This document shows positions 1 to 64,000 of a DNA stretch of 64,000 nt, one piece after another. The notes beneath the pieces were generated by a model, which made no database searches, was not told the DNA's origin, and saw only the letters and a list, made by a program, of their open reading frames with translations. The position numbers and the translations under genes were made by a program. The stretch comes from Lachnospiraceae bacterium UBA1818 (GTDB taxonomy: Bacteria; Bacillota; Clostridia; Lachnospirales; Lachnospiraceae), in the NCBI GenBank assembly GCA_904419285.1, contig CAJFQZ010000015.1, positions 34,359-98,358 on the forward strand, read 5' to 3'. Numbering within the stretch: position 1 is the stretch's first letter; every line of letters begins with the position of its first letter.

Positions 1-103
1 CCGCCTGGAAGAACTGGAGCCGGGCTGGTTCATGGAGCTGAAGAACGGCTGCTTTGTCCCTTATCTGGACTACATTCAGAAGGATTTGGACTGCAGGGAT
101 TGA
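1..103 (+). CDS. C-terminal end of an unidentified protein (partial)
   Basis: An open frame enters from the left edge (codons from base 2) and stops with TGA at 101-103, leaving 33 residues that include EPGWFMELKNGCFVPYLDY. The composition looks like real protein (W, F, Y, C, charged residues), but I do not recognise the family from so short a tail. Its stop codon overlaps the -35 box of the his promoter, so it ends exactly where the his operon begins. It could be cotranscribed with the his genes or belong to a separate unit. Confidence 0.5.
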   Translation, partial: RLEELEPGWFMELKNGCFVPYLDYIQKDLDCRD

Positions 104-128
104 CAGAGCGGAGGAAAGTTCGTATAAT
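100..128 (+). promoter_or_regulatory. Sigma-A promoter of the his operon
   Basis: TTGACA at 100-105 and TATAAT at 123-128 are separated by 17 bases, a full consensus vegetative promoter. Transcription would start near 135, giving a leader of about 43 nt before hisZ. That leader is too short for a T-box or riboswitch, so no RNA-level control is visible here. The -35 box overlaps the stop codon of the preceding gene. Confidence 0.75.
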
Positions 129-177
129 GACAAAAGGTTTTAGCGTGTTAGCACGATAAAGTGAAAGGGGACTGCAA

Positions 178-1428
178 ATGGAACAGAAAATGCACACTCC
201 GGAGGGAGTTCGGGATATTTACAATAGAGAATGTGAGACAAAACTTGCCATCCAGAAGAAGCTGAGTACTGTGCTGCATCTGTACGGCTATCAGGATATA
301 CAGACACCGACGTTTGAATATGATGACGTGTTCCGCAAGGAGATCGGCTCTACGTCCACAAAAGAACTCTACCGTTTCTTTGACCGGGAGGGGAATATTC
401 TTACGCTCCGCCCGGATATTACGCCTTCCGTGGCGAGAGCGGCGGCAACGCTTTTTGAGACAGAGGATTTTCCGATCCGTCTCTGTTATGCGGGTAATAC
501 ATTTACCAACCATACGAGCTATCAGGGGAGACTGAAAGAGAATACTCAGCTTGGCGCTGAGCTGATCGGGCTGGATTCTATTGAGGCGGATGCCGAGATG
601 CTTGCCATGGTGGTGGACGGTCTGAAAAGGACAGGACTGAAGGAGTTCCAGGTCAATATCGGCCATGTGGACTTTATCCAGAGCCTCCTCGAGGCAACCG
701 GGCTTGAGGACGACGAGATGGACGAGATCCGCACGCTGATCAATAACCGGAATTATTTCGGCGTAGAAGAGATCCTGGACAACCGTTCGGTAAAAGAGAG
801 CGTGAAGGAAGCCTTCCACATCCTTCCCGAGCTGATGGGGGGACCGGAAATCCTGGAGAGTGCTGCGAGGATCGCCCCCAGTGCGGAGGCCAGACTTGCA
901 GTCACAAGGCTGCAGCAGATCTATAAGCTCCTGAGGCTGTACAAGGCAGAGGATCATGTCACCTTTGATCTGAGCATGAGCGGAAGCTACGGATATTATA
1001 CCGGGATCATTTTCCGCGCGTATACATACGGGACCGGGGACGCTGTGGTCAGGGGCGGACGGTATGACCATCTTCTGGAAAAATTCGGGAAGAGCACTCC
1101 GTCCATCGGATTCGCCATTATCATTGACGAGCTGATGAGCGCACTGAACCGACAGAAGATCAGTGTGCAGACGGCGAAGAGGAATCTCCTTGTGTACACG
1201 GAGGCAACAGAAAAATGGGCAGTCTCTCTGGCGCGAAGCTTCCGCGCCAAAGGGAAGAATATCGAGATGCTCAAACGGGAGCCGGAAGAGGAACGAGAAG
1301 TCTATGAGGCGTACGGAAAGCGTTCGTCCATTGCGGGCATACTGTATCTGAGGGATGACTTTAAAATAGAAATGGTGAATCTGCGGACCGGTGAGGAAAA
1401 GACAGTAGATGCCAGAAAGCACAGATAA
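178..1428 (+). CDS. hisZ: ATP phosphoribosyltransferase regulatory subunit HisZ
   Basis: HisZ is a histidyl-tRNA synthetase paralogue without charging activity. It binds the short form of HisG and is needed for the first step of histidine synthesis. The 416-residue protein shows the class II synthetase fold: motif 2 region LRPDITPSVAR at about 77-87, then GGRYDHLL and PSIGFAI near residues 300-320. ATG 178 follows GAAAGGGG at good spacing. It is slightly longer than many HisZ proteins and keeps a C-terminal alpha/beta segment after the synthetase-like core. It is the first gene of the operon, followed by short-form hisG 13 bases later, which supports HisZ over a true HisRS. Confidence 0.93.
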   Translation: MEQKMHTPEGVRDIYNRECETKLAIQKKLSTVLHLYGYQDIQTPTFEYDDVFRKEIGSTSTKELYRFFDREGNILTLRPDITPSVARAAATLFETEDFPIRLCYAGNTFTNHTSYQGRLKENTQLGAELIGLDSIEADAEMLAMVVDGLKRTGLKEFQVNIGHVDFIQSLLEATGLEDDEMDEIRTLINNRNYFGVEEILDNRSVKESVKEAFHILPELMGGPEILESAARIAPSAEARLAVTRLQQIYKLLRLYKAEDHVTFDLSMSGSYGYYTGIIFRAYTYGTGDAVVRGGRYDHLLEKFGKSTPSIGFAIIIDELMSALNRQKISVQTAKRNLLVYTEATEKWAVSLARSFRAKGKNIEMLKREPEEEREVYEAYGKRSSIAGILYLRDDFKIEMVNLRTGEEKTVDARKHR

Positions 1429-1441
1429 AGGAGCAGGACTT

Positions 1442-2086
1442 ATGAGATATTTGACATTTGCCCTCACAAAGGGGCGCCTTGCGAACAAGACCCTGGAGAT
1501 GCTTGAAAAGCTGGGGATCACCTGCGAGGAGATGAAAGATAAGAATTCAAGAAAACTGATCTTTGTCAACGAAGAACTGAAGCTGAAGTTCTTCCTTGCA
1601 AAGGGACCGGATGTGCCTACCTATGTGGAGTACGGCGCTGCGGATATCGGCGTTGTCGGTAAAGATACGATCATAGAGGAAGGCAGAAAAGTGCATGAAG
1701 TGCTGGATCTTGGATTTGGAAAATGCAGGATGTGCGTCTGCGGATATGCGGAGGCGGCGGAACTCCTGAAGCACCATGAGCTGATCCGTGTGGCGACGAA
1801 GTACCCGAATATCGCGAAAGACTATTTTTATAATAAAAAGCATCAGACTGTTGAGATCATCAAAATGCACGGTTCGATCGAACTTGCGCCGATCGTGGGG
1901 CTTTCAGAGGTCATCGTCGATATTGTGGAGACCGGCTCCACACTGAAGGAGAACGGTCTTGTCGTCCTTGAGGAAGTATGTCCGCTCTCTGCCCGCATGA
2001 TCGTAAATCCGGTCAGCATGAGGATGGAGAACGACAGGATCAAGGAACTGATCAACAATCTGAGAAGCCTGCTTAGGGAGGAATAG
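1442..2086 (+). CDS. hisG: ATP phosphoribosyltransferase catalytic subunit, short form
   Basis: HisG condenses ATP with PRPP to phosphoribosyl-ATP, the committed and usually feedback-inhibited step of histidine synthesis. From ATG 1442 the protein has 214 residues, the length of the short form that lacks the C-terminal ACT-like regulatory domain and depends on HisZ. It starts MRYLTFALTKGRL, the typical family opening, and contains the region ADIGVVGKDTI. An upstream in-frame ATG at 1409 lies inside hisZ. AAAGGAG at 1427-1433 sits correctly for 1442, so that start was chosen. Confidence 0.95.
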   Translation: MRYLTFALTKGRLANKTLEMLEKLGITCEEMKDKNSRKLIFVNEELKLKFFLAKGPDVPTYVEYGAADIGVVGKDTIIEEGRKVHEVLDLGFGKCRMCVCGYAEAAELLKHHELIRVATKYPNIAKDYFYNKKHQTVEIIKMHGSIELAPIVGLSEVIVDIVETGSTLKENGLVVLEEVCPLSARMIVNPVSMRMENDRIKELINNLRSLLREE

Positions 2087-2089
2087 AAA

Positions 2090-3388
2090 ATGCGTATTGA
2101 GAAACTTGACGAAAGCACAAAGAAGAATCTGCTGGAGGATCTGCTGAAACGCAGCCCCAACAGTTACGGAAAATATGAACAGAGCGTCAAAGAGATCCTT
2201 GACGATGTCAGAGAGAAAAAAGACCGGGCGCTGTTCGACTATACAGAGAAGTTTGACGGAGTCCGGCTGGATGGCTCCAGTATCCAGGTGACAGAGGAGG
2301 AGATCAGGGAAGCGTACGGAGAAGTTGGAGAGGAGCTTCTGGGGATCATCCGCCGCGCGCTTGAGAATATCCGGTCGTATCACGCCAAACAGATGCAGTA
2401 CAGCTGGTTCGACAGCAGACCGGACGGCACGATCCTGGGACAGAAGGTGACGGCACTCCAGCGGGTGGGTGTTTATGTGCCGGGCGGAAAGGCTGCCTAT
2501 CCTTCCTCCGTGCTGATGAATATCATGCCCGCCAAGGTTGCCGGCGTGGACGAGATCATTATGGTCACACCGCCGGGGAGAGACGGGAAAGTAACGCCGA
2601 CCACCCTGGTCGCGGCAAAGGAAGCCGGCGCGGACCGGATCTACAAGGTTGGCGGCGCGCAGGCGATCGGCGCCCTTGCGTACGGAACGGAAAGCATACC
2701 GAAGGTGGACAAGATCGTGGGACCCGGAAATATTTATGTGGCACTGGCGAAAAAGGCAGTGTACGGACATGTGAGCATTGACTCCATCGCAGGTCCCAGT
2801 GAGATCCTAGTCCTTGCGGATGAGACTGCAAATCCAAGGTATGTGGCTGCTGACCTGCTGTCCCAGGCGGAGCACGACGAACTTGCGAGCGCGATCCTCG
2901 TCACGACGAGCATGGAACTGGCGGAGAAGGTTTCCGCGCAGACTGAGGTGTTTATCAAAGAGCTTTCCAGAGGAGAGATCATCCGGAAGTCTCTGGACAA
3001 CTATGGACATATCCTTGTTGCAGACACGCTGGCGGATGCTATCGACGCTGTAAATGAGATCGCGTCGGAACATATGGAGATCATGACGGCGAATCCTTTT
3101 GAGGTAATGACAAAGATCCGAAATGCCGGGGCAATCTTCATCGGTGAATATTCCAGTGAGCCGCTGGGAGATTATTTCGCGGGACCTAACCATGTCCTGC
3201 CGACAAACGGAACCGCAAAGTTCTTCTCACCGCTGTCAGTGGATGACTTCATCAAGAAGTCCAGCATCATTTCCTATTCAAGGGACGCGCTGGAGAAGAT
3301 CCATACAGACATTGAGAAGTTCGCTGAGGCGGAGCACCTGACAGCTCATGCAAATTCGATCAAAGTCCGTTTTGACGGGAAAGAATAA
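2090..3388 (+). CDS. hisD: Histidinol dehydrogenase
   Basis: HisD oxidises L-histidinol to L-histidine in two NAD-dependent steps using a bound zinc. The 432-residue protein is full length. Hallmarks visible are GVYVPGGKAAYPSSVLMN, GPGNIYVALAK, the zinc-ligand region SQAEHDE, the catalytic pair in SEHMEI, GPNHVLPT and the C-terminal zinc histidine in LTAHANSIKVR. It starts 3 bases after the hisG stop, with AGGGAGGAA upstream of ATG 2090, so it is translationally close to hisG in one operon. Confidence 0.96.
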   Translation: MRIEKLDESTKKNLLEDLLKRSPNSYGKYEQSVKEILDDVREKKDRALFDYTEKFDGVRLDGSSIQVTEEEIREAYGEVGEELLGIIRRALENIRSYHAKQMQYSWFDSRPDGTILGQKVTALQRVGVYVPGGKAAYPSSVLMNIMPAKVAGVDEIIMVTPPGRDGKVTPTTLVAAKEAGADRIYKVGGAQAIGALAYGTESIPKVDKIVGPGNIYVALAKKAVYGHVSIDSIAGPSEILVLADETANPRYVAADLLSQAEHDELASAILVTTSMELAEKVSAQTEVFIKELSRGEIIRKSLDNYGHILVADTLADAIDAVNEIASEHMEIMTANPFEVMTKIRNAGAIFIGEYSSEPLGDYFAGPNHVLPTNGTAKFFSPLSVDDFIKKSSIISYSRDALEKIHTDIEKFAEAEHLTAHANSIKVRFDGKE

Positions 3389-3412
3389 GCCGACGGTCAA
3401 TAAGATAAACAG

Positions 3413-3432
3413 CCGGATCGCACCTGATCCGG
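3413..3432 (+). other. Small hairpin between hisD and hisB
   Basis: The 117-base gap between hisD and hisB holds a 7-bp perfect inverted repeat, CCGGATC (3413-3419) and GATCCGG (3426-3432), with a 6-base loop. No T-run follows, so it is not a normal terminator. It may be an mRNA-processing or stability element within the operon. Nothing else of note is in the gap apart from the hisB ribosome binding site GGAGGAGC. Confidence 0.3.
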
Positions 3433-3505
3433 AAAGAGAAACGGCATTCCGGAAAAGGACGGAGTTTTCAGAAAAAAATAATACTACAGAGCGGAGGAGC
3501 GCTAG

Positions 3506-4096
3506 ATGAGAGCACGCATCGGAAAATGTACAAGAAAAACAAAAGAGACAGAGATCGATCTCGCGATCAGGCTGGACGGACAGGGGAAGAACAGGATCGA
3601 TACCGGAATCCCTTTTTTCGACCATATGCTGGACGGCTTTGCCCGTCACGGCCTGTTTGACCTGGAAGTAAGTGTTAAGGGAGATCTGGAGGTGGACTGC
3701 CATCACACGATCGAGGATACCGGGATCGTGCTGGGCACGGCGATCGCAGAGGCGCTCGGAGACAAGACGGGAATCCGAAGATACGGATATTTTATTCTGC
3801 CCATGGATGAAACCCTTGCCCTGAGTGCAGTGGATCTCTCGGGAAGGCCTTACCTGAATTTCCAGGCAGAATTTACCGTGCCGAGTCTGGGAGGGATGGA
3901 TACGGAGATGGTACGGGAATTTTTCTATGCAGTGTCCTACAGCGCGTCCATGAACCTGCATCTCAAGATCCTGGATGGCGGCAATAACCACCATATGGCG
4001 GAAGCGATGTTCAAGGCGTTCGGCAAGGCGCTTGATATGGCGGTGTCGGCGGAGCCGAGGATCAAGGGAGTATGGTCTACAAAAGGCAGTTTATAA
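3506..4096 (+). CDS. hisB: Imidazoleglycerol-phosphate dehydratase
   Basis: HisB dehydrates imidazole glycerol phosphate to imidazole acetol phosphate at a di-manganese centre. At 196 residues this is the monofunctional dehydratase without the phosphatase half found in enterobacteria. Signature repeats are visible: DHMLDGFARHG, DCHHTIEDTGIVLG and NNHHMAEAMFKAFGKAL, carrying the metal-binding histidines. ATG 3506 follows GCGGAGGAGCG. Histidinol-phosphatase, aminotransferase and the HisH/HisF pair are not in this operon. Confidence 0.95.
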   Translation: MRARIGKCTRKTKETEIDLAIRLDGQGKNRIDTGIPFFDHMLDGFARHGLFDLEVSVKGDLEVDCHHTIEDTGIVLGTAIAEALGDKTGIRRYGYFILPMDETLALSAVDLSGRPYLNFQAEFTVPSLGGMDTEMVREFFYAVSYSASMNLHLKILDGGNNHHMAEAMFKAFGKALDMAVSAEPRIKGVWSTKGSL

Positions 4097-4111
4097 AGGA
4101 GAAGGTACTAC

Positions 4112-5395
4112 ATGAGTTATAAAAGATTAACCCCCTGTATCTTTATCAGGGGAGGAAAAGCAGTAAAATGGTTCGACGACAGGACTGTGGTCTCGGATGA
4201 TGTGATCGAGCTGGCGAAACAGTACAGTGAGAAGGGAGCGGACGAACTGATCGTTTTTGACCTTTCTGATTCCGACGAAGAGCACGATGAGTCGATCGAC
4301 CTGATCAAGAAAATACACCGTGTCATCAGTATCCCGATGATCGCAGGGGGAAATATACGAAGGACAGAGGATGTGAAAAAGATCCTCTATGCAGGCGCAA
4401 AGCGGGCTGTACTGAACTTCTCAAAGCGGCTGTCCATCGATCTGATCGAGGAAGTGGCGAAGCGGTTCGGAAAAGAGCGCATAGCGGTGTCCCTCAATGA
4501 TTTTGACACTCTGTTCAAGCAGCAGCATCTGATCGAGGAATACAGCACGGAGATCGTGTTCATGCACCGCCTGGACCTGAACTCTGTCATGAACATGACA
4601 AAGCTTCCTTGCGTTGTCCTCACAGATACAATGAAGGAGAGCGAGATACTCCGGATCCTGAAATGTGACGGCGTGAAAGGCGTATCCGGAATGTTCGTGA
4701 GCCGGACTGATATGGACTTCAATGCGTTCAAGGATGTCTGCATGGAGAATAGGATCCAGATGACTTCTTTTGAGAGCCTGATGGATTTCAGTGAATTCAA
4801 GCTGAATTCTGACGGGCTGATCCCGGTCATCGTGCAGGACTACAAGACAAACGAAGTGCTGATGATGGCCTACATGAACGAGGAGGCGTTTGACCATACG
4901 GTCAAGACAGGACGAATGACATATTACAGCCGGAGCCGTCAGTGCCAGTGGGTGAAAGGCGAGACTTCCGGACATTTCCAGTATGTAAAATCCATTGCCG
5001 CGGACTGCGACAAGGATACACTCCTTGCCAAAGTAGAGCAGGTAGGCGCGGCATGCCATACAGGAAATCGTTCCTGCTTCTATACAACGATCGTGGGTTC
5101 GGATTATGACAGCAAGAATCCGCTTCAGGTATTCGATGAGGTCTACGATACGATCGTTGACCGCAGAGAGCATCCGAAGGAAGGCTCCTATACAAACTAT
5201 CTGTTCGAGAAGGGAATCGACAAGATCCTGAAAAAGGTAGGAGAAGAGGCGACAGAGATCGTGATCGCAGCAAAGAACCCGAATCCGGAGGAAGTAAAAT
5301 ATGAGATCTGTGACTTCCTCTACCATGCGATGGTGCTCATGGTGGAACGGGGCGTGACCTGGGAAGACATTACGAAGGAGCTGGCGGACCGCTAG
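4112..5395 (+). CDS. hisIE: HisF-like / phosphoribosyl-AMP cyclohydrolase / phosphoribosyl-ATP pyrophosphatase fusion
   Basis: The 427-residue protein has three parts. Residues 1 to about 220 resemble the HisF/HisA barrel. About 230-330 are HisI (cyclohydrolase, metal site in [15 protein letters not shown] and [13 protein letters not shown]). About 340-427 are HisE (pyrophosphohydrolase, [16 protein letters not shown]). HisI and HisE perform steps 2 and 3 of the pathway. The barrel part looks degenerate: HisF's first catalytic Asp in PCLDV is Phe here (PCIFI), and the phosphate-binding SGGAG region is replaced by LTDTMKES. I infer it is structural or regulatory, not a working cyclase. It starts 15 bases after hisB and is the last gene before a strong terminator. 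Confidence 0.9.
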
Positions 5396-5421
5396 TATCC
5401 TGAGAAGCTGGCGGAATACGG

Positions 5422-5499
5422 AAAACAGCCGGAAGGAAATAGTGCATACAGGGACCTGATTGTTTCCTGTTCTGCACGGTATTTCCTTCCGGCTGTTTT
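5422..5499. terminator. Bidirectional terminator between his and hyp operons
   Basis: Arms 5422-5441 and 5480-5499 form a perfect 20-bp inverted repeat with a 38-base loop, bounded by A-tracts on the left and T-tracts on the right. It lies between the convergent stops of hisIE (5395) and hypE (5543), and can serve both strands. Confidence 0.85.
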
Positions 5500-5542
5500 A
5501 ACGTTTGACCTCGTCCATGCCTGATGGCGGAAGTGCCTGATC

Positions 5543-6562
5543 CTAACAGATCCGGGGAAGCTGCATCCCGCTCAGTTTGGAGAGGATCCTGGTCCCGCCG
5601 ATGGGAGTCCTGAGCAGGACTCTGCCGGGAAGATCCTCGGTTACAGTGCCGATCCGGGCAGCATGTTCTCCCCCGGGGACAGAACGCATGGCAGAGAGAA
5701 GCCTGTCCGCGGCCTCCGGCGCACAGACGGCCAGCATCCTTCCCTCGCAGGCGCAGTAGAGCGGATCCAGTCCGAGGATATCGCAGGCCGCTTCCACCTC
5801 AGGATCTATGGGGACTGCTGTCTGCTCCAGCTCAATGGAGAACGGCATGCCCTCCGTAAATTCGTTCAGTGTGGTGGCGATCCCTCCACGGGTGGGATCT
5901 CTGAGGATCCTCACAGCCTCCGAAATGGCGGGATCAAGGACGGCTGAGGCAGTCCTTAAGAGAGACTGGCAGTCGGAGCGCAGCGGACTGTCTTCCCGGA
6001 GAAGACCGGCGCGCTCCATCATCACAGCGGCTCCGTGCCTGCCTGCAGTGCCGCTGATCAGGACTGCATCCCCGGGGCGGATCCCGGAGCGGCCGGGAAG
6101 AGCGGCCCGGCGGAAGCCGATGCCTGCTGTGTTGATATAGATCCCATCGCCTTTTCCTGATTCTACTACCTTCGTATCTCCGGTGACGATCGAGACGCCG
6201 GAACCGGCGGCTTCCTCAGCGATGGACATGATGATCTCCTTGAGATCGGAAATCAGAAATCCTTCTTCAAGGATAAAGGAAAGGCTCAGATATTTTGGAG
6301 TTCCTCCCGCCATACAAAGATCGTTGACCGTGCCGCAGACAGAAAGTTTCCCGATATCGCCGCCGGGGAAACGCCAGGGAGATACCACGAAGCTGTCTGT
6401 AGAAAATACAAGAGTGTCCGCTCCCTGCAGAACGGCCCCGTCCCCCAGCTGGGCAAGCGCCGGATTGTCAAGCGCAGGAAGGAGCAGCGACTCGATCAAT
6501 TCTGATGTCTTGAGCCCTCCACTTCCATAATCCAGTGTAATTCGTTCATCCATATTGCTCAA
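5543..6562 (-). CDS. hypE: Carbamoyl dehydratase HypE (hydrogenase maturation)
   Basis: HypE receives a carbamoyl group from HypF on its C-terminal cysteine and dehydrates it with ATP to a thiocyanate, the source of the cyanide ligands of the [NiFe] site. The 339-residue protein starts with DYGSGG and ends in PRIC, the invariant C-terminus whose Cys carries the group. The PurM-like ATPase regions (GDTKVV, DPTRGGIAT) are visible. It is the last gene of the leftward hypA-B-F-C-D-E operon, 8 bases after hypD. Confidence 0.95.
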   Translation of the reverse strand: MSNMDERITLDYGSGGLKTSELIESLLLPALDNPALAQLGDGAVLQGADTLVFSTDSFVVSPWRFPGGDIGKLSVCGTVNDLCMAGGTPKYLSLSFILEEGFLISDLKEIIMSIAEEAAGSGVSIVTGDTKVVESGKGDGIYINTAGIGFRRAALPGRSGIRPGDAVLISGTAGRHGAAVMMERAGLLREDSPLRSDCQSLLRTASAVLDPAISEAVRILRDPTRGGIATTLNEFTEGMPFSIELEQTAVPIDPEVEAACDILGLDPLYCACEGRMLAVCAPEAADRLLSAMRSVPGGEHAARIGTVTEDLPGRVLLRTPIGGTRILSKLSGMQLPRIC

Positions 6563-6570
6563 ACCTCCTG

Positions 6571-7674
6571 TTATGATGGATCATATTCATACTGATATGC
6601 TGCAGCGCACGCTCCTTCACCGGACACCATGCATGGACCGACCGGATTCTCAGGCGAACAGATCCTGCCGAAGAGAGGACAGCCGGAGGGAGCCTGAACT
6701 CCACGGATAACCTGGGCGCAGCGGCATCCTGGAATCTCTTTTTCCGGTGCCGGACAGAGGGAGAATTTTTTCCATGCATCCCATGGAGCATATTTCTCCC
6801 GCAGTATATAGCCGCTCTCCTTGATCCGGCCGAGTCCCCGCCAGTCAGCAGAGGAAACAGTGAATACCTGTTCCATCAGACGGAGGGCAGAAACATTGCC
6901 CTCTGCATGCACCAGGCGGGTGTATTCGTTCTTCAGGGCGGGGCGTCTGTCCCTGACCATCCGGACAAGCTCCAGGATGGAGCCGAGCAGATCTGCGGGC
7001 TCAAAGCCGCTCACGACGCCCGGGAGACCGTAATCCCGGGGAAGAAAAGCAAATGCATCTGAACCGGTGACCGCAGCAACATGACCGGGACATAAAAATC
7101 CGTCCACAGCAAAATCGGGTGACTCGATGAGGGAGCGCAGGGCAGGTTCGGTTCTTTTCAGAAGGCAGAGAACGGAAAAGTTCTTTACGCGGCGCTCAGC
7201 TGCCTCCAGGATGCAGGCAGCAGTCCCGGGGGCCGTGGTCTCGAATCCGACTCCCAAAAAGACTATTTCCAGCTCAGGATGTGCTTCTGCAAGATGCACT
7301 GCATCCACCGGAGAGTAGACCGACTCCACCAGAGCCCCCTGTGCCCGGCGGCTCAGAAGGCTGTCTCCCTGCCTGGAACCCGGGACCCGGAGCAGATCTC
7401 CATAACTGGCGATCAGGACGCCGGGGCGCTGTGCCAGTTCAAGGATCATGTCGATCATGCCCGCAGGAGTCACGCAGACCGGACATCCTGGGCCGGAGAG
7501 AAGACGGACTGACGCCGGCAGGACACTGCGGATCCCGCTGCGGGCGATCGCCATTGTATGGGTGCCGCAGATCTCCATCAGGCGGATCTGGCCGGAACCG
7601 TCTGAACAGTGTTCGATCTTTCTGAGGATTTCAGCCGCATCCTTTGGATTTTTGAATAAGTTTTCATAAAGCAT
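6571..7674 (-). CDS. hypD: Hydrogenase formation protein HypD
   Basis: HypD is an iron-sulfur scaffold that, with HypC, assembles the Fe(CN)2CO unit. The protein has 367 residues from ATG 7674. Family motifs are present: CGTHTMAI, GPGCPVCVTP, CPGHVAAVTG and the C-terminal cysteine cluster GCRCAQVIRG...CPLFGRIC. The frame is open further upstream to 7779, but that part overlaps hypC and is not HypD-like. The chosen start overlaps the 3' end of hypC by 11 bases, typical of tightly coupled hyp genes. Confidence 0.94.
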   Translation of the reverse strand: MLYENLFKNPKDAAEILRKIEHCSDGSGQIRLMEICGTHTMAIARSGIRSVLPASVRLLSGPGCPVCVTPAGMIDMILELAQRPGVLIASYGDLLRVPGSRQGDSLLSRRAQGALVESVYSPVDAVHLAEAHPELEIVFLGVGFETTAPGTAACILEAAERRVKNFSVLCLLKRTEPALRSLIESPDFAVDGFLCPGHVAAVTGSDAFAFLPRDYGLPGVVSGFEPADLLGSILELVRMVRDRRPALKNEYTRLVHAEGNVSALRLMEQVFTVSSADWRGLGRIKESGYILREKYAPWDAWKKFSLCPAPEKEIPGCRCAQVIRGVQAPSGCPLFGRICSPENPVGPCMVSGEGACAAAYQYEYDPS

Positions 7675-7882
7675 CTTTGATCTCCTCCAGAAGCTGCAGA
7701 TTCTCCAGCGCTTCTTTTTCCGACATTTTTTCGATGGCGAATCCGGCATGTACCATGACATATTCGCCGGGGGCCGCATCCTGTATGAAATCGATCCGGA
7801 CAGACTGAGTCAGCCCGCCGGCCTCGCAGTCTGCGGTTTTTCCATTGATCTGTTTAATCTTCATTGGCATTGCTAAACACAT
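7664..7882 (-). CDS. hypC: HypC/HybG/HupF family hydrogenase chaperone
   Basis: This small chaperone (72 residues) carries the iron centre with HypD and delivers it to the hydrogenase large-subunit precursor. It begins MCLAMPMKI, where Cys2, exposed after Met removal, is the functional residue. The EYVMVHAGFAIEKM region is the second family signature. It overlaps hypF by 29 bases and hypD by 11, so it is embedded in the operon. Here its client is most likely EchE across the divergent promoter region. Confidence 0.94.
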   Translation of the reverse strand: MCLAMPMKIKQINGKTADCEAGGLTQSVRIDFIQDAAPGEYVMVHAGFAIEKMSEKEALENLQLLEEIKDAL

Positions 7883-10184
7883 GATTCATACTCCTTTTCT
7901 TCTGGGCAATCGCAAGCTGTCCGAGGCAGATCCCCTCGTCGTTAGGGGAGACCTGTCTGTGGGGATAGACTGTAAATCCTTTTTCCTCCAGCAGAGAAGT
8001 GATCCCTGTCAGAAGAAAGCGGTTCTGGAATACTCCGCCGGAAAGGACGACGGGGAGTTTCTTTTTGTTCAGGGCAGTGCACTGATCCAGCGCCATGCAG
8101 CACATTGTTGACATAAAACGAAGTGCAATGGTGCCGCGGTCCCTGTGCTCCTTCAGGTCACTTAGAATCTCCGTGATCATCGGACGGGTATCAAATACGC
8201 GGAGTCCGTTCTCCTCCGTCAGATAAAATCGGCGGGAATAGGAAAGCCCGTAAAGGGATTCTGCGTCTTCACCGGGCGCTTCCACAGGAGACAGGGCTTC
8301 TGTCAGAGCAGCGCCTTCTCCCTCATAAGAAACTTCCGATCTCTGAAGAAGAAGAGCACATATTCCGTCAAAGAGACGTCCAGCGCTGCTGGCAGGAGGA
8401 GAAAACTCCGGATTCAGCAGAGAGCGGAGCATACGGCATTTTTCCGGTGGAAGAGGAACGCAGGAGAAATCTTCCGTCCCGGTGTCGCAGACAAGGGCCA
8501 GAGCGATCCGTCCGATCTCGCGGACCGCCCGGTCTCCTCCGGGAAGGAGGACCGGACGGATGGAGCCTCTGCGCAGAAAGTTTCCAAAGTCCCCTTCCAG
8601 GAATTCACCACCCCAGATGGTGCCGTCTGTGCCGAGACCTGTCCCGTCCCAGACGATACCGAAACAGGGACCGTTCAATCCGTTATCCGCCATACAGGAT
8701 GCCATGTGAGCCCAATGATGCTGCACGCGGATCAGCGGCACACCCTCGGCGGCCGCGGCTCCTGCGGCTTCCTGTGTGGACAGGTAATCCGGATGGAGGT
8801 CGCAGACATAGAGACGGGGCTGCAGGCGGAATAATTCGCGGTAAGTCCCGAGGGCATCCTTATAGTGCTGAAGAGTCTCACCGTTTTTCAAGTCTCCGAT
8901 ATGGGGACTCAAAAAAGCCTGAGAGCCTCGTCCCAGGGCAAAAGAAGCCTTCTGTTCCGCACCCATGGCGAAAATGCCGTCCACATCCGAATCAAGACAG
9001 ACAGGCAGGGGAACATATCCGCGGCTCCTGCGGAAAAAATAAGGTCTGCCCCGAAATTCCGCCGCAAGAGAATCGTCACAGCGGTTCTGGATCGGACGGT
9101 CGTGCAGAAGGAAGCCGTCTGCGATCCCCTGCAGATGGGAGAGCGCCTCGGAATTGTCTGTGATCACAGGACATCCGGGAACGTTTCCACTGGTCATGAC
9201 AAGGGAGTCCGGTCCTCCGTATACTCCGTCAAGGAGGAGCATATGGAGCGGCGTGTAAGGGAGCATGACGCCAAGCCTCGGGCTGAAGCTGAGTTCTGGG
9301 AAAGCATCCCTGTCCTTCTTGGCAAGCAGGATGATGGGGCGGGCGAGACTGGAGAGAAGCTCTTCTTCTTTTGGCGTGATCCGGCAGATGCGCCGGATCG
9401 CTTCCGTCGAGCGGCACATCAGCGCCAGCGGCTTTTCTGCCCGGTGTTTTCTGGCACGAAGCCGTTTTACTGCAGCGGGATTTAAAGCGTCACACGCCAG
9501 ATGGATCCCGCCCAGCCCTTTGACTGCGAGGATCCCGCCTGCCGCCAGCAGCTGCTGGGAAGCACGGAACGGATCGCCCTCCGACTCTGTGAGCGATGTA
9601 CCGTCCACATAGAATGCGCGGGGACCACATGCGGGACAGCAGTCCGGCTGAGCGTGATATCTGCGGTCGCCGATGTCGGAATACTCTTCCTGGCAGTCAC
9701 CGCACATGACAAACCTCTCCATAGTGGTCCGTTTTCTGTCATAGGGCAGACTGCGGATGATCGTATAACGGGGACCGCAGTTCGTGCAGTTGATAAAAGG
9801 GTAGCGGTATCTCCGGTCAGAGGGATCATACAGCTCTGCCGCACATTCCGGACAGACGGCAAGATCAGGAGAGACAAGAGTACTTCCCGGCAGGATCCGG
9901 CTCTCTCTGATCTCGAATCTGTCATAGTCTCTGTCATCTTCTTCCGGCACGGCATCGATCTTCTCGATTACAGCCATGGGCGGAGCCGAGGACCTGACAG
10001 CGTTGAGAAACTGTTCCAGGCACCGGCTGCTGCCGGATGCGACGCCCTCCAGTCCGCGGGATGTATTCCTCACCCATCCGCAGATATGATATTTTTCTGC
10101 AAGCCGGTGCAGGAACGGGCGGAAGCCGACACCCTGGACTACTCCTTCGATGGTAATGCGGAGGCACTTGCGGGAAGCGCTCAT
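7854..10184 (-). CDS. hypF: Carbamoyltransferase HypF
   Basis: HypF makes carbamoyl-adenylate from carbamoyl phosphate and ATP and passes the carbamoyl group to HypE. The 776-residue protein has the full domain order: acylphosphatase-like N-terminus (EGVVQGVGFRPFLHRLA), two zinc-finger blocks with CPECAAEL/CTNCGPRY and CGDCQEEY/CCPACGP, a YrdC-like domain (ADGFLLHDRPIQNRCDDS), and a Kae1-like domain (HHWAHMASCMADNG, LSGGVFQNRFLL). It overlaps hypB by 4 bases (ATGA). Confidence 0.96.
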   Translation of the reverse strand: MSASRKCLRITIEGVVQGVGFRPFLHRLAEKYHICGWVRNTSRGLEGVASGSSRCLEQFLNAVRSSAPPMAVIEKIDAVPEEDDRDYDRFEIRESRILPGSTLVSPDLAVCPECAAELYDPSDRRYRYPFINCTNCGPRYTIIRSLPYDRKRTTMERFVMCGDCQEEYSDIGDRRYHAQPDCCPACGPRAFYVDGTSLTESEGDPFRASQQLLAAGGILAVKGLGGIHLACDALNPAAVKRLRARKHRAEKPLALMCRSTEAIRRICRITPKEEELLSSLARPIILLAKKDRDAFPELSFSPRLGVMLPYTPLHMLLLDGVYGGPDSLVMTSGNVPGCPVITDNSEALSHLQGIADGFLLHDRPIQNRCDDSLAAEFRGRPYFFRRSRGYVPLPVCLDSDVDGIFAMGAEQKASFALGRGSQAFLSPHIGDLKNGETLQHYKDALGTYRELFRLQPRLYVCDLHPDYLSTQEAAGAAAAEGVPLIRVQHHWAHMASCMADNGLNGPCFGIVWDGTGLGTDGTIWGGEFLEGDFGNFLRRGSIRPVLLPGGDRAVREIGRIALALVCDTGTEDFSCVPLPPEKCRMLRSLLNPEFSPPASSAGRLFDGICALLLQRSEVSYEGEGAALTEALSPVEAPGEDAESLYGLSYSRRFYLTEENGLRVFDTRPMITEILSDLKEHRDRGTIALRFMSTMCCMALDQCTALNKKKLPVVLSGGVFQNRFLLTGITSLLEEKGFTVYPHRQVSPNDEGICLGQLAIAQKKRSMNHVFSNANED

Positions 10185-10837
10185 GAGCGGGCGCCCTCGA
10201 TCTTTCCGGCCAGATACTCCGCGAGAGCATCCAGGCCTTCCCCGCTGCGGCTGCTGACACAGAAGAGGGGAGCATCAGGATTCACGCTGTCGTAATTAGC
10301 AGAGACTTTCTTCTCATCAAATTCAAAGTATGGCATCATATCATATTTGTTCAGCACAAGACAGTCCGTGTCCGTGAACATCAGGGGATATTTTTCCACC
10401 TTGTCGTCGCCCTCCGGGATGCTCAGTATGGTGATCCGCAGGGATTCGCCGATGCGGAACTCGGCGGGACATACCAGATTGCCGATATTTTCCACAAAAA
10501 TAACATCCAGCTCATCCAGGGGAAGAAAGGGGAGGATGTTCTGAATGCTCATCGCTTCGATATGACAGGCGCCGTCCGTGTTCAGCTGGACTGTCGGAAC
10601 CCCCAGGTCTGCGATCCTGTCCGCATCCACCTGCCCCGCGATATCCCCCTCGATGACTCCGATGCGGAATTTGTCCTTCAGCCTGCCGATCAGGGAAGTG
10701 ATCAGGCTTGTCTTGCCTGCTCCCGGGCTTCCCATTACATTGATCATGCAGATCCCGTATTCGGCCAGCCTGGCCCTTACGTCTTCACTGACGTCTTCAT
10801 TCCAGTCCATGATCTGGTGCAGTACTTTTATCTCCAT
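10181..10837 (-). CDS. hypB: Hydrogenase nickel incorporation GTPase HypB
   Basis: HypB is a SIMIBI-class GTPase that drives nickel insertion with HypA. The 218-residue protein carries the P-loop GSPGAGKTSLI near residue 37, GDIAGQVDADRI, the metal-binding CHIEAMSI region between subunits, and NKYD for guanine recognition. There is no N-terminal CxxCGC nickel motif and no histidine-rich tract, so it lacks the nickel-storage feature of some HypB proteins. Its start overlaps the 3' end of hypA by 41 bases. Confidence 0.95.
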   Translation of the reverse strand: MEIKVLHQIMDWNEDVSEDVRARLAEYGICMINVMGSPGAGKTSLITSLIGRLKDKFRIGVIEGDIAGQVDADRIADLGVPTVQLNTDGACHIEAMSIQNILPFLPLDELDVIFVENIGNLVCPAEFRIGESLRITILSIPEGDDKVEKYPLMFTDTDCLVLNKYDMMPYFEFDEKKVSANYDSVNPDAPLFCVSSRSGEGLDALAEYLAGKIEGARS

Positions 10838-11180
10838 CGATATCTACCTCCATGCTCTTGATATAAAACTCTTTCCCGGAAAGGATCTGCAGCCTGAGAC
10901 TTCCACAGTGAGGACAGGCGAGATGATGGGGAGTGATCTCTCCGTCCCGTCCGCAGTCCCGGCACCTGACCTTCACAGGGAGAAATTCCGCCTCGATGCG
11001 TGCTCCCTCAGCGATCGTGCCCTCGGACAGCATGTCCAGATAAATCTGGATGCAGTCCGGGACGAGCCCGTTGAGCTGTCCGATGCACAGCCTGATGACA
11101 CGGATCTTCTCCGCATGCCGCTTTTTTGCTTCCCGGATGCAGTGGTCCAGGAGATGTTCTGTAATACTGAGTTCGTGCAA
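10797..11180 (-). CDS. hypA: Hydrogenase maturation nickel metallochaperone HypA
   Basis: HypA binds nickel through its N-terminal Met-His-Glu and delivers it with HypB to the large subunit. The protein (127 residues) starts MHELSITEHLLDHC and has a structural zinc site made of CRDC and CPHC. It is slightly longer than usual, because its C-terminal tail after IKSMEVDI overlaps the start of hypB. It is the first gene of the leftward hyp operon and lies 232 bases from the divergent ech operon. GGAGGATG upstream supports ATG 11180. Confidence 0.94.
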   Translation of the reverse strand: MHELSITEHLLDHCIREAKKRHAEKIRVIRLCIGQLNGLVPDCIQIYLDMLSEGTIAEGARIEAEFLPVKVRCRDCGRDGEITPHHLACPHCGSLRLQILSGKEFYIKSMEVDIDGDKSTAPDHGLE

Positions 11181-11251
11181 GATTCCATCCTCCAGGAAAT
11201 CGATTAAAACTTAATTCTGTCATCTGTCCGGAAATGACTCCGAACATGTCT

Positions 11252-11260
11252 ATTCTAGCA
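11252..11260 (-). promoter_or_regulatory. Possible extended -10 promoter for hypA-E
   Basis: On the minus strand the intergenic region contains TGCTAGAAT, an extended -10 element, about 70 bases upstream of hypA. No strong -35 is visible, only a T-rich stretch. It is placed here because the hyp operon needs a promoter in this AT-rich gap and this is the best candidate. Confidence 0.4.
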
Positions 11261-11301
11261 CATTTTTTTGGAAAGAAAACAGGAAAAAAACAAATTCACT
11301 A

Positions 11302-11330
11302 TTGTAAAATTTTAAAAACCGGATTATAAC
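11302..11330 (+). promoter_or_regulatory. Promoter of the ech hydrogenase operon
   Basis: TTGTAA (11302-11307) and TATAAC (11325-11330) are separated by 17 bases, about 80 bases upstream of echA. Together with the leftward hyp promoter candidate it makes a compact divergent control region of 232 bases between hypA and echA. No obvious operator palindrome was seen. Confidence 0.55.
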
Positions 11331-11412
11331 TGATATAGACAATATTTTTTGGCTAAAACAGAGTATCAATCAAAGTATTGTACAAAAAAATGACAGAAAG
11401 GACGGGCAGTTT

Positions 11413-13308
11413 ATGACAATAATACTATTTTTGATTGGTATTCCGGCAGTGCTTGCGGTAATATTTCCCTTTTTGCACAATCAGCGCATAAGAGGGTATG
11501 TAGTGTACACGGGCGCCGGGATCGTGATGCTGACAACGGTTGTGTTCATCGCTCAGTGGATAGGGAACGGCGCGGAAACGATGATGCTCTATCCGTCAAC
11601 AGAATTTGTGGATCATCTGATGACGGTGGGGGATCTTTTTCTTATGTGCCTGATCGTGTATCTGAGCATTAAGTATGGGAAGATCCTTCCGATCCTGCTC
11701 TCCGTCGGACAGACGGCCCTGGTACTCTACATAGAATTTACGACGGAACTCCCGGAAGCCCCGCACATGACTGTGGACTGGCTGACGATCCTGATGTGCC
11801 TTATCATTGCGTTCATCGGAGGATTTATCTGTATCTATACGGTAGGTTATATGAAGGGGTATCACAGGCATCATGAGGATGTACAGGACAGACAGCCGTT
11901 TTTCTTTTCCATGCTGTTTCTGTTCCTTGCGGCCATGTTCGGCCTTGTCCTGTCACAGAACCTGATCTGGATGTATTTCTTCTGGGAGGTCACCAGCGTG
12001 ATCTCATTCCTGATGATCGGATATACACGCTCGGACGAGGCTGTCTCCAACAGTTTTATGGCACTGTGGATGAACCTTCTGGGCGGCTGCGGATTTGCAG
12101 TTGCGATCGCGTGGATGGCGAAGATGGGAGGTTCCGTCCAGCTCCTTGACGTGGTCGCGGCAGGAGCTCAGCTGCCTCTGTTCTGTCTGTCTCTGGCAGG
12201 ACTTACGAAGTCGGCCCAGCTTCCGTTCTCATCCTGGCTTGTCGGAGCCATGGTGGCGCCGACGCCTTCCAGCGCGCTGCTCCACAGCGCCACGATGGTG
12301 AAGGCGGGCGTTTATCTGCTGATCCGCATCTCGCCTGCCCTGGAGGGCAATCTGACCGGGATCATCGTATCCAGTATCGGCGGACTGACCTTTATCATGG
12401 CAAGTATGATGGCCATCGCACAGAATGACGGAAAGAAGGTACTTGCATTTTCCACGATCTCGAATCTCGGACTGATCGTCGGCTGCGCCGGGATCGGTGT
12501 AGAGGAGACCGTCTGGGGCGCCGTGTTCCTGATGATCTTCCATTCCGTGAGCAAGTCCATGCTGTTCCAGTCTGTGGGCGCAGCAGAGAATACACTCGGA
12601 TCCAGAGATATCGAGGATATGCACGGCCTGATCATCAAGGTCCCGAAACTGGCATATATCATGGGGATCGGGATAGCAGGGATGTACCTTGCCCCCTTTG
12701 GAATGCTGATCTCCAAGTGGGTGGCGCTTAGAGCTTTTGTAGATTCAGGGAACTTCGTCCTTGTTCTTTTCATCGCATACGGAAGCGCGACAACAATGTT
12801 TTACTGGACCAAGTGGCTGGCGAAGCTGATTTCCTATCATGTTCCGAGAGAGAGCGTGCAGGATGTCACGCGGAAGGATGAGTACATATCCATGTTTTTC
12901 CACGCCGTGGTCATGATCCTGCTCTGTCTGCTCCTTCCGCTTATCGCAAAATGGCTGGTGAACCCGATCGTGAAAGTACTTTTCGGAAATTCAAAGGATG
13001 TGCTCTCCATGAGCGTGCTCGCCACGATGGCGATCATGCTTGTGTCGGTATTCATCGTGCCGGCGGTCATGTTCTTTGTGAGCAGGGCCTCCCGTAGAGA
13101 ACTTGTCCCGATCTATATGAACGGGATCAATGAAGGTGACAACCGTTTCTTCACGAACAGCTTCGGAGAAAAGGAACATCTGTATCTGAGCAACTGGTAT
13201 CTGCGCTTTGAATTCGGGCGGCGGCATCTGCGGATCCCGTCGATCTTGATCGCAGCCGCAGTCCTTGTCCTCGGATTCTGTCTTGTGATAGGAGGGGTGA
13301 ATATCTGA
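11413..13308 (+). CDS. echA: Ech hydrogenase subunit A, NuoL/antiporter-like membrane protein
   Basis: EchA is the antiporter-type membrane subunit proposed to carry ion translocation in Ech hydrogenases, homologous to NuoL of complex I. The 631-residue protein is almost wholly hydrophobic, with more than a dozen membrane segments, and shows the proton-pump family core, including FFWEVTSVISFLMIGY and TPSSALLHSATMVKAGVYLL. Its length matches EchA of methanogens, as I recall it. It opens the six-gene operon after AAAGGA at good spacing, and its stop overlaps the start of echB. Confidence 0.9.
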   Translation: MTIILFLIGIPAVLAVIFPFLHNQRIRGYVVYTGAGIVMLTTVVFIAQWIGNGAETMMLYPSTEFVDHLMTVGDLFLMCLIVYLSIKYGKILPILLSVGQTALVLYIEFTTELPEAPHMTVDWLTILMCLIIAFIGGFICIYTVGYMKGYHRHHEDVQDRQPFFFSMLFLFLAAMFGLVLSQNLIWMYFFWEVTSVISFLMIGYTRSDEAVSNSFMALWMNLLGGCGFAVAIAWMAKMGGSVQLLDVVAAGAQLPLFCLSLAGLTKSAQLPFSSWLVGAMVAPTPSSALLHSATMVKAGVYLLIRISPALEGNLTGIIVSSIGGLTFIMASMMAIAQNDGKKVLAFSTISNLGLIVGCAGIGVEETVWGAVFLMIFHSVSKSMLFQSVGAAENTLGSRDIEDMHGLIIKVPKLAYIMGIGIAGMYLAPFGMLISKWVALRAFVDSGNFVLVLFIAYGSATTMFYWTKWLAKLISYHVPRESVQDVTRKDEYISMFFHAVVMILLCLLLPLIAKWLVNPIVKVLFGNSKDVLSMSVLATMAIMLVSVFIVPAVMFFVSRASRRELVPIYMNGINEGDNRFFTNSFGEKEHLYLSNWYLRFEFGRRHLRIPSILIAAAVLVLGFCLVIGGVNI

Positions 13309-14168
13309 TGAATGTCTGTTTTGTAATCGCATACTTACTTTTTGCTCCCCTGCTCGGGGGACTCCTCGACGGCGTGGATCGGATCATCAGCGCCCGGATG
13401 CAGCGGCGCAGAGGTCCCAGTATCCTGCAGCCGTTCTATGACCTTGGGAAATTGTTCTCAAAGGAACTGATAGCGGTAAACAACGTCCAGTTCCTTCTGA
13501 ACCTCAGCTATCTTGTGATCCTGGTGATCGCGGGTGCGCTCCTGTTCGCAGGCGCCGATCTGCTGATGACACTGTTCATCCTCAGCACGGCTGATATGTT
13601 CCTGATCATGGCGGCATCCAGCGATTCATCGCCTTATGCCAATATGGGCGCAAGCAGAGAGATGCTCCAGATGATGGCATATGAGCCGCTGACCCTTCTG
13701 ATCGCGGTAGGATTCTATCTGACAGAAGGCTCCTTCCAGGTATCAGCGATCATTGACGCTCCGGTCAGCGCGATCCTCTGGATGCCCGGACTCTTTGTCG
13801 GATTTATGTATACGGCGGCGATCAAACTGAGAAAATCGCCTTTTGATCTGTCAACAAGCCATCACGCCCATCAGGAGATGGTAAAGGGGATCACGACAGA
13901 GATGTCAGGGCCGGCGCTGGCGATCATGAATATCGCGGAGTACTATGAGCTTGTCCTTCTCCTTGGCATTTTCTGCCTGTTCTTTATCAACAGCACCTGG
14001 TGGAGCTGGATCGTGGCGGTCATTGCCTGCGGACTGGTGTTTTTCATCGAGACTCTCTGGGATAATGTGAGTGCCAGAGTGAAGTGGAAATCACTGCTCT
14101 ACAGCTGCTGGATCGTTACTCTGGTGGCGGGCGGAGTCAATATTCTGATTCTGATGCTGATCAAATAG
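13308..14168 (+). CDS. echB: Ech hydrogenase subunit B, NuoH-like membrane protein
   Basis: EchB is the membrane anchor homologous to NuoH that connects the hydrogenase module to the ion-translocating part. The 286-residue protein has about eight hydrophobic segments. It shows the conserved cytoplasmic loop RRRGPSILQPFYDLGKLF, and the SPFDLSTSHHAHQEMVKG region with acidic and histidine residues typical of the family. The start codon overlaps the echA stop (TGATG), which implies translational coupling. Confidence 0.92.
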   Translation: MNVCFVIAYLLFAPLLGGLLDGVDRIISARMQRRRGPSILQPFYDLGKLFSKELIAVNNVQFLLNLSYLVILVIAGALLFAGADLLMTLFILSTADMFLIMAASSDSSPYANMGASREMLQMMAYEPLTLLIAVGFYLTEGSFQVSAIIDAPVSAILWMPGLFVGFMYTAAIKLRKSPFDLSTSHHAHQEMVKGITTEMSGPALAIMNIAEYYELVLLLGIFCLFFINSTWWSWIVAVIACGLVFFIETLWDNVSARVKWKSLLYSCWIVTLVAGGVNILILMLIK

Positions 14169-14185
14169 GCAGGAGGTAGATCGTT

Positions 14186-14623
14186 ATGAATAAAGTGTCA
14201 AAATCACCATGGCTGCTCCACTATGATGCGAGCAGCTGCAACGGATGCGATATTGAAGTGCTCGACTGTCTGACGCCAAAGTACGATATCGAGCGTTTCG
14301 GAATCATCAATACAGGGGATCCCTTCCAGGCGGATATCCTGCTCATAACAGGAGGCGTCAACAGCCAGACCGAGAGCGTGGTAAAGCAGCTGTACAGCCA
14401 GATGCCGGAGCCGAAGGTTGTCGTGGCTGTCGGGATCTGTGCCTGTACCGGAGGGATTTTCAAAGAGTGTTATAATATCAGGGGCGGGATCGACACCGTG
14501 ATCCCTGTGGACGTATATGTCCCGGGATGCGCGGCACGTCCGGAATCCATTATCGACGGAGTAGTCAAAGCGCTGGCGGTACTGGACGAGAAGCAGAAGG
14601 CGATGAAGGAAGAGCGGAGGTGA
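14186..14623 (+). CDS. echC: Ech hydrogenase small subunit (NuoB-like)
   Basis: EchC carries the [4Fe-4S] cluster nearest the NiFe site. In the 145-residue protein the ligands are visible as C18 and C21 (SSCNGCDIEVLD), C85 in AVGICACTGG and C115 in VYVPGCAARPE, the NuoB pattern. No twin-arginine signal is present, so the subunit stays on the cytoplasmic face, as in other group 4 hydrogenases. GCAGGAGGT precedes ATG 14186. Confidence 0.93.
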   Translation: MNKVSKSPWLLHYDASSCNGCDIEVLDCLTPKYDIERFGIINTGDPFQADILLITGGVNSQTESVVKQLYSQMPEPKVVVAVGICACTGGIFKECYNIRGGIDTVIPVDVYVPGCAARPESIIDGVVKALAVLDEKQKAMKEERR

Positions 14624-14628
14624 CGGAG

Positions 14629-14982
14629 ATGGACTACAAGAGCGAGATAAAGAAGATCACCAGAGCACAATTTTTCCACGCGATCGTACAGATGAAAGCA
14701 GACAACTGGCGTCTGGTCCAGATCTGTGCGGTCTCTCTTGACCACGGATATGAGATGAGCTATTCATTCTGCGGAGGCAGGGACTACCGGATGGTGACAC
14801 TGCGGCTTGAAGTGGGGGAGGACGAGAAGATCGCGAGCATTACCCAGATCTATCCATGCGCTTCCCTGCAGGAAAATGAAGCGGCAGAGCTGTTCGGTGT
14901 GAAGATAAGAAATATCGATCCGGATTATCATGACAAGCTGTATCGGATCGACGCTGTCGCACCATTTAAGAAGAAGGAGTAG
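14629..14982 (+). CDS. echD: Ech hydrogenase subunit D (NuoC-like)
   Basis: EchD is the small soluble NuoC-like subunit that packs against the large subunit. The protein has 117 residues from ATG 14629, with GAGCGGAGG just upstream. The frame is open further upstream to 14527, but that part lies inside echC and looks unlike protein, so it was rejected. The C-terminal region (NEAAELFGVKIRNIDPDYH) is the conserved NuoC-family motif. It begins 5 bases after echC. Confidence 0.88.
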   Translation: MDYKSEIKKITRAQFFHAIVQMKADNWRLVQICAVSLDHGYEMSYSFCGGRDYRMVTLRLEVGEDEKIASITQIYPCASLQENEAAELFGVKIRNIDPDYHDKLYRIDAVAPFKKKE

Positions 14983-14986
14983 AACT

Positions 14987-16066
14987 ATGGCTAAGAGAAG
15001 TATCGTACCTTTCGGTCCGCAGCATCCTGTACTGCCGGAGCCTGTACATCTGGATCTGGTACTGGAGGATGAGACGGTGGTCGGCGCGATCCCGAGCATC
15101 GGCTTTGTTCACAGGGGACTGGAAAAACTGGTAGAAAAAAGAGATTATAAACAATATGTCTATATTGCCGAGCGAGTCTGCGGGATCTGCAGCTGCGGCC
15201 ACGGGCTGGGCTACTGCGAATCCGTGGAACAGGTGATGGGGATTGAAGTGCCTGACAGAGCAAGATATCTGAGAACGATCTGGATGGAGATGAGCCGTGT
15301 GCACAGTCATCTGCTCTGGCTCGGACTTCTGGCAGACGCAATGGGATTTGAAAGTCTGTACATGGAGAGCTGGAGACTCAGAGAAAAGATCCTCGATATG
15401 TTTGATGAGACGACAGGTGGAAGGCTCATTCATTCAGTGAACTGTGTCGGCGGCGTACAGAAAGATATGGACAGCACGATGCTGGAGCATATCCTGCGCG
15501 CGGTGGATGAGATCCAGGGGGAGATGAAACCTCTTGTGGAGACATTCATGCAGGATTACACCGTACAGAGCCGTCTGAAAGGGACGGGGATCCTTACGAG
15601 AGACAGCGCCATCGAACTCGGCGCGGTGGGACCTGTCCTGCGTGCGTGCGGAGAACCGTACGATGCACGGCGCCTGGGATATGCGGCATACAGGGATCTT
15701 GCCGTAGAACCTATTACGGAGAAAGACGGCGATTCTTTCGCCCGCTGTAAGGTGAGGCTGAGAGAGCTTTTCCAGGCGTTTGATCTGATCCGTGAAGCGA
15801 TCGGAAAGATCCCCGGGGGAGAGATCAGTGTTCCGGTAAAGGGCAATCCTTCCGGAGAATATTTTATGCGGATCGAGCAGCCCAGGGGAGAGGCGATCTA
15901 CTACGTCAAGGGGAACGGGACAAAATATCTGGACCGCTTCCGCATGAGGACGCCGACAACAAGCAACCTCTCTCCGCTGGTTGAGATGCTCAAGGGCTGC
16001 CAGCTGGCTGACGTGCCCCTTCTGATCCTGACCATTGATCCGTGCATCAGCTGCACAGAGAGGTAG
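14987..16066 (+). CDS. echE: Ech hydrogenase large subunit (NiFe site, NuoD-like)
   Basis: EchE holds the [NiFe] active site. The 359-residue protein has the N-terminal ligand pair C65/C68 in RVCGICSCGHG and the C-terminal pair C353/C356 in DPCISC. Only three residues (TER) follow, so there is no C-terminal peptide to cleave, as I recall for EchE and CooH. This agrees with the absence of a maturation endopeptidase gene near the hyp cluster. ATG 14987 was chosen over the upstream in-frame ATG 14930 inside echD, because the protein then opens with the conserved VPFGPQHPV. Confidence 0.95.
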   Translation: MAKRSIVPFGPQHPVLPEPVHLDLVLEDETVVGAIPSIGFVHRGLEKLVEKRDYKQYVYIAERVCGICSCGHGLGYCESVEQVMGIEVPDRARYLRTIWMEMSRVHSHLLWLGLLADAMGFESLYMESWRLREKILDMFDETTGGRLIHSVNCVGGVQKDMDSTMLEHILRAVDEIQGEMKPLVETFMQDYTVQSRLKGTGILTRDSAIELGAVGPVLRACGEPYDARRLGYAAYRDLAVEPITEKDGDSFARCKVRLRELFQAFDLIREAIGKIPGGEISVPVKGNPSGEYFMRIEQPRGEAIYYVKGNGTKYLDRFRMRTPTTSNLSPLVEMLKGCQLADVPLLILTIDPCISCTER

Positions 16067-16128
16067 GAAACGACTGGAATAAATGAGATCACACCGCTTT
16101 CAGCGGAGAAACGGAGCAGTGGCAAGGT

Positions 16129-16689
16129 ATGGAAGATAAGACGAGAGTATTTACATTAGCGGGAAGAGTCCTGAGGAATCTCTTCCGAAAGCCGGCAACA
16201 GTGCAGTACCCGTTTCAGCCGGCAGAATATCCGGAGCGGATGCGGGGACATGTGGAGATACAGATCAGCAGCTGTATCTGCTGCGGGCTCTGCGCGAGAT
16301 CCTGTCCTTCGACAGCGATCAAGGTAGACAGAGCGGCAGGAACATGGACGATCGACCGGTTCGACTGTGTGCAGTGCGGCAGCTGCGTTGCCGCCTGCCC
16401 GAAGAAATGTCTGAGCATGGCAAAGGGGTATACAGAACCGGGAGTCGCAAAAAAGAGCGAGACATTTATCAAACCGAAGGAAGAACAGCCGGCGGCTGCC
16501 GCTTCCGGAGGGGGAAAACCGTCCGTTGACGTTGAGAAATGCGTCTACTGTACGCTCTGTGCAAAGAAGTGCCCACAGGAGGCGATCCTGGTGGACCGGA
16601 AAGAAAAGATCTGGAAACTGGACGAAGAAAAATGTGTGCAGTGCGGGATCTGTGCATCGGCATGTCCGAAACATGCGATCGAGATGTAG
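16129..16689 (+). CDS. echF: Ech hydrogenase polyferredoxin subunit F with four [4Fe-4S] motifs
   Basis: EchF takes electrons from reduced ferredoxin to the hydrogenase. The 186-residue protein starts with a NuoI-like stretch, then has four CxxCxxCxxxCP motifs at about 49-60, 80-91, 138-149 and 169-180. An Ala/Gly/Pro-rich linker at 115-132 splits them into two dicluster units. Classical EchF, as I recall it, has one dicluster unit, so the second looks like an added module. The gap after echE is 62 bases with a small CCGCT/AGCGG hairpin at 16094-16106. It is the last hydrogenase gene. Confidence 0.92.
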   Translation: MEDKTRVFTLAGRVLRNLFRKPATVQYPFQPAEYPERMRGHVEIQISSCICCGLCARSCPSTAIKVDRAAGTWTIDRFDCVQCGSCVAACPKKCLSMAKGYTEPGVAKKSETFIKPKEEQPAAAASGGGKPSVDVEKCVYCTLCAKKCPQEAILVDRKEKIWKLDEEKCVQCGICASACPKHAIEM

Positions 16690-16743
16690 GATAAAAAAGA
16701 AAATAGAAGAAGTGCAGGAACAGAAAAGTTCTAGTGCATACGG

Positions 16744-16781
16744 CAGGGGCATAGGTTATGATGAACAGACTTATGCCCCTG
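16744..16781 (+). terminator. Hairpin after echF, possible terminator
   Basis: A perfect 10-bp inverted repeat (CAGGGGCATA 16744-16753, TATGCCCCTG 16772-16781) lies 54 bases after echF. Only a weak T-containing tail follows, so termination may be partial, and the next gene at 16828 could be read through. Confidence 0.45.
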
Positions 16782-16827
16782 TCTGATTTCCTGCGGAACA
16801 GGCGACAGAGGGAAGAGAGGTATGTAC

Positions 16828-17145
16828 ATGAACGATGCTGAGATGCGCCGCCGTGAACTCCTGCGGCAGACGCGGAAACTGTATGATGAGAAGCCGGATA
16901 TTCCGGCTGTACATCCGCGGTACGGGAATATCTACCACAGTCTTTACGAGAACGAGGAGGAACAGGAAGCCTCCGGAAGCAGTTTTTACATAAGGCTTGT
17001 GATCGGGATTCTGTGCTTTATCTGCTTCGTCTATATGGATCAGAGCAAAGTGAGCGTAGCTGAAGTGGACAGCACTGCGATCGTGAACCAGATTGAGAAA
17101 GATATGGATGCGGAGACGATAAAAGAAGTGTGGAAGCAGCTGTAG
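16828..17145 (+). CDS. Small single-pass membrane protein of unknown function
   Basis: A 105-residue protein with a charged N-terminal half (MNDAEMRRRELLRQTRK), one hydrophobic segment at roughly residues 58-75 (IRLVIGILCFICFVYM), and an acidic C-terminal tail predicted to lie outside. An ATG at 16822 is in frame, but it abuts the AGAGG site at 16816-16820. ATG 16828 is at proper spacing and was preferred. I do not recognise the family. It sits alone between the hydrogenase operon and the radical-SAM operon, so its context does not assign a role. Confidence 0.7.
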   Translation: MNDAEMRRRELLRQTRKLYDEKPDIPAVHPRYGNIYHSLYENEEEQEASGSSFYIRLVIGILCFICFVYMDQSKVSVAEVDSTAIVNQIEKDMDAETIKEVWKQL

Positions 17146-17174
17146 TCTCCGCGAATACCTGAGGAGGAAGAGAA

Positions 17175-17249
17175 AACTGCCGGCGTGGCCGCGGCTGCCT
17201 GACCTAACGATGTCCGCATACGCAATTCCGTCAGGTTCGCCTTGCAGTT
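17175..17249 (+). terminator. Nested hairpin after the small membrane protein gene
   Basis: Three nested complementary pairs face each other: AACTGC 17175-17180 with GCAGTT 17244-17249, GGCG 17182-17185 with CGCC 17238-17241, and CCTGAC 17198-17203 with GTCAGG 17230-17235. A short T-containing tail (CTTTC) follows. It may be an imperfect terminator or a structured RNA. The 3' arm overlaps the -35 box of the next promoter. Confidence 0.4.
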
Positions 17250-17270
17250 CTTTCACAAAGTGTTTATAAT
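17242..17270 (+). promoter_or_regulatory. Promoter of the radical-SAM/rng operon
   Basis: TTGCAG (17242-17247) and TATAAT (17265-17270) are spaced by 17 bases, about 58 bases upstream of the radical SAM gene. This indicates a new transcription unit that covers the next three overlapping genes. Confidence 0.6.
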
Positions 17271-17327
17271 ATGGTAGATTGCTGAGAAAGCTGATACTTG
17301 TTTATAAAAATTAGAAGGAACGGATTT

Positions 17328-19193
17328 ATGAGAAAATTAGCGTTAGATGATGAGATTTTGATGAAGATCGAGAAGCCCGCCCGGTATATCGGCGGAGAAG
17401 TCAACTCGGTCATGAAGGACCCCGAGAAGGTCGACATTCGATTCGCCATGTGTTTTCCGGACGTTTACGAGATCGGAATGTCCCATCTGGGTATCCAGAT
17501 CCTCTACGATATGTTCAACCGCAGGGAGGATGTATGGTGCGAGCGTGTTTACTCCCCATGGCTGGATCTGGACAGAGTGATGCGTGAGGAGAAGATCCCG
17601 CTGTTCGCCCTTGAATCACAGGATCTGGTAAAGAACTTTGATTTTCTGGGCATTACGATCCAGTTTGAGATGTGCTATACGAATATTCTGCAGATCCTGG
17701 ATCTGAGCGGGATTCCCCTCCACGCGGCGGACCGGACAGAGGAGGATCCCTTCGTGATCGGAGGAGGGCCTTGTACGTATAATCCCGAGCCTCTTGCGGA
17801 CTTCTTTGATATTTTCTACATCGGAGAAGGAGAGACTGTTTATGACAAGCTGCTGGATGTCTATAAAGAGTGGAAGAAATCAGGGGAGAGCAGAGAGCAG
17901 TTTCTCCGGCGGGCTGCCGGCATCGAAGGTCTCTATGTTCCTATGTTCTATGACGCTGAATACAATGCGGACGGAACACTGAAATCTTTCCGTCCGAACG
18001 ATCCATGTGCGCCTGAGTCAGTAAAAAAACAGGTAGTGACAGATGTGACGGCAGCCCCCTATCCGCTGTCCCCTGTCGTACCCTTTATCAAGGCGACGCA
18101 GGACAGGGTCGTGCTGGAGATCCAGCGAGGCTGTATCCGGGGCTGCAGGTTCTGCCAGGCAGGCATGCTCTACAGACCCACAAGAGAAAGGAATGTGGAG
18201 CGTCTGAAGGAATATGCCAGGGCAATGCTTCAGAGCACCGGACATGAGGAAATCTCGCTGAGTTCCCTCAGCTCAAGCGACTATTCTGAGCTGAAGGAGC
18301 TGGTCCTTTTCCTGATCGACGAGTTCAGGGGTAAGGGAATCAACATCTCTCTCCCGTCTCTGCGGATCGATGCATTTTCTCTGGATGTCATGAGCAGAGT
18401 GCAGGATATCCGGAAGAGCAGTCTTACATTTGCTCCGGAGGCAGGATCCCAGCGGATGCGCAATGTGATCAACAAAGGGCTGACGGAAGAAGATATCCTC
18501 GACGGAGCGGGACAGGCTTTTGAGGGCGGATGGACAAAAGTAAAGCTCTACTTCATGCTCGGACTCCCGACCGAGACCGAGGAGGACATGAAGGAAATCG
18601 CGCGGCTCTCGGACAGGGTTGCCCGAAGATATTATGAGATTCCTAAGGAGCAGCGCCACGGAAAATGCCAGATCACGGCCAGCTCCTCCTTCTTTGTGCC
18701 CAAGCCGTTCACGCCGTTCCAGTGGGCGTCTATGTGTACGGCAGAGGAGTACATGCAGAAAGCATCCGTTGTAAAGAACGAGTTCCAGGAGCAGCTCAAC
18801 CGCAAGAGCCTGAAGTACAACTGGCATGACGCACAGGTCACGGTGCTTGAGGGAGTGATGGCGCGGGGAGACCGCAGGATCTCCCGCGTGATCGAGGAGG
18901 CGTACCGACTGGGCTGTCTGTTTGATTCCTGGACGGAGAGTTTCCACAACGATCTCTGGATGCAGGCATTTGAGAATACGGGGACGGACATCGCATTTTA
19001 CAATCTTCGGAAGCGGGAAAAGGACGAGCTGTTCCCATGGGATTTTATCGATATCGGTGTGAGCAGGAAGTTCCTGTACAGAGAGTGGGAGCGCGCCATG
19101 GCAGAAGAAGTCACGCCGAACTGCCGGGTACAGTGCTCCGGCTGCGGCGCGGCGAAATACGGAGGAGGTGTCTGCTATGAAGGCAAGAATTAA
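17328..19193 (+). CDS. TIGR03960-type B12-binding-like radical SAM protein
   Basis: This 621-residue protein belongs to an uncharacterised radical SAM family usually found beside a DUF2344 partner and ribosome or RNase genes. The N-terminal third is a B12-binding-like domain (MCFPDVYEIGMSHLG). The radical SAM [4Fe-4S] motif is CIRGCRFCQAG (CxxxCxxC), followed by the SAM-site regions ISLSSLSSSDY and APEAGSQRMRNVINKG. A Cys-rich C-terminus (CRVQCSGCGA) could hold another metal. The substrate is unknown. ATG 17328 has AGAAGGAA upstream. The in-frame ATG 17298 has no ribosome binding site. Confidence 0.88.
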   Translation: MRKLALDDEILMKIEKPARYIGGEVNSVMKDPEKVDIRFAMCFPDVYEIGMSHLGIQILYDMFNRREDVWCERVYSPWLDLDRVMREEKIPLFALESQDLVKNFDFLGITIQFEMCYTNILQILDLSGIPLHAADRTEEDPFVIGGGPCTYNPEPLADFFDIFYIGEGETVYDKLLDVYKEWKKSGESREQFLRRAAGIEGLYVPMFYDAEYNADGTLKSFRPNDPCAPESVKKQVVTDVTAAPYPLSPVVPFIKATQDRVVLEIQRGCIRGCRFCQAGMLYRPTRERNVERLKEYARAMLQSTGHEEISLSSLSSSDYSELKELVLFLIDEFRGKGINISLPSLRIDAFSLDVMSRVQDIRKSSLTFAPEAGSQRMRNVINKGLTEEDILDGAGQAFEGGWTKVKLYFMLGLPTETEEDMKEIARLSDRVARRYYEIPKEQRHGKCQITASSSFFVPKPFTPFQWASMCTAEEYMQKASVVKNEFQEQLNRKSLKYNWHDAQVTVLEGVMARGDRRISRVIEEAYRLGCLFDSWTESFHNDLWMQAFENTGTDIAFYNLRKREKDELFPWDFIDIGVSRKFLYREWERAMAEEVTPNCRVQCSGCGAAKYGGGVCYEGKN

Positions 19194-19908
19194 GTTCAGA
19201 AAGTATGGAGCGCTCCGCTTTATCGGGCATCTCGATGTGATGCGCTTTTTTCAGAAGGTGATGAGGCGGGCGGATATCCCCATCGCATTCACAGGCGGAT
19301 ACAGCCCGCATATGATCATGTCTTTCGCAAGCCCTCTGGGCATCGGCCTGAGCAGCGACGGTGAATACTTTGACATTGAGCTGAGAGAAGCGGTCAGCAG
19401 CCCGGAGGCAGTGCGCAGAATGAATGAAGCCTGCGTGGAAGGCATCGAGGTCGTCAGCCTGAGACAGATCGCAGAGGAGAAGAAGATGACCGGCATGACC
19501 ATCCTTGCCGGAGCGGACTACCTTGTATCACTGAAGAAAGGATGTCTGCCGGAGGAATGGAAGAAGAAGTTCGTTGAATTCATGTCCCAGCCGGAGATCA
19601 GGGTCGTCAAGCAGACAAAGCGCAGTGAGAAAGAAGTAGATATCCGCCCCATGATCTATCAGTGGGAAATCCGGGGGGATGATCTTTTTCTTCAGCTTGC
19701 AGCCGGGAGCGCACAGAACCTGAAACCGGATCTGGTCATGGAGACTTTCTGCCAGTATCTGGATCTTCCGTGCGGTGACGTAACGTTCGGATACCACAGG
19801 CTTGAGATGTACGCGGATATCGGCAAAGACGGAAGAAGAGAACTTGTCACACTGGAATCCCTTGGCTGGGAAATGGAGCAGCAAGATGAAGCGAAAAATT
19901 CTGATTGA
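19177..19908 (+). CDS. TIGR03936 / DUF2344 partner of the radical SAM protein
   Basis: A 243-residue protein with the family opening KARIKFRKYGALRFIGHLDVM and the conserved GGYSPHMIMSFASPLGIGL. Members are nearly always adjacent to, or fused with, the radical SAM protein encoded just upstream, and it overlaps that gene by 17 bases here. This suggests a two-component enzyme, possibly acting on RNA given the neighbouring RNase and ribosomal genes. That link is inferred from context only. GGAGGAGGTG at 19161-19170 selects ATG 19177 over the in-frame ATG at 19168. Confidence 0.85.
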   Translation: MKARIKFRKYGALRFIGHLDVMRFFQKVMRRADIPIAFTGGYSPHMIMSFASPLGIGLSSDGEYFDIELREAVSSPEAVRRMNEACVEGIEVVSLRQIAEEKKMTGMTILAGADYLVSLKKGCLPEEWKKKFVEFMSQPEIRVVKQTKRSEKEVDIRPMIYQWEIRGDDLFLQLAAGSAQNLKPDLVMETFCQYLDLPCGDVTFGYHRLEMYADIGKDGRRELVTLESLGWEMEQQDEAKNSD

Positions 19909-21079
19909 AAAAACGGAGGGCCAGATACGGACCTTCTTCCTGGAAAATGACGAGATCGTCGAGATCCACTGTGCGCCCGCCGACGAAGAGAGCGCGGGGA
20001 GGCATCTTCTGGGAAACATCTATGTCGGAAAAGTTAAAAATATCGTGCCCAATATCGGAGCCGCATTTGTAGAGATCGAGAGCGGTGTGAACTGCTATTA
20101 TGATATGAAGGATGCGGAGCATGCAGTATTTACCCATAAGATCGGGAAGAAGCCTCTGTGCATCGGTGATGAGCTTGTAGTCCAGATCAGCAAGGAGGCT
20201 GTGAAGACAAAGGCTCCTACCGTGACGGGAAATATCAGCTTTACAGGAAGATATGCGGTCCTGACCCACGGGAATACCCGGATCGGCGTCTCCTCCAAGA
20301 TCCCGAAAAAGGTGAGGGAAGAATATAAGGAAAGACTCCGCCAGTTCCAGAACGACAGATTCGGGATCATCGTGCGGACGAACGCCAAGGATGCTCCTTT
20401 TCAGGACGTGCTGGATGAGATCAGCCGGCTGAAAGCTGAATATGAGAAGATTATGTCTGCGGCGCCCACACGAGTCTGTTTCTCCTGCCTGAGATCAGCA
20501 CCCCCGTCCTACATATCGGATCTGAAAAATGTCTATATGGAAGGGATGGAGGAGATCATTGTCGGGGATCCGGAATTGTATACCAGAATACAGGCGTTTT
20601 TTGCGGCGGAGATACCGGAGAAGGAAGGTCTGCTGCGCCTCTATGACGACAGCGCCTTCCCCCTCGGGAAGCTGTACAGCACTCAGACCGCCATTGAGAA
20701 AGCGCTGCGGGAAAAGGTATGGCTCCGAAACGGCGGCTATCTTGTGATCCAGCCCACAGAGGCGCTCACCGTGATCGATGTGAATTCCGGGAAGAGTGCA
20801 GGAAAAGGAAAAAATGAAGAAGGCATCTTGAAGATCAACCTGGAGGCTGCGAGGGAAGCTGCCAGGCAGATCCGGCTCAGAAATCTGTCCGGCATCATCA
20901 TCATTGATTTTATCAATCTGGAATCAGAAGAGAATGTCGGTCTTCTCCTGAAAGAGTTCCGTATGCGCCTTGCAGGAGATCCGATCCAGACAACGCTTGT
21001 AGATATTACGCCTTTGAACCTGGTTGAAGTGACACGAAAGAAAGTACATCGGCCGCTGTATGAGCAGATCCGGATGTGA
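19886..21079 (+). CDS. rng: Ribonuclease E/G family endoribonuclease, short form
   Basis: Single-strand endoribonuclease for rRNA and mRNA processing. The 397-residue protein has an S1 RNA-binding domain near 35-120 (GNIYVGKVKNIVPNIGAAFVE) and the DNase I-like catalytic part with VIDVNSG and IIIIDFINL, which carry the magnesium aspartates. It ends at TPLNLVEVTRKK...YEQIRM, just before the CPxCxG zinc-link and the C-terminal domain of E. coli RNase G. The zinc-dependent dimer interface is therefore missing. The 23-base overlap with the DUF2344 gene indicates one operon. Confidence 0.9.
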   Translation: MKRKILIEKTEGQIRTFFLENDEIVEIHCAPADEESAGRHLLGNIYVGKVKNIVPNIGAAFVEIESGVNCYYDMKDAEHAVFTHKIGKKPLCIGDELVVQISKEAVKTKAPTVTGNISFTGRYAVLTHGNTRIGVSSKIPKKVREEYKERLRQFQNDRFGIIVRTNAKDAPFQDVLDEISRLKAEYEKIMSAAPTRVCFSCLRSAPPSYISDLKNVYMEGMEEIIVGDPELYTRIQAFFAAEIPEKEGLLRLYDDSAFPLGKLYSTQTAIEKALREKVWLRNGGYLVIQPTEALTVIDVNSGKSAGKGKNEEGILKINLEAAREAARQIRLRNLSGIIIIDFINLESEENVGLLLKEFRMRLAGDPIQTTLVDITPLNLVEVTRKKVHRPLYEQIRM

Positions 21080-21147
21080 GATGTAAAAAGAGAATGTCTG
21101 CCTCTGAAAAAGAGCGAAAAACGGACATATTCAGTTGAAATTTTTCG

Positions 21148-21176
21148 TTTACAATCAGACGGCAAGGCGTTATAAT
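21148..21176 (+). promoter_or_regulatory. Promoter of the aspartate kinase gene
   Basis: TTTACA (21148-21153) and TATAAT (21171-21176) with a 17-base spacer. Transcription would start near 21183, leaving a leader of about 100 nt before the aspartate kinase start at 21286. Confidence 0.7.
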
Positions 21177-21190
21177 ATTGTACCGAGAGT

Positions 21191-21259
21191 GCGGTCCGGG
21201 GAGTCGGACTGCGTGAGAGAAAGCGGGCAGAACATCTTGAAAACGCGGTTCTGCTCTCT
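21191..21259 (+). promoter_or_regulatory. Structured 5' leader of aspartate kinase mRNA
   Basis: Two hairpins fill the leader: GCGGTCCG 21191-21198 with CGGACTGC 21205-21212 (one G-U pair), and GCAGAAC 21227-21233 with GTTCTGC 21248-21254, extended by GAGAG/CTCTC around it. No T-run follows. I could not match it to the lysine riboswitch or another known class. It may be a regulatory leader or only a stabilising 5' end. Confidence 0.4.
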
Positions 21260-21285
21260 GACTACAGTTTGGAGGAAGAATAAGA

Positions 21286-22605
21286 ATGAAGAAAGTAGTA
21301 AAGTTCGGCGGAAGCTCTCTTGCCAGCGCGGAGCAGTTTAAAAAAGTCGGAAATATCATACATCAGGACGAATCAAGAAGATATGTAGTTCCTTCTGCTC
21401 CCGGCAAGCGTTTCCCGGACGACACAAAAGTGACGGATATGCTGTACGCCTGCTATGCCGCGGCAGAGGAAGGAAAGGATTTTTCAGAACAGCTTGCTAA
21501 GATCCATGAGAGGTACCAGGAGATCATTGACGGGCTGAACCTTGATTTCACCCTGGATAAGGATTTTGAGGTGATCCGGTCTGAGTTTGAAAGAAAAGCA
21601 GGAAAGGATTACGCGGCATCCAGGGGAGAGTTCCTTAACGGGAAGATCATGGCTGCCTATCTCGGCTATGAATTCGTCGATGCGGCGGAGGTTGTCCGCT
21701 TTAATGACGACGGCTCCTTCAACGATGAAGTGACTAACGAGCTTCTGTCCCAGCGCCTCGGACAGCTCGAGCATGCGGTCGTTCCGGGATTTTACGGAGC
21801 GAAGGAGGACGGAACTGTTGTGACCTTCTCCAGAGGAGGTTCCGATGTCAGCGGTTCCCTCGTGGCGCTTGCCGTCGGAGCTGACCTCTATGAAAACTGG
21901 ACGGATGTATCCGGTTTCCTGATCGCGGATCCGAGGATCGTAAAGAATCCGAAGGCCATCGAGACGATCACCTACAAGGAACTGCGCGAGCTCTCCTACA
22001 TGGGTGCGAGCGTGCTTCACGAGGATGCGATCTTCCCGGTAAGAAAAGCGGGCATTCCAATCAATATCCGGAATACAAATGCGCCTCAGGACAAGGGAAC
22101 CCTGATCGTGGAGGGGACCTGCCGTCAGCCACGGTACACGATCACAGGAATCGCGGGAACAGACGGCTTTGCTTCGATCACGATCGAGAAGGCAATGATG
22201 AACTCAGAGATAGGATTCTGCCGGAAAGTGCTGCAGGTATTTGAAGATAACGGGATTTCCATCGAACATATGCCTTCAGGGATCGACACGATGACGATCT
22301 TTGTAAATAAGGATGCATTTGAGGAGAAGGAGCAGAAGATCCTTTCTGATATCCACAAAGAAGTGAACCCGGATCACATTGAGCTTGAGTCCAACCTGGC
22401 TCTGATCGCTGTCGTGGGCAGAGGAATGAAATCTACCCGGGGCACAGCCGGAAGAATCTTCTCCGCGCTGGCTCACGCCCACATTAATGTAAAGATGATC
22501 GATCAGGGATCCAGCGAGCTGAACATCATCATCGGCGTGCGTCACGAAGATTTCAAGAATGCGATCCGTGCGTTATATGAGATTTTTGTCCTGACACAGA
22601 TCTGA
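21286..22605 (+). CDS. Aspartate kinase
   Basis: Aspartokinase phosphorylates L-aspartate, the first step to lysine, threonine, methionine and diaminopimelate. The 439-residue protein is monofunctional. KKVVKFGGSSLAS at the N-terminus is the kinase signature, FSRGGSDVSGSLVALAVGADLYENWTDV is split between nucleotide and substrate binding, and SYMGASVLHEDAIFP is the third kinase block. Two C-terminal ACT domains (from about residue 290) suggest end-product inhibition. TTGGAGGAAG precedes ATG 21286. It has its own promoter and leader. Confidence 0.93.
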   Translation: MKKVVKFGGSSLASAEQFKKVGNIIHQDESRRYVVPSAPGKRFPDDTKVTDMLYACYAAAEEGKDFSEQLAKIHERYQEIIDGLNLDFTLDKDFEVIRSEFERKAGKDYAASRGEFLNGKIMAAYLGYEFVDAAEVVRFNDDGSFNDEVTNELLSQRLGQLEHAVVPGFYGAKEDGTVVTFSRGGSDVSGSLVALAVGADLYENWTDVSGFLIADPRIVKNPKAIETITYKELRELSYMGASVLHEDAIFPVRKAGIPINIRNTNAPQDKGTLIVEGTCRQPRYTITGIAGTDGFASITIEKAMMNSEIGFCRKVLQVFEDNGISIEHMPSGIDTMTIFVNKDAFEEKEQKILSDIHKEVNPDHIELESNLALIAVVGRGMKSTRGTAGRIFSALAHAHINVKMIDQGSSELNIIIGVRHEDFKNAIRALYEIFVLTQI

Positions 22606-22647
22606 CAGGATTGAAGAGAAACGGAAGAAAGGCGGACAATACAGGAA

Positions 22648-23067
22648 ATGAACATACTTTTCTTCTTGAAGCCCAAGAGTGAAGTGGCGTTCATCTATGA
22701 CTACAGTACATTGAGACAGGTGCTGGAAACGATGGAATACCATAAGTATGCGTCGATCCCCATGCTGAACAAGAAAGGGGAATACACGGGCACCATCACA
22801 GAGGGCGATCTTCTCTGGGGCATAAAGAAATACACGAATCTGAATCTGAAAGAGGCAGAGAATATTTTCATTCAGGATTTCCCAAGAAAAGCAGACTACG
22901 AGGCCGTCTCAGCGGACTCTGATATGGAAGATCTGATCCAGAAGGCAATGAACCAGAATTTTGTACCGGTGGTGGACGACCAGAACAAATTCATTGGAAT
23001 CATTACCCGCAGGAGCATTATCGAGTACTGTTATGAAAAACTGAAAAAAACGGAAGAAGCCTATTGA
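22648..23067 (+). CDS. CBS-domain pair protein
   Basis: A stand-alone 139-residue protein made of two CBS motifs, at about residues 10-60 (TLRQVLETMEYHKYASIPML) and 75-130 (NQNFVPVVDDQNKFIGIITRRSI). CBS pairs bind adenine nucleotides or SAM and act as sensors, but there is no effector domain, so the partner is unknown. It begins 42 bases after aspartate kinase and probably shares its transcript. Its 3' end overlaps the -35 box of the rplU promoter. Confidence 0.85.
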   Translation: MNILFFLKPKSEVAFIYDYSTLRQVLETMEYHKYASIPMLNKKGEYTGTITEGDLLWGIKKYTNLNLKEAENIFIQDFPRKADYEAVSADSDMEDLIQKAMNQNFVPVVDDQNKFIGIITRRSIIEYCYEKLKKTEEAY

Positions 23068-23093
23068 CTTAATAAAAAACCATATGTTATAGT
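23064..23093 (+). promoter_or_regulatory. Promoter of rplU-prp-rpmA
   Basis: TTGACT (23064-23069) and TATAGT (23088-23093) with an 18-base spacer, starting inside the last codons of the CBS gene. It gives an mRNA leader of about 75 nt before rplU. Confidence 0.6.
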
Positions 23094-23099
23094 ATATGA

Positions 23100-23176
23100 G
23101 TATGCCGCACAATGAGGTTTTAAGATCTGCCCTGCAGACACCGTAATTGGCGAGTAATGATAATAGGAGGTGCCAT
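23100..23176 (+). promoter_or_regulatory. Probable L21 leader (autoregulatory 5' UTR)
   Basis: The 5' UTR between the promoter and rplU is where many Firmicutes carry the L21 leader RNA, thought to bind the ribosomal protein for feedback. Here it includes CTGCCCTGCAGAC and GCGAGTAATGATAATAGGAGG, ending in the rplU ribosome binding site. I assign it mainly from position. I did not verify a match to the family's covariance model. Confidence 0.45.
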
Positions 23177-23451
23177 ATGTACGCGATTATAGCAACAGGT
23201 GGTAAACAGTACAAAGTAGCTGAAGGCGATACGAAACTTATACATTTGACCAGGTGCTTGCAGTGAACAACGATAAGCTCATCGTTGGAACACCGACGGT
23301 AGAAGGTGCAACAGTTACAGCTTCTGTGATCGGCGACGGCAAGGCAAAGAAAGTTGTCGTTTACAAGTATAAGAGAAAAACTGGATACCATAAGAAAAAC
23401 GGACACAGACAGCAGTATACAGCAGTGAAGATCGAAAAGATCAATGCATAA
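23177..23451 (+). pseudogene. rplU: Ribosomal protein L21 gene, disrupted near codon 18
   Basis: ATG 23177 follows AATAGGAGG and encodes [18 protein letters not shown], a normal L21 start. The frame then runs to TGA at 23264-23266. The rest of L21 ([12 protein letters not shown] through the C-terminal KIEKINA) is in another frame, from about 23242 to 23451. Between GAT (ends 23230) and ACATTT (starts 23242) only 11 bases remain, where family members usually have about 45. About 34 bases are therefore missing and the frame is shifted. L21 is a core large-subunit protein and the downstream genes are intact, so a sequence error or an intact copy elsewhere must be considered. Confidence 0.85.
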
Positions 23452-23463
23452 TACAGTGCTCCG

Positions 23464-23796
23464 ATGATCAGGGTAACCATTTACAAGACCGCAAGGCATG
23501 AATATGTGGGGTTCGATCTGTCCGGACATGCCGGATATGCCGAATCCGGGCAGGATATCGTCTGTGCGGCTGTCTCAGCACTGGTGATCAATGCGGTCAA
23601 TTCGCTTGAACGGTTTACCGATGATGAGACAAGCTGTACTGCCAATGAAGAAACCGGAGACATAGAGCTCAGGTTCGCAGGCAGCCCTTCCCACGATGCC
23701 GCGCTTCTGCTGGATTCCATGATTCTTGGTCTGGAAGAGATAGAAGACAGCAGGGAATACAAGTCATATATCGACATTATTTTCAAGGAGGTGTAA
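23464..23796 (+). CDS. prp: Ribosomal-processing cysteine protease Prp
   Basis: Prp removes the N-terminal extension of ribosomal protein L27 in Firmicutes. The 110-residue protein has the catalytic pair H22 and C34 in [21 protein letters not shown] (positions 20-40), the spacing known for the family. It lies between rplU and rpmA, the standard order, 12 bases after the L21 stop and 5 bases before rpmA. Its substrate is encoded by the next gene. Confidence 0.93.
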
Positions 23797-23801
23797 GTAC
23801 C

Positions 23802-24086
23802 ATGATGAAAATGAACCTTCAGTTTTTTGCACATAAAAAGGGAGTTGGTTCTACAAAGAACGGACGTGATTCCGAATCCAAGAGACTGGGCGCAAAGAGA
23901 GCAGACGGACAGTTTGTTAAGGCTGGAAACATCCTTTACAGACAGCGCGGAACAAAGATTCACCCGGGTGTGAATGTTGGACGCGGCGGAGATGACACTC
24001 TGTTTGCACTTGTAGACGGTGTAGTGAGATACGAAAGAAAAGGAAGAGATAAGAAACAGGTTTCTATCTATCCGGCGGCAGAGTAA
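23802..24086 (+). CDS. rpmA: Ribosomal protein L27 with Prp-cleaved leader
   Basis: L27 reaches into the peptidyl-transferase centre through its N-terminus. This 94-residue form starts [14 protein letters not shown]. The LQFF sequence is the Prp recognition site, cut before AHKKG to expose the working N-terminus. AAGGAGGTG precedes it, and the second Met (23805) is an alternative start. It is followed by a clear terminator at 24145. Confidence 0.96.
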
Positions 24087-24144
24087 TCGGTGTAACTGCA
24101 TAAGCTGAGTCGGAACTTTTCACTCGCATACTAAGAAGCTAAGA

Positions 24145-24174
24145 AGCCTCAGACTTTTCGGTCTGAGGCTTTTG
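24145..24174 (+). terminator. Terminator after rpmA
   Basis: AGCCTCAGAC (24145-24154) and GTCTGAGGCT (24161-24170) form a 10-bp perfect stem with a 6-base loop, followed by TTTTG. It closes the rplU-prp-rpmA unit. Confidence 0.85.
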
Positions 24175-24176
24175 TG

Positions 24177-24323
24177 CGATAAGTCCGGCAAGCGCCTGTC
24201 ATGTTCATGTGAACAGGCATTTTCCGGACAGCGGACAGCCAACGGATTTATCGTGAGCTGTCCGAGGTATCGCGGTATCACGTTAATCGGATAGGGGGAT
24301 GGGACTTCACCTATCCGATTAAC
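24177..24323 (+). promoter_or_regulatory. Structured, alternative-folding region upstream of obg
   Basis: The gap between the rpmA terminator and obg holds several complementary segments. CGATAAGTCCG (24177-24187) pairs with CGGATTTATCG (24243-24253) over 11 positions. Inside that, GCCTGT/ACAGGC forms a hairpin. CGGACAGC occurs at 24225-24232 and again at 24232-24239, and either copy can pair with GCTGTCCG at 24257-24264, which would compete with the first fold. A separate perfect 14-bp stem joins 24282-24295 with 24310-24323. It could be a cis-regulatory RNA for obg or a decayed palindromic repeat. No known class was recognised. Confidence 0.4.
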
Positions 24324-24379
24324 ATTATAAATCAGGCGGAATTCTCCCGCCAGGGAGAAATTGTAAAAAAGGAGAAGTT

Positions 24380-25663
24380 ATGTTTGCAGACAGAGCAAAA
24401 ATCTATATCAGATCCGGAAAAGGCGGAGACGGGCACTGCAGCTTCCGCAGAGAACTCTATGTGCCGAACGGCGGACCTGACGGAGGTGACGGAGGCCGAG
24501 GCGGCGATCTGATCTTCGAGGTAGATGAAGGGATGAACACTCTGGCGGATTACCGCCACAAGCGTAAATACGCCGCAGGGGACGGAGAACAGGGCGGCAA
24601 ACGCCGCTGCCACGGAAAGGATGGCAAGGATCTTGTGCTCCGTGTCCCGGAGGGAACCGTTATCAAAGAGGCGGAGACCGGAAAGGTGATCGCTGATATG
24701 TCCGGTGAGAACAGAAGACAGGTGATATTAAAAGGGGGCAAGGGCGGACTTGGAAACCAGCATTTTGCCACTGCCACCATGCAGGTGCCGAAATACGCGC
24801 AGCCCGGACAGCCGGCCCGCGAGCTTGAGGTGAACCTGGAGCTGAAAGTGATCGCAGATGTTGGGCTGATCGGTTTCCCGAATGTGGGAAAATCCACTCT
24901 GCTTTCACGCGTGACAAATGCAGATCCGAAGATCGCAAACTATCATTTTACGACCCTGAGCCCGAATCTGGGGGTTGTCGATCTTGACGATGCAAAGGGA
25001 TTTGTGATGGCAGATATCCCCGGTCTTATCGAGGGGGCTTCTGAGGGAGTAGGCCTCGGACATGAGTTTCTTCGTCATATCGAGCGGACGAAGATGATGA
25101 TCCATGTAGTGGATGCCGCAGGAAGCGAAGGAAGGGATCCGGTCGATGATATCTATAAAATCAATGCCGAGCTTGAAAACTACAATCCGGAGATCGCAAA
25201 GCGTCCTCAGGTGATCGCGGCAAACAAGACAGATCTGATCTACGGAGACGAGGATGAGACCATTGACAGGCTGAAAGCAGAATTTGAGCCAAAAGGGATT
25301 CGTGTCTTCCCGATCTCCGGCGTATCAGGAGCGGGGATCTCAGACTTGCTGTACTATGTGAGCAGCCAGCTTGAAACTATGGACAGCACTCCGGTCATCT
25401 TTGAGCAGGAGTTCTTCCCGGAGGATGAACTGATCTATGAAAATCTTCCGTATACAGTAGAAGAGCAGGACGGCATGTATGTGGTAGAGGGACCGAAGAT
25501 CGAGAAGATGCTCGGATATACCAATCTGGATTCGGAAAAAGGATTTGCCTTTTTCCAGAAGTTCCTGAAGGATACCGGAATCCTGGATGAGCTGGAGGCT
25601 GCCGGAATCCAGGAAGGCGACACGGTGAAGATGTACGGATTACAGTTTGATTACTATAAGTAG
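24380..25663 (+). CDS. obgE: GTPase Obg (CgtA)
   Basis: Obg is an essential GTPase for late assembly of the large ribosomal subunit, also linked to stress and sporulation control. The 427-residue protein has the glycine-rich Obg fold (residues 1-158), the G domain with GFPNVGKSTL, the switch region ending TTLSPNLG, DIPGLIEGA, and NKTD, and the C-terminal OCT domain (from about 350) typical of Firmicutes. AAAAGGAGAAG precedes ATG 24380. Confidence 0.96.
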   Translation: MFADRAKIYIRSGKGGDGHCSFRRELYVPNGGPDGGDGGRGGDLIFEVDEGMNTLADYRHKRKYAAGDGEQGGKRRCHGKDGKDLVLRVPEGTVIKEAETGKVIADMSGENRRQVILKGGKGGLGNQHFATATMQVPKYAQPGQPARELEVNLELKVIADVGLIGFPNVGKSTLLSRVTNADPKIANYHFTTLSPNLGVVDLDDAKGFVMADIPGLIEGASEGVGLGHEFLRHIERTKMMIHVVDAAGSEGRDPVDDIYKINAELENYNPEIAKRPQVIAANKTDLIYGDEDETIDRLKAEFEPKGIRVFPISGVSGAGISDLLYYVSSQLETMDSTPVIFEQEFFPEDELIYENLPYTVEEQDGMYVVEGPKIEKMLGYTNLDSEKGFAFFQKFLKDTGILDELEAAGIQEGDTVKMYGLQFDYYK

Positions 25664-25705
25664 AAAAATTGATCATAATAAGCAGATAGAAAACAGGAGA
25701 GACAG

Positions 25706-26014
25706 ATGACGACAAAACAGAGAGCATATTTGAAAAGCCTTGCAATGACGATGGAGCCGATCTTTCAGGTCGGTAAATCAAGTATGACACCGGGACTGAC
25801 CCAGGCAATATCGGAAGCCCTGGAGGCGAGAGAACTGATCAAGATCAGTGTCCTTAAGAACTGCGCGGATGACCCCAGAGAGCTGGCCGAGATCATTGCT
25901 GAGCGCACCCGCTCCGAGATCGTTCAGGTGATCGGAAAGAAGATCGTCCTGTACAGGGAGGGAAAGGATGAGAAAAAGAGGATCATCCTTCCGAAAGCGG
26001 GAGCAGAGAGATGA
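25706..26014 (+). CDS. yhbY: YhbY-family ribosome-assembly RNA-binding protein
   Basis: A 102-residue CRM-domain protein that associates with pre-50S particles. It shows the conserved start TTKQRAYLKSLA, the VGKSSMTP loop in the GxxG position, and ELIKISVLKNCADD. It lies between obg and nadD, as in many Clostridia, and overlaps nadD by 4 bases (ATGA). AGGAGAGACAG is the ribosome binding site. Confidence 0.93.
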   Translation: MTTKQRAYLKSLAMTMEPIFQVGKSSMTPGLTQAISEALEARELIKISVLKNCADDPRELAEIIAERTRSEIVQVIGKKIVLYREGKDEKKRIILPKAGAER

Positions 26015-26628
26015 AGATCGGTATCATGGGCGGGACCTTTGACCCGATCCATATCGGCCATCTCCTTCTCGGCGAATTCGCATACGAGGATTTTGGCCTT
26101 GACGAGATCTGGTTCCTGCCGAACGGGAATCCTCCCCATAAGGACACAAGCGACGCAGAGGAGGATCTGAAGCACAGAGTAGAGATGGTCCGCCTTGCAA
26201 TCGGAAATGTACCGTATTTCAGGCTGAATCTGCATGAAGCAGATGTCAACCGGCATTCTTACACGTACAGGACCATGCAGGAGTTCAACACCCAGTATCC
26301 GGATAATGAGTTTTATTTCATACTGGGGGCGGACTCCCTGTTCTCGATCGAACAGTGGAAATTCTTTCGGGAGATCTTTCCTGCATGTACGATACTCGCG
26401 GCAATGCGGGATGACAAGGATGCGGATGATATGAAAGCACAGATCAGGTATCTCTCCGAAAAATACGGAGCGCGGATCGAACTGCTGCAGGCGCCTCTCG
26501 TAGAGATTTCATCAACGACGATCAGGGAACGGGCTGCACAGGATCTGAGTGTGCGGTATATGGTGCCTGATGCTGTGGCCGAGTATATTGCGGATCACCG
26601 ATTATACAGGAAAAGACAGGATCAGTAA
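26011..26628 (+). CDS. nadD: Nicotinate-nucleotide adenylyltransferase
   Basis: NadD joins ATP and nicotinate mononucleotide to form deamido-NAD in NAD synthesis. The 205-residue protein has the nucleotidyltransferase signature GGTFDPIHIGH at residues 7-17 and the second motif ISSTTIRERA. It overlaps yhbY by 4 bases and precedes yqeK and rsfS, the usual Firmicute order. Confidence 0.95.
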   Translation: MKIGIMGGTFDPIHIGHLLLGEFAYEDFGLDEIWFLPNGNPPHKDTSDAEEDLKHRVEMVRLAIGNVPYFRLNLHEADVNRHSYTYRTMQEFNTQYPDNEFYFILGADSLFSIEQWKFFREIFPACTILAAMRDDKDADDMKAQIRYLSEKYGARIELLQAPLVEISSTTIRERAAQDLSVRYMVPDAVAEYIADHRLYRKRQDQ

Positions 26629-26638
26629 CTCTTACAAT

Positions 26639-26647
26639 TGGTATAAT
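26639..26647 (+). promoter_or_regulatory. Possible extended -10 upstream of yqeK
   Basis: TGGTATAAT at 26639-26647 fits an extended -10 element, 26 bases before yqeK. No good -35 lies 17 bases upstream. It may give internal transcription of yqeK-rsfS. Confidence 0.3.
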
Positions 26648-26672
26648 TGCACGTAAGGAGCGGTGAAGCAGA

Positions 26673-27245
26673 ATGAAAGAAGAATTAACAGAGATCAGGA
26701 AAAAGCTTTCCAAAGTCCTGAAGAAGGAACGGTTCGAGCATACGATCGGCGTAATGTACACTGCGGCTTCCCTGGCAATGCGCTATGGAGCCGATATGGA
26801 ACAGGCTCTGACAGCAGGACTCCTCCATGACTGCGGCAAGTTCTGCTCGGCAAAAGATCAGCTGAAGCTCTGTGAAAAGAAGGGGATCGAGCTCACAGAA
26901 TCGGAGAGGGCGATGCCGGCGCTCATCCATGCAAAACTGGGCGCTTACCTTGCCAGACATGAATATGGGATAAAGGATGAGGCTGTCCTGAATGCCATCA
27001 CTTACCATACGACAGGCCGGCCGGATATGACGATGCTGGAAAAGATCGTCTATATCGCCGATTATATTGAGCCGAACCGGAAGGAGATCCCGGGACTGGC
27101 AGAAGTGCGCAGACTTGCGTTTGCAGATATCGATGAGGCTGTATGCAGATCAGCGGGCGCGACGACAAGATATCTGGAAAGCGGCGGGAAAGCGGTTGAC
27201 CCGATGACCATCAGGACGTATAATTTCTATAAAAAGGAGGGCTGA
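26673..27245 (+). CDS. yqeK: YqeK-family HD hydrolase (Ap4A-cleaving)
   Basis: An HD-superfamily phosphohydrolase of 190 residues. Family members split diadenosine tetraphosphate symmetrically to ADP. Metal-binding motifs are visible as H in RFEHTIGVM, HD in GLLHDCGKF, H in ALIHAKLGAY and the last D in YIADYIEPNR. GTAAGGAGCGG lies upstream of ATG 26673. It ends one base before rsfS, so the two are almost certainly translated together. Confidence 0.93.
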   Translation: MKEELTEIRKKLSKVLKKERFEHTIGVMYTAASLAMRYGADMEQALTAGLLHDCGKFCSAKDQLKLCEKKGIELTESERAMPALIHAKLGAYLARHEYGIKDEAVLNAITYHTTGRPDMTMLEKIVYIADYIEPNRKEIPGLAEVRRLAFADIDEAVCRSAGATTRYLESGGKAVDPMTIRTYNFYKKEG

Positions 27246-27246
27246 T

Positions 27247-27597
27247 ATGGACCAGTCAAAAGAGATGGCGAAGATCGCCTATCATGCGTTAAGCGATAAA
27301 AAAGGAGAAGACATCAAGATCATTGACATCACAGGAATCTCTGTCCTTGCGGACTATTTTATCATAGCCAACGGAAACAGTGACAGCCAGGTCAATGCGC
27401 TCGTCGACAATGTGGAGGAGGAACTTCATAAGGCGGGATATGCACTGAAACAGAGAGAAGGACAGGCTTCAGCAAGCTGGGTGCTGCTTGACTTCGGAGA
27501 TATCATTGTGCATGTATTTGATAAAGAGAATCGTCTCTTCTATGATCTGGAGAGGATCTGGAAGGACGGCAGGGATATCCGGATCGAAGATCTGTAA
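27247..27597 (+). CDS. rsfS: Ribosome silencing factor RsfS
   Basis: RsfS binds L14 on the free 50S subunit and blocks joining to 30S during starvation. The 116-residue protein carries the family motifs DITGISVLADYFIIANGNSDSQV and SWVLLDFGDIIVHVF, here given in part. It is the last gene of the obg-yhbY-nadD-yqeK-rsfS run and is followed by a strong terminator shared with lexA. Confidence 0.95.
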   Translation: MDQSKEMAKIAYHALSDKKGEDIKIIDITGISVLADYFIIANGNSDSQVNALVDNVEEELHKAGYALKQREGQASASWVLLDFGDIIVHVFDKENRLFYDLERIWKDGRDIRIEDL

Positions 27598-27678
27598 TGG
27601 ATGCAGGAAGCGGAGTGAAGGGCAGCGGAAACCTGCTCTCCGGTTCTGACAGTATATCTGCAGAGCGGAAATTATAAG

Positions 27679-27725
27679 AAAGACGGACTGACAGGAGTCG
27701 ATTGATACTCCCGCAGTCCGTCTTT
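27679..27725. terminator. Bidirectional terminator between rsfS and lexA
   Basis: AAAGACGGACTG (27679-27690) and CAGTCCGTCTTT (27714-27725) form a 12-bp stem with a second inner GGAGT/ACTCC pair, flanked by A and T tracts. It lies between the convergent stops of rsfS and lexA. Confidence 0.85.
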
Positions 27726-27756
27726 TATCGTCTGCTCAGTACGGCCTGTTCATTCG

Positions 27757-28374
27757 TTATTTGAAAAATCGGAACACTCCGATGACCTTTCCGAGAATTG
27801 ATACCTCTTTGACAATGATCGGGTCCATGGAATCGTTCTCCGGCTGCAGACGGAAGATTCCTTCTTCCTTATAGAAAGTCTTAACTGTAGCACCGTCGTC
27901 TATCAGAGCAACGACCATATCGCCGTTTGATGCCGTGGAAGTCTGTTCTACGAGAACCATATCGCCGTCAAGAATTCCTGCATTGATCATACTTTCACCC
28001 TTCACCTTCAGAAGGAAGGTCTGACTGTTCGGCATGAACTCCGTCGGAATAGGAAAATAGTTCTCAATGTTCTCCTGTGCAAGGATCGGCTCCCCGGCTG
28101 CGACCTGTCCGACAATGGGAACATTGACCATCTCTCTGCGTGTCAGATTAAAGGAATCGTCCAGGATCTCGATCGCTCTCGGCTTTGTGGGATCTCTCCG
28201 GATATACCCGTTCTTCTCCAGTGTCTCGAGATGTGAGTGGACGGAAGAAGTGGACTTCAGGTTCACCGCCTCACAGATCTCACGTACAGCCGGAGGAAAT
28301 CCGCGCTCCAGTATCTGTGATTTAATATATTCAAGAATTTCCAGCTGTTTTTTGCTTATTTTACCCTGTGCCAT
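27757..28374 (-). CDS. lexA: LexA SOS repressor
   Basis: LexA represses DNA-damage genes and is inactivated by RecA-stimulated self-cleavage. The 205-residue protein has a winged-helix N-terminus (residues 1-65, [20 protein letters not shown]), the scissile bond A93-G94 in QVAAGEP, catalytic S128 in KGESM and K165 in ATVKTF. It is divergent from a LysM protein, with SOS-box-like sites in between, implying autoregulation. The genome arrangement is the same as lexA-yneA in Bacillus. Confidence 0.96.
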
Positions 28375-28472
28375 AGTATCCTCCGAACTTTAAATATGAT
28401 GTTGTGGGGCAGAAGATGATCAACCTCAGCAACATATGATAATACTATACTAACATATGGATTTTTAAAAAT

Positions 28473-28499
28473 CAAACATTTGTTGCGAAAATATGTTCG
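28473..28499. promoter_or_regulatory. Two adjacent LexA box-like sites
   Basis: CAAACATTTGTTGC (28473-28486) and CGAAAATATGTTCG (28486-28499) both resemble the Gram-positive SOS box CGAAC-N4-GTTCG. They share one base, so two LexA dimers could sit back to back, upstream of lexA on the minus strand. Confidence 0.55.
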
Positions 28500-28518
28500 A
28501 TTTTTTATCGATGATATA

Positions 28519-28547
28519 TTGACAAACATGTGTTCGTATATTATACT
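28519..28547 (+). promoter_or_regulatory. LexA-controlled promoter of the LysM protein
   Basis: TTGACA (28519-28524) and TATACT (28542-28547) with a 17-base spacer form a near-consensus promoter. The SOS-box-like CAAACATGTGTTCG (28523-28536) lies within the spacer, so a bound LexA would block RNA polymerase directly. Confidence 0.7.
28523..28536. promoter_or_regulatory. LexA box overlapping the promoter
   Basis: CAAACATGTGTTCG agrees with the Gram-positive SOS consensus at all positions but the second. It sits between the -35 and -10 of the LysM-protein promoter. Confidence 0.65.
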
Positions 28548-28556
28548 GTTAACTAC

Positions 28557-28570
28557 AGAACAACAGTTCG
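28557..28570. promoter_or_regulatory. Downstream LexA box-like site
   Basis: AGAACAACAGTTCG contains the GAAC-N4-GTTC core and lies just after the predicted transcription start of the LysM-protein gene, where repressor binding would also block transcription. Confidence 0.55.
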
Positions 28571-28645
28571 ATATTTAAAAACTGTTTTGAAGAATACAGG
28601 TATACTGACAGAAGAATCATTTTAAAGAATCGGGGGTATAATGGT

Positions 28646-28975
28646 ATGAAACGAAGAAGATTGAGAAAGAAAGTCCATATTATTTTTACGGCAGTAACCG
28701 CAGCTTTGATTGGCTGCATGGCATTCGGTGTGTTCTTTGTTTCAGCTCATGAGAGCACATCTTCAGATCAGGCTGTTTACAAATATTATAAAAGTATCGA
28801 GATCCAGCCCGGCGACACACTCTGGGAAATCGCTGAAGAGACAATGACATCTGAATATGATTCTGTACCCGAATATGTTGAGGTATTGAAAGAGATGAAT
28901 TCTCTGAAGTCAGATGATATCGAAGCTGGCCAGCATCTGATCATCGCATATAATGATACAGAATTTATCAAATAA
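28646..28975 (+). CDS. YneA-like SOS-controlled LysM membrane protein
   Basis: A 109-residue protein with a basic N-terminus (MKRRRLRKK), one membrane segment at about 10-33, and a LysM domain at about 50-102 (IEIQPGDTLWEIAEE ... LKSDDIEAGQHLIIAY). This architecture and the lexA-divergent position match YneA, the Bacillus protein that delays cell division after DNA damage. That function is inferred from architecture and context. LysM likely binds peptidoglycan outside the membrane. Start ATG 28646 follows a weak GGGGGT site. Confidence 0.85.
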   Translation: MKRRRLRKKVHIIFTAVTAALIGCMAFGVFFVSAHESTSSDQAVYKYYKSIEIQPGDTLWEIAEETMTSEYDSVPEYVEVLKEMNSLKSDDIEAGQHLIIAYNDTEFIK

Positions 28976-29294
28976 TCTGTGGTATCAATATACATCCCTA
29001 TGTATTGATATATATACACTCCGGCAGAGCGGATCAAGGAAGAGCATTATCCTCCTGGTCCGCTCTGCTTATTTTATATCCCGGGATCAGAAGGCAGGTG
29101 CCATTTAGTCCCTCCGTCAATGGGGTTTCGTCTCCTCATTTATTTACTGGATATCAGTAAGAAGGAGATAGATCAATCTATACGACAAATACTGATTTTT
29201 CCAAAAGATATAGACGAAAACAGCCGGATCTGGTATACTTTAAGAGGAATTTCAAGTATAAATTATAAATGTTTTATTAAGGGAGCTGATTTTT
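28976..29294 (+). other. 319-base intergenic region upstream of the recombinase gene
   Basis: It holds a TATCAATA/TATTGATA imperfect palindrome just after the LysM gene, the terminator listed separately, and a candidate extended -10 TGGTATACT (29231-29239) for the recombinase. A 74-codon open frame from 29120 overlaps the recombinase start and lacks coding character, so I do not call it a gene. Confidence 0.5.
29024..29072 (+). terminator. Terminator after the LysM protein gene
   Basis: GCAGAGCGGA (29024-29033) pairs with TCCGCTCTGC (29059-29068), followed by TTATTTT. It closes the SOS-controlled unit. Confidence 0.8.
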
Positions 29295-30395
29295 ATGAGT
29301 ACAGATATAGAAAAAAAGTCCGACATTCAGGCATCCTCGTCTGAGAGAAAGACTTATCATGAGCAGAAATATATTGATAATACGATCCACCTGAGGGAGA
29401 TCCTGAAGACGCTGCCGCCTTTTGCAAAGGATTATTTTCGCGCGATCGAGCCGACTACGTCCGCCAGGACAAGGATTTCCTATGCATATGATATCCGGGT
29501 CTTTTTTCATTTTCTTATGGAGAATAACCCGGTTTACAGGGATTATACGATAGATCAGTTTACCGTGCAGGATCTGGAGCGCCTGGAACCTGTCGATATA
29601 GAGGAATATCAGGAATATCTGAAGGTCTATGAGAATGATGATCGGCAGATCACCAACACTGAAAAGGGACTTGCAAGAAAGATGTCGGCTCTTAGGAGCT
29701 TTTATGGCTATTTCTTTAAACGGCAGGTCATCACGAAGAATCCCACGCTTCTGGTAGACATGCCGAAACTTCACGAGAAGGCGATCATCCGGCTGGATGC
29801 GGATGAAGTCGCCCAGCTTCTCGATTATGTGGATCACGGCGGAGACAATCTGACAGGCCAGCGGAGGGCATATTATGAAAAGACAAAGAACCGCGATCTT
29901 GCGATCCTCACTCTCCTGCTCGGCACAGGAATCCGAGTTTCCGAGTGTGTCGGGCTTGATATCCAGGATGTGGATTTCAAGAATAACGGGGTCAAGGTAA
30001 CGCGCAAGGGCGGAAATGAGATGGTCGTCTACTTTGGAGAGGAAGTTGAAAATGCACTGAAGACCTATCTCTATACGACTCGTAAGACTACGGTTCCGCT
30101 CCCGGGACATGAAAACGCCCTCTTCCTCTCCACCCGCAGGAAACGGATGGGCGTTCAGGCTGTGGAGAATATGGTTAAGAAATATGCCAGAGAGGTCACC
30201 CCGAATAAAAAGATCACGCCGCACAAGCTGCGCAGTACTTACGGTACGGCGCTCTATAAGGAGACAGGGGATATTTACCTTGTGGCCGATGTCCTCGGGC
30301 ATAAGGACGTCAACACAACGAAGAAACACTATGCAGCAATTGATGAGAACCGTCGCAGACAGGCCGCCGGCGCTGTAAAGCTCCGGGAGGTCTGA
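29295..30395 (+). CDS. Tyrosine-type site-specific recombinase, XerC/XerD-like
   Basis: A 366-residue tyrosine recombinase. It has an N-terminal SAM-like DNA-binding domain (about 45-165, TSARTRISYAYDIRVFFHFL) and a catalytic domain with Arg in GTGIRVSECVGLD, Lys in TRKGG, HKLR in ITPHKLRSTYGT, His in LGHKDVNTTKKHY and the nucleophile Tyr just after. All active-site residues are present. No att-like repeats or phage genes are adjacent, so it more likely acts as a chromosomal Xer enzyme than as an element integrase. GGGAGCTG precedes ATG 29295. Confidence 0.88.
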   Translation: MSTDIEKKSDIQASSSERKTYHEQKYIDNTIHLREILKTLPPFAKDYFRAIEPTTSARTRISYAYDIRVFFHFLMENNPVYRDYTIDQFTVQDLERLEPVDIEEYQEYLKVYENDDRQITNTEKGLARKMSALRSFYGYFFKRQVITKNPTLLVDMPKLHEKAIIRLDADEVAQLLDYVDHGGDNLTGQRRAYYEKTKNRDLAILTLLLGTGIRVSECVGLDIQDVDFKNNGVKVTRKGGNEMVVYFGEEVENALKTYLYTTRKTTVPLPGHENALFLSTRRKRMGVQAVENMVKKYAREVTPNKKITPHKLRSTYGTALYKETGDIYLVADVLGHKDVNTTKKHYAAIDENRRRQAAGAVKLREV

Positions 30396-30411
30396 ACTGC
30401 CGTCAGCCTGC

Positions 30412-31427
30412 TTATCCGCGGCATGTTTTCAGGACGAGGGCGTACAGCTCGGACAGGTTGTGCGCATACTCGTTCATCAGCCTCGACAGTTCTGGTTCGT
30501 CTTTGATATAGCGCTGATATTTCACTCCATTGATATTCTTCATTTTCTTTTCTTTTTTCAGATGAAGCATTTCCTGGATAAGGTTCAGTACATAATCTGT
30601 ATAAGAGATATAGCGCTCCAGGATCCGGCACGACTCGGCATCCCTTTTCCGGTGGCGGATATGGATGATCATCTGCTGGATCTCTGACGCCATCCTCCAG
30701 GTTATCACGAGTATCCTGAGGTAATCATCCTCCTGCGCTCCGGCGGCTTTCGGAAGATCCTGTTTGATCTGCCCGTGGACCATATGGTACTGAAGCTGGG
30801 CATCGCAGATCCTCCAGTAGTCAGGCGGGTTCCTGAGCGCGTCCTCCAGGATCCTCAGATACATGTGATGCATATGGAAAAGCATCTGCAGATTATACCT
30901 GAACTGGCTTCCAAGGCTCGTCGGGAAGAAAAATCTGTTCACAACTAGGACGAAAAGTACGGAAGCAAACACATATGCCATGCGCAGAAAAACTGCGGCT
31001 GTCTGTCCCATAGCGAGGGTCGTCATAGTCAGCGCAAAGCACGTGACGAAGGCCGCATGCGTGATCGTGCCCGGAGTCGCCGTGTACATGCAGATGACCA
31101 TGATGCCTGCAATAAGAAGATGAAATACGGATGCATTACAAAAATACAGGATAATGGTGATCAGGATACATCCGGCCGTGGTGCCGATGAAACGCGTTTT
31201 CATCCGGTACCTGCTGTCCTCATACATTGGTCTGAGAAGGAGAAATGCATTCATGACGAACCAGTAGGAATGCCCTTCTGAAGACAGCATGTTGAACGTC
31301 ATGCCGACTAGAATATGACTGAATAGAACATCAGCAGGAAATACAGAATGACAGGAAGCGCATTGAGGAACTTATTTCGAATATTCTCTGCGCTGTCATG
31401 AAAACGATTAAAACTGTTCTGATTCAT
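30412..31427 (-). pseudogene. FUSC-family membrane protein, probably frameshifted
   Basis: The downstream frame (31302 to 30412, 296 residues) has the FUSC core, including NAFLLLRPMYEDSRYRMKTR, and at least four membrane segments, then a soluble coiled region. FUSC proteins are proposed exporters of aromatic acids or similar compounds. A good ribosome binding site (AAAGAGGTAG) and ATG 31427 lie upstream, but in another frame. That frame encodes MNQNSFNRFHDSAENIRNKF and the start of a membrane segment, then stops at 31308. The two pieces read as one protein broken by a single frameshift near 31310-31330. The small frame could also be a separate peptide. Confidence 0.6.
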
Positions 31428-31482
31428 AAAATCTACCTCTTTTGTCCCATATTCGCTGCCCACTATTTTACCACATTTTCTC

Positions 31483-31511
31483 TTGTATTTGTCAGGCGAC
31501 ATCAGTATAAT
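31483..31511 (+). promoter_or_regulatory. Promoter of ttcA
   Basis: TTGTAT (31483-31488) and TATAAT (31506-31511) with a 17-base spacer, 36 bases before the ttcA start. A weaker promoter for the FUSC gene points the other way here: a TAAAAT box at 31465-31470 on the minus strand, with CTGACA at 31490-31495. Confidence 0.6.
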
Positions 31512-31546
31512 AGAAAAATAGTTACGTCAGAGAAAGGATTTTATCA

Positions 31547-32302
31547 ATGCAGTTACAGAGATTGTTGAGCTATACAAGAAAAGCCGTAGATGAATACAAT
31601 ATGATAGAGGAAGGAGACCACATTGCCGTCGGCATCTCAGGCGGAAAGGACAGCCTTACACTGCTCTATGCCCTGCACGGGCTGAAACGGTTCTATCCGA
31701 AAAGATTTGAGCTGAGCGCGGTTACTGTGGACCTGGGATTCGAGGATTTTGATCTCAGCCCGGTAGAAGCACTGTGCAGAGAACTGAGCGTCCCGTACCG
31801 GATCGTCCCGTCAGAGATCTATGATATCCTGTTCAATGTCCGTAAAGAGTCGAATCCCTGCTCTCTCTGCGCGAAAATGCGCAAAGGTGCACTGAATCAG
31901 GCTGTCAAGGAAATGGGCTGCAATAAGGTCGCTTACGCGCATCACAAGGACGATATCATCGAGACAATGCTCCTGTCTCTGATCTTTGAGGGCAGGTTTC
32001 ACTCTTTCTCGCCCAAGACCTACCTGGACAGGATGGACCTGACGGTGATCCGCCCGCTGATGTTCGTTGACGAGATGGATGTGATCGGTTTCAGGAACAA
32101 GTATGATCTTCCGGTCGTAAAGAGCAAGTGCCCGGTGGACGGCTACACAAAACGCCAGTATGCAAAGGATCTGCTCCGACAGCTCAATCAGGATCATCCG
32201 GGCGTGAAGGAGCGCATGTTCCACGCGATCCTGAACGGAAATATATCAGGCTGGCCCGAGCGGTGCATCCGACAGAGAGAAAAAGACTCCGGCAGGCATT
32301 AA
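31547..32302 (+). CDS. ttcA: TtcA-family tRNA 2-thiolation protein
   Basis: A PP-loop ATPase that adenylates a tRNA base before sulfur insertion. TtcA makes 2-thiocytidine at position 32. The 251-residue protein has the PP-loop SGGKDS at 31-36, the iron-sulfur cysteines C105 and C108 in NPCSLCAKMRKG, and C195 in KSKCPVDG, the three-cysteine pattern of the family. It is divergent from the FUSC gene. TtcA-like proteins in Firmicutes may act on another base, so the exact tRNA position is not certain. Confidence 0.85.
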   Translation: MQLQRLLSYTRKAVDEYNMIEEGDHIAVGISGGKDSLTLLYALHGLKRFYPKRFELSAVTVDLGFEDFDLSPVEALCRELSVPYRIVPSEIYDILFNVRKESNPCSLCAKMRKGALNQAVKEMGCNKVAYAHHKDDIIETMLLSLIFEGRFHSFSPKTYLDRMDLTVIRPLMFVDEMDVIGFRNKYDLPVVKSKCPVDGYTKRQYAKDLLRQLNQDHPGVKERMFHAILNGNISGWPERCIRQREKDSGRH

Positions 32303-32320
32303 ACAGCCATCCGGAGTCTT
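32283..32320. terminator. Convergent terminator between ttcA and the cytidylate-kinase-like gene
   Basis: AAGACTCCGG (32283-32292) and CCGGAGTCTT (32311-32320) form a 10-bp stem that overlaps the last codons of ttcA. The A-run to its left gives a T-run on the minus strand, so it works best for the leftward gene. On the plus strand CTTCTCT follows. Confidence 0.65.
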
Positions 32321-32408
32321 CTCTATGTAATGTAATTATTATTTCATCCAGAACCTTTTCAGCTTCGAAGGGCTTTCTGACAAAAGAGTCATCAGTCGAT
32401 CTACCTGG

Positions 32409-33053
32409 TCAGATCTTCCGGTCGGCACGCGGGATGCTCTCTTTCATCATGACATACTGTTCGATCATCTTTGCGGTCCCTTCCACGCCGAGCTCAGCGC
32501 TGTTCAGGCACAGTTCATAGCTCTCTGCGTCAGACCATTTTTTGTTCGTATAGTAATTATAATAGCTGGAACGCTTCTTATCTGTCTTCACGATCAGATC
32601 CTTCGCCTTGGCGTCAGTCAGGTCGTAGATTCTCGCGATACGGCGGATGCGGGCGTCAAGATCAGCATGAATGAATACCGTCACTACATTCTTATATGAC
32701 TCAAGAGCGTAGTCAGCGCACCGTCCTACAAGAATGCAGGGGCCTTCGTCCGCAATCTTCTTGATGGCGTCAAACTGAGCCAGAAAGACTTTGTGATTGA
32801 TCGGCATATCCGTATATGTATTTCCGTAACCCATAGAATAGGTATCCATCACAAGTGAATAAAGGAAACTGTTAGTCGGCTTCTCATCATGGGATTCAAA
32901 TATCTCCTCGCAGATGCCGCTTTCTTTTGCTGCGCGTGCAAGCATTTCCTTGTCATAGAGCTTGATCCCGAAGTCATCTGCGATCCTCTTTCCGATCTCC
33001 CTTCCCGCACTTCCGAATTCTCTTCCGATCGTAATGATTGTATTTGTCTTCAT
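32409..33053 (-). CDS. Cytidylate kinase-like family protein
   Basis: A 214-residue P-loop kinase of the cytidylate-kinase-like family (PF13189), common in Clostridia. The nucleotide-binding loop is GREFGSAGREIGKRIA near the N-terminus. The lid-like region includes KTDKKRSSYYNYYT. It is not the canonical cmk, and its substrate is unknown. It has its own promoter and lies apart from the flanking division cluster. Upstream, GGAGAGTGGACT precedes ATG 33053. Confidence 0.88.
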   Translation of the reverse strand: MKTNTIITIGREFGSAGREIGKRIADDFGIKLYDKEMLARAAKESGICEEIFESHDEKPTNSFLYSLVMDTYSMGYGNTYTDMPINHKVFLAQFDAIKKIADEGPCILVGRCADYALESYKNVVTVFIHADLDARIRRIARIYDLTDAKAKDLIVKTDKKRSSYYNYYTNKKWSDAESYELCLNSAELGVEGTAKMIEQYVMMKESIPRADRKI

Positions 33054-33134
33054 ACCAGTCCACTCTCCTTTGCGTCAAATAAATCATTGTGATTTTGCAT
33101 AAAAAATGTATGCATAATCATCCTTCATATGACT

Positions 33135-33163
33135 ATTATAACGATAATGTCTGTGTATTACAA
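33135..33163 (-). promoter_or_regulatory. Promoter of the cytidylate-kinase-like gene
   Basis: On the minus strand TTGTAA (33158-33163) and TATAAT (33135-33140) are 17 bases apart, giving an 80-base leader. The leader also contains the palindromic pair TGCATA/TATGCA, a possible operator. The -35 abuts the stop of rluD. Confidence 0.6.
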
Positions 33164-34081
33164 TCAAAAATTTTGTTTTCTCAGTAAATTTAAAAGAGAT
33201 ACGAAATATTCCGGCAGTGGGGCGTCAAATTCCATATATTCACCCGTGGAAGGATGACGGATTCCGAGGATCTTTGCATGGAGAGTCTGTCCTTCTAGAT
33301 TGAAAGGACATTTTGCCGGACCGTATACGGCGTCTCCCAGGATTGGATGGCCGATGCTGGACATATGGACGCGGATCTGATGGGTCCTCCCTGTCTCAAG
33401 TTCGCATTCAATATAAGTATAGTTCCCGAATCTCTCCAGAACCCGGTAATGGGTGACTGCCGGACGCCCTGAAGACGATTTTGTACTCATCTTCTTCCGG
33501 TCCACCGGATGACGCCCGATGGGAGCGTTCACAGTTCCCCTCTCTTCTTTGAAATTACCATACACGACCGCGTGGTAGCGCCTGGTTATGGAGTGCTCCT
33601 TGAGCTGTTCTGCAAGGATCTGATGAGAACGGTCGTTTTTGCAGATCAAGAGTGATCCTGTTGTGTCCATGTCGATCCTGTGCACGATCCCCGGGCGGAT
33701 CACGCCGTTGATGCCCGAAAGGTTCTCTCCGCAGTGGTAGAGGACTGCATTGACCAGCGTATGGCTGTAATGGCCGGGAGAAGGGTGCACGACCATTCCC
33801 TTTGGCTTGTTTACTACCAGGATATCATCGTCCTCATAGAGAATGTCCAGAGGGATATTTTCGGGCTGTATATCCAGTGTTTCCGGTTCAGGGACACTGA
33901 CACAGATCTCGTCGCCCGCCGAGAGCTTATAGTTTGCCTTTACCGGTTTCCCGTTTACGAGGATCCGGCCGTCTTTCATAAGTTTCTGTATATAAGAACG
34001 GGAAAGGTCCTCCAGATTCCCGCTGAGAAACCTGTCGATCCTTTCCCCGTTCATATCAGAAATAAGATTGATTTGATCCAT
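33164..34081 (-). CDS. rluD: RluA/RluD-family 23S rRNA pseudouridine synthase
   Basis: A 305-residue pseudouridine synthase with an N-terminal S4 RNA-binding domain (DRFLSGNLEDLSRSYIQKLM, about 16-75) and the RluA catalytic domain carrying the nucleophile Asp in HRIDMDTTG. Other family motifs are VHPSPGH and ETGRTHQIRVHMSSIGHPI. Its position next to lspA is the standard Firmicute order (ylyB). The exact rRNA uridines cannot be told from sequence. Confidence 0.93.
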   Translation of the reverse strand: MDQINLISDMNGERIDRFLSGNLEDLSRSYIQKLMKDGRILVNGKPVKANYKLSAGDEICVSVPEPETLDIQPENIPLDILYEDDDILVVNKPKGMVVHPSPGHYSHTLVNAVLYHCGENLSGINGVIRPGIVHRIDMDTTGSLLICKNDRSHQILAEQLKEHSITRRYHAVVYGNFKEERGTVNAPIGRHPVDRKKMSTKSSSGRPAVTHYRVLERFGNYTYIECELETGRTHQIRVHMSSIGHPILGDAVYGPAKCPFNLEGQTLHAKILGIRHPSTGEYMEFDAPLPEYFVSLLNLLRKQNF

Positions 34082-34134
34082 AGAGGCTGACTCCTTTCTG
34101 GTCCAATGAGCATGGGACTGGGTATATGCGTCTA

Positions 34135-34665
34135 TTACTTTCCCTTATTCCTGCTGTCCCTGCCTGATCTGAAAAAATCAAGATCACTGTCTTTATAATA
34201 GAAAAAGATCAGTATGATAAACAAGATGCATGCGATGACAACATAGCAGTCCGCCACATTAAAGATCGGGAAATCGATCAGATTAAAATACAGAAAATCG
34301 ATCACATAATTCAGTCTGACCCGATCGATCATATTCCCGACTGCCCCGGCGCATACAAGCACTGCACAGATACGCAGCGGGATATACTTTCTCTCATGAG
34401 GCAGCCTTCCGTACAGAAAGGCCACAACAAGAAAAATGACCACTGCTCCTGCCACAAAGAGATACTGCCTGTTCTGCAGCATCCCGAAAGCGGCGCCACG
34501 GTTCTCCAGATAGCGGAGCTGGAAAACGCCGTCAATGATCACAAATGGTTCCTTATCTTTCAGATGTTCGGCGGCGAGCAATTTCGCTGCCTGATCAGCC
34601 GCCACAGCCGCTGCAAGTCCGATCAAAGCATATAAGTAACTTTTTATATTTCTGGAAATTTCCAT
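34135..34665 (-). CDS. lspA: Lipoprotein signal peptidase (signal peptidase II)
   Basis: LspA cleaves the signal peptide from diacylglyceryl-prolipoproteins in the membrane. From ATG 34665 the protein has 176 residues and four membrane segments, with the catalytic aspartates in GNMIDRVRLNYVIDF and NVADCYVV. An in-frame extension upstream to 34785 reads through the ylmH end and was rejected. AAGGATGG supports ATG 34665. The charged C-terminal tail (RSGRDSRNKGK) is unusual but lies after the last helix. Confidence 0.95.
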   Translation of the reverse strand: MEISRNIKSYLYALIGLAAAVAADQAAKLLAAEHLKDKEPFVIIDGVFQLRYLENRGAAFGMLQNRQYLFVAGAVVIFLVVAFLYGRLPHERKYIPLRICAVLVCAGAVGNMIDRVRLNYVIDFLYFNLIDFPIFNVADCYVVIACILFIILIFFYYKDSDLDFFRSGRDSRNKGK

Positions 34666-34678
34666 TGCTGTTCCATCC

Positions 34679-35476
34679 TTAAACATATTTGTGTATGACA
34701 ACATAGGTCCTGTTTTTCTTTGTGCGTGACAGAGCGCCCTTATACCGGAACTTTCCCATTCCGCGCACCGAAATAACGTCATCATCCCGCACCTGATATC
34801 CGTTGCTTGTGATGAGCCTGCCGTTCACATAGACCTTACCACCTTCGATCAGCCCCGAAAGGCGGCTGCGGGAGGAGGAAAAGGCGAGCGGGAGCAGGCT
34901 GTCAAGCCTGACAGATGCCACAGTTCCCCTGATTTCCTCGAAAGAGGGCGTATAGCGGACCTCCCCCAGAGGAACTTCAGAGACAGTCACACTTGTATGG
35001 CGCACACGAACAAGCTGTTCTTGGATAAAGCCGGTCATATCGTCGTGTACGAACACGAGCGCATCTCCGTCCATGGGAAGGATATCGCCGATCTTTGCGC
35101 GTTCTATCCCAAGATTCAGGATTGCTCCCAGATAGTCCCTGTGTGTGAGTTCCTCGCTGAATCTGCGGTTCAGGGGCGCAACCCTTACCGCCCGGAACGG
35201 GTATCCGATTTCCTCTGGAGAAAGCTCTTTTTTCCCGTAACACAAATAAAGAGCATCAGGGATAAATGCCGCCATCTGACGCTCTGCCAATTCATATCCG
35301 CCGAAAGACACATATCTGGAATATAACGTGTCTTTCGGCAGGGTATGTAAAATATTCTGTTCGCTCAGATTAAGAAAATCTGAATATGTGATGATATCCC
35401 TCTGGTATGCAAGTCTGGATAATTCTGTAAAACGCTTTTCCAGAAGCTTGATTTCCTTTGTCTGACTGTCTTTCAT
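34679..35476 (-). CDS. ylmH: YlmH, S4-domain RNA-binding protein
   Basis: A 265-residue protein of the YlmH family, recently linked to ribosome quality control in Bacillus, with a C-terminal S4 domain (SSRSRLSGLIEGGKVYVNGR, residues about 195-250). The N-terminal part has the conserved FGGYELAERQMAAFIP and LNLGIERAKIGDI blocks. It starts 5 bases after the sepF stop without a strong ribosome binding site, so it is probably coupled to sepF. Confidence 0.92.
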   Translation of the reverse strand: MKDSQTKEIKLLEKRFTELSRLAYQRDIITYSDFLNLSEQNILHTLPKDTLYSRYVSFGGYELAERQMAAFIPDALYLCYGKKELSPEEIGYPFRAVRVAPLNRRFSEELTHRDYLGAILNLGIERAKIGDILPMDGDALVFVHDDMTGFIQEQLVRVRHTSVTVSEVPLGEVRYTPSFEEIRGTVASVRLDSLLPLAFSSSRSRLSGLIEGGKVYVNGRLITSNGYQVRDDDVISVRGMGKFRYKGALSRTKKNRTYVVIHKYV

Positions 35477-35481
35477 GATGC

Positions 35482-36021
35482 TTAGTATCTGCCTCTCATG
35501 CTCGGAGTCTCCATGGAGCCGCCGAGAAGATCCTGCAGGTCACCGGAAATATCTACGTTCGTAGGGGTGACGAGGAAGATATAGTTGGAGATCTTCTGAA
35601 GATTTCCGCTGATCGCATATGTTGCACCGGAAATAAAATCAATGATCCGCTGAGCGATCTCAAGATCCATTCCTTCAAGATTGAGGATCACTGTACGTCC
35701 GGAGAGAAGCGTCTCTGTGATCTCTCTGGAGTCATCTACAGAAGTCGGCTTTACTACACAGACCTCCATATTGCCCGTCCGCTTTGCGGAAGGACGCATT
35801 GGAGTTACTTTGCTTTCTGCCGGCTGGAAATCCTTGTCTTCCGCTACGTCAAAGTCATCATATTTTTCTTCTTTTTTGTTCTTCTTTCCGAACAGCTTAT
35901 GACGAGGCTTTTCTTCGTATTCCTCTTCATCATAGTAATCGTCATCATCATAGAAATCATCGTCATCGTAATCGTCGTCATTCAGCTTCATAATGTCCAG
36001 AAATTTATCAAACACACCCAT
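35482..36021 (-). CDS. sepF: Cell division protein SepF
   Basis: SepF anchors FtsZ to the membrane and orders septum assembly. The 179-residue protein has a short N-terminal amphipathic helix (MGVFDKFLDIM), a highly acidic Asp/Glu/Tyr linker at about 15-40, a Lys-rich patch, and the DUF552 core near 80-170 (SGRTVILNLEGMDLEIAQRI). AGGAGTG lies upstream of ATG 36021. It is in the ylmE-sepF-ylmH order of Firmicutes. Confidence 0.94.
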   Translation of the reverse strand: MGVFDKFLDIMKLNDDDYDDDDFYDDDDYYDEEEYEEKPRHKLFGKKNKKEEKYDDFDVAEDKDFQPAESKVTPMRPSAKRTGNMEVCVVKPTSVDDSREITETLLSGRTVILNLEGMDLEIAQRIIDFISGATYAISGNLQKISNYIFLVTPTNVDISGDLQDLLGGSMETPSMRGRY

Positions 36022-36098
36022 TTTTACACTCCTATCTTGTGCTCTTCTCTTTACCGCACAATTTTATTTTCCATACTTTCTGTTCCAGCCCATAACTG

Positions 36099-36791
36099 TC
36101 AGATGTTATAGTTCCTGGCACCAAAGATCCCGGTTCCGACACGTACCATAGTGGCTCCCTCTTCAATCGCAACCTCGTAATCATTGGTCATCCCCATGGA
36201 AAGTATGCTGACATTAACATTATCAATGTTTTTCTCCATAATGTCAACAGATAATTTGCGTAAATCTGCGAAAACAGACCGATTTTTTTCCGGATTTTCA
36301 ACAAAAGGCGCAATTGTCATAAGTCCGCGCACATTTATGTGAGGGAATCCGGCAATCTGTTCAATAAACGGAATTACCTCCTCCACCTTAAGTCCGAACT
36401 TGCTCTCTTCCTGAGCTACGTTTACCTCTACAAGAATGTCGACCTTACGGTCATGCTTTGCAGCTTCCTTTTCGATCGTCTCGGCGAGCTTAATGGAATC
36501 AACGGAATGGATCAGGTCCACCTTGTCGATGATATATTTTACCTTGTTCGTCTGAAGATGTCCGATCATATGCCAGTGGATGTCTTTGGGAAGAGCCTCG
36601 TACTTTTCAGTGAGTTCCTGAACTTTGTTCTCCCCGAATACACGTATACCAAGATCGTATGCCTCCTTTAATGTCTCCACGGGCTTTGTCTTGCTGACTG
36701 CGATCAGTGTGACTTCCTCCCGCTTCCTTCCCGCTCTCCTGCACGCTTCTTCAATTCTGTGTTCTACTTCTTCCAACCGGTCTTTTAACAT
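36099..36791 (-). CDS. YggS/YlmE-family PLP homeostasis protein
   Basis: A 230-residue PLP-binding protein with an alanine-racemase-like barrel and no known catalytic role, thought to buffer vitamin B6. PLP lysine is in TLIAVSKTKP, and the signature HMIGHLQTNKVKYI and GMTNDYEVAIEEGATMVRVG are clear. It is upstream of sepF, its usual neighbour (ylmE). The 77-base gap to sepF shows nothing notable. AGGAGGTTTT precedes ATG 36791. Confidence 0.94.
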   Translation of the reverse strand: MLKDRLEEVEHRIEEACRRAGRKREEVTLIAVSKTKPVETLKEAYDLGIRVFGENKVQELTEKYEALPKDIHWHMIGHLQTNKVKYIIDKVDLIHSVDSIKLAETIEKEAAKHDRKVDILVEVNVAQEESKFGLKVEEVIPFIEQIAGFPHINVRGLMTIAPFVENPEKNRSVFADLRKLSVDIMEKNIDNVNVSILSMGMTNDYEVAIEEGATMVRVGTGIFGARNYNI

Positions 36792-36812
36792 AATCCAAAA
36801 CCTCCTGATATT

Positions 36813-38207
36813 TTACTGAAATACGACTTCGTCGGGGCTGATCCCGGCGGCGTCCTGTACAATATGATCATAATTAGAAAGGCCGTAGTCATCGCCTTCC
36901 TGTACAATATAGTACTCGTCGCTCTCACAGAGAATGACGACCTTATTGAATACCGCGTATCCCCGGTTGATATTGTATACCCCGGTGAGCGGTTTGGTCT
37001 CTTCTACGGTATATGTCTCAAACGATTCCGGTTTGACCAGAACGGTCCCCTGCTTCACAGTGTCCCTGCTTATGTACACTTCTCCGTCATCAGAAGTATC
37101 ATAAATGTCGACTGCCTGGAATGTGGCGTTTCCGTTTTTATCTTGTATCATTACTCCTTTGGAGGAGCTGTTTCCGCCTGTAGTGATATATTCCTCGGGG
37201 ATAACATAAAACTGTTCCTCGATCACAGAAGACTTGGGAATCTTGAGTCCGCTCTCATCTTCCAGAATGAGCTCTACATTGAGAAACCGTTCTTCTGCAT
37301 AGCGGATCATGGAATTGTCAAAATCCAGACATCCGTAGGAACTTCCGTTTCGTTCGATCACAGAAAAGTCCGCCCACATGGTCTCGCTGTCCTTGTCGAT
37401 CCGCACCTTCACACTGGTGATCTCTTTCTTCTTCATATCTTCTGCCGTCTCCTTGGAGAGCGGAACGATCACGGACCAGTCTTCGCTGGTAATGAGACGG
37501 TAGACCGGCTCTCCGGCGTTGACCTGCATCTGGTCTGACAGCTGCATGCTCTCATACTTTGAACGGTCAAAATTCTCCTCTGTAAAGGTATCCTTTGTCA
37601 GCGATTCGTATCCGTCCACACTGAACGCGATGATCCCATCGGCGGCCGACTGGCAGGAAGTTACTTCCTGTCCGCTTGCTGCGATCACTGCATCCAGCTG
37701 AGACATCCGAGTATCACTGAATGCGTTCTGAAGAGAATTAATGATCTCATTCTTCAGTGTATATACGGGAGAAAAATCCTCACCTCCGGAACTCTCGTTA
37801 TAATTCTGGATAGAAAGAACGATTCCGGACTGGACTTCCTGATTAAGAGACGGGGAAACATCACTGCTTTCACTTTCTTCCGATGTATCAAGAGGCTGTG
37901 CCGAGACCGCATAGACATTGGTCCCCGCCTTGATCTTGCTGTTTTCGTTCTGGTAATAGCTTACATATCCGCCTGTCTCCGCAGTGACGGCGGTCTCCTG
38001 CCGAATCACAAGTCCGGTATAGGAATTGTCATTTACAATACTGCCTTCACGTACTTCATAGACAGAAATATTATCTCCAGTGACATACATGATCACTGTC
38101 ACGATCAGATAGATAAAAACGACTGCAAAAAGGAAAAGCCCGATATTCAGTTCCCGTTTATTTTTATATTTTTTTATACTGATGGATTTGTTCTTGTCCG
38201 AGGCCAA
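36813..38207 (-). CDS. HlyD-family-like membrane-anchored protein
   Basis: A 464-residue protein with one N-terminal membrane segment (about 24-43, LFLFAVVFIYLIVTVIMYV) and a large extracellular part. The start of the barrel-sandwich motif seen in HlyD adaptors is visible (VREGSIVNDNSYTGLVIRQE ... GGYVSYY), and later KIPKSSV and GVYNINRGYAVF. No ABC or RND transporter is adjacent. Such proteins commonly lead the ylm/sepF cluster in Lachnospiraceae, so a cell-envelope role is plausible but unproven. Confidence 0.75.
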   Translation of the reverse strand: MASDKNKSISIKKYKNKRELNIGLFLFAVVFIYLIVTVIMYVTGDNISVYEVREGSIVNDNSYTGLVIRQETAVTAETGGYVSYYQNENSKIKAGTNVYAVSAQPLDTSEESESSDVSPSLNQEVQSGIVLSIQNYNESSGGEDFSPVYTLKNEIINSLQNAFSDTRMSQLDAVIAASGQEVTSCQSAADGIIAFSVDGYESLTKDTFTEENFDRSKYESMQLSDQMQVNAGEPVYRLITSEDWSVIVPLSKETAEDMKKKEITSVKVRIDKDSETMWADFSVIERNGSSYGCLDFDNSMIRYAEERFLNVELILEDESGLKIPKSSVIEEQFYVIPEEYITTGGNSSSKGVMIQDKNGNATFQAVDIYDTSDDGEVYISRDTVKQGTVLVKPESFETYTVEETKPLTGVYNINRGYAVFNKVVILCESDEYYIVQEGDDYGLSNYDHIVQDAAGISPDEVVFQ

Positions 38208-38322
38208 TCTCTGATAACACCTCCTGCATCTTCATAACTTAAATAGTATACCATTTCTTTGTGTATATTTCCAGCTTTTGCGGAAATAATAAAATTATTG
38301 ACATGGAAAAGGAGGAAATAAC

Positions 38323-38526
38323 ATGAAATGGTTTGATAATACTGCTCTGACAATTGTTATCATCGGTGCAGTCAACTGGCTTCTGATCGGCATCTTTAAG
38401 TTTGATCTGGTAGCATTTCTTTTCGGGAATATGAGCTGGCTGTCCAGGATCATCTATACGATTGTCGGTCTGTGCGGTCTGTATCTAATCAGTCTGTTCG
38501 GAAGGATAAAAAGCATGTCAGAATAG
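38323..38526 (+). CDS. DUF378 small membrane protein
   Basis: A 67-residue protein with two hydrophobic segments (LTIVIIGAVNWLLIGIF and IIYTIVGLCGLYLISLFG), the DUF378 pattern. Function is unknown. AAAAGGAGG lies upstream of ATG 38323. It is divergent from the HlyD-like gene (115-base gap, with an extended -10 TGGTATACT on the minus strand side) and closed by its own terminator. Confidence 0.85.
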   Translation: MKWFDNTALTIVIIGAVNWLLIGIFKFDLVAFLFGNMSWLSRIIYTIVGLCGLYLISLFGRIKSMSE

Positions 38527-38529
38527 AAA

Positions 38530-38574
38530 AAAAGACCTTTCTCAGTCCTGCAGCAGAACCGAGAAAGGTCTTTT
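38530..38574. terminator. Bidirectional terminator between DUF378 gene and dac gene
   Basis: AAAAGACCTTTCTC (38530-38543) and GAGAAAGGTCTTTT (38561-38574) form a perfect 14-bp stem with A and T tracts on both sides. It ends the DUF378 unit rightward and the long mre/min/rodA/dac unit leftward. Confidence 0.88.
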
Positions 38575-38576
38575 CC

Positions 38577-39623
38577 TTATCCTTCTATCCCCGCAGCGAA
38601 AAGGCGGTTCATCTCCTGATAGAGAAAATTCTTGTCTTCTGCACCCATGATAACGGAAATATAGGGGTGCTTTTCCATATCCTCACTGTAAAGGATAACA
38701 CAGCATCCTGCCTGGTCTGTGGTACCGGTCTTTCCGCCGAAAACGCGGATCCCGTCCGGCGCATCGATCGTACCGTTCGAGTAGTAATTGGTCGGCGCCC
38801 ATGTCTCTTTCCGTACCGTGCCGTCCGCACCGGTCAGAGTACCGGTATATGATTCCATGGATATGATCTCTACAAAACGTTCGTCCTTAATGCATGCGTT
38901 AAAGATCAGATACAGGTCATATGCTGTTGTGTAATGGTTTTCATCATGCAGACCATGCGGGTTCACGAAATGTGTTCCCGTGGCGCCCAGTGCACGTGCT
39001 TCAGAGTTCATAAGTTCGGCAAATGCCTCCTCACTTCCGGCTATATGCTCTGCAATTGCCGTACCGCAGTCATTGCCGGAGCGGAGAAGCAGTCCGCACA
39101 GAAGATCGTACAGGCTGATCTGGTCCCCTGCGCGCAGCCCGCAGGTCACTTCATCCCAGTTGAAATCAGTGGCATGTTCACTGATCGTGACCGTATCGTC
39201 CAGACTGCCGTATTTCAATGCCAGATATGCTGTCATGATCTTGGTCGTGCTGGCCGGATAAAGACGGTCATACAGCCGGAAACCGTACAGCACCTGATCG
39301 CTGCTCAGATCAAAAAGACCGGCTGCATGGAGAGAATCCTCATCAGCAAAGCCTTCGAGCGGCACATTGTCCGCTGCCACACAGAGATCCTGGGCAAAAG
39401 GAGTGCCCTGCCAGATGTTCCGGTCGTAATTCTCCTGCTCATAGGCAAGAACTTGATCTACAGATGAATTCTGCAGGACATAGGCACCGGCTGCGCCGGC
39501 GCATACGACAGCTGCTGCAAGGACGGTCAGAGCAATGGTCCTACCGGCGCTGTGCCGTTTTTTCCGTCTCCTTCTTCTGTTTTTCTGTCTGTAGTTGATC
39601 TGTTGTTTATCTGTACATTTCAC
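38577..39623 (-). CDS. D-alanyl-D-alanine carboxypeptidase (penicillin-binding, S11 family)
   Basis: Trims the terminal D-Ala from peptidoglycan stem peptides. The 348-residue protein begins with a basic stretch and one membrane segment (about 27-50) that anchors it outside the cell. Active-site motifs are SxxK in PASTTKIMTAY, SGN in RSGNDCGTAI and KTG in GGKTGTTDQ. It lacks a long C-terminal domain of the DacA type. It overlaps the end of mgsA by 17 bases. Confidence 0.92.
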   Translation of the reverse strand: MKCTDKQQINYRQKNRRRRRKKRHSAGRTIALTVLAAAVVCAGAAGAYVLQNSSVDQVLAYEQENYDRNIWQGTPFAQDLCVAADNVPLEGFADEDSLHAAGLFDLSSDQVLYGFRLYDRLYPASTTKIMTAYLALKYGSLDDTVTISEHATDFNWDEVTCGLRAGDQISLYDLLCGLLLRSGNDCGTAIAEHIAGSEEAFAELMNSEARALGATGTHFVNPHGLHDENHYTTAYDLYLIFNACIKDERFVEIISMESYTGTLTGADGTVRKETWAPTNYYSNGTIDAPDGIRVFGGKTGTTDQAGCCVILYSEDMEKHPYISVIMGAEDKNFLYQEMNRLFAAGIEG

Positions 39624-40002
39624 GCCAGTCTAAATCTCCTCTGTCTAATGCCAGAATCAGTGCTTCGGCAGTTGCGATATTCGTAGCGATCGGGATATTA
39701 TACATATCACAGAGCTTTACGATATCGTTCACATCCGGTTCATGAGAGCGCGGTGAGAGGGGATCGCGGAAAAAGATAAGAAGATCCATCTCATTGTGCT
39801 CGATCTGGGAACCGATCTGCTGCTTCCCGCCCAGATGTCCGGCAAGATATTTGTGAATGCTGAGATTTGTCACATTTTCCACAAGAATACCAGTTGTCTC
39901 TGTTGCGAACAGCTCGTGTTTGCTGAGTATCCCGCGGTATGCTATACAAAAATTCTGCATCAGTTTCTTTTTCGCATCGTGTGCCACTAATCCGATATTC
40001 AT
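39607..40002 (-). CDS. mgsA: Methylglyoxal synthase
   Basis: Converts dihydroxyacetone phosphate to methylglyoxal and phosphate, a bypass when phosphate is low. The protein has 131 residues from ATG 40002, with AAGGAGAAGGTG upstream. The in-frame ATG 40050 would run into rodA. Motifs are VAHDAKK at the start, GTxS-like HLGGKQQIG, and FFRDPLSPRSHEPDV, which hold the active-site Asp, His and phosphate-binding residues. It lies between rodA and the dac gene, an unusual but recurrent position in Lachnospiraceae. Confidence 0.94.
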   Translation of the reverse strand: MNIGLVAHDAKKKLMQNFCIAYRGILSKHELFATETTGILVENVTNLSIHKYLAGHLGGKQQIGSQIEHNEMDLLIFFRDPLSPRSHEPDVNDIVKLCDMYNIPIATNIATAEALILALDRGDLDWREMYR

Positions 40003-40018
40003 AATCGTCACCTTCTCC

Positions 40019-41149
40019 TTACTGATATTTATTAGGCTGTAAACCGACATTCAGTACGAAACCGATTCCCATAAAAAAGCACACAACGGAAGTCAGTCCA
40101 TAACTTACGAAGGGGAGGGAAAGTCCCGTATTCGGCAGAACCATGGTCGCCACACCGATATTGATAAAACTTTGTATCCCTATCAGTGCGGCCATGCCGC
40201 CGCAGATGATGCGCCCTCCGGTATCTTTCGCTTTTAAACCAATCAGAATACAATCTATCACAATTAATAATAGCAAAAATATGACGACACAACAACCCAC
40301 AAATCCTAATTCTTCTCCGATTATAGCGAAAATAAAATCGGTCTGGGGCTCTGATACGAAGTTTCCGTTTTTAACAGAAGTCGCATCATCATTGTCATAT
40401 CCTTTTCCCGAGAGCTGACCTGAACCGATGGCCATGACCGAGTTCAGCTGCTGGTAAGCTCCGTCATCAGCATATTCTTCCGGATCCAGCCATGCCAGGA
40501 TCCTCTTCTGCTGATAGTCCTGCAGGAAGGGCTGATTGGGCTGAACCGCGATCACAAGAAGAAGCACAAACGTCGGCACGATAACCGCGAGGACAGTAAC
40601 GATCAGCTTGTAGCTGAGTCCGCCCAGATACATCAAAGCACAGAAAAGCGCCGCGATGCAGAGCGTAGTGGAAAGGTTCGGCTGTTTGTAGATCAGGGCA
40701 AGGGACGGCAGGATCAGCGCGATCCCCTGCAGGATCGTCTTCGGATTTTTTATGCTCTGCTCCCGCTCCATCAAAAACTTTGCATAGAAAAGGATCATCA
40801 GTATCTTTGTAAGGTCCGAAGGCTGAAACTGTATAAATCCGAAATCAAGCCAGCGCTTTGCACCGTTTACTTCTGTACCGAAGAAAAATACGGCTGCCAG
40901 CATAAGTATATTCAGTCCGTACAAAGGCCAGTAAAGGCTCAGCACCCATTTATAATCGATCAGGGAGATGATGATCATCGCCGCTGCACCGAGGGCAACT
41001 CCCATGATCTGCTTGCTCATGAAATCCGGCCGGGCACTTCTTACCATAAAGATCCCGATCACCGAGAGTACAAGGACCAGGGCGACGAGACTGAAACGGT
41101 AATCTCTTAATTTATAGCGCTGTTTTATATTTTTAATTAAAAAGTTCAA
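40019..41149 (-). CDS. rodA: RodA/FtsW-family peptidoglycan polymerase
   Basis: SEDS-family glycosyltransferase that polymerises lipid II during elongation. The 376-residue protein has about ten membrane segments. Family blocks are KRWLDFGFIQFQPSDLTKI, TDFIFAIIGEELGF and GLSLPFVSYG. Its cluster with mreBCD and pbp2 favours RodA over FtsW or SpoVE. Start ATG 41149 overlaps the minE stop by 4 bases. Confidence 0.93.
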   Translation of the reverse strand: MNFLIKNIKQRYKLRDYRFSLVALVLVLSVIGIFMVRSARPDFMSKQIMGVALGAAAMIIISLIDYKWVLSLYWPLYGLNILMLAAVFFFGTEVNGAKRWLDFGFIQFQPSDLTKILMILFYAKFLMEREQSIKNPKTILQGIALILPSLALIYKQPNLSTTLCIAALFCALMYLGGLSYKLIVTVLAVIVPTFVLLLVIAVQPNQPFLQDYQQKRILAWLDPEEYADDGAYQQLNSVMAIGSGQLSGKGYDNDDATSVKNGNFVSEPQTDFIFAIIGEELGFVGCCVVIFLLLLIVIDCILIGLKAKDTGGRIICGGMAALIGIQSFINIGVATMVLPNTGLSLPFVSYGLTSVVCFFMGIGFVLNVGLQPNKYQ

Positions 41150-41355
41150 TGATTTTCTCCTGTATATTTGATATGTATATCAGTACGTGTTATCTCTATG
41201 TTAAAATCTTCAGGCTTAATTTCTACATATTTGGAAACAGTATTGTACAGGTCACTGGTAAGCCTGTCTACTACATCGGGTGTACATTGGATCCGGTCAG
41301 AGATCAGCAGATTGTGGAGCCTTTCTTTTGCAATGGAAACAGATGGTACACTCAT
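41146..41355 (-). CDS. minE: Cell division topological specificity factor MinE
   Basis: MinE drives oscillation of MinCD and keeps the division site free at midcell. The 69-residue protein is shorter than the usual ~85 but retains the anti-MinCD helix region (AKERLHNLLISDR) and the C-terminal topological part (IKPEDFNIEITRTDIHIKYTG). It lies 11 bases after minD and overlaps rodA. Presence of MinE instead of DivIVA suggests an oscillating Min system. Confidence 0.9.
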   Translation of the reverse strand: MSVPSVSIAKERLHNLLISDRIQCTPDVVDRLTSDLYNTVSKYVEIKPEDFNIEITRTDIHIKYTGENH

Positions 41356-41366
41356 GACAGCCCCTC

Positions 41367-42158
41367 CTAATTCCGTCGGAAGAATCCTGACAGTTTTCCG
41401 AAGAAGCCCTCGGGTTTGCAGAAATCTGTAATCGGGATCTCCTCACCGAGAAGCCGCCGGCAGATCTTGTCATAACTTCTGCCGGCCAGACAGTCTTCTC
41501 CGACCACCGGTTCACCCTGGTTGGTCGCGATGACTACCTGTTCATCATCCGGTATGACACCGAGAAGATCGATCGCAAGGATCTCCGTGACATCGTCGAC
41601 GGACATCATATCCCCTCTCTTTACCATGTCCACGCGCAGACGGTTGATGACCAGTTCATTTTTCCTGATCCCGCTGGCTTCAAGAAGTCCGATGATCCGG
41701 TCTGCGTCGCGGATTGCAGATACTTCCGGCGTTGTCACTACGATGGAACGGTCAGCGCCGGCGATGGCGTTCTGAAATCCCTGTTCGATGCCGGCCGGAC
41801 AGTCGAGAAGAACGAAATCAAACTCATCTTTCAGATCGTCCACCAGCTTCTTCATCTGTTCCGGCGAGACACTGGTTTTATCCCGCGTCTGTGCGGAGGG
41901 AAGAAGGTACAGTTCAGGGAAGCGTTTGTCCTTGATCAGAGCCTGTTTCAGACGGCAGTTCCCCTCGATCACATCCACTAGGTTGTACACGATCCTGTTT
42001 TCCAGACCCATGACTACATCAAGATTTCTCAGTCCCAGGTCTGTGTCGATCACGATGACCTTTTTCTCCAGTCTGGATAATCCAATTCCGATATTCGCTG
42101 TCGTTGTCGTTTTACCGACCCCGCCTTTTCCTGATGTAATGACAATAACCTCACCCAT
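41367..42158 (-). CDS. minD: Septum site-determining ATPase MinD
   Basis: Membrane-cycling ATPase that recruits MinC. The protein has 263 residues from ATG 42158 (AGGAGGAAAAG upstream). The frame is open to 42227, but that segment overlaps minC. It shows the deviant Walker A KGGVGKTTTT, VIDTDLGLRNLD, and the C-terminal amphipathic membrane helix (FFGKLSGFFRRN). Downstream of minC and upstream of minE in one operon. Confidence 0.95.
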   Translation of the reverse strand: MGEVIVITSGKGGVGKTTTTANIGIGLSRLEKKVIVIDTDLGLRNLDVVMGLENRIVYNLVDVIEGNCRLKQALIKDKRFPELYLLPSAQTRDKTSVSPEQMKKLVDDLKDEFDFVLLDCPAGIEQGFQNAIAGADRSIVVTTPEVSAIRDADRIIGLLEASGIRKNELVINRLRVDMVKRGDMMSVDDVTEILAIDLLGVIPDDEQVVIATNQGEPVVGEDCLAGRSYDKICRRLLGEEIPITDFCKPEGFFGKLSGFFRRN

Positions 42159-42186
42159 GCTGCTTTTCCTCCTAAAAATGTTCTTT

Positions 42187-42831
42187 TTAATCCACGAGCG
42201 GATCAAGGTAGATATGTCGTCCGTCAACTATCGCGATCTTCGGCCCCTGTATGTTCAGGCTCTCCTGACAGATGATCTGACGTTTTGCCTCCACATCGCC
42301 GATGCGCAGCTGTCTGGGCTGCATGGACAGTGCAGCGATAAAAGCATCCGTGTCTCCGGAAGCCCCGGCATGGACAGAACCGTAAAGCGCCCCGACGATG
42401 ACGATATTTCCTTTTGCTATGACTCTGGATCCCGGTTCAACATCGCCAAGTATGACGATGCTCGCATCAGATTCCAGAACTTCCCTTCTTGCAAGTGTTC
42501 CCCTGTAGAACTGCCCTTCTCTTTTCTTAATATTAAAAAGAGTCTGTTCCACAACGCTTCTGTACATCATCTCGTTGTTTTCGTCACGGTCTATGATACA
42601 TACGACATCGATGCCTGCTTCGTCACTGATGATCTCGAGTATCGCTTTTTCTTCAGTACGGTTCAAAACACGTCCGGTAAAACTGACCGCCATCTTTGCT
42701 CCTCTAAAAAAGCGTGAGGCTTCCCGGAACTTGGTTCTGAGGGCTTCTGTAAGCACATCAAACGGAACATCCTGAGCAAGCCGGAGCTCCATTCCATGCG
42801 GGCTGCTTTTTATCGTCACAAGCCTCTCCAT
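42187..42831 (-). CDS. minC: Septum site-determining protein MinC
   Basis: MinC blocks FtsZ polymerisation near the poles. The 214-residue protein has a short N-terminal domain (residues 1-100) and the C-terminal beta-helix that binds MinD and FtsZ (FYRGTLARREVLESDASIVI, GDVEPGSRVIAKGNIVIVGAL). It starts 22 bases after pbp2 and precedes minD by 28. Confidence 0.93.
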   Translation of the reverse strand: MERLVTIKSSPHGMELRLAQDVPFDVLTEALRTKFREASRFFRGAKMAVSFTGRVLNRTEEKAILEIISDEAGIDVVCIIDRDENNEMMYRSVVEQTLFNIKKREGQFYRGTLARREVLESDASIVILGDVEPGSRVIAKGNIVIVGALYGSVHAGASGDTDAFIAALSMQPRQLRIGDVEAKRQIICQESLNIQGPKIAIVDGRHIYLDPLVD

Positions 42832-42853
42832 GTCTTATCACCCTACCCTTTTG

Positions 42854-45715
42854 TTAATCACCTGCATTTGCCTGTCCAAGCTCAGCAGCCTGTCCTTTGA
42901 CAAGTTCCTCTGCATCTTCAAGGCCAAAGTATATCTTGACGATATCTCTCCCGATCTCTGACGGATAGGAAGAGTTGTATCCGTTTGCAATGCGCACGGC
43001 AATTGCGATTTCCGGAGTATCAGACGGGGCAAATCCTACAAACAGTGCATGGTCCGGTGAAGTTTCGCTCTGCTGCGCCGTACCGGTCTTACCGGCGATG
43101 GACATATCCAGACTTGTGAAGGTAGAGGAATTCTCAACCATTCGGATCATTCCTTCATGTACAAGATCCCATGTAGTGGAGCTGACTTCATCCATCGTGT
43201 TCACTACTTCAGGCTCATACTCCTTGATCAGTTTACCGCTGGAATCCGTCGTCTTGTCAACCAGTGTCAGATCGTAGACAGTTCCCCTGTTCGCGACAGC
43301 CGCCACATAGCGGTTCAGCTGGCTGACTGTATAGTTGTTCGTGCCCTGTCCGATCGCAGACTGTACTGCATACTGATCGGAAATCTCCGGGGAAGACTCC
43401 GGAATCTCAACTCCCGATTTTTCATTCAGGCCGAACATGGATGCGTATTTGGCGAGCTTCTCAATACCCAGATCACTGTCGTAATTTCCGTTGGCATCGA
43501 GTCCCAGGTCGTATCCCACATTATAGAAGAATTCGTTACAGGATACCTGAAGTGCACGTACAACGTTCAGGCTTCCATGGCCGCTTCTGTTCCAGCAGCG
43601 CGGGCTCGGAGTCACATTGGTGAAGATTCCGTCACAGTAAAATGTAGTATTCCCGTTAATGATCCCTTCCGTAAGCCCTGCCACAGATGAAACCATCTTA
43701 TAAGTGGAACCTGGGGCTGTCTTTTCCTGTGTTGCCCTGTTGTAAAAGGTCCTTGCGAGCCCGGTGTTAAGCTGTCTGTAATAGGAAGAATCCATCGTGT
43801 TGGCAAGCCGGTTGTTGTCATATCCCGGATAGGATACGCAGGCGAGTACTTCCCCTGTATTCGGATCGCTCACCACAGCTCCGGCTGAACACGGCTCCAG
43901 CGCCAGCTGGCCGGGAGTGATCTCCAGGGATGCGATCTTCCCGTAGAGCCAGGAATACGCATCGACACTTCCCGACAGCAGTCCGTTGTAGGACGCCTCA
44001 TCCATCGGCAGTACTCCCTGTTCATACAGGATGGCGCAGATCTGGGCACCGCTGATACTCCCTGATTTTATAAGATATTCGTAGAGAAGTTTGTCGAATT
44101 CGCTATCCTCGCTCAAATAATCTTGCAGATAATTGAGAAGACTAGCATAGATCTCCTCCGAGCTGGAATAGGAATCGCTCTCCAGCTTTGATGTATCGAT
44201 CCAGTTCTGGGTGATCGCATAGTTCAGGAAAGTGTAGACATTGATCGTCTCGTCCCTCGTCCAGGCTGTATATGTCTCGTCGCTGGTGTCGATCTTATCC
44301 GTCATCAGCAGACCCGTATAATCTTTCAGGACGTCATCTACAATATAGTCCATATAATCCTGCATTTCTTCAGAGAGCTGATTGTACGGGGCTGTCGTAC
44401 TGCTCTGCATATCAGCCATGATCTGGGCAAGCGTATCTGTTTTCTTTGCCTGGAAGGCAGCATAGACAGCCTGCTCCGCAGGCTTGGCGTCAGCGCTCGA
44501 AAAATGCGTGGCATCGACCACTGAGTTTGCGATCAGAGAATGATATGCGTCCCCGACAGGGATGATGATGTCCGTGGAAGATGCTTCATTCGCCGGATCA
44601 TAATTGATGACATTGCGGAGCTTGGAAAGAATGATTCCCGCCAGTTTCTCCTCCAGAAGCTTATAAGTGTATTCCTGGAGGTCTTTGTCGATCGTCAGAT
44701 AAACGTCGTTGCCCGCTTCCGGCTCTGTTATGCTGACCGTATCCGTCACTTTTCCAAGATTGTCTACATATACGGTGGTCTCGCCTTTCGTCCCCTGCAG
44801 GACGCTGTCGAAAGTCTGCTCCAGCCCGGATTTTCCGACGATGTCCGAAAGAGAATACTTCTTCTTGTCTTCATCGCTCAGGGCGTCATATTCGTCCTGG
44901 GAGATCTGCCCGGTATATCCGATGATCGACGCAAAATAGATTCCGTCCGTATACCGGCGCAGAGAATCTTCTGCGATATCAACTCCGGTCAGTGTATCCT
45001 TGTTCTCCATGATCGCTGCTGCTGTCTCATCGCTGACATCAGAGGCCAGCGTTGTCGCAATATACTGCTGATAGCTGTTGAGTCCCATTGCGTAGCGCAT
45101 GTTGATCATTTTCAGGATATATGCGGGATCCAGGGTCGAGTCATCCAGCCCGTATCCATTTACGTCATCGGTGCAGAGATAATGAATGATATCAGCAGCA
45201 GACTGATTTCTCTGTTCTTCATTCAGAGTATCGATGGTCCGCTGTCCATAGACATCTGCCACAAAACGGAGCCGCTGTGTTTCGCTGCTCTGTGTAAACT
45301 GATAGGTCCCGGCCGAATCAAGGATGATCCCGAAGCTGTCAATGACCGAATCACCGTGGGATTCAACAATGCTGAGGACTTTGTCCAGTACTGCGTTGAG
45401 CTGTTTGTTTTTCTCGCTTCTGGTATTGGCTGTGATCGTATCCTCAATGGTTACGGAATAGGCAAGCTCATTGTATGCCAGCAGTTTGCCGTTGCGGTCG
45501 TATATGTTGCCTCGGGTTCCGGCAACCTCCTGAGTCTTGCGGATCTGAAGTTCATAGTTTGCAAGGTAATCTTCTCCTCTGACGATCTGCAGATAGAAAA
45601 GCCGTCCGATCAGGATCGACGAAGTGATGCAGAAAACGATGATGAGCGTGATGAGCCGGGAACGCATGATATATCCGGCGCCCTCTTTTAAACGGTCTAA
45701 AATTTCTCTAAACAA
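42854..45715 (-). CDS. mrdA: Class B penicillin-binding protein 2, large form
   Basis: Elongasome transpeptidase. The predicted 953-residue protein has a short cytoplasmic tail, one membrane helix (LITLIIVFCITSSILIGRLF), the class B N-terminal domain (GTRGNIYDRNGKLLAYNE), and the transpeptidase with SxxK at about 670 (PGSTYKM), SCN near 725 and KTG near 876. An insert of roughly 250 residues (about 370-640) makes it much longer than E. coli PBP2. Start: TTG 45715 after AAAAGGAG is preferred, but ATG 45667 is possible. It overlaps mreD by 8 bases. Confidence 0.9.
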   Translation of the reverse strand: MFREILDRLKEGAGYIMRSRLITLIIVFCITSSILIGRLFYLQIVRGEDYLANYELQIRKTQEVAGTRGNIYDRNGKLLAYNELAYSVTIEDTITANTRSEKNKQLNAVLDKVLSIVESHGDSVIDSFGIILDSAGTYQFTQSSETQRLRFVADVYGQRTIDTLNEEQRNQSAADIIHYLCTDDVNGYGLDDSTLDPAYILKMINMRYAMGLNSYQQYIATTLASDVSDETAAAIMENKDTLTGVDIAEDSLRRYTDGIYFASIIGYTGQISQDEYDALSDEDKKKYSLSDIVGKSGLEQTFDSVLQGTKGETTVYVDNLGKVTDTVSITEPEAGNDVYLTIDKDLQEYTYKLLEEKLAGIILSKLRNVINYDPANEASSTDIIIPVGDAYHSLIANSVVDATHFSSADAKPAEQAVYAAFQAKKTDTLAQIMADMQSSTTAPYNQLSEEMQDYMDYIVDDVLKDYTGLLMTDKIDTSDETYTAWTRDETINVYTFLNYAITQNWIDTSKLESDSYSSSEEIYASLLNYLQDYLSEDSEFDKLLYEYLIKSGSISGAQICAILYEQGVLPMDEASYNGLLSGSVDAYSWLYGKIASLEITPGQLALEPCSAGAVVSDPNTGEVLACVSYPGYDNNRLANTMDSSYYRQLNTGLARTFYNRATQEKTAPGSTYKMVSSVAGLTEGIINGNTTFYCDGIFTNVTPSPRCWNRSGHGSLNVVRALQVSCNEFFYNVGYDLGLDANGNYDSDLGIEKLAKYASMFGLNEKSGVEIPESSPEISDQYAVQSAIGQGTNNYTVSQLNRYVAAVANRGTVYDLTLVDKTTDSSGKLIKEYEPEVVNTMDEVSSTTWDLVHEGMIRMVENSSTFTSLDMSIAGKTGTAQQSETSPDHALFVGFAPSDTPEIAIAVRIANGYNSSYPSEIGRDIVKIYFGLEDAEELVKGQAAELGQANAGD

Positions 45716-46241
45716 ATTTACTAGCACTCCTTTTCTCTTCTGCTTCCAGTTTATGATTGATAAACAGGATGAGCGGATAAAGCCCAAGTGTGATCACGAT
45801 AGTATAGATCAGCTCCGGAAGGATGATCTTATTCAGGTACAGCAGGAAATTAAAGTCACTCCTCAGCAGGTAGGTGAGGAAATAGACAATGATCCCGTAT
45901 AGGAATTCGCTGATGGCGATGAGAAACAGCGGCAGCTTGATATCCTCATCAAAATACAGTCTCTGGAACATCCCGTTGATATAGCCCACAAGCAGATAGA
46001 TCAGGGCATAAAACCCGATCATGTCGCCGAACTGGATATCCGCGAGCAGGCCGGAGACAAATCCCACGAGGACCCCCTCGCGGGACCCTCTCATAAAACC
46101 GAAGGAGGCTGTCACGATGATCAGCAGATTCGGTTTAATCCCTGCAAGCTCGAGGGATGAGAACACAGTGCACTGCAGCAGGTATGCCGCGATAATAATG
46201 ACTGCAGTGATCAAAAAACGTTTTATCTTCATTGCTTTCAT
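45708..46241 (-). CDS. mreD: Rod-shape protein MreD
   Basis: Small membrane protein of the elongasome. The 177-residue protein has about five hydrophobic segments (KRFLITAVIIIAAYLLQC, NLLIIVTASFGFMRG, GLLADIQFG). Sequence conservation in MreD is low, so the call leans on its place between mreC and pbp2. GAGGTGC precedes ATG 46241, and an in-frame ATG at 46232 is possible. Confidence 0.9.
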   Translation of the reverse strand: MKAMKIKRFLITAVIIIAAYLLQCTVFSSLELAGIKPNLLIIVTASFGFMRGSREGVLVGFVSGLLADIQFGDMIGFYALIYLLVGYINGMFQRLYFDEDIKLPLFLIAISEFLYGIIVYFLTYLLRSDFNFLLYLNKIILPELIYTIVITLGLYPLILFINHKLEAEEKRSASKFV

Positions 46242-46270
46242 AAGCTAAAGCACCTCTTCTTGTCCTGTCC

Positions 46271-47134
46271 TTACTGGGATTCTCCGGTGAGCTCGGCCTT
46301 CGTTGTCGTGATCACGAGCACCTCCTGCAGATCCTTGAAATTCACTGCCGGCGTTATATAGCCGGAGCGGGTCAGATTATTGGAATCAACTGTCACTTCA
46401 CTGACGTATCCGATCAGTATTCCCTGCAGATATTTATCGCTGATGTAGGATGTGACGATCTGATCTCCCACGGAGACCTGATTCTCATTGTTCTCCATCT
46501 GTTCAAAACGGATCTGGCCTTCATCGATAAGGGAAAGATCTCCGCTCACGATACAGCGGTCAGAGGTTGAGAGCACCATTCCGCTCACATTGCTGGAATC
46601 ATCGATGATGGAACGTACTTTCGCCCAGGATGGGCCCACATCCACAACGATCCCGACAAGTCCGCTTCCGGCCATAACGTTCATGTCTACGGCGATCCCA
46701 TCGTCGCTCCCCTTGTCGATCGTAAATGTACTGAACCAGTTCCCGGAGTCTTTTCCGATCACATGAGCAGCAGTCTTCTCATAGTCGCTGTAGTTCTGAT
46801 CGAGCTGGTACAGCTCGCGAAGTCTCTCGAGCTCATAGCGTTCTTCCTGCAGATTGCTGTTTTCTGTTGTCAGCGTATCGATCTGCTCCTGCAGTTTTTC
46901 GTTCTCTGTCCGGAGCTGCTGAAGCGTCTCGAAGTTGTCGCTCATATCGCCGAGCCATCCTCCGATCTGATTGATTCCCTGCTGAAGAGGGATCACGGTG
47001 TAGTTGGCGAAAACTTTAAAGGGACCGCTCACCTTATCGGAAAATGAAGATAAGACCATCATAAGGATGCAAAAAAGAGAAAGTCCCAAAAGTAAATATC
47101 TGTTCGCTGCAGATGTCTGATTCTTTTTTTTCAT
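46271..47134 (-). CDS. mreC: Rod-shape protein MreC
   Basis: Extracellular scaffold linking MreB to wall synthases. The 287-residue protein has one N-terminal membrane segment (YLLLGLSLFCILMMVLSSF), a coiled coil at about 65-110 (LQQLRTENEKLQEQIDTLTT), and the beta-rich MreC domain (VIGKDSGNWFSTFTIDKGSD). ATG 47134 shares a base with the mreB stop (TAATG). A GTG four codons upstream is less likely. Confidence 0.93.
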   Translation of the reverse strand: MKKKNQTSAANRYLLLGLSLFCILMMVLSSFSDKVSGPFKVFANYTVIPLQQGINQIGGWLGDMSDNFETLQQLRTENEKLQEQIDTLTTENSNLQEERYELERLRELYQLDQNYSDYEKTAAHVIGKDSGNWFSTFTIDKGSDDGIAVDMNVMAGSGLVGIVVDVGPSWAKVRSIIDDSSNVSGMVLSTSDRCIVSGDLSLIDEGQIRFEQMENNENQVSVGDQIVTSYISDKYLQGILIGYVSEVTVDSNNLTRSGYITPAVNFKDLQEVLVITTTKAELTGESQ

Positions 47135-48159
47135 TATCTTAACCACCTGTAATTTTCATCTAACATGGAATACGTCAGTTTCTTATAATAAGCTTTGTGA
47201 AGTATGATCTTCTGAAGCCCCTTGACTGCACAAAGCTCCGGATTCGGGACAGTCATCACCGGGAGGCCGATGCTGCCTTCCAGATATGTAGTAAGTCCCC
47301 GAAGATTCGCGATCCCTCCCGTAAGATAGATCCCTTTTGCCTCGATCGCCCTTCTCACATCCGGAGGAGTCCGGTCGATCATAGAGCGGATCGCGCGGAC
47401 GCACTCTTCCAGAGGTTCCTTCATGGCAGCCCTCACAAGGCTGATCGGGATATCCGTATGGGATGGTACGCCTGTGATCAGGTCCCGTCCGTATACCTTC
47501 AGGACACTGCCTGTATTCTGATCAAAGACACCGAATTCTCTGCGGAGCCGCTCAGCGGTGAGTCTTCCGATGAGAAAATCTCTGTTATGCCTCACAAGGC
47601 TGGAGACAGCCTTGTCAAAATGTTCGCCTCCGATCTTGACGAGACGGTTTAAGACGATGCCGCCATAAGAGAGAACGGAAAGCTCTGTGGTGCCTCCACC
47701 GAAGTTGGCGATGAAAACACCTTTTTCATCCATGATGTTCAGTCCGAATCCCACAGCATCCGCCAGGCCGCGTTCCACGATCCTCACAGATTTTGCTTTC
47801 GCCTCAGAGTGGAAAACAAGGTCGTAAAACGCTTTCTTCTCGACCTCTGTGACATCAGTCGGCACCGCGATCACATACTCGGACCCGCGTACAAACTGAC
47901 GGTCTGTCTGCAGGAGATTTCCCAGAAGATACTGCATGTCGTCAAAATGAGCAATCACACCGTGCTTCATGGGAAATACGACCTGAATATTGTCGGGCGA
48001 CTTTTCATACATCTCATATGCCTCATCGCCGACGGAAAAAATATATTTCTTGTCCTTCATGGCAATGACATTTTTTTCACGCCATATACTGTCCTTTTTC
48101 TTATCAAAAACCTTTATTTCATATGTCCCCAAATCCAGTCCATATACGTTCCTGGCCAT
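47134..48159 (-). CDS. mreB: MreB/Mbl-family actin-like protein
   Basis: Actin homologue that guides lateral wall growth. The 341-residue protein has phosphate 1 loop GLDLGTYEIKVFD, phosphate 2 FIANFGGGTTELSVLS, and ADP-binding GGIANLRGLTTYL. It starts the mre cluster after radC with a 30-base gap. GGGGAAGGATCG precedes ATG 48159. It is somewhat divergent in its C-terminus (WLR end), which may indicate an Mbl-type paralogue. Confidence 0.93.
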   Translation of the reverse strand: MARNVYGLDLGTYEIKVFDKKKDSIWREKNVIAMKDKKYIFSVGDEAYEMYEKSPDNIQVVFPMKHGVIAHFDDMQYLLGNLLQTDRQFVRGSEYVIAVPTDVTEVEKKAFYDLVFHSEAKAKSVRIVERGLADAVGFGLNIMDEKGVFIANFGGGTTELSVLSYGGIVLNRLVKIGGEHFDKAVSSLVRHNRDFLIGRLTAERLRREFGVFDQNTGSVLKVYGRDLITGVPSHTDIPISLVRAAMKEPLEECVRAIRSMIDRTPPDVRRAIEAKGIYLTGGIANLRGLTTYLEGSIGLPVMTVPNPELCAVKGLQKIILHKAYYKKLTYSMLDENYRWLR

Positions 48160-48189
48160 TGTCGATCCTTCCCCTTATTTTCCCCGGGC

Positions 48190-48888
48190 TCACTTAAAGA
48201 AACCCTTATCCCTTAAACTAATAAAACAGTTATCTCCTATGATGATGTGGTCCAGAAGCTCGATCCCGATGATCTTCCCGGCATCTATGACACGCCGTGT
48301 GGCAAGGACATCCTCCCTGCTCGGAGTCGGATCGCCGCTGGGATGATTGTGCAGAAGGATGACAGCCGCAGCGTTCCTGCGGAGAGCTTCTGCAAAAACC
48401 TCTCTCGGTGAGACAAGCGTGGTATTGATCGTTCCCAGAGAGAGTTCGCTCTCTCCGATCAGCTTTGTCTTCATATTCAGGAGAAGAAGTTTTAACGCCT
48501 CCTTCTTCCTGTGCCTCATATCCTCCATATAATACTGTGCGATTGTCTCCGGCGCAGAAAAATTGAGCCCGGACTGGGCTTCCGCCTTGGACAGTCTTTT
48601 GGCGAGTTCCGACAGGCAGAGAATCTGGATCGCTTTGACTTTGCCGATCCCTCTGATCTGCAGCAACTGCTCCATTGACCATTGATGGATGTTTAGAATC
48701 CCCTCCTGCGCAAAATCCGGGTGAAGTATCCGCTTCGCAAGCTGAATCGAATTTTCCCCCTTCGTCCCGGTGCGTAATAAAACAGCAAGCAGTTCCATAT
48801 CAGTGAGGTTCTCCGCTCCATACTGTTCACATTTCTCATAGGGCCGCTCTTCACGGTACATTTCTTTAATCGTATTATTCCTGTCCAT
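48190..48888 (-). CDS. radC: RadC-family JAB-domain protein
   Basis: A 232-residue RadC (UPF0758) protein. It has an N-terminal HhH-like region (LLQIRGIGKVKAIQIL) and a C-terminal MPN/JAB metalloprotease-like domain with the metal motif HNHPSGDPTPSRED. A role in DNA repair is historical and unproven. It precedes mreB as in many Firmicutes. Confidence 0.94.
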   Translation of the reverse strand: MDRNNTIKEMYREERPYEKCEQYGAENLTDMELLAVLLRTGTKGENSIQLAKRILHPDFAQEGILNIHQWSMEQLLQIRGIGKVKAIQILCLSELAKRLSKAEAQSGLNFSAPETIAQYYMEDMRHRKKEALKLLLLNMKTKLIGESELSLGTINTTLVSPREVFAEALRRNAAAVILLHNHPSGDPTPSREDVLATRRVIDAGKIIGIELLDHIIIGDNCFISLRDKGFFK

Positions 48889-49299
48889 TCATTATCTTAT
48901 CACTGTGACGGCACAATACAATGATTTATTTTAGCACAGTTTAAAAATCATGTATAGAGATTGAATCTTAATTTTTTGTGAATTAAGCCATGCAAATCAA
49001 AAACAAAGCGGCTGTGCAAGCTTGCTTGCATCAGACGATTTGCTTTTTGATTTATACGGCGCAGCCGTAAGCGAGACGAAGCACTGCGGAGTCGAGCTTA
49101 GCATGGCTGGATGTCTTCGACTCCTTAATTTCCCAGCTGAGAACACGGAAATCATTCGGCTGTGCAAGCTTGCCTGCATCAGACAATTTGCTTTTTGATT
49201 TATACGGCGCAGCCATAAGCGAGACGTAGCACCGCGAAGTCGAGCTTAGCATGGCTGGGTGTCTTCGACTCCTTAATTTCCCAGCTGAGAACACGGAAA
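48889..49299. other. 411-base intergenic region between radC and the flavoprotein gene
   Basis: This gap holds the putative radC promoter (listed separately), an AT-rich stretch to about 48990, and the tandem 148-bp repeat (from 49009). Short open frames seen inside the repeat copies on the minus strand have no start context and read in two frames between copies, so I do not call them genes. Confidence 0.6.
48928..48936 (-). promoter_or_regulatory. Possible extended -10 promoter of radC-mre-min
   Basis: On the minus strand TGCTAAAAT fits an extended -10 element 40 bases upstream of radC. The -35 position, 17 bases upstream, reads TATACA-like and is weak. Confidence 0.4.
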
Positions 49300-49310
49300 T
49301 CATTCGGCTG
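49009..49310. repeat. Tandem 148-bp repeat, two copies plus a stub
   Basis: Copy 1 is 49009-49156, copy 2 is 49157-49304, and a 6-base stub follows. By eye I count 7 differences in 148. Each unit has internal palindromes: TGCAAGC/GCTTGCA near its left end, GGCTGTGC facing GCGCAGCC, and GGAGTCGA facing TCGACTCC in copy 1. The right end covers the stop codon of the flavoprotein gene, so the gene ends inside copy 2. This looks like a folded dispersed repeat of the REP/MITE kind that has duplicated in tandem. Copies elsewhere in the genome cannot be checked here. Confidence 0.8.
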
Positions 49311-50877
49311 CATATCTCTTTATGACCGCCTCCGCCACCTTCATCCCGTCCATTGCCGCCGACGTGATTCCGCCGGCATACCCTGCTCCCTCGCCGCAGG
49401 GATAGATCCACGGGATATCCGATGTGAAATTCTCTCCCCGGACGATCCTGACCGGGGATGAGGTGCGGCTCTCCACTCCGGAGAGAAGCGCGTCGCCGTC
49501 AGCAAACCCGCGGATCTTGTGATCCATAGCGCAGATGCCCTGCTCTATGGATTCAGAGATCACATCCGGAAAGATGTTCCTTACATTGGCGAACCGGTAA
49601 GCACCTTTCATGTTCGGGCGGATGCGCCCCGGCCCGGTACTGATCTGATTCTTCCGGAAATCACAGAAGCGCTGTACGGGGATCCTTCCCTGCCCTTCCT
49701 GCCACGCTCTCTCCTCGAGCTCTCTCTGGAAAGCGATTCCTGCGAGAGGGTGCTCCGAACCGTAATCTTCCGGAGATACAGTGACAATAACAGCGCTGTT
49801 GGCGTTCTCCCCTGCCCTGTCATGATAGCTCATACCATTGACTGCAAGACGTCCTTCCTCCGAAGAAGCATTGACCACATAGCCGCCCGGGCACATACAG
49901 AAGGTGTACACTCCTCTTCCGTTTTCCAGCTTTTCAGTCAGCTTATACGCGGCGGCAGGAAGATTTCCTCGCCTGGCGCGCCCGTACTGCGACTCGTCGA
50001 TCATCCTCTGCAGATGCTCCACACGAACCCCCACTGCGAAAGATTTCGCCTCCATCCTGAGACGGCGCCGGTAGAGCATCTCAAAAGTATCTCTGGCGCT
50101 GTGTCCCACGGCAAGTACCGTGGGGCCTGCTGGGATCTTTCTCTCTCCGTTGATCTCGACCGCATGTTCTTCTGGGAAGATGTCTGTCAGCTGTGTGTGG
50201 AAGCAGAATTCCCCGCCAAGCTCAATGATCCTGTTCCGCATGTTCTCAACTACAGTTGTCAGGATATCTGTTCCGATATGAGGCTTCTGTTCATAGAGGA
50301 TCTCCTCTGGAGCGCCGAAGGAGACAAAGGTCTCCAGTACGAAACGGTTCCGGCCGACAGGATCCTTGACAAGAGTATTCAGCTTGCCGTCGGAAAATGT
50401 TCCTGCTCCTCCCTCACCGAACTGTACATTGGACTTTGTGTTAAGAATACCGGTCTCCCAGAATTCTTCCACATCCCGCTGTCTTTCACGGACAGAAGCG
50501 CCCCGTTCCAGAACGAGAGGACGCATTCCCGAAAGTGCAAGAAGATACGTGCAGAACAGTCCCGCCGGACCGCTTCCCACTACCAGAGGACGATCCGGCA
50601 GGGGTTCCGCGCCGTGTTCCGGAATACGGTAAGTCTTTTCACTTATCTTCTGTACTTTGTTTTTCATATGGCGGAGTACCATATTTTCTTTTTTCGTGTG
50701 GAAGTCAATGGTATATACGTAGAAGAGCTCAGGCTTTTTTCTTGCATCGAGAGAACGTTTCCGTATCGAGTAACTGATCAGGTCGTCCGGAGCAATCCGG
50801 AGGGTCTTTGCCAGCCTTTCTCTCAGCTGCTGTTCTGTGTGCTCGACTGGAAGTTTGAATTGTGTGATACGCAGCAT
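49300..50877 (-). CDS. FAD-dependent NAD(P)-type dehydrogenase, uncharacterised family
   Basis: A 525-residue flavoprotein with a N-terminal extension (about 1-95, LRITQFKLPVEHTEQQLRER), a dinucleotide-binding GxGxxG in VVGSGPAGLFCTYLLALSG, and the second family block QFGEGGAGTFSDGKL. Ends GAGYAGGITSAAMDG near the C-terminus. Members are annotated as FAD-dependent oxidoreductases of unknown substrate. Its 3' end lies inside the 148-bp repeat. Confidence 0.85.
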   Translation of the reverse strand: MLRITQFKLPVEHTEQQLRERLAKTLRIAPDDLISYSIRKRSLDARKKPELFYVYTIDFHTKKENMVLRHMKNKVQKISEKTYRIPEHGAEPLPDRPLVVGSGPAGLFCTYLLALSGMRPLVLERGASVRERQRDVEEFWETGILNTKSNVQFGEGGAGTFSDGKLNTLVKDPVGRNRFVLETFVSFGAPEEILYEQKPHIGTDILTTVVENMRNRIIELGGEFCFHTQLTDIFPEEHAVEINGERKIPAGPTVLAVGHSARDTFEMLYRRRLRMEAKSFAVGVRVEHLQRMIDESQYGRARRGNLPAAAYKLTEKLENGRGVYTFCMCPGGYVVNASSEEGRLAVNGMSYHDRAGENANSAVIVTVSPEDYGSEHPLAGIAFQRELEERAWQEGQGRIPVQRFCDFRKNQISTGPGRIRPNMKGAYRFANVRNIFPDVISESIEQGICAMDHKIRGFADGDALLSGVESRTSSPVRIVRGENFTSDIPWIYPCGEGAGYAGGITSAAMDGMKVAEAVIKRYAAE

Positions 50878-51045
50878 ATATGATAAAGTCTCCTTTTACT
50901 GAATGATCGCCGAAGCAGAAAATTCTGCCGGCGATTAAAGTATATCGCAAGATTTTCCTGTGAACAAGCAGTTCTTCTGAAATCGAGGGAAAACAATCAA
51001 CAGGGAAAGTCAGCATAGAAGCGCCCGGGGACGGTAAACGGAAAA

Positions 51046-51082
51046 GGCACCGCAGAATACCGGTAAAGCAGTCTGTGGTGCC
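51046..51082 (-). terminator. Terminator after the YhiN-like gene
   Basis: On the minus strand GGCACCACAGA (51082-51072) pairs with TCTGCGGTGCC (51056-51046), one G-U pair, followed by TTTTCC. It lies in the 246-base gap between the YhiN-like stop (51124) and the next gene. The rest of that gap shows nothing else I can assign. Confidence 0.7.
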
Positions 51083-51123
51083 GATAAGGAATAGAAGGGA
51101 AATCGGATAGCGGCGGAACATAT

Positions 51124-52341
51124 TCAGACAGATGCAGCTTTCCCTGCCGTGAAGCCGCTGGACCAAGCCCACTGGAGATTATAGCCTCCGCACATACCGT
51201 CCACATCCAGGATCTCCCCCGCAAAATATAGGCCAGGGACATAGCGGGATTCCAGTGTCTCCGGATCCACCTCCGTTGTATCGATCCCGCCGCAGCATAC
51301 CTGGGCCTGCTCAAAGGGATTGGTCTCTGTCACTGTGACGTGGAAATGTTTGATCAGACAACAGAGGCGGACTGTCTCATCCTCCGTGAATTCGCCCGCG
51401 CACTTTGTCCGCGGAATCCCGGACAGGCGGATCCACAGGTCGGAAAGCTTCTTGTGGAACAGTCCGATCAGGAACTCTTCTGCTGATTTATCTGGACGGG
51501 ACGATGCCCTCGCCCTAAGGAAGGCCTGCATCTGTTCCTCTGTAAAATCAGGCATGAAGTCAAGTTCAGCAGACACATCCTGCTTTTCATACAGGGCGCG
51601 GGCTGCATAGCGGCTCACCTGAAAGACCGGGATGCCGGAGATCCCGTAGGCGGTGAGCTGGATCTCTCCGCCGTCTCGTGCAAGGCACTGCCCGTCTGCC
51701 CATACGGAGACTGTGCCGTTTGCCCTCACGCCGGCGATCTGCTTGAAGAAGCGTTCACTGCATCTGAGCTGGACAAGCGCAGGAAGGACAGGAATCATAT
51801 GATGTCCCAGCCGTTTGGCAAGGTCGTAGCCGGAACCGTCTGATCCGGTGGAAGGAGCCGCTTTTGAACCGGCGCATAGGATCACACGCTGGGAGGAAAA
51901 GTTTCCCTGATCGGTCAGGATGCGGAAGCCTTTTTTGCCGGGAATGATCTCCCGGCAGTGGGTCTCTGTCCGGACGTCTATCTTAAGACGTTTCAGCTCC
52001 ATGCGCAGGGCGTCCAGCACGGCAGATGCCTGATCAGAATTAGGATAGAGATATCCGTTCCTGTTCTTCGAATACACACCGAGCTGCAGGAAAAACGAGA
52101 CCGTATCCTGAACGTTGAAACGACTTACGATCTCCCAGGGGAAGAGGGAATTCTCCGAGTGATAGCAGATCGGTTCCTGGTGCGTATTAGTAAAGTTGCA
52201 CCTTCCGTTCCCTGTCGAGAGGATTTTTTTTCCAATCCGGTCCTTGTGCTCCAGCAGTGTGACCCTTGCTCCCTCTCCGGCGGCAGTGATGGCCGCCATC
52301 ATTCCGGAGGCTCCGCCTCCGATCACAGTAATCGTCCTCAT
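51124..52341 (-). CDS. YhiN/HI0933-family flavoprotein
   Basis: A 405-residue FAD-binding protein. The N-terminal Rossmann motif is TVIGGGASGMMAAITAAGEG, followed by LSTGNGRCNFTN, LCAGSKAAPSTGSDGSGY and the C-terminal GLYFAGEILDVDGMCGGYN. The family is annotated as aminoacetone oxidase-like, but the substrate is not established. ATG 52341 is chosen, 9 bases after GGAGG. A GTG at 52347 in frame is less well spaced. Confidence 0.88.
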   Translation of the reverse strand: MRTITVIGGGASGMMAAITAAGEGARVTLLEHKDRIGKKILSTGNGRCNFTNTHQEPICYHSENSLFPWEIVSRFNVQDTVSFFLQLGVYSKNRNGYLYPNSDQASAVLDALRMELKRLKIDVRTETHCREIIPGKKGFRILTDQGNFSSQRVILCAGSKAAPSTGSDGSGYDLAKRLGHHMIPVLPALVQLRCSERFFKQIAGVRANGTVSVWADGQCLARDGGEIQLTAYGISGIPVFQVSRYAARALYEKQDVSAELDFMPDFTEEQMQAFLRARASSRPDKSAEEFLIGLFHKKLSDLWIRLSGIPRTKCAGEFTEDETVRLCCLIKHFHVTVTETNPFEQAQVCCGGIDTTEVDPETLESRYVPGLYFAGEILDVDGMCGGYNLQWAWSSGFTAGKAASV

Positions 52342-52384
52342 AATCACTGACCTCCGATCTTATGTGTTTGTTCTTGTATATCTG

Positions 52385-53695
52385 CTAAATGAGTTCCCTG
52401 ACTCTCTCTATTCCGATCACGCCCGCGTCGATCAGACTCTGCAGAGACTTCAGGATTCCAAGTTTCGCATGGTACCAGGTCAGTCCTCCCTGGAAATAAA
52501 CGGCATAAGGCGGCTTGATCGGTCCGTCTGCACTGAGCTCGATGGAGGATCCCTGTACGAACGCTCCGGCGGCCATTATGACGTCGCTGTCATATCCCGG
52601 CATTGCCCAGGGCTCCGGACTTACATAGCTGTCTACGGGAGCCGCTGCCTGGATTCCCTTGCAGAAAGCGATCACACCCTCTGCTGATCCGAGCGTCACT
52701 GCCTGGATGATATCATGACGGGATTCTGTGCCGTTGGGAACGACAGGATATCCCAGCTTCTCATAAATGTTTGCAGCGAACACAGCTCCTTTCAGGGCTC
52801 CGCATACAACCGTCGGTGCAAGAAAGAATCCCTGATAGAAGGACTGCATGACTCCGAGCGAAGCGCCAACCTCTTTTCCAAGTCCGGGCGAAGTCAGGCG
52901 GTACGCACAGTTCTCGATCAGATCCTCCCGTCCGGCAATATAGCCGCCGATAGGAGCCAGGCCGCCGCCTGGATTTTTGATCAGGGAGCCGACGATCATG
53001 TCTGCTCCTACATCACTCGGCTCGATCGTTCCCACAAATTCCCCATAACAGTTGTCCACCATACAGATCACATCCGGGCGCCTCTCCTTGATGAAAGAGA
53101 TCAGTTCTCCGATCTTTTCTACAGAATAACTGGGACGGGTCTGATATCCTTTGGACCGCTGGATCGTCACAAGCTTTGTTTTCTCATTCAGAGCCGCTTC
53201 GATCGCCGGATAGTCAAAATATCCATCCTCCAGCAGTTCTACCTGCCGGTACGTAATCCCATATTCAGCGAGAGATCCCTTGGAAGGCCGGATCCCGATC
53301 ACTTCCTCCAGTGTGTCGTAGGGCTTTCCCACCGGTGAGAGAAGCTCGTCTCCGGGGCGTAGATTTGCTGCAAGGGCGAGGGCCAGAGCATGAGTGCCGC
53401 AGGTAATCTGGGGACGCACAAGGGCTGCTTCCGTATGGAAGGCAGACGCGTAGACTGCCTCGAGCGTATCCCTTCCCTGATCATTGTAACCGTATCCGCT
53501 GGCATAGTTAAAGCATGCCTCGCTCACACGGTTCTCCTGCATGGCATGGAGCACCTTGAGCTGGTTGTACTCTGCCGTCCGGTCAAATTCGCGGAAACGC
53601 TGTTCAAGACTCTGTTCTGTCTTCTGCCCGAACTCATACACCTCCCGCGAGATCCCGAGCTGTTCATAGATTGATTCTGCTGATGTATTTTCCAT
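52385..53695 (-). CDS. PLP-dependent methionine gamma-lyase-like protein (aluminum-resistance family)
   Basis: A 436-residue fold-type I PLP enzyme. The lysine is in SLIKNPGGGLAPIGGY, and the cofactor-region Asp in VICMVDNCYGEFV. The family (YnbB in Bacillus) is called methionine gamma-lyase or aluminum-resistance protein, but true activity is uncertain. It starts 2 bases after miaA and likely shares its transcript. Full length for the family. Confidence 0.88.
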   Translation of the reverse strand: MENTSAESIYEQLGISREVYEFGQKTEQSLEQRFREFDRTAEYNQLKVLHAMQENRVSEACFNYASGYGYNDQGRDTLEAVYASAFHTEAALVRPQITCGTHALALALAANLRPGDELLSPVGKPYDTLEEVIGIRPSKGSLAEYGITYRQVELLEDGYFDYPAIEAALNEKTKLVTIQRSKGYQTRPSYSVEKIGELISFIKERRPDVICMVDNCYGEFVGTIEPSDVGADMIVGSLIKNPGGGLAPIGGYIAGREDLIENCAYRLTSPGLGKEVGASLGVMQSFYQGFFLAPTVVCGALKGAVFAANIYEKLGYPVVPNGTESRHDIIQAVTLGSAEGVIAFCKGIQAAAPVDSYVSPEPWAMPGYDSDVIMAAGAFVQGSSIELSADGPIKPPYAVYFQGGLTWYHAKLGILKSLQSLIDAGVIGIERVRELI

Positions 53696-53697
53696 TT

Positions 53698-54732
53698 TTA
53701 CTTTCCCGATTCCTTTCCTTCTGTAGTCTTTCCGTCCGTATTCTTATCCGTCTCTTGATCCTGCGGAGTGTTCCCGGCTGTGCTGTCGATGATCCCCTTC
53801 TCTTTCAGGACATCGAGGATCCTGCCTATAACGGATCCGTCATCCCTGCCGATCTCCTGCTTGTCAAGCCAGATCACATCCCGCTCCCGCTTGAACCAGG
53901 TGAGCTGTCGTTTGGCGAAATGCCGTGTATCCCTTTTTATGATGCGGACTGCCTCGTCGAGCGGATACTCTCCTTCCAGAAAGCCAAACAATTCCTTATA
54001 TCCAAGTCCCTGCATGGCAACGCTGCCGCGGGATAATCCACGCTCCTTCAGTGCGCGCACCTCATCCAGGAGTCCCTGCACCATCATTAGATCAACCCTC
54101 CGGTCGATCCGTTCATAGAGGAGCTTCCGGTCGTCCGTGAGGACAAAATATGCTGAATCGTAGGGCGATTCCTTCTGACGCTCCCGGGCATTGTGCTCGG
54201 AGATCTTCTGCCCTGTCTGATGATGGAATTCTAGGGCGCGGATCACCCGCTTGACATTGTGCGGATGAATCTGCGCTGCAGCTTCCGGATCGATCTCTTT
54301 CAGAAGACCGTGGAGATACTCCGCTCCCTTCTGTGCGGCAGTCTGCTCCAGCTGCTCTCTGTAAGACATATCATCGTTATTTTCGGTAAAATCAATATCA
54401 TATAAAAGCGCCTGGATATAGAACCCGGTGCCGCCCACGACAATGGGAATCTTCCCTCTGCTGTAGATCGTCCGGACGGCCTCCTTTGCCATTTCCTGAA
54501 AGCGCACGACACTGAACGGCTCTTCCGGTTCCAGCACATCCACAAGATAATGCGGGACCCCCTGCATTTCTTCCGTGGTAATCTTGGCTGAGCCGATGTC
54601 CATATGCCGGTATACCTGCATGGAGTCGGCGGAAATGATCTCCCCGCCGATGGCTTTGGCAAGTCCGATGGAGGCGGCAGTCTTTCCCACCGCTGTCGGT
54701 CCGGTGAGTATGATAAGCGGTCTTTTCTTCAT
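53698..54732 (-). CDS. miaA: tRNA dimethylallyltransferase MiaA
   Basis: Adds a dimethylallyl group to A37 of tRNAs that read codons starting with U. The 344-residue protein has the P-loop GPTAVGKTAASI, DSMQVYRHMDIGSAK, the DIDFTENND region, and the family HNVKRVIRALE. A hydrophilic C-terminal tail of about 30 residues (Asp/Lys/Thr/Gly-rich) extends past the core. The product is the substrate for MiaB, encoded nearby. Starts 2 bases after mutL. Confidence 0.95.
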   Translation of the reverse strand: MKKRPLIILTGPTAVGKTAASIGLAKAIGGEIISADSMQVYRHMDIGSAKITTEEMQGVPHYLVDVLEPEEPFSVVRFQEMAKEAVRTIYSRGKIPIVVGGTGFYIQALLYDIDFTENNDDMSYREQLEQTAAQKGAEYLHGLLKEIDPEAAAQIHPHNVKRVIRALEFHHQTGQKISEHNARERQKESPYDSAYFVLTDDRKLLYERIDRRVDLMMVQGLLDEVRALKERGLSRGSVAMQGLGYKELFGFLEGEYPLDEAVRIIKRDTRHFAKRQLTWFKRERDVIWLDKQEIGRDDGSVIGRILDVLKEKGIIDSTAGNTPQDQETDKNTDGKTTEGKESGK

Positions 54733-54734
54733 AG

Positions 54735-56903
54735 CTATACGATCCTTTTGAATTTTTTTTCAAGCTCTCTTCGCGTCATGGCAATGATCGTAGGACGGCC
54801 ATGAGGGCAGTGATACGGGTTGTCCAGCGTGAGGAGTTCTCCGATCAGCGCATCTACTTCCTGAGCTGATAATCGGTTGTTGCCCTTGACGGCAGCCTTG
54901 CACGACATGGATGCCACCTTCTCGTCGATCAGCTCAGGAGTCATGGAAGTTGTAAGTCCGTCCGCAAGGTCATCGATCATCTCCATGAGCAGGTCCTTTT
55001 TCGCAATACTGAACAGATTGTCCGGCACTGCTCTGACCGCATATTCTTCCCCGCCAAAAGGCTCGATCTCGAATCCGATGCGGGTAAAGCGGTCAATGTT
55101 TTCATTCAGGAGCTGTGACTCCTGCATGGAAAGTGTGAGGATGATTGGCGGACTCAGATACTGGGAAGTGAACTCCCGTGTCTTCATACTTCGCAGCGTT
55201 CTCTCATAGAGCACTCTTTCGTGTGCTGCATGCTGGTCAATGATGTAGAGACTGTCGTGAAATTCTACCAGCCAGTAAGTGTCGAACACCTGGCCGATCA
55301 GCTTATATTCTGCTTTGATTTCCCGCTTCAGGAAGTTCTCTTCAAACAGATCCAGCTGCTTTGGCTTTTCTTCTGATATTGGCTGTTCAGCAGCTGCCGA
55401 GGCAGCGCTCGAAGCGGCTGCTGGTGCAGATGGATCGGAGATTGCTCCACAGGTTTCTTTTTTTCCTGCGTCAGGAACTGTCTGTCCGTCCTGAGCTGCC
55501 TGCCGTGCTGACTCCTGGATCCTCTGAGACTGTACTTCCGGCCGGAAGATGCCGTCCTTTTTCGATACTTCCGCTGATGAAGAACGGTTGTGGTAGGCAA
55601 GGACACGCTTCCTCATTTTTCGGATGAAGTAATCTTCGTCTTTCACCTCCGGTTCTGCCGGCTTCTTCATTTCCGGTCCGGGACTGCCGTAAGGCGTGCG
55701 CTCCTCCTGAACACATCCTGCCGGCGCAGTGGCTGTATCCTGTACATAACCTACGGCAGGAATATCTGTTTTCTGTTCAGAACCTGCAGCGGATGGTTCG
55801 GCTTCCGCCTGCTGTGAGGACGGCTTTCCGGCTGTCTTCGGCTTCAGCAGGAAGGGGCTTCCCTCCGTTCTTCGTGAGGAGACCGGATCCGGCACTTCCG
55901 CTTTCGGGATCAGCTCCGGCTCCAGAAGAGTCCGGTGCACGCCCTCATAGACTGTGTTGTACACCTCCTGCTGTTTCTGGAACCGCAGTTCCATCTTCGT
56001 CGGATGAACGTTGACGTCAATCTCCTCCCCATTGATATGAAAGTGGATCACGGCAAAAGGAAACTTATGCTGCATGAGGAAATCCCGGTAGGCGTCCTCA
56101 AGAGATTTTGAGATCATTGGGCTTTTCACGTATCTGCCGTTCACAAAGAAATTTTCAAAGTTCCGGTTGCCTCGGGTGATGACCGGTTTTCCCAGATATC
56201 CGGTCATCTTAAGTCCGCCTTTTTCGAAATCCATCTCCAGCAGATTGGCAGCTACGTCTCTCCCGTAGACATTATAGATCACATCCTTGAGCTTCCCGTT
56301 TCCGGAAGTGCGGAGCTTCTCCTGACCGTTATTGACGAACTGGAACGCCACTTCCGGATGGGACAGGGCAAGCCGCATGAGCAGGTCCTGCACATGTCCT
56401 GCTTCAGTCATGGGCGTCTTCAGAAACTTTCTTCTGGCCGGCACATTATAGAAAAGCTGCCGCACCAGGAATGTCGTTCCGTTGGGCGCGCCTGTCTCTT
56501 CAAGGGATACTTCCTTTCCGCCCTCGATGACATATCTTGTCCCGAATTCCTGGTCCTGGGGTTTGGTGATCAGTTCTGTTCTCGTCACGGCCGCAATACT
56601 GGAAAGCGCTTCGCCGCGGAAACCAAGGGACGAAATATGGGCCAGATCTTCCACACTCTGTATCTTGCTCGTAGAGTGACGTAAAAAAGCGCTCCGCACT
56701 TCATCCATGGGGATTCCGCAGCCATTATCCATGATCCTGATGAATGAGATCCCGCCGTCCTTGATCTCCACTGTCACAGATGTGGCTCCGGCGTCAATGG
56801 AATTTTCCACTAATTCCTTTACGATAGATGCCGGGCGTTCGATCACTTCGCCTGCGGCGATCTTGTCTATTGTAACCTGATCCAATACCTGAATATGAGG
56901 CAT
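54735..56903 (-). CDS. mutL: DNA mismatch repair protein MutL
   Basis: MutL links MutS mismatch recognition to strand removal. The 722-residue protein has the GHKL ATPase (VKELVENSIDAGAT, DNGCGIPMDE, GFRGEALSSI), a long low-complexity linker (about 330-530, Ala/Pro/Glu-rich), and the C-terminal endonuclease with DQHAAHERVLYE, SCKAAVK and CPHGRP. These metal motifs mark it as a nicking MutL, as in organisms without MutH. It starts 23 bases after mutS ends. Confidence 0.96.
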   Translation of the reverse strand: MPHIQVLDQVTIDKIAAGEVIERPASIVKELVENSIDAGATSVTVEIKDGGISFIRIMDNGCGIPMDEVRSAFLRHSTSKIQSVEDLAHISSLGFRGEALSSIAAVTRTELITKPQDQEFGTRYVIEGGKEVSLEETGAPNGTTFLVRQLFYNVPARRKFLKTPMTEAGHVQDLLMRLALSHPEVAFQFVNNGQEKLRTSGNGKLKDVIYNVYGRDVAANLLEMDFEKGGLKMTGYLGKPVITRGNRNFENFFVNGRYVKSPMISKSLEDAYRDFLMQHKFPFAVIHFHINGEEIDVNVHPTKMELRFQKQQEVYNTVYEGVHRTLLEPELIPKAEVPDPVSSRRTEGSPFLLKPKTAGKPSSQQAEAEPSAAGSEQKTDIPAVGYVQDTATAPAGCVQEERTPYGSPGPEMKKPAEPEVKDEDYFIRKMRKRVLAYHNRSSSAEVSKKDGIFRPEVQSQRIQESARQAAQDGQTVPDAGKKETCGAISDPSAPAAASSAASAAAEQPISEEKPKQLDLFEENFLKREIKAEYKLIGQVFDTYWLVEFHDSLYIIDQHAAHERVLYERTLRSMKTREFTSQYLSPPIILTLSMQESQLLNENIDRFTRIGFEIEPFGGEEYAVRAVPDNLFSIAKKDLLMEMIDDLADGLTTSMTPELIDEKVASMSCKAAVKGNNRLSAQEVDALIGELLTLDNPYHCPHGRPTIIAMTRRELEKKFKRIV

Positions 56904-56926
56904 AGTCTTCTCCTTCTATCCTGTTG

Positions 56927-59578
56927 TTACCATCTGTTTTTCAGTTTATTCTGAAGTCGGTAGATCGTGTTGAGGGCGTCGATCGGGGTGAGGTTCCCCA
57001 CGTCGATATTTTTCAGTTCTTCCAGGACGTCATCATCCTTCACTGTATCGAAGAGGGACATCTGGGCCATATCCACCTCATCATATTTCTTTACTTTCGG
57101 ACGCTTTTTCGACGTCCGCTCCCTCTCTGCAATCTCGCTGACCTTGGATGTGATATCCTGATCGCTCAGTTCCTGCACGATCTCCTTCGCCCGGTTGATC
57201 ACCAGGTCCGGTACACCTGCAAGCTTTGCGACCTGAATTCCATAACTCTTGTCAGCGCCGCCTTTTACGATTTTTCTGAGGAAGACGATATCGTCGCCTT
57301 TCTCTTTTACTGCAATGCAGTAGTTGTTCACATTATCGATCTTTCCCTCCAGCTCGGTCAGTTCGTGATAATGAGTGGCAAACAGTGTCTTCGCTCCCAG
57401 GAGTCTGCTGTCGCTGATATACTCGACTACTGCCCATGCGATAGAGAGTCCGTCGAATGTGCTCGTCCCCCTTCCGATCTCATCCAGAATCAGAAGGCTC
57501 TTTGATGTCGCATTTCTTAAAATATTGGCGACCTCTGTCATCTCCACCATGAAGGTGCTCTGTCCGGATGCAAGGTCGTCCGACGCGCCGACCCGGGTGA
57601 AGATCCGGTCTGACAGGCAGATGTTAGCGCTCGCCGCCGGGACAAAGGAACCGATCTGCGCCATCAGTGCGATCAGCGCGGTCTGGCGCATGTAGGTCGA
57701 TTTTCCCGCCATGTTCGGCCCGGTGATGATGGAGATCCGGTGCTTCTTGTCATCCAGATAAGTGTCGTTGGAGATGAACATGTCGTTCGGTATCATCCGC
57801 TCCACGACAGGATGACGGCCCTCCTTGATATCAATGATCCCTTTTTCATTGATCTTCGGGCGCACATAATTGTTCCGCTCCGCCACAAGGGCAAGGGAGG
57901 TGAATACGTCCAGAGCTGCCACTGCCTTCGCCGTCTGCTGGATCCTCACAACTTCTGCGGCGATTGTATCCCTCACTTCGCAGTACAGATCATACTCCAG
58001 TGCATAGAGCTTATCTTCCGCTCCGAGGATCATGTCCTCCAGCTCCTTGAGCTCAGGAGTGATATACCGCTCAGCATTTGCCAGCGTCTGCTTGCGGGTA
58101 TAATATTCAGGCACAAGATCCTTATAAGAATTAGTGACTTCCAGATAATATCCAAATACCTTGTTGTATTTGATCCTGAGATTCTTGATCCCGGTCTTCT
58201 CCCGCTCGTCATTCTCCAGTTTTGCCAGCCAGTCCTTGCCGTCGGACTTGGCGCGGCGGAGCTTATCCACCTCTTCGTTATATCCATCCCGGATAATATT
58301 TCCCTCTTTCATGGCGAGAGGCGGCTCGTCCTGGATCGCCTTCTGCACCAGTTCGCAGAGGTCTGAAAGGGAATCCATGTCCTGATAGATATTCTGCAAA
58401 AGCTCCGACTGCATCTCTTCCAGAATATACCGGATCGGAGGCAGCATCTCCAGAGAGCTCTTAAATGCGATCAGATCCCGGGGATTGGCGGAGCCGTAGG
58501 TGATCCGGGTGATCAGACGCTCCAGGTCATAGACCGGGGCAAGGTACTCCCGGATTTCTTCCCGGGAGATGGCCTGGTTCTTCAGTTCTTCCACAGCGTC
58601 GAGCCGGAGCAGGATCTCTTTCTTATCGATCAGCGGCTGCTCCACATATTTACGGAGTGTTCTCGCACCCATGGCTGTCCTCGTCTTGTCAAGAACCCAG
58701 AGAAGGGAGCCCCTCTTCTGCTTTTCGCGCAGGGTCTCGCACAGCTCCAGGTTCCGCCTTGTGGCACTGTCCAGCATCATGTATTTTCCTGCCGCATAGG
58801 GGGTGATATGGGTCAGGTTGGACAGAGAATTTTTCTGTGTCTCGAGCAGGTACTGAAGGAGCGCGCCGGCGCTGATGATGCCGCAGTCGTAGTCGGCAAG
58901 CCCAAGTCCCGCAAAGGAAGACACTTTGAAGTGTTCCAGCAGTTTCTCCCGGCAGATGGCATCATCAAAATACCAGGCGTCCAGGGAAAAAATCGTGATT
59001 CCCAGCCGGTCCTTCATCCCGTCCAGATCCATGCCGCTCATGTAGAACGCTTCATTGCAGATGATCTCTGAGGGCATGAACTTGTAGATCTCATCCATCA
59101 GCTTGGCGCTGTCCGGAAGCTCTGTGACAAAGTAGTCTCCTGTCGTGATATCTGCGATGGACACTCCGTAGCGGTCCGCTATGTACACGATACACATGAT
59201 ATAATTGTTCTTCGTCTCATCCAGCGCCTGAGTATCGAGATTTGTACCCGGCGTGACGATGCGGACGACCTCGCGTTTTACGATCCCTTTCGCCAGCTTC
59301 GGGTCTTCCATCTGCTCGCAGATCGCGACCTTATATCCTTTGGAGACGAGCTTGTTCAGATATCCTTCCACAGCATGATAAGGGACACCGCACATGGGTG
59401 CCCTCTCCTCCTGACCACAGTTCTTGCCGGTCAGCGTGATCTCCAGTTCCCGGGACGCGGTCAGCGCGTCGTCGAAGAACATCTCGTAGAAATCTCCTAA
59501 TCTATAGAACAGAATGCAGTCCTGATACTGGGACTTTGTCTCCATATACTGCTTCATCATTGGGGTTAATTCAGCCAC
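56927..59578 (-). CDS. mutS: DNA mismatch repair protein MutS
   Basis: Recognises mismatches and small loops. The 883-residue protein has the N-terminal mismatch-contact motif RLGDFYEMF, the connector and core domains, and the ATPase with GPNMAGKSTYMRQ, DEIGRGTSTFDG and ATHYHELTELE. It has its own promoter at 59646-59674 and leads the leftward mutS-mutL-miaA run. AAAGGAGTAAG precedes ATG 59578. Confidence 0.97.
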   Translation of the reverse strand: MAELTPMMKQYMETKSQYQDCILFYRLGDFYEMFFDDALTASRELEITLTGKNCGQEERAPMCGVPYHAVEGYLNKLVSKGYKVAICEQMEDPKLAKGIVKREVVRIVTPGTNLDTQALDETKNNYIMCIVYIADRYGVSIADITTGDYFVTELPDSAKLMDEIYKFMPSEIICNEAFYMSGMDLDGMKDRLGITIFSLDAWYFDDAICREKLLEHFKVSSFAGLGLADYDCGIISAGALLQYLLETQKNSLSNLTHITPYAAGKYMMLDSATRRNLELCETLREKQKRGSLLWVLDKTRTAMGARTLRKYVEQPLIDKKEILLRLDAVEELKNQAISREEIREYLAPVYDLERLITRITYGSANPRDLIAFKSSLEMLPPIRYILEEMQSELLQNIYQDMDSLSDLCELVQKAIQDEPPLAMKEGNIIRDGYNEEVDKLRRAKSDGKDWLAKLENDEREKTGIKNLRIKYNKVFGYYLEVTNSYKDLVPEYYTRKQTLANAERYITPELKELEDMILGAEDKLYALEYDLYCEVRDTIAAEVVRIQQTAKAVAALDVFTSLALVAERNNYVRPKINEKGIIDIKEGRHPVVERMIPNDMFISNDTYLDDKKHRISIITGPNMAGKSTYMRQTALIALMAQIGSFVPAASANICLSDRIFTRVGASDDLASGQSTFMVEMTEVANILRNATSKSLLILDEIGRGTSTFDGLSIAWAVVEYISDSRLLGAKTLFATHYHELTELEGKIDNVNNYCIAVKEKGDDIVFLRKIVKGGADKSYGIQVAKLAGVPDLVINRAKEIVQELSDQDITSKVSEIAERERTSKKRPKVKKYDEVDMAQMSLFDTVKDDDVLEELKNIDVGNLTPIDALNTIYRLQNKLKNRW

Positions 59579-59645
59579 ATTCTTACTCCTTTGTATTGTA
59601 AAAATTATTATGTTCCGATGAAAAGGTAAAAACCCTTTTCGGATT

Positions 59646-59674
59646 AGTATACCATTTTTAAAAATTCAGTTCAA
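59646..59674 (-). promoter_or_regulatory. Promoter of the mutS operon
   Basis: On the minus strand TTGAAC (59669-59674) and TATACT (59646-59651) have a 17-base spacer and an extended TGG before the -10. A hairpin follows in the leader (CCGAAAAGG facing CCTTTTC-CGG, about 59616-59643), with no T-run. Confidence 0.7.
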
Positions 59675-59704
59675 TATCAGAAATCATGAAAACCATTCTC
59701 AAAT

Positions 59705-60121
59705 TCAAAGCACATGAAAATGGGGCGCTTCCTCTCTGTACAGGAAGTGAAGGAGCCATCCGCTCAGCAGGATGCCCACGGCACAGAGTCCGGAAAAAAT
59801 AATGGCGAAGGGCAGGCAGATCTGTCCCATCAGCTGGAACGGAAGACCGGTATAGTCCCACACATTCCAGTGCAGGAACTTATTGACGATGATCCCGGTC
59901 GTGAACTCGCACGCGGTCACAAAGATCACGCACCATCCCACCTGCTTCCAGAGCGGCGCACGCCAGTGTGTCCATTTCCCCTGCTGGGCACAGAACACCA
60001 GGCAGAACCCTCCCAGCACAAACATGGACCAGTGGGAAAATCCGCGGAAAAACAGCTCAAATGTATAGTAAATCGCTCCTCCCATGGTCCACAGCAGTAA
60101 GTATTCACTCAGTTTCTTCAC
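59705..60121 (-). CDS. Small membrane protein of the putative ABC transporter permease family (PF06541)
   Basis: A 138-residue protein with four hydrophobic segments and conserved family pieces (TMGGAIYYTFELFFRGFSHW, EFTTGIIVNKFLHWNVWDY). The database family is named as a putative ABC permease, but no ATPase partner lies near, so the transport role is doubtful. It starts with GTG at 60121 after AGGAGAGGAAG. Between miaB and mutS. Confidence 0.8.
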   Translation of the reverse strand: MKKLSEYLLLWTMGGAIYYTFELFFRGFSHWSMFVLGGFCLVFCAQQGKWTHWRAPLWKQVGWCVIFVTACEFTTGIIVNKFLHWNVWDYTGLPFQLMGQICLPFAIIFSGLCAVGILLSGWLLHFLYREEAPHFHVL

Positions 60122-60175
60122 AAAACTTCCTCTCCTGTCGTATCGATTCCCGCAGGATTATCTGTCTCCCTGCGG

Positions 60176-60202
60176 TAAAAACGCCGGCATGCCGCCGGCG
60201 TT
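60176..60202 (-). terminator. Terminator after miaB
   Basis: On the minus strand AACGCCGGC (60202-60194) pairs with GCCGGCGTT (60188-60180), 9 bp with a 5-base loop, followed by a T-run (60180-60176). It closes the leftward miaB unit. Confidence 0.85.
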
Positions 60203-60237
60203 CAAGGATAGTTTACTCAGTTTGTGATTGTTCTATA

Positions 60238-61710
60238 CTACACGATTTCTCCGATATAGTAAAAGCCTCTGCACTCGTCGAGCCTGACATTGACCAGCTT
60301 CCCGATCAGCGATTCATCGCCGGGGAAATGGACGAGAAGATTGTTGCTCATGCGTCCTGTCATGAGATGTTCGTCATGATCATTCCTGCACTCTACGAGG
60401 ACTTCCTGAACAGTTCCCTGATGGACTGCGCAGACCTCAGCGGAGATCTTCTGTACTTCAGCCAGAAGACGGTTGAAACGGTCTTTTACTACGTCCTCCG
60501 GAACCTGATCTTCCATCACGGCGGCGGGGGTTCCGCTCCTCTTGGAGTAGATAAAAGTAAACGCGCTGTCATAGCGCACCTTTCTGACCACATCCAGCGT
60601 CTCCTGGAAGTCTTCCTCGGTCTCCCCCGGGAATCCTACGATGATATCCGTGGTAAGTGAGATGTCAGGAACAGCTGCCTTGATCTTATCTACAAGAGCA
60701 AGATACTGCTCCTTTGTATACCGGCGGTTCATCTTCTGAAGGATGCGGCTGCTGCCGGACTGCACAGGAAGATGAAGATGCCTGCATATTTTCTTTGAAC
60801 GGCGCATGACCTCGATCAGCTCGTCGGAAAGATCCTTCGGATGAGAGGTCATGAAACGGATCCGCTCCAGACCGTCGATTTTCTCCACCTCTTCCAGGAG
60901 CTGTGCGAATGTCATGGGCTCCGGAAGTGTCTTTCCGTAGGAGTTGACGTTCTGTCCCAGGAGCATGACCTCCACCACGCCGTCTGCGACAAGACGCTCG
61001 ATCTCACGGATGATCGCCTTCGGATCACGGCTTCGCTCTCGCCCGCGCACATAGGGCACGATGCAGTAGCTGCAGAAGTTATTGCAGCCGAACATGATGT
61101 TTACTCCGGACTTGAACGGATATTTCCGCTCCACCGGAAGATCCTCCACGATCTTGTCTGTGTCCTTCCAGATATCGATGACCATCCTGCCTGACTCCAT
61201 GCGGGTTGCCAGAAGCTCTGCGAACTTATAGATATTGTGCGTTCCGAAGATCAGGTCAACGAAACGGTAGCTTGTCTTTAACTTTTCCACGACATGGGGT
61301 TCCTGCATCATACAGCCGCAGAGTGCGATCATCATATGCGGCTTCTTCTTCTTGATCCGCCCGAGCTGCCCCAGCCGTCCGTAGACTCTCTGGTTCGCGT
61401 TCTCGCGCACAGTACATGTGTTGTAGATAACAAAATCCGCCTTTTCCTCGTCCGGCTCCTCGACGTACCCGATCCGCTCCAGGATGCCGGTAAGCTTCTC
61501 GGAATCGCGGGCGTTCATCTGGCACCCGAATGTGGTGACGCAGAAGGTGAGCGGGCGGCCTGCCTCAGCTGACATCCGGGCCAGGTGCTGCTTTGCTTTT
61601 TCCATGTAATAGTACTGCCGCTCCGGTTCTGCAGATGGAGGGGTATCGGGAATGCTGTTTGTTGAAGCTGTCTGTATTTTTTCAATTGACATTTTTCTGC
61701 TCGCTTTCAT
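60238..61710 (-). CDS. miaB: tRNA-2-methylthio-N6-dimethylallyladenosine synthase MiaB
   Basis: Radical SAM methylthiotransferase that adds the 2-methylthio group to i6A37 made by MiaA. The 490-residue protein has the UPF0004 cysteines (FGCQMNARDSE, CTVRENAN, LCGCMMQE), radical SAM motif CNNFCSYCIVPYVRGRE, and a C-terminal TRAM domain (VLVECRNDHDEHLMTGRM). The start is uncertain: ATG 61710 has no clear ribosome binding site, and ATG 61692 six codons later is an alternative. Promoter at 61756-61784. Confidence 0.95.
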   Translation of the reverse strand: MKASRKMSIEKIQTASTNSIPDTPPSAEPERQYYYMEKAKQHLARMSAEAGRPLTFCVTTFGCQMNARDSEKLTGILERIGYVEEPDEEKADFVIYNTCTVRENANQRVYGRLGQLGRIKKKKPHMMIALCGCMMQEPHVVEKLKTSYRFVDLIFGTHNIYKFAELLATRMESGRMVIDIWKDTDKIVEDLPVERKYPFKSGVNIMFGCNNFCSYCIVPYVRGRERSRDPKAIIREIERLVADGVVEVMLLGQNVNSYGKTLPEPMTFAQLLEEVEKIDGLERIRFMTSHPKDLSDELIEVMRRSKKICRHLHLPVQSGSSRILQKMNRRYTKEQYLALVDKIKAAVPDISLTTDIIVGFPGETEEDFQETLDVVRKVRYDSAFTFIYSKRSGTPAAVMEDQVPEDVVKDRFNRLLAEVQKISAEVCAVHQGTVQEVLVECRNDHDEHLMTGRMSNNLLVHFPGDESLIGKLVNVRLDECRGFYYIGEIV

Positions 61711-61755
61711 TAAATATTATATAATTTAATTGAGAATCATTCATACTATCATAGC

Positions 61756-61784
61756 ATTATAGCATGCAGTCTAATTGTAAGCAA
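61756..61784 (-). promoter_or_regulatory. Promoter of miaB
   Basis: On the minus strand TTGCTT (61779-61784) and TATAAT (61756-61761) are 17 bases apart. Transcription would start near 61748, giving about 40 bases of AT-rich leader before miaB. Confidence 0.65.
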
Positions 61785-61793
61785 CACGAAAAA

Positions 61794-62150
61794 TCAGATA
61801 GTTGAGTAGATAAAAAGAACCCAGGTTAGTAAAAAACTGTATAGTCTTTTATATGTATGGATACCGTCTCCGTGGGAACCATCTTCCTGTTTCGGCAGAT
61901 CGGCACCGGAAGCTACCAGATCAATCTGTGTTCCGTCCGGGCACTTCCAATAGGTAAAGATTTCCGGAAAATCCGGATTTCCGCCCGCTTCGGCTACCAA
62001 TATCACATTTTTGCAAAGGCAGTTTGCCAGCACAAGCTTATAGATATAATACCGGTATTTTGTCTGCAAAAGTTTCTCTGGGATCTTTCCCCGATTTGTT
62101 TTACATTTTTTAACAAGTTTTGTTAATTCTTCGTACTTTCCATTGCACAT
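61794..62150 (-). CDS. Hypothetical protein, possibly accessory
   Basis: A 118-residue protein starting MCNGKYEELTKLVKKCKTNR after GGGAGGTATTGAT. A longer in-frame start at 62165 lies before that ribosome binding site. It has a Lys-rich N-terminus and Cys in LANCLCKNVI and YWKCPDGTQI, and ends in a hydrophobic segment (LYSFLLTWVLFIYSTI). No family recognised. It is in an AT-rich stretch unlike the rest of the window and its end reaches the miaB promoter. Confidence 0.55.
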   Translation of the reverse strand: MCNGKYEELTKLVKKCKTNRGKIPEKLLQTKYRYYIYKLVLANCLCKNVILVAEAGGNPDFPEIFTYWKCPDGTQIDLVASGADLPKQEDGSHGDGIHTYKRLYSFLLTWVLFIYSTI

Positions 62151-62355
62151 ATCAATACCTCCCATTTTTTTGATTCACTCAAAAAATGGATTTATTTATT
62201 ATTCAAAGTTTATGGATTTAATTTCAACACTCTTCTTGAAATTTGTTCTAAGGCAAAATATAATTAATTTGTAATTTTTTGAACCTTTAATACTTTTCAA
62301 TCGTCAAACTAATAGATATACATAACACATTAATTAAATTTACAGGGGGCAGAAA

Positions 62356-63156
62356 ATGAATACTGTTAGTCAACCATACACACAGAGTAACGCAGACTAT
62401 GGTTCACAGAGAAATCAATATAATACTAGGATTGAATCATCAGAGGATCCTGAAGTTAATAAGAGGCTTTTTCAAATTTACGAGGTGCTTATACCACCAG
62501 TACGAGATATAGAAAATGCGGTAAAAAGTATAGAAAGCCATAAAGAGCGGATAAAACAGTTAGAAAGTCATAATTTTGTACCTAAATTTCTTGATCTGGT
62601 TATTAAAGTTGTTATTTTCATAGTGGCCTTGTTTGTCCTTCATCCATTGACTGACACTATTGTTTATTGGATCAGTGATATGTTCAATGGATTTTTAGGT
62701 ATTATTACGGAGCTCGTAGGATTATTACTTTCATTACTTGTATTTGTAATTATCGCATTTATCGTGGGCGAACTTGTCCATAACATGATCAATAAGGCGT
62801 TAAGTCCTCAAATGCAGCCAGAGATTAATAATGAAAAAGCTGAAATCAGATTATTACAACAGCAGATTCAAACCACCATCAACAATATAAAACATGCTAT
62901 CGTTTTTGTGCCGCCGGCGTATAGGACCTCTGATGCATTATCCTATTTTGTTAAAGCATATCATAATTCGCGCGTGGATAATCTAAAAGAGGCAGTTAAC
63001 GCATACGAGATGCATTTGGAAGCCGAACATACTCGTTCATTGCTTCATCAACAGATAGAAGCATTAACAAATATTCAGTTCCAAAATGCAATAATGATTG
63101 ACCAACTGGATTCATTACGTTCAGACGTTTGGTTTTCTAACGTAATTTATTGGTAA
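62356..63156 (+). CDS. Hypothetical two-helix membrane protein with flanking coiled coils
   Basis: A 266-residue protein with a polar Asn/Gln-rich N-terminus, a coiled-coil-like stretch (ENAVKSIESHKERIKQLESH), two membrane segments (VIKVVIFIVALFVLH and LVGLLLSLLVFVIIAFIVG) with a short loop between, and a second coiled coil (NEKAEIRLLQQQIQTTINN) to about 190, then a soluble C-terminus. No family recognised. ACAGGGGGCAG precedes ATG 62356. It is AT-rich, with its own terminator, and looks accessory. Confidence 0.7.
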   Translation: MNTVSQPYTQSNADYGSQRNQYNTRIESSEDPEVNKRLFQIYEVLIPPVRDIENAVKSIESHKERIKQLESHNFVPKFLDLVIKVVIFIVALFVLHPLTDTIVYWISDMFNGFLGIITELVGLLLSLLVFVIIAFIVGELVHNMINKALSPQMQPEINNEKAEIRLLQQQIQTTINNIKHAIVFVPPAYRTSDALSYFVKAYHNSRVDNLKEAVNAYEMHLEAEHTRSLLHQQIEALTNIQFQNAIMIDQLDSLRSDVWFSNVIYW

Positions 63157-63163
63157 AAATGCT

Positions 63164-63198
63164 ACAGCCTGCCTTCAAAAGAAGACAGGCTGTTTTTC
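63164..63198 (+). terminator. Terminator after the two-helix membrane protein gene
   Basis: Arms 63164-63176 and 63181-63193 pair over 13 positions with one mismatch and a 4-base AAAA loop, followed by TTTTT. Clear rho-independent form. Confidence 0.88.
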
Positions 63199-63202
63199 TG
63201 GC

Positions 63203-63664
63203 TTAATGCATGTAAAAAACTGAGCCGATATAGTATCGTCCAGATGCAGTCCGCATAAAGTGGTCAAAACTCTGAAAGTCATTATCCTGGCTAGTAACGG
63301 CATCCTCGTAAGGATCTTCAAGCAGCCGGCGGAGCTCATATGCAGTGTTTTCATTAACAAAACCGTCTAATGATAAGTCTTTTGCGCTCTTAATGAACGC
63401 CTGGTATGGTCCTGCAAAATACGCTTTTTTCCCAGCCTCTGTAATATCCACATAAGGGATGCTTTTCCCTTCATGGATTTCGCACCCTGTTTCCATCCCT
63501 AAAGCGTTGAAGTAATTCAATAAATAGGCAACATCATATTCAGGCGCATCAGTGATAGTGATATAATCGAATTCATGCTGTGCATAATCGAGAAAATCAT
63601 CACTTCCAGCCATACCTATATTATTGATATCGGCTTCAATCTCGTATAAGTTTCCCCTTGCCAT
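63203..63664 (-). CDS. Hypothetical protein of accessory type
   Basis: A 153-residue acidic protein (MARGNLYEIEADINNIGMAG at its N-terminus) with many aromatic residues, such as FDYITITDAPEYDVAYLLNY and GRYYIGSVFYMH. The low pI and size are reminiscent of antirestriction-like DNA mimics, but the motifs do not match ArdA convincingly and I do not assign it. AGGAGGAAAC precedes ATG 63664. No neighbour clarifies its role. Confidence 0.6.
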   Translation of the reverse strand: MARGNLYEIEADINNIGMAGSDDFLDYAQHEFDYITITDAPEYDVAYLLNYFNALGMETGCEIHEGKSIPYVDITEAGKKAYFAGPYQAFIKSAKDLSLDGFVNENTAYELRRLLEDPYEDAVTSQDNDFQSFDHFMRTASGRYYIGSVFYMH

Positions 63665-63718
63665 AATAGTTTCCTCCTTTTTTTAATTCAATCTAAAAAT
63701 GAAGGAGAAAACAAATAA

Positions 63719-63999
63719 TTATTCTGTCAGTTCTAGGTTTTTATTAATAAAACCACTCAGATTCTTTTTACTATATTTTTCTTGCCGTGGAAGTGCATCC
63801 GACAGTTTACCAACATAGGATGAGGTAACGCCTGGATTGTGAAGTGTAATTACGTATGGTGCATCAGTGCCCATGGCGAACGCTTTGTGGTCTTTACTAG
63901 AATAAAGTACAGTTTACAAGGGACTACACAGGGTAGGTATCTGACGGGAGGGGTGCCGCCAGTCAGATTTTCCATGTGATGTTCAAGCTGTCGCTTGTG
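63719..63999 (-). pseudogene. Partial or frameshifted ORF at the right edge
   Basis: On the minus strand a frame entering from 63999 reads HKRQLEHHMENLTGGTPPVR and stops at 63850-63852. A second frame, open from about 63917, reads SSKDHKAFAMGTDAPYVITL, continues to KNLSGFINKNLELTE, and stops at 63719-63721. The second frame has no ribosome binding site near a start codon. The two may be one gene broken by a frameshift near 63895-63917, or two unrelated pieces meeting at a junction. Family not recognised. Confidence 0.4.
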
Positions 64000-64000
64000 G

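What the first reader, a model, noticed from the sequence alone, without database searches (positions are those of the whole stretch)
23177..23451. Core ribosomal gene rplU (L21) is broken by a complex small loss
The N-terminal 18 residues and the whole C-terminal part of L21 are intact in sequence, but in different frames. Only 11 bases lie between GGCGAT and ACATTTGAC, where homologues usually have about 45, and the remaining ACGAAACTT looks like a fragment of the missing EKL codons. That suggests two adjacent deletions rather than one indel. The promoter, ribosome binding site, prp and rpmA are normal. Either this is a sequence or assembly error, or the strain lacks a standard L21 here.
Basis: partly seen in the sequence, partly recalled or inferred. 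Interest (0 to 1): 0.8.

Follow-up and report, generated by a model that had tools for sequence, protein, structure and literature searches.

The report
Probable assembly gap in rplU
A core ribosome gene looks broken by 34 missing bases, but the break lies where genome assemblies of related gut bacteria also tend to fail, so it is most likely an assembly mistake rather than a bacterium living without this protein.

Summary
The break is in the sequence. rplU (bL21) at 23177-23451 lacks 34 nt (gene nt 56-89) against 52 of 53 measurable relatives (37 against the other), so its two parts lie in different frames. No second L21 gene was found in this 51-contig, 94% complete genome. Two adjacent deletions are not needed: against relative L075 the window is one clean 34-nt gap, and the leftover CGAAACTTAT is the downstream Gly-Glu-Thr-Tyr stretch, not an EKL remnant. 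The gap sits in the 5' end of rplU, where DNA is often identical between Mediterraneibacter species. Contigs of other assemblies end there: 8 of 11 nearby contig ends, all 8 in MAG or uncultured records, none in 18 isolates. One related contig ends after gene nt 89 and another starts at nt 90, the right edge of the window's gap. Another assembly lost 63-72 nt, including the Shine-Dalgarno, from the leader just upstream. In a 61.5-kb comparison with the nearest relative, rplU is the only clear gene that is frame-split, and the rest of L21 shows no decay. Best explanation: local misassembly at a segment shared between species (about 85%). A real deletion cannot be excluded without reads.

The parts
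22648..23067 (+). upstream CBS-domain-like gene, intact; the domain name is recalled, no family scan was run on it
   Evidence: 95.7% aa identity over 139 of 139 residues to relative G044
23106..23155 (+). L21 leader RNA (RF00559-like), intact
   Evidence: 25.1 bits, E 0.015, below gathering score 36; my 15-pair structure on 25 sequences: 97.9% of cells paired, 7 pairs with changes on both sides
23133..23231 (+). left side of the gap: stretch shared exactly with other species (end of leader, SD, codons 1-18 plus one base)
   Evidence: exact runs across the start codon of up to 99 nt, 80 nt or more in 25 of 39 loci measured; synonymous diversity 0.071 and 0.103 in rplU codons 1-10 and 11-20 vs 0.33-0.54 in the CBS gene
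23177..23231 (+). rplU left part: gene nt 1-55
23231..23232 (+). junction where 34 nt (gene nt 56-89) are absent relative to intact relatives
   Evidence: right edge coincides with contig ends and starts in other genomes
23232..23451 (+). rplU right part: gene nt 90 to stop, in the -1 frame relative to the ATG
   Evidence: TIGR00061 80.1 bits over profile 30-101; PF00829 31-99
23264..23266 (+). TGA that ends the ATG frame after 29 codons
23464..23796 (+). prp (name from the finding and recalled), intact
   Evidence: 75.5% aa identity over 110 of 110 residues to G044
23802..24086 (+). rpmA (name from the finding), intact
   Evidence: 98.9% aa identity over 94 of 94 residues to G044

Best explanation
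The broken rplU is most likely a local assembly error. The end of the L21 leader and the first 18 codons of rplU are often identical DNA between Mediterraneibacter species, and within groups of species the identity runs on to codon 29. In a mixed-species short-read assembly such a block is a shared repeat, so the graph branches where species-specific sequence resumes, for example at the variable third base of codon 30 (gene nt 90). Contigs of several assemblies stop there. In the window's assembly the right side, beginning exactly at nt 90, was joined to a left side that had lost the preceding 34 nt. The organism itself probably has a normal rplU. Shown: the gap, the sharing between species, and the recurrent contig ends at or next to the same base. 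Inferred: that this genome is a mixed-community assembly, and the joining step itself.
For: (1) Of 58 genus genomes (G000 included), 49 have L21 in one piece, 3 only a partial hit at a contig edge (G003, G048, G054), 5 none, and G000 alone has an interrupted copy inside a contig. (2) In the 64 loci, 11 contigs of close relatives end within 2.5 kb downstream of the CBS gene; 8 of the 11 end between -1 and +89 of rplU (binomial about 4e-8 for a 160-bp block chosen post hoc). All 8 are MAG or uncultured records; 0 of 18 isolates (Fisher one-sided p 0.049). Four of the 8 are contigs of genomes already met, so the counts are not independent. (3) G057's contig ends after nt 89, G003's begins at nt 90, G001 and G025 end at nt 88, G054 at nt 87; the window's right part begins at nt 90. 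The four contigs ending at nt 87-89 belong to groups of 5 records whose -20 to +87 DNA is identical. G001 and G025 each show a 131-nt identical overlap between two contigs here, G057 116 nt. (4) A second assembly (L103/G030, IDBA-based MAG by its title) has 13 nt from a leader motif to the ATG, against 76-85 nt in the other 56 loci measured, and so lacks the Shine-Dalgarno. (5) No microhomology at the junction with L075 as reference. (6) rplU is the only clear gene flagged as frame-split against G044:C1; L20, L13, S12 and L19 each match in one open frame. (7) The last 70 codons, stop included, differ from L074 by 12 synonymous and 5 amino-acid changes, with no premature stop.
Against: No reads could be mapped, and whether G000 is a MAG or an isolate is not shown. 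The left edge of the gap (nt 55) matches no contig end seen elsewhere. No other genome examined shows this same gap. Near-identity across the whole genus holds only to about codon 20: synonymous diversity in codons 21-30 is 0.406, like the rest of the gene, and the 57 loci with 87 nt of rplU show 43 distinct -20 to +87 sequences; the longer shared block exists only within groups of species, and whether the window's species belongs to one is unknown. The nearest relative compared is a different species by its 84% DNA identity, so no same-species intact copy was seen.
Confidence: 0.85

Rival explanations
1. Real recent 34-nt deletion in rplU. The strain, or a subpopulation, makes ribosomes without bL21, or has an unassembled second rplU. 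It is young, so the rest of the gene has not decayed.
For: The sequence is otherwise clean where it could be compared. The deletion is a single simple event against L075. Bacterial L21 is listed as dispensable in one passage of PMC9538462.
Against: 147 of 149 other family genomes of 90% or more completeness have an L21 match (which counts G000 among its 150); none of the other 57 genus genomes shows an internal break, though 5 have no match and 3 only a contig-edge part. The right edge coincides to the base with contig breaks elsewhere. No junction microhomology.
Confidence: 0.13
2. The gene is expressed despite the break, by -1 frameshifting or by stop/restart at the GTG at 23254, giving an internally shortened L21 or an L21 tail.
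For: The two frames overlap between 23224 and 23263, and a GTG at 23254 lies just before the TGA at 23264.
Against: None of the 53 relatives measured at both landmarks has such a gap. About residues 19-30 are missing, which are present in the best-matching solved L21 chain, 3j3v_R. I saw no slippery heptamer or SD for the GTG by eye; no scan was run.
Confidence: 0.02

Closest known systems
Inter-genomic repeats as a confounder of metagenome assembly (MetaCarvel paper PMC6710874, passages seen)
   Same: Conserved DNA shared by different genomes in one sample; contigs here stop at the end of shared stretches.
   Different: Here the proposed outcome is a short silent loss inside a contig, in a ribosomal gene, not only a contig break.
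rplU / bL21 of Mediterraneibacter and relatives (TIGR00061, PF00829)
   Same: Both parts match the family; gene order CBS-like gene, rplU, prp, rpmA, obg as in the nearest relative.
   Different: 34 nt absent; the ATG frame stops after 29 codons.

Membership tests
functional rplU / bL21 | one continuous frame of about 102 codons over the L21 profile | tested here: not met
   Left piece 23.1 bits and right piece 80.1 bits to TIGR00061 in different frames; relative L074 123.1 bits in one frame
functional rplU / bL21 | conserved operon context and leader | tested here: met
   the Rfam leader hit is below its gathering score
assembly artefact at an inter-genomic repeat | block shared between species, of k-mer length | tested here: met
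   exact runs of up to 99 nt with the window, cut by its gap; 116-131 nt contig overlaps in three relatives. The assembler and k used for G000 are unknown
assembly artefact at an inter-genomic repeat | other assemblies break at the same place, isolates do not | tested here: met
   8 of 11 contig ends in the block, 0 of 18 isolates
assembly artefact at an inter-genomic repeat | raw reads contradict the assembled sequence | not testable with these tools
   no reads available
repeat-mediated deletion | direct repeat or microhomology at the junction | tested here: not met
   0 bp with L075 as reference; the window species' own lost letters are unknown

The most novel reading that the evidence does not exclude
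A living Mediterraneibacter lineage has truly lost functional bL21 while keeping the rest of its ribosome genes normal.
Probability: 0.08. Interest if true: 0.6.

Novelty: not a real feature. Interest (0 to 1): 0.1.

Why it matters
It gives an ordinary explanation for an apparent loss of a core ribosomal protein. It also suggests that 5' ends of ribosomal genes that are identical between related species can create frame breaks and contig ends in assemblies, which could mimic gene loss in surveys.

Tried and rejected
Site-specific integration or mobile-element scar in rplU: considered when several genomes showed contig ends at the same base. Rejected because three contig pairs overlap by 116-131 identical nt and the ends printed carry ordinary rplU flanks, with no foreign sequence seen. 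The window's leader and start block occurs once in its own genome.

Second rplU: none found in the held assembly. Plasmid collection: no megablast match to 22900-24100.

Two adjacent deletions: not excluded, but unnecessary.

General poor sequence quality: not supported. That comparison used ORFs of 90 codons or more of the relative, E 1e-10, best identity 50% or more, over a span of about 61.5 kb that has unmatched stretches. Seven rows were flagged SPLIT-FRAMES: rplU and six others. Five of the six (o18, o22, o93, o131, o132) overlap better-matching longer ORFs on the opposite strand and I judged them shadow ORFs by eye; the sixth (o4, window 49000-49411) overlaps the end of a better-matching ORF on its own strand and was not resolved.

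A genus-wide conserved block to codon 29, as I first wrote: corrected. It holds to about codon 20; beyond that only within groups of species.

Literature: the searches for L21 essentiality showed no direct experiment in their listings. Shoji 2011 and Akanuma 2012 are not held; only a citing passage was read (PMC9538462). Passages of PMC10931766, PMC4592705, PMC7535068 and PMC4014445 were also seen. A search on L21 leaders gave a listing only. No paper on recurrent rplU assembly breaks appeared in the listings of the two searches made on assembly, which used general terms.

Full report
What is there. The ATG at 23177 opens rplU behind an AGGAGG. Codons 1-18 match the family, then the frame runs to a TGA at 23264 after 29 codons; the rest of L21 is open in the -1 frame from 23224 and ends at 23451. 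NCBIfam TIGR00061 gives 23.1 bits for the left piece and 80.1 bits for the right piece (profile 30-101), against 123.1 bits for the intact nearest relative. The own genome (51 contigs, 94.26% complete, 1.45% contaminated) shows only these two PF00829 pieces and one copy of the leader/start block.

Size and nature of the gap. In 53 relative loci with both landmarks, the distance from ATG to the VYKYK motif is 216 nt in 52 and 219 nt in one; in the window it is 182 nt, so 34 nt are absent. With L075 as reference the window is explained exactly by one gap: left part to gene nt 55, right part from gene nt 90, no inserted base and no microhomology. The script did not resolve every relative: offsets found were mostly 34, 33 in three rows, 37 in L100, and many rows gave none. 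The retained CGAAACTTAT encodes the Gly-Glu-Thr-Tyr segment in relatives.

Sharing between species. Mean synonymous codon diversity is 0.071 for codons 1-10 and 0.103 for 11-20 of rplU, against 0.33-0.54 across the adjacent CBS-like gene; it is 0.406 for codons 21-30. rpmA shows the same low start (0.063, 0.121) and the end of prp is low too, so a conserved stretch is not unique to rplU. The window shares exact runs across the start codon of up to 99 nt (23133-23231), 80 nt or more in 25 of 39 loci measured, cut on the right by its own gap; 19 of 57 loci are identical to it from -20 to +54. Beyond codon 20 the sharing holds within groups: two groups of 5 records are identical from -20 to +87, one with L085, L086 and L115, the other with L092, all four being contigs that end at nt 87-89; a third group of 5 has no such end.

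Other assemblies fail here. Of 58 genus genomes (G000 counted), 49 have an unbroken 1-99 match, 3 have only a partial match at a contig edge (G003, G048, G054), 5 have no match, and G000 is the only one interrupted inside a contig. Three of the 49 (G001, G025, G057) also carry a partial copy on the end of another contig; the two contigs overlap by 131, 131 and 116 identical nt, as expected where graph contigs meet at a branch (inference). In the genome-contig scan (64 loci), 12 loci are cut downstream by a contig end; one distant relative (L135, 48% identity, no rplU reached) was set aside. Of the 11 left, 8 end between -1 and +89 of rplU; the binomial value of about 4e-8 uses a 160-bp block chosen after seeing the data. 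All 8 are MAG or uncultured records: 8 of 43 such close relatives against 0 of 18 isolates, Fisher one-sided p 0.049 (L134, L135 and L137 dropped as distant; records sorted into MAG and isolate by me from their titles). L085, L086, L092 and L115 have the contig lengths of G057, G054, G001 and G025, so the two counts share those contigs. The base agrees: G057 ends after nt 89, G003 begins at nt 90, and the window's right part begins at nt 90, a variable position (A 39, C 9, G 4, T 1 in 53 loci). L103/G030, an IDBA-based MAG by its title, has 13 nt between a leader motif and the ATG where 56 other loci have 76-85, and so lacks the Shine-Dalgarno: a second, different loss next to the same start.

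What speaks for a real change. rplU is the only clear gene flagged as frame-split over a span of about 61.5 kb matched to G044:C1 (nearest relative, 84% DNA identity in the rplU region); six other flags are five apparent shadow ORFs and one unresolved short ORF. Four other ribosomal proteins each match in one open frame. That fits a local misassembly or a single real mutation equally well. The last 70 codons, stop included, have 12 synonymous and 5 amino-acid differences from L074, so any real loss would have to be recent. L21 matches in 147 of 149 other family genomes of at least 90% completeness (two of these, G073 and G179, only in part, at contig edges as far as their coordinates show). 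L21 is listed among ribosomal proteins shown to be dispensable in bacteria in one passage of PMC9538462, so a viable L21-less strain is not impossible. The primary deletion studies were not held.

Verdict. An assembly artefact at an inter-genomic repeat is the best explanation, about 0.85. [quoted passage not shown] That G000 is itself a mixed-community assembly is inferred from its 51 contigs and 94% completeness and from the company it keeps, not shown. Reads would decide.

Noticed in passing
window 23106-23155: L21 leader RNA scores below Rfam's gathering cut-off (25.1 vs 36 bits), yet its structure is supported by compensatory changes in 25 sequences, so the Rfam model may under-detect it in this genus. 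A single-sequence fold of the window leader was not better than shuffles (z -0.02).
   Followed up: partly
L103 (G030:C4), around 2962-2975: Leader of rplU reduced to 13 nt from a conserved motif to the ATG, without Shine-Dalgarno, in an IDBA-based MAG; likely another assembly loss.
   Followed up: partly
L100, rplU codons about 25-27: Ruminococcus faecis JCM 15917 record has three extra bases in a G run of rplU (219 instead of 216 nt), in frame; real or a homopolymer error.
   Followed up: no
rplU and rpmA, codons 1-20, in the loci: Low synonymous diversity at the 5' ends of both ribosomal genes compared with the upstream gene.
   Followed up: partly
window 49000-49411: Short ORF of the relative (o4) matches here in two frames; not resolved.
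   Followed up: no
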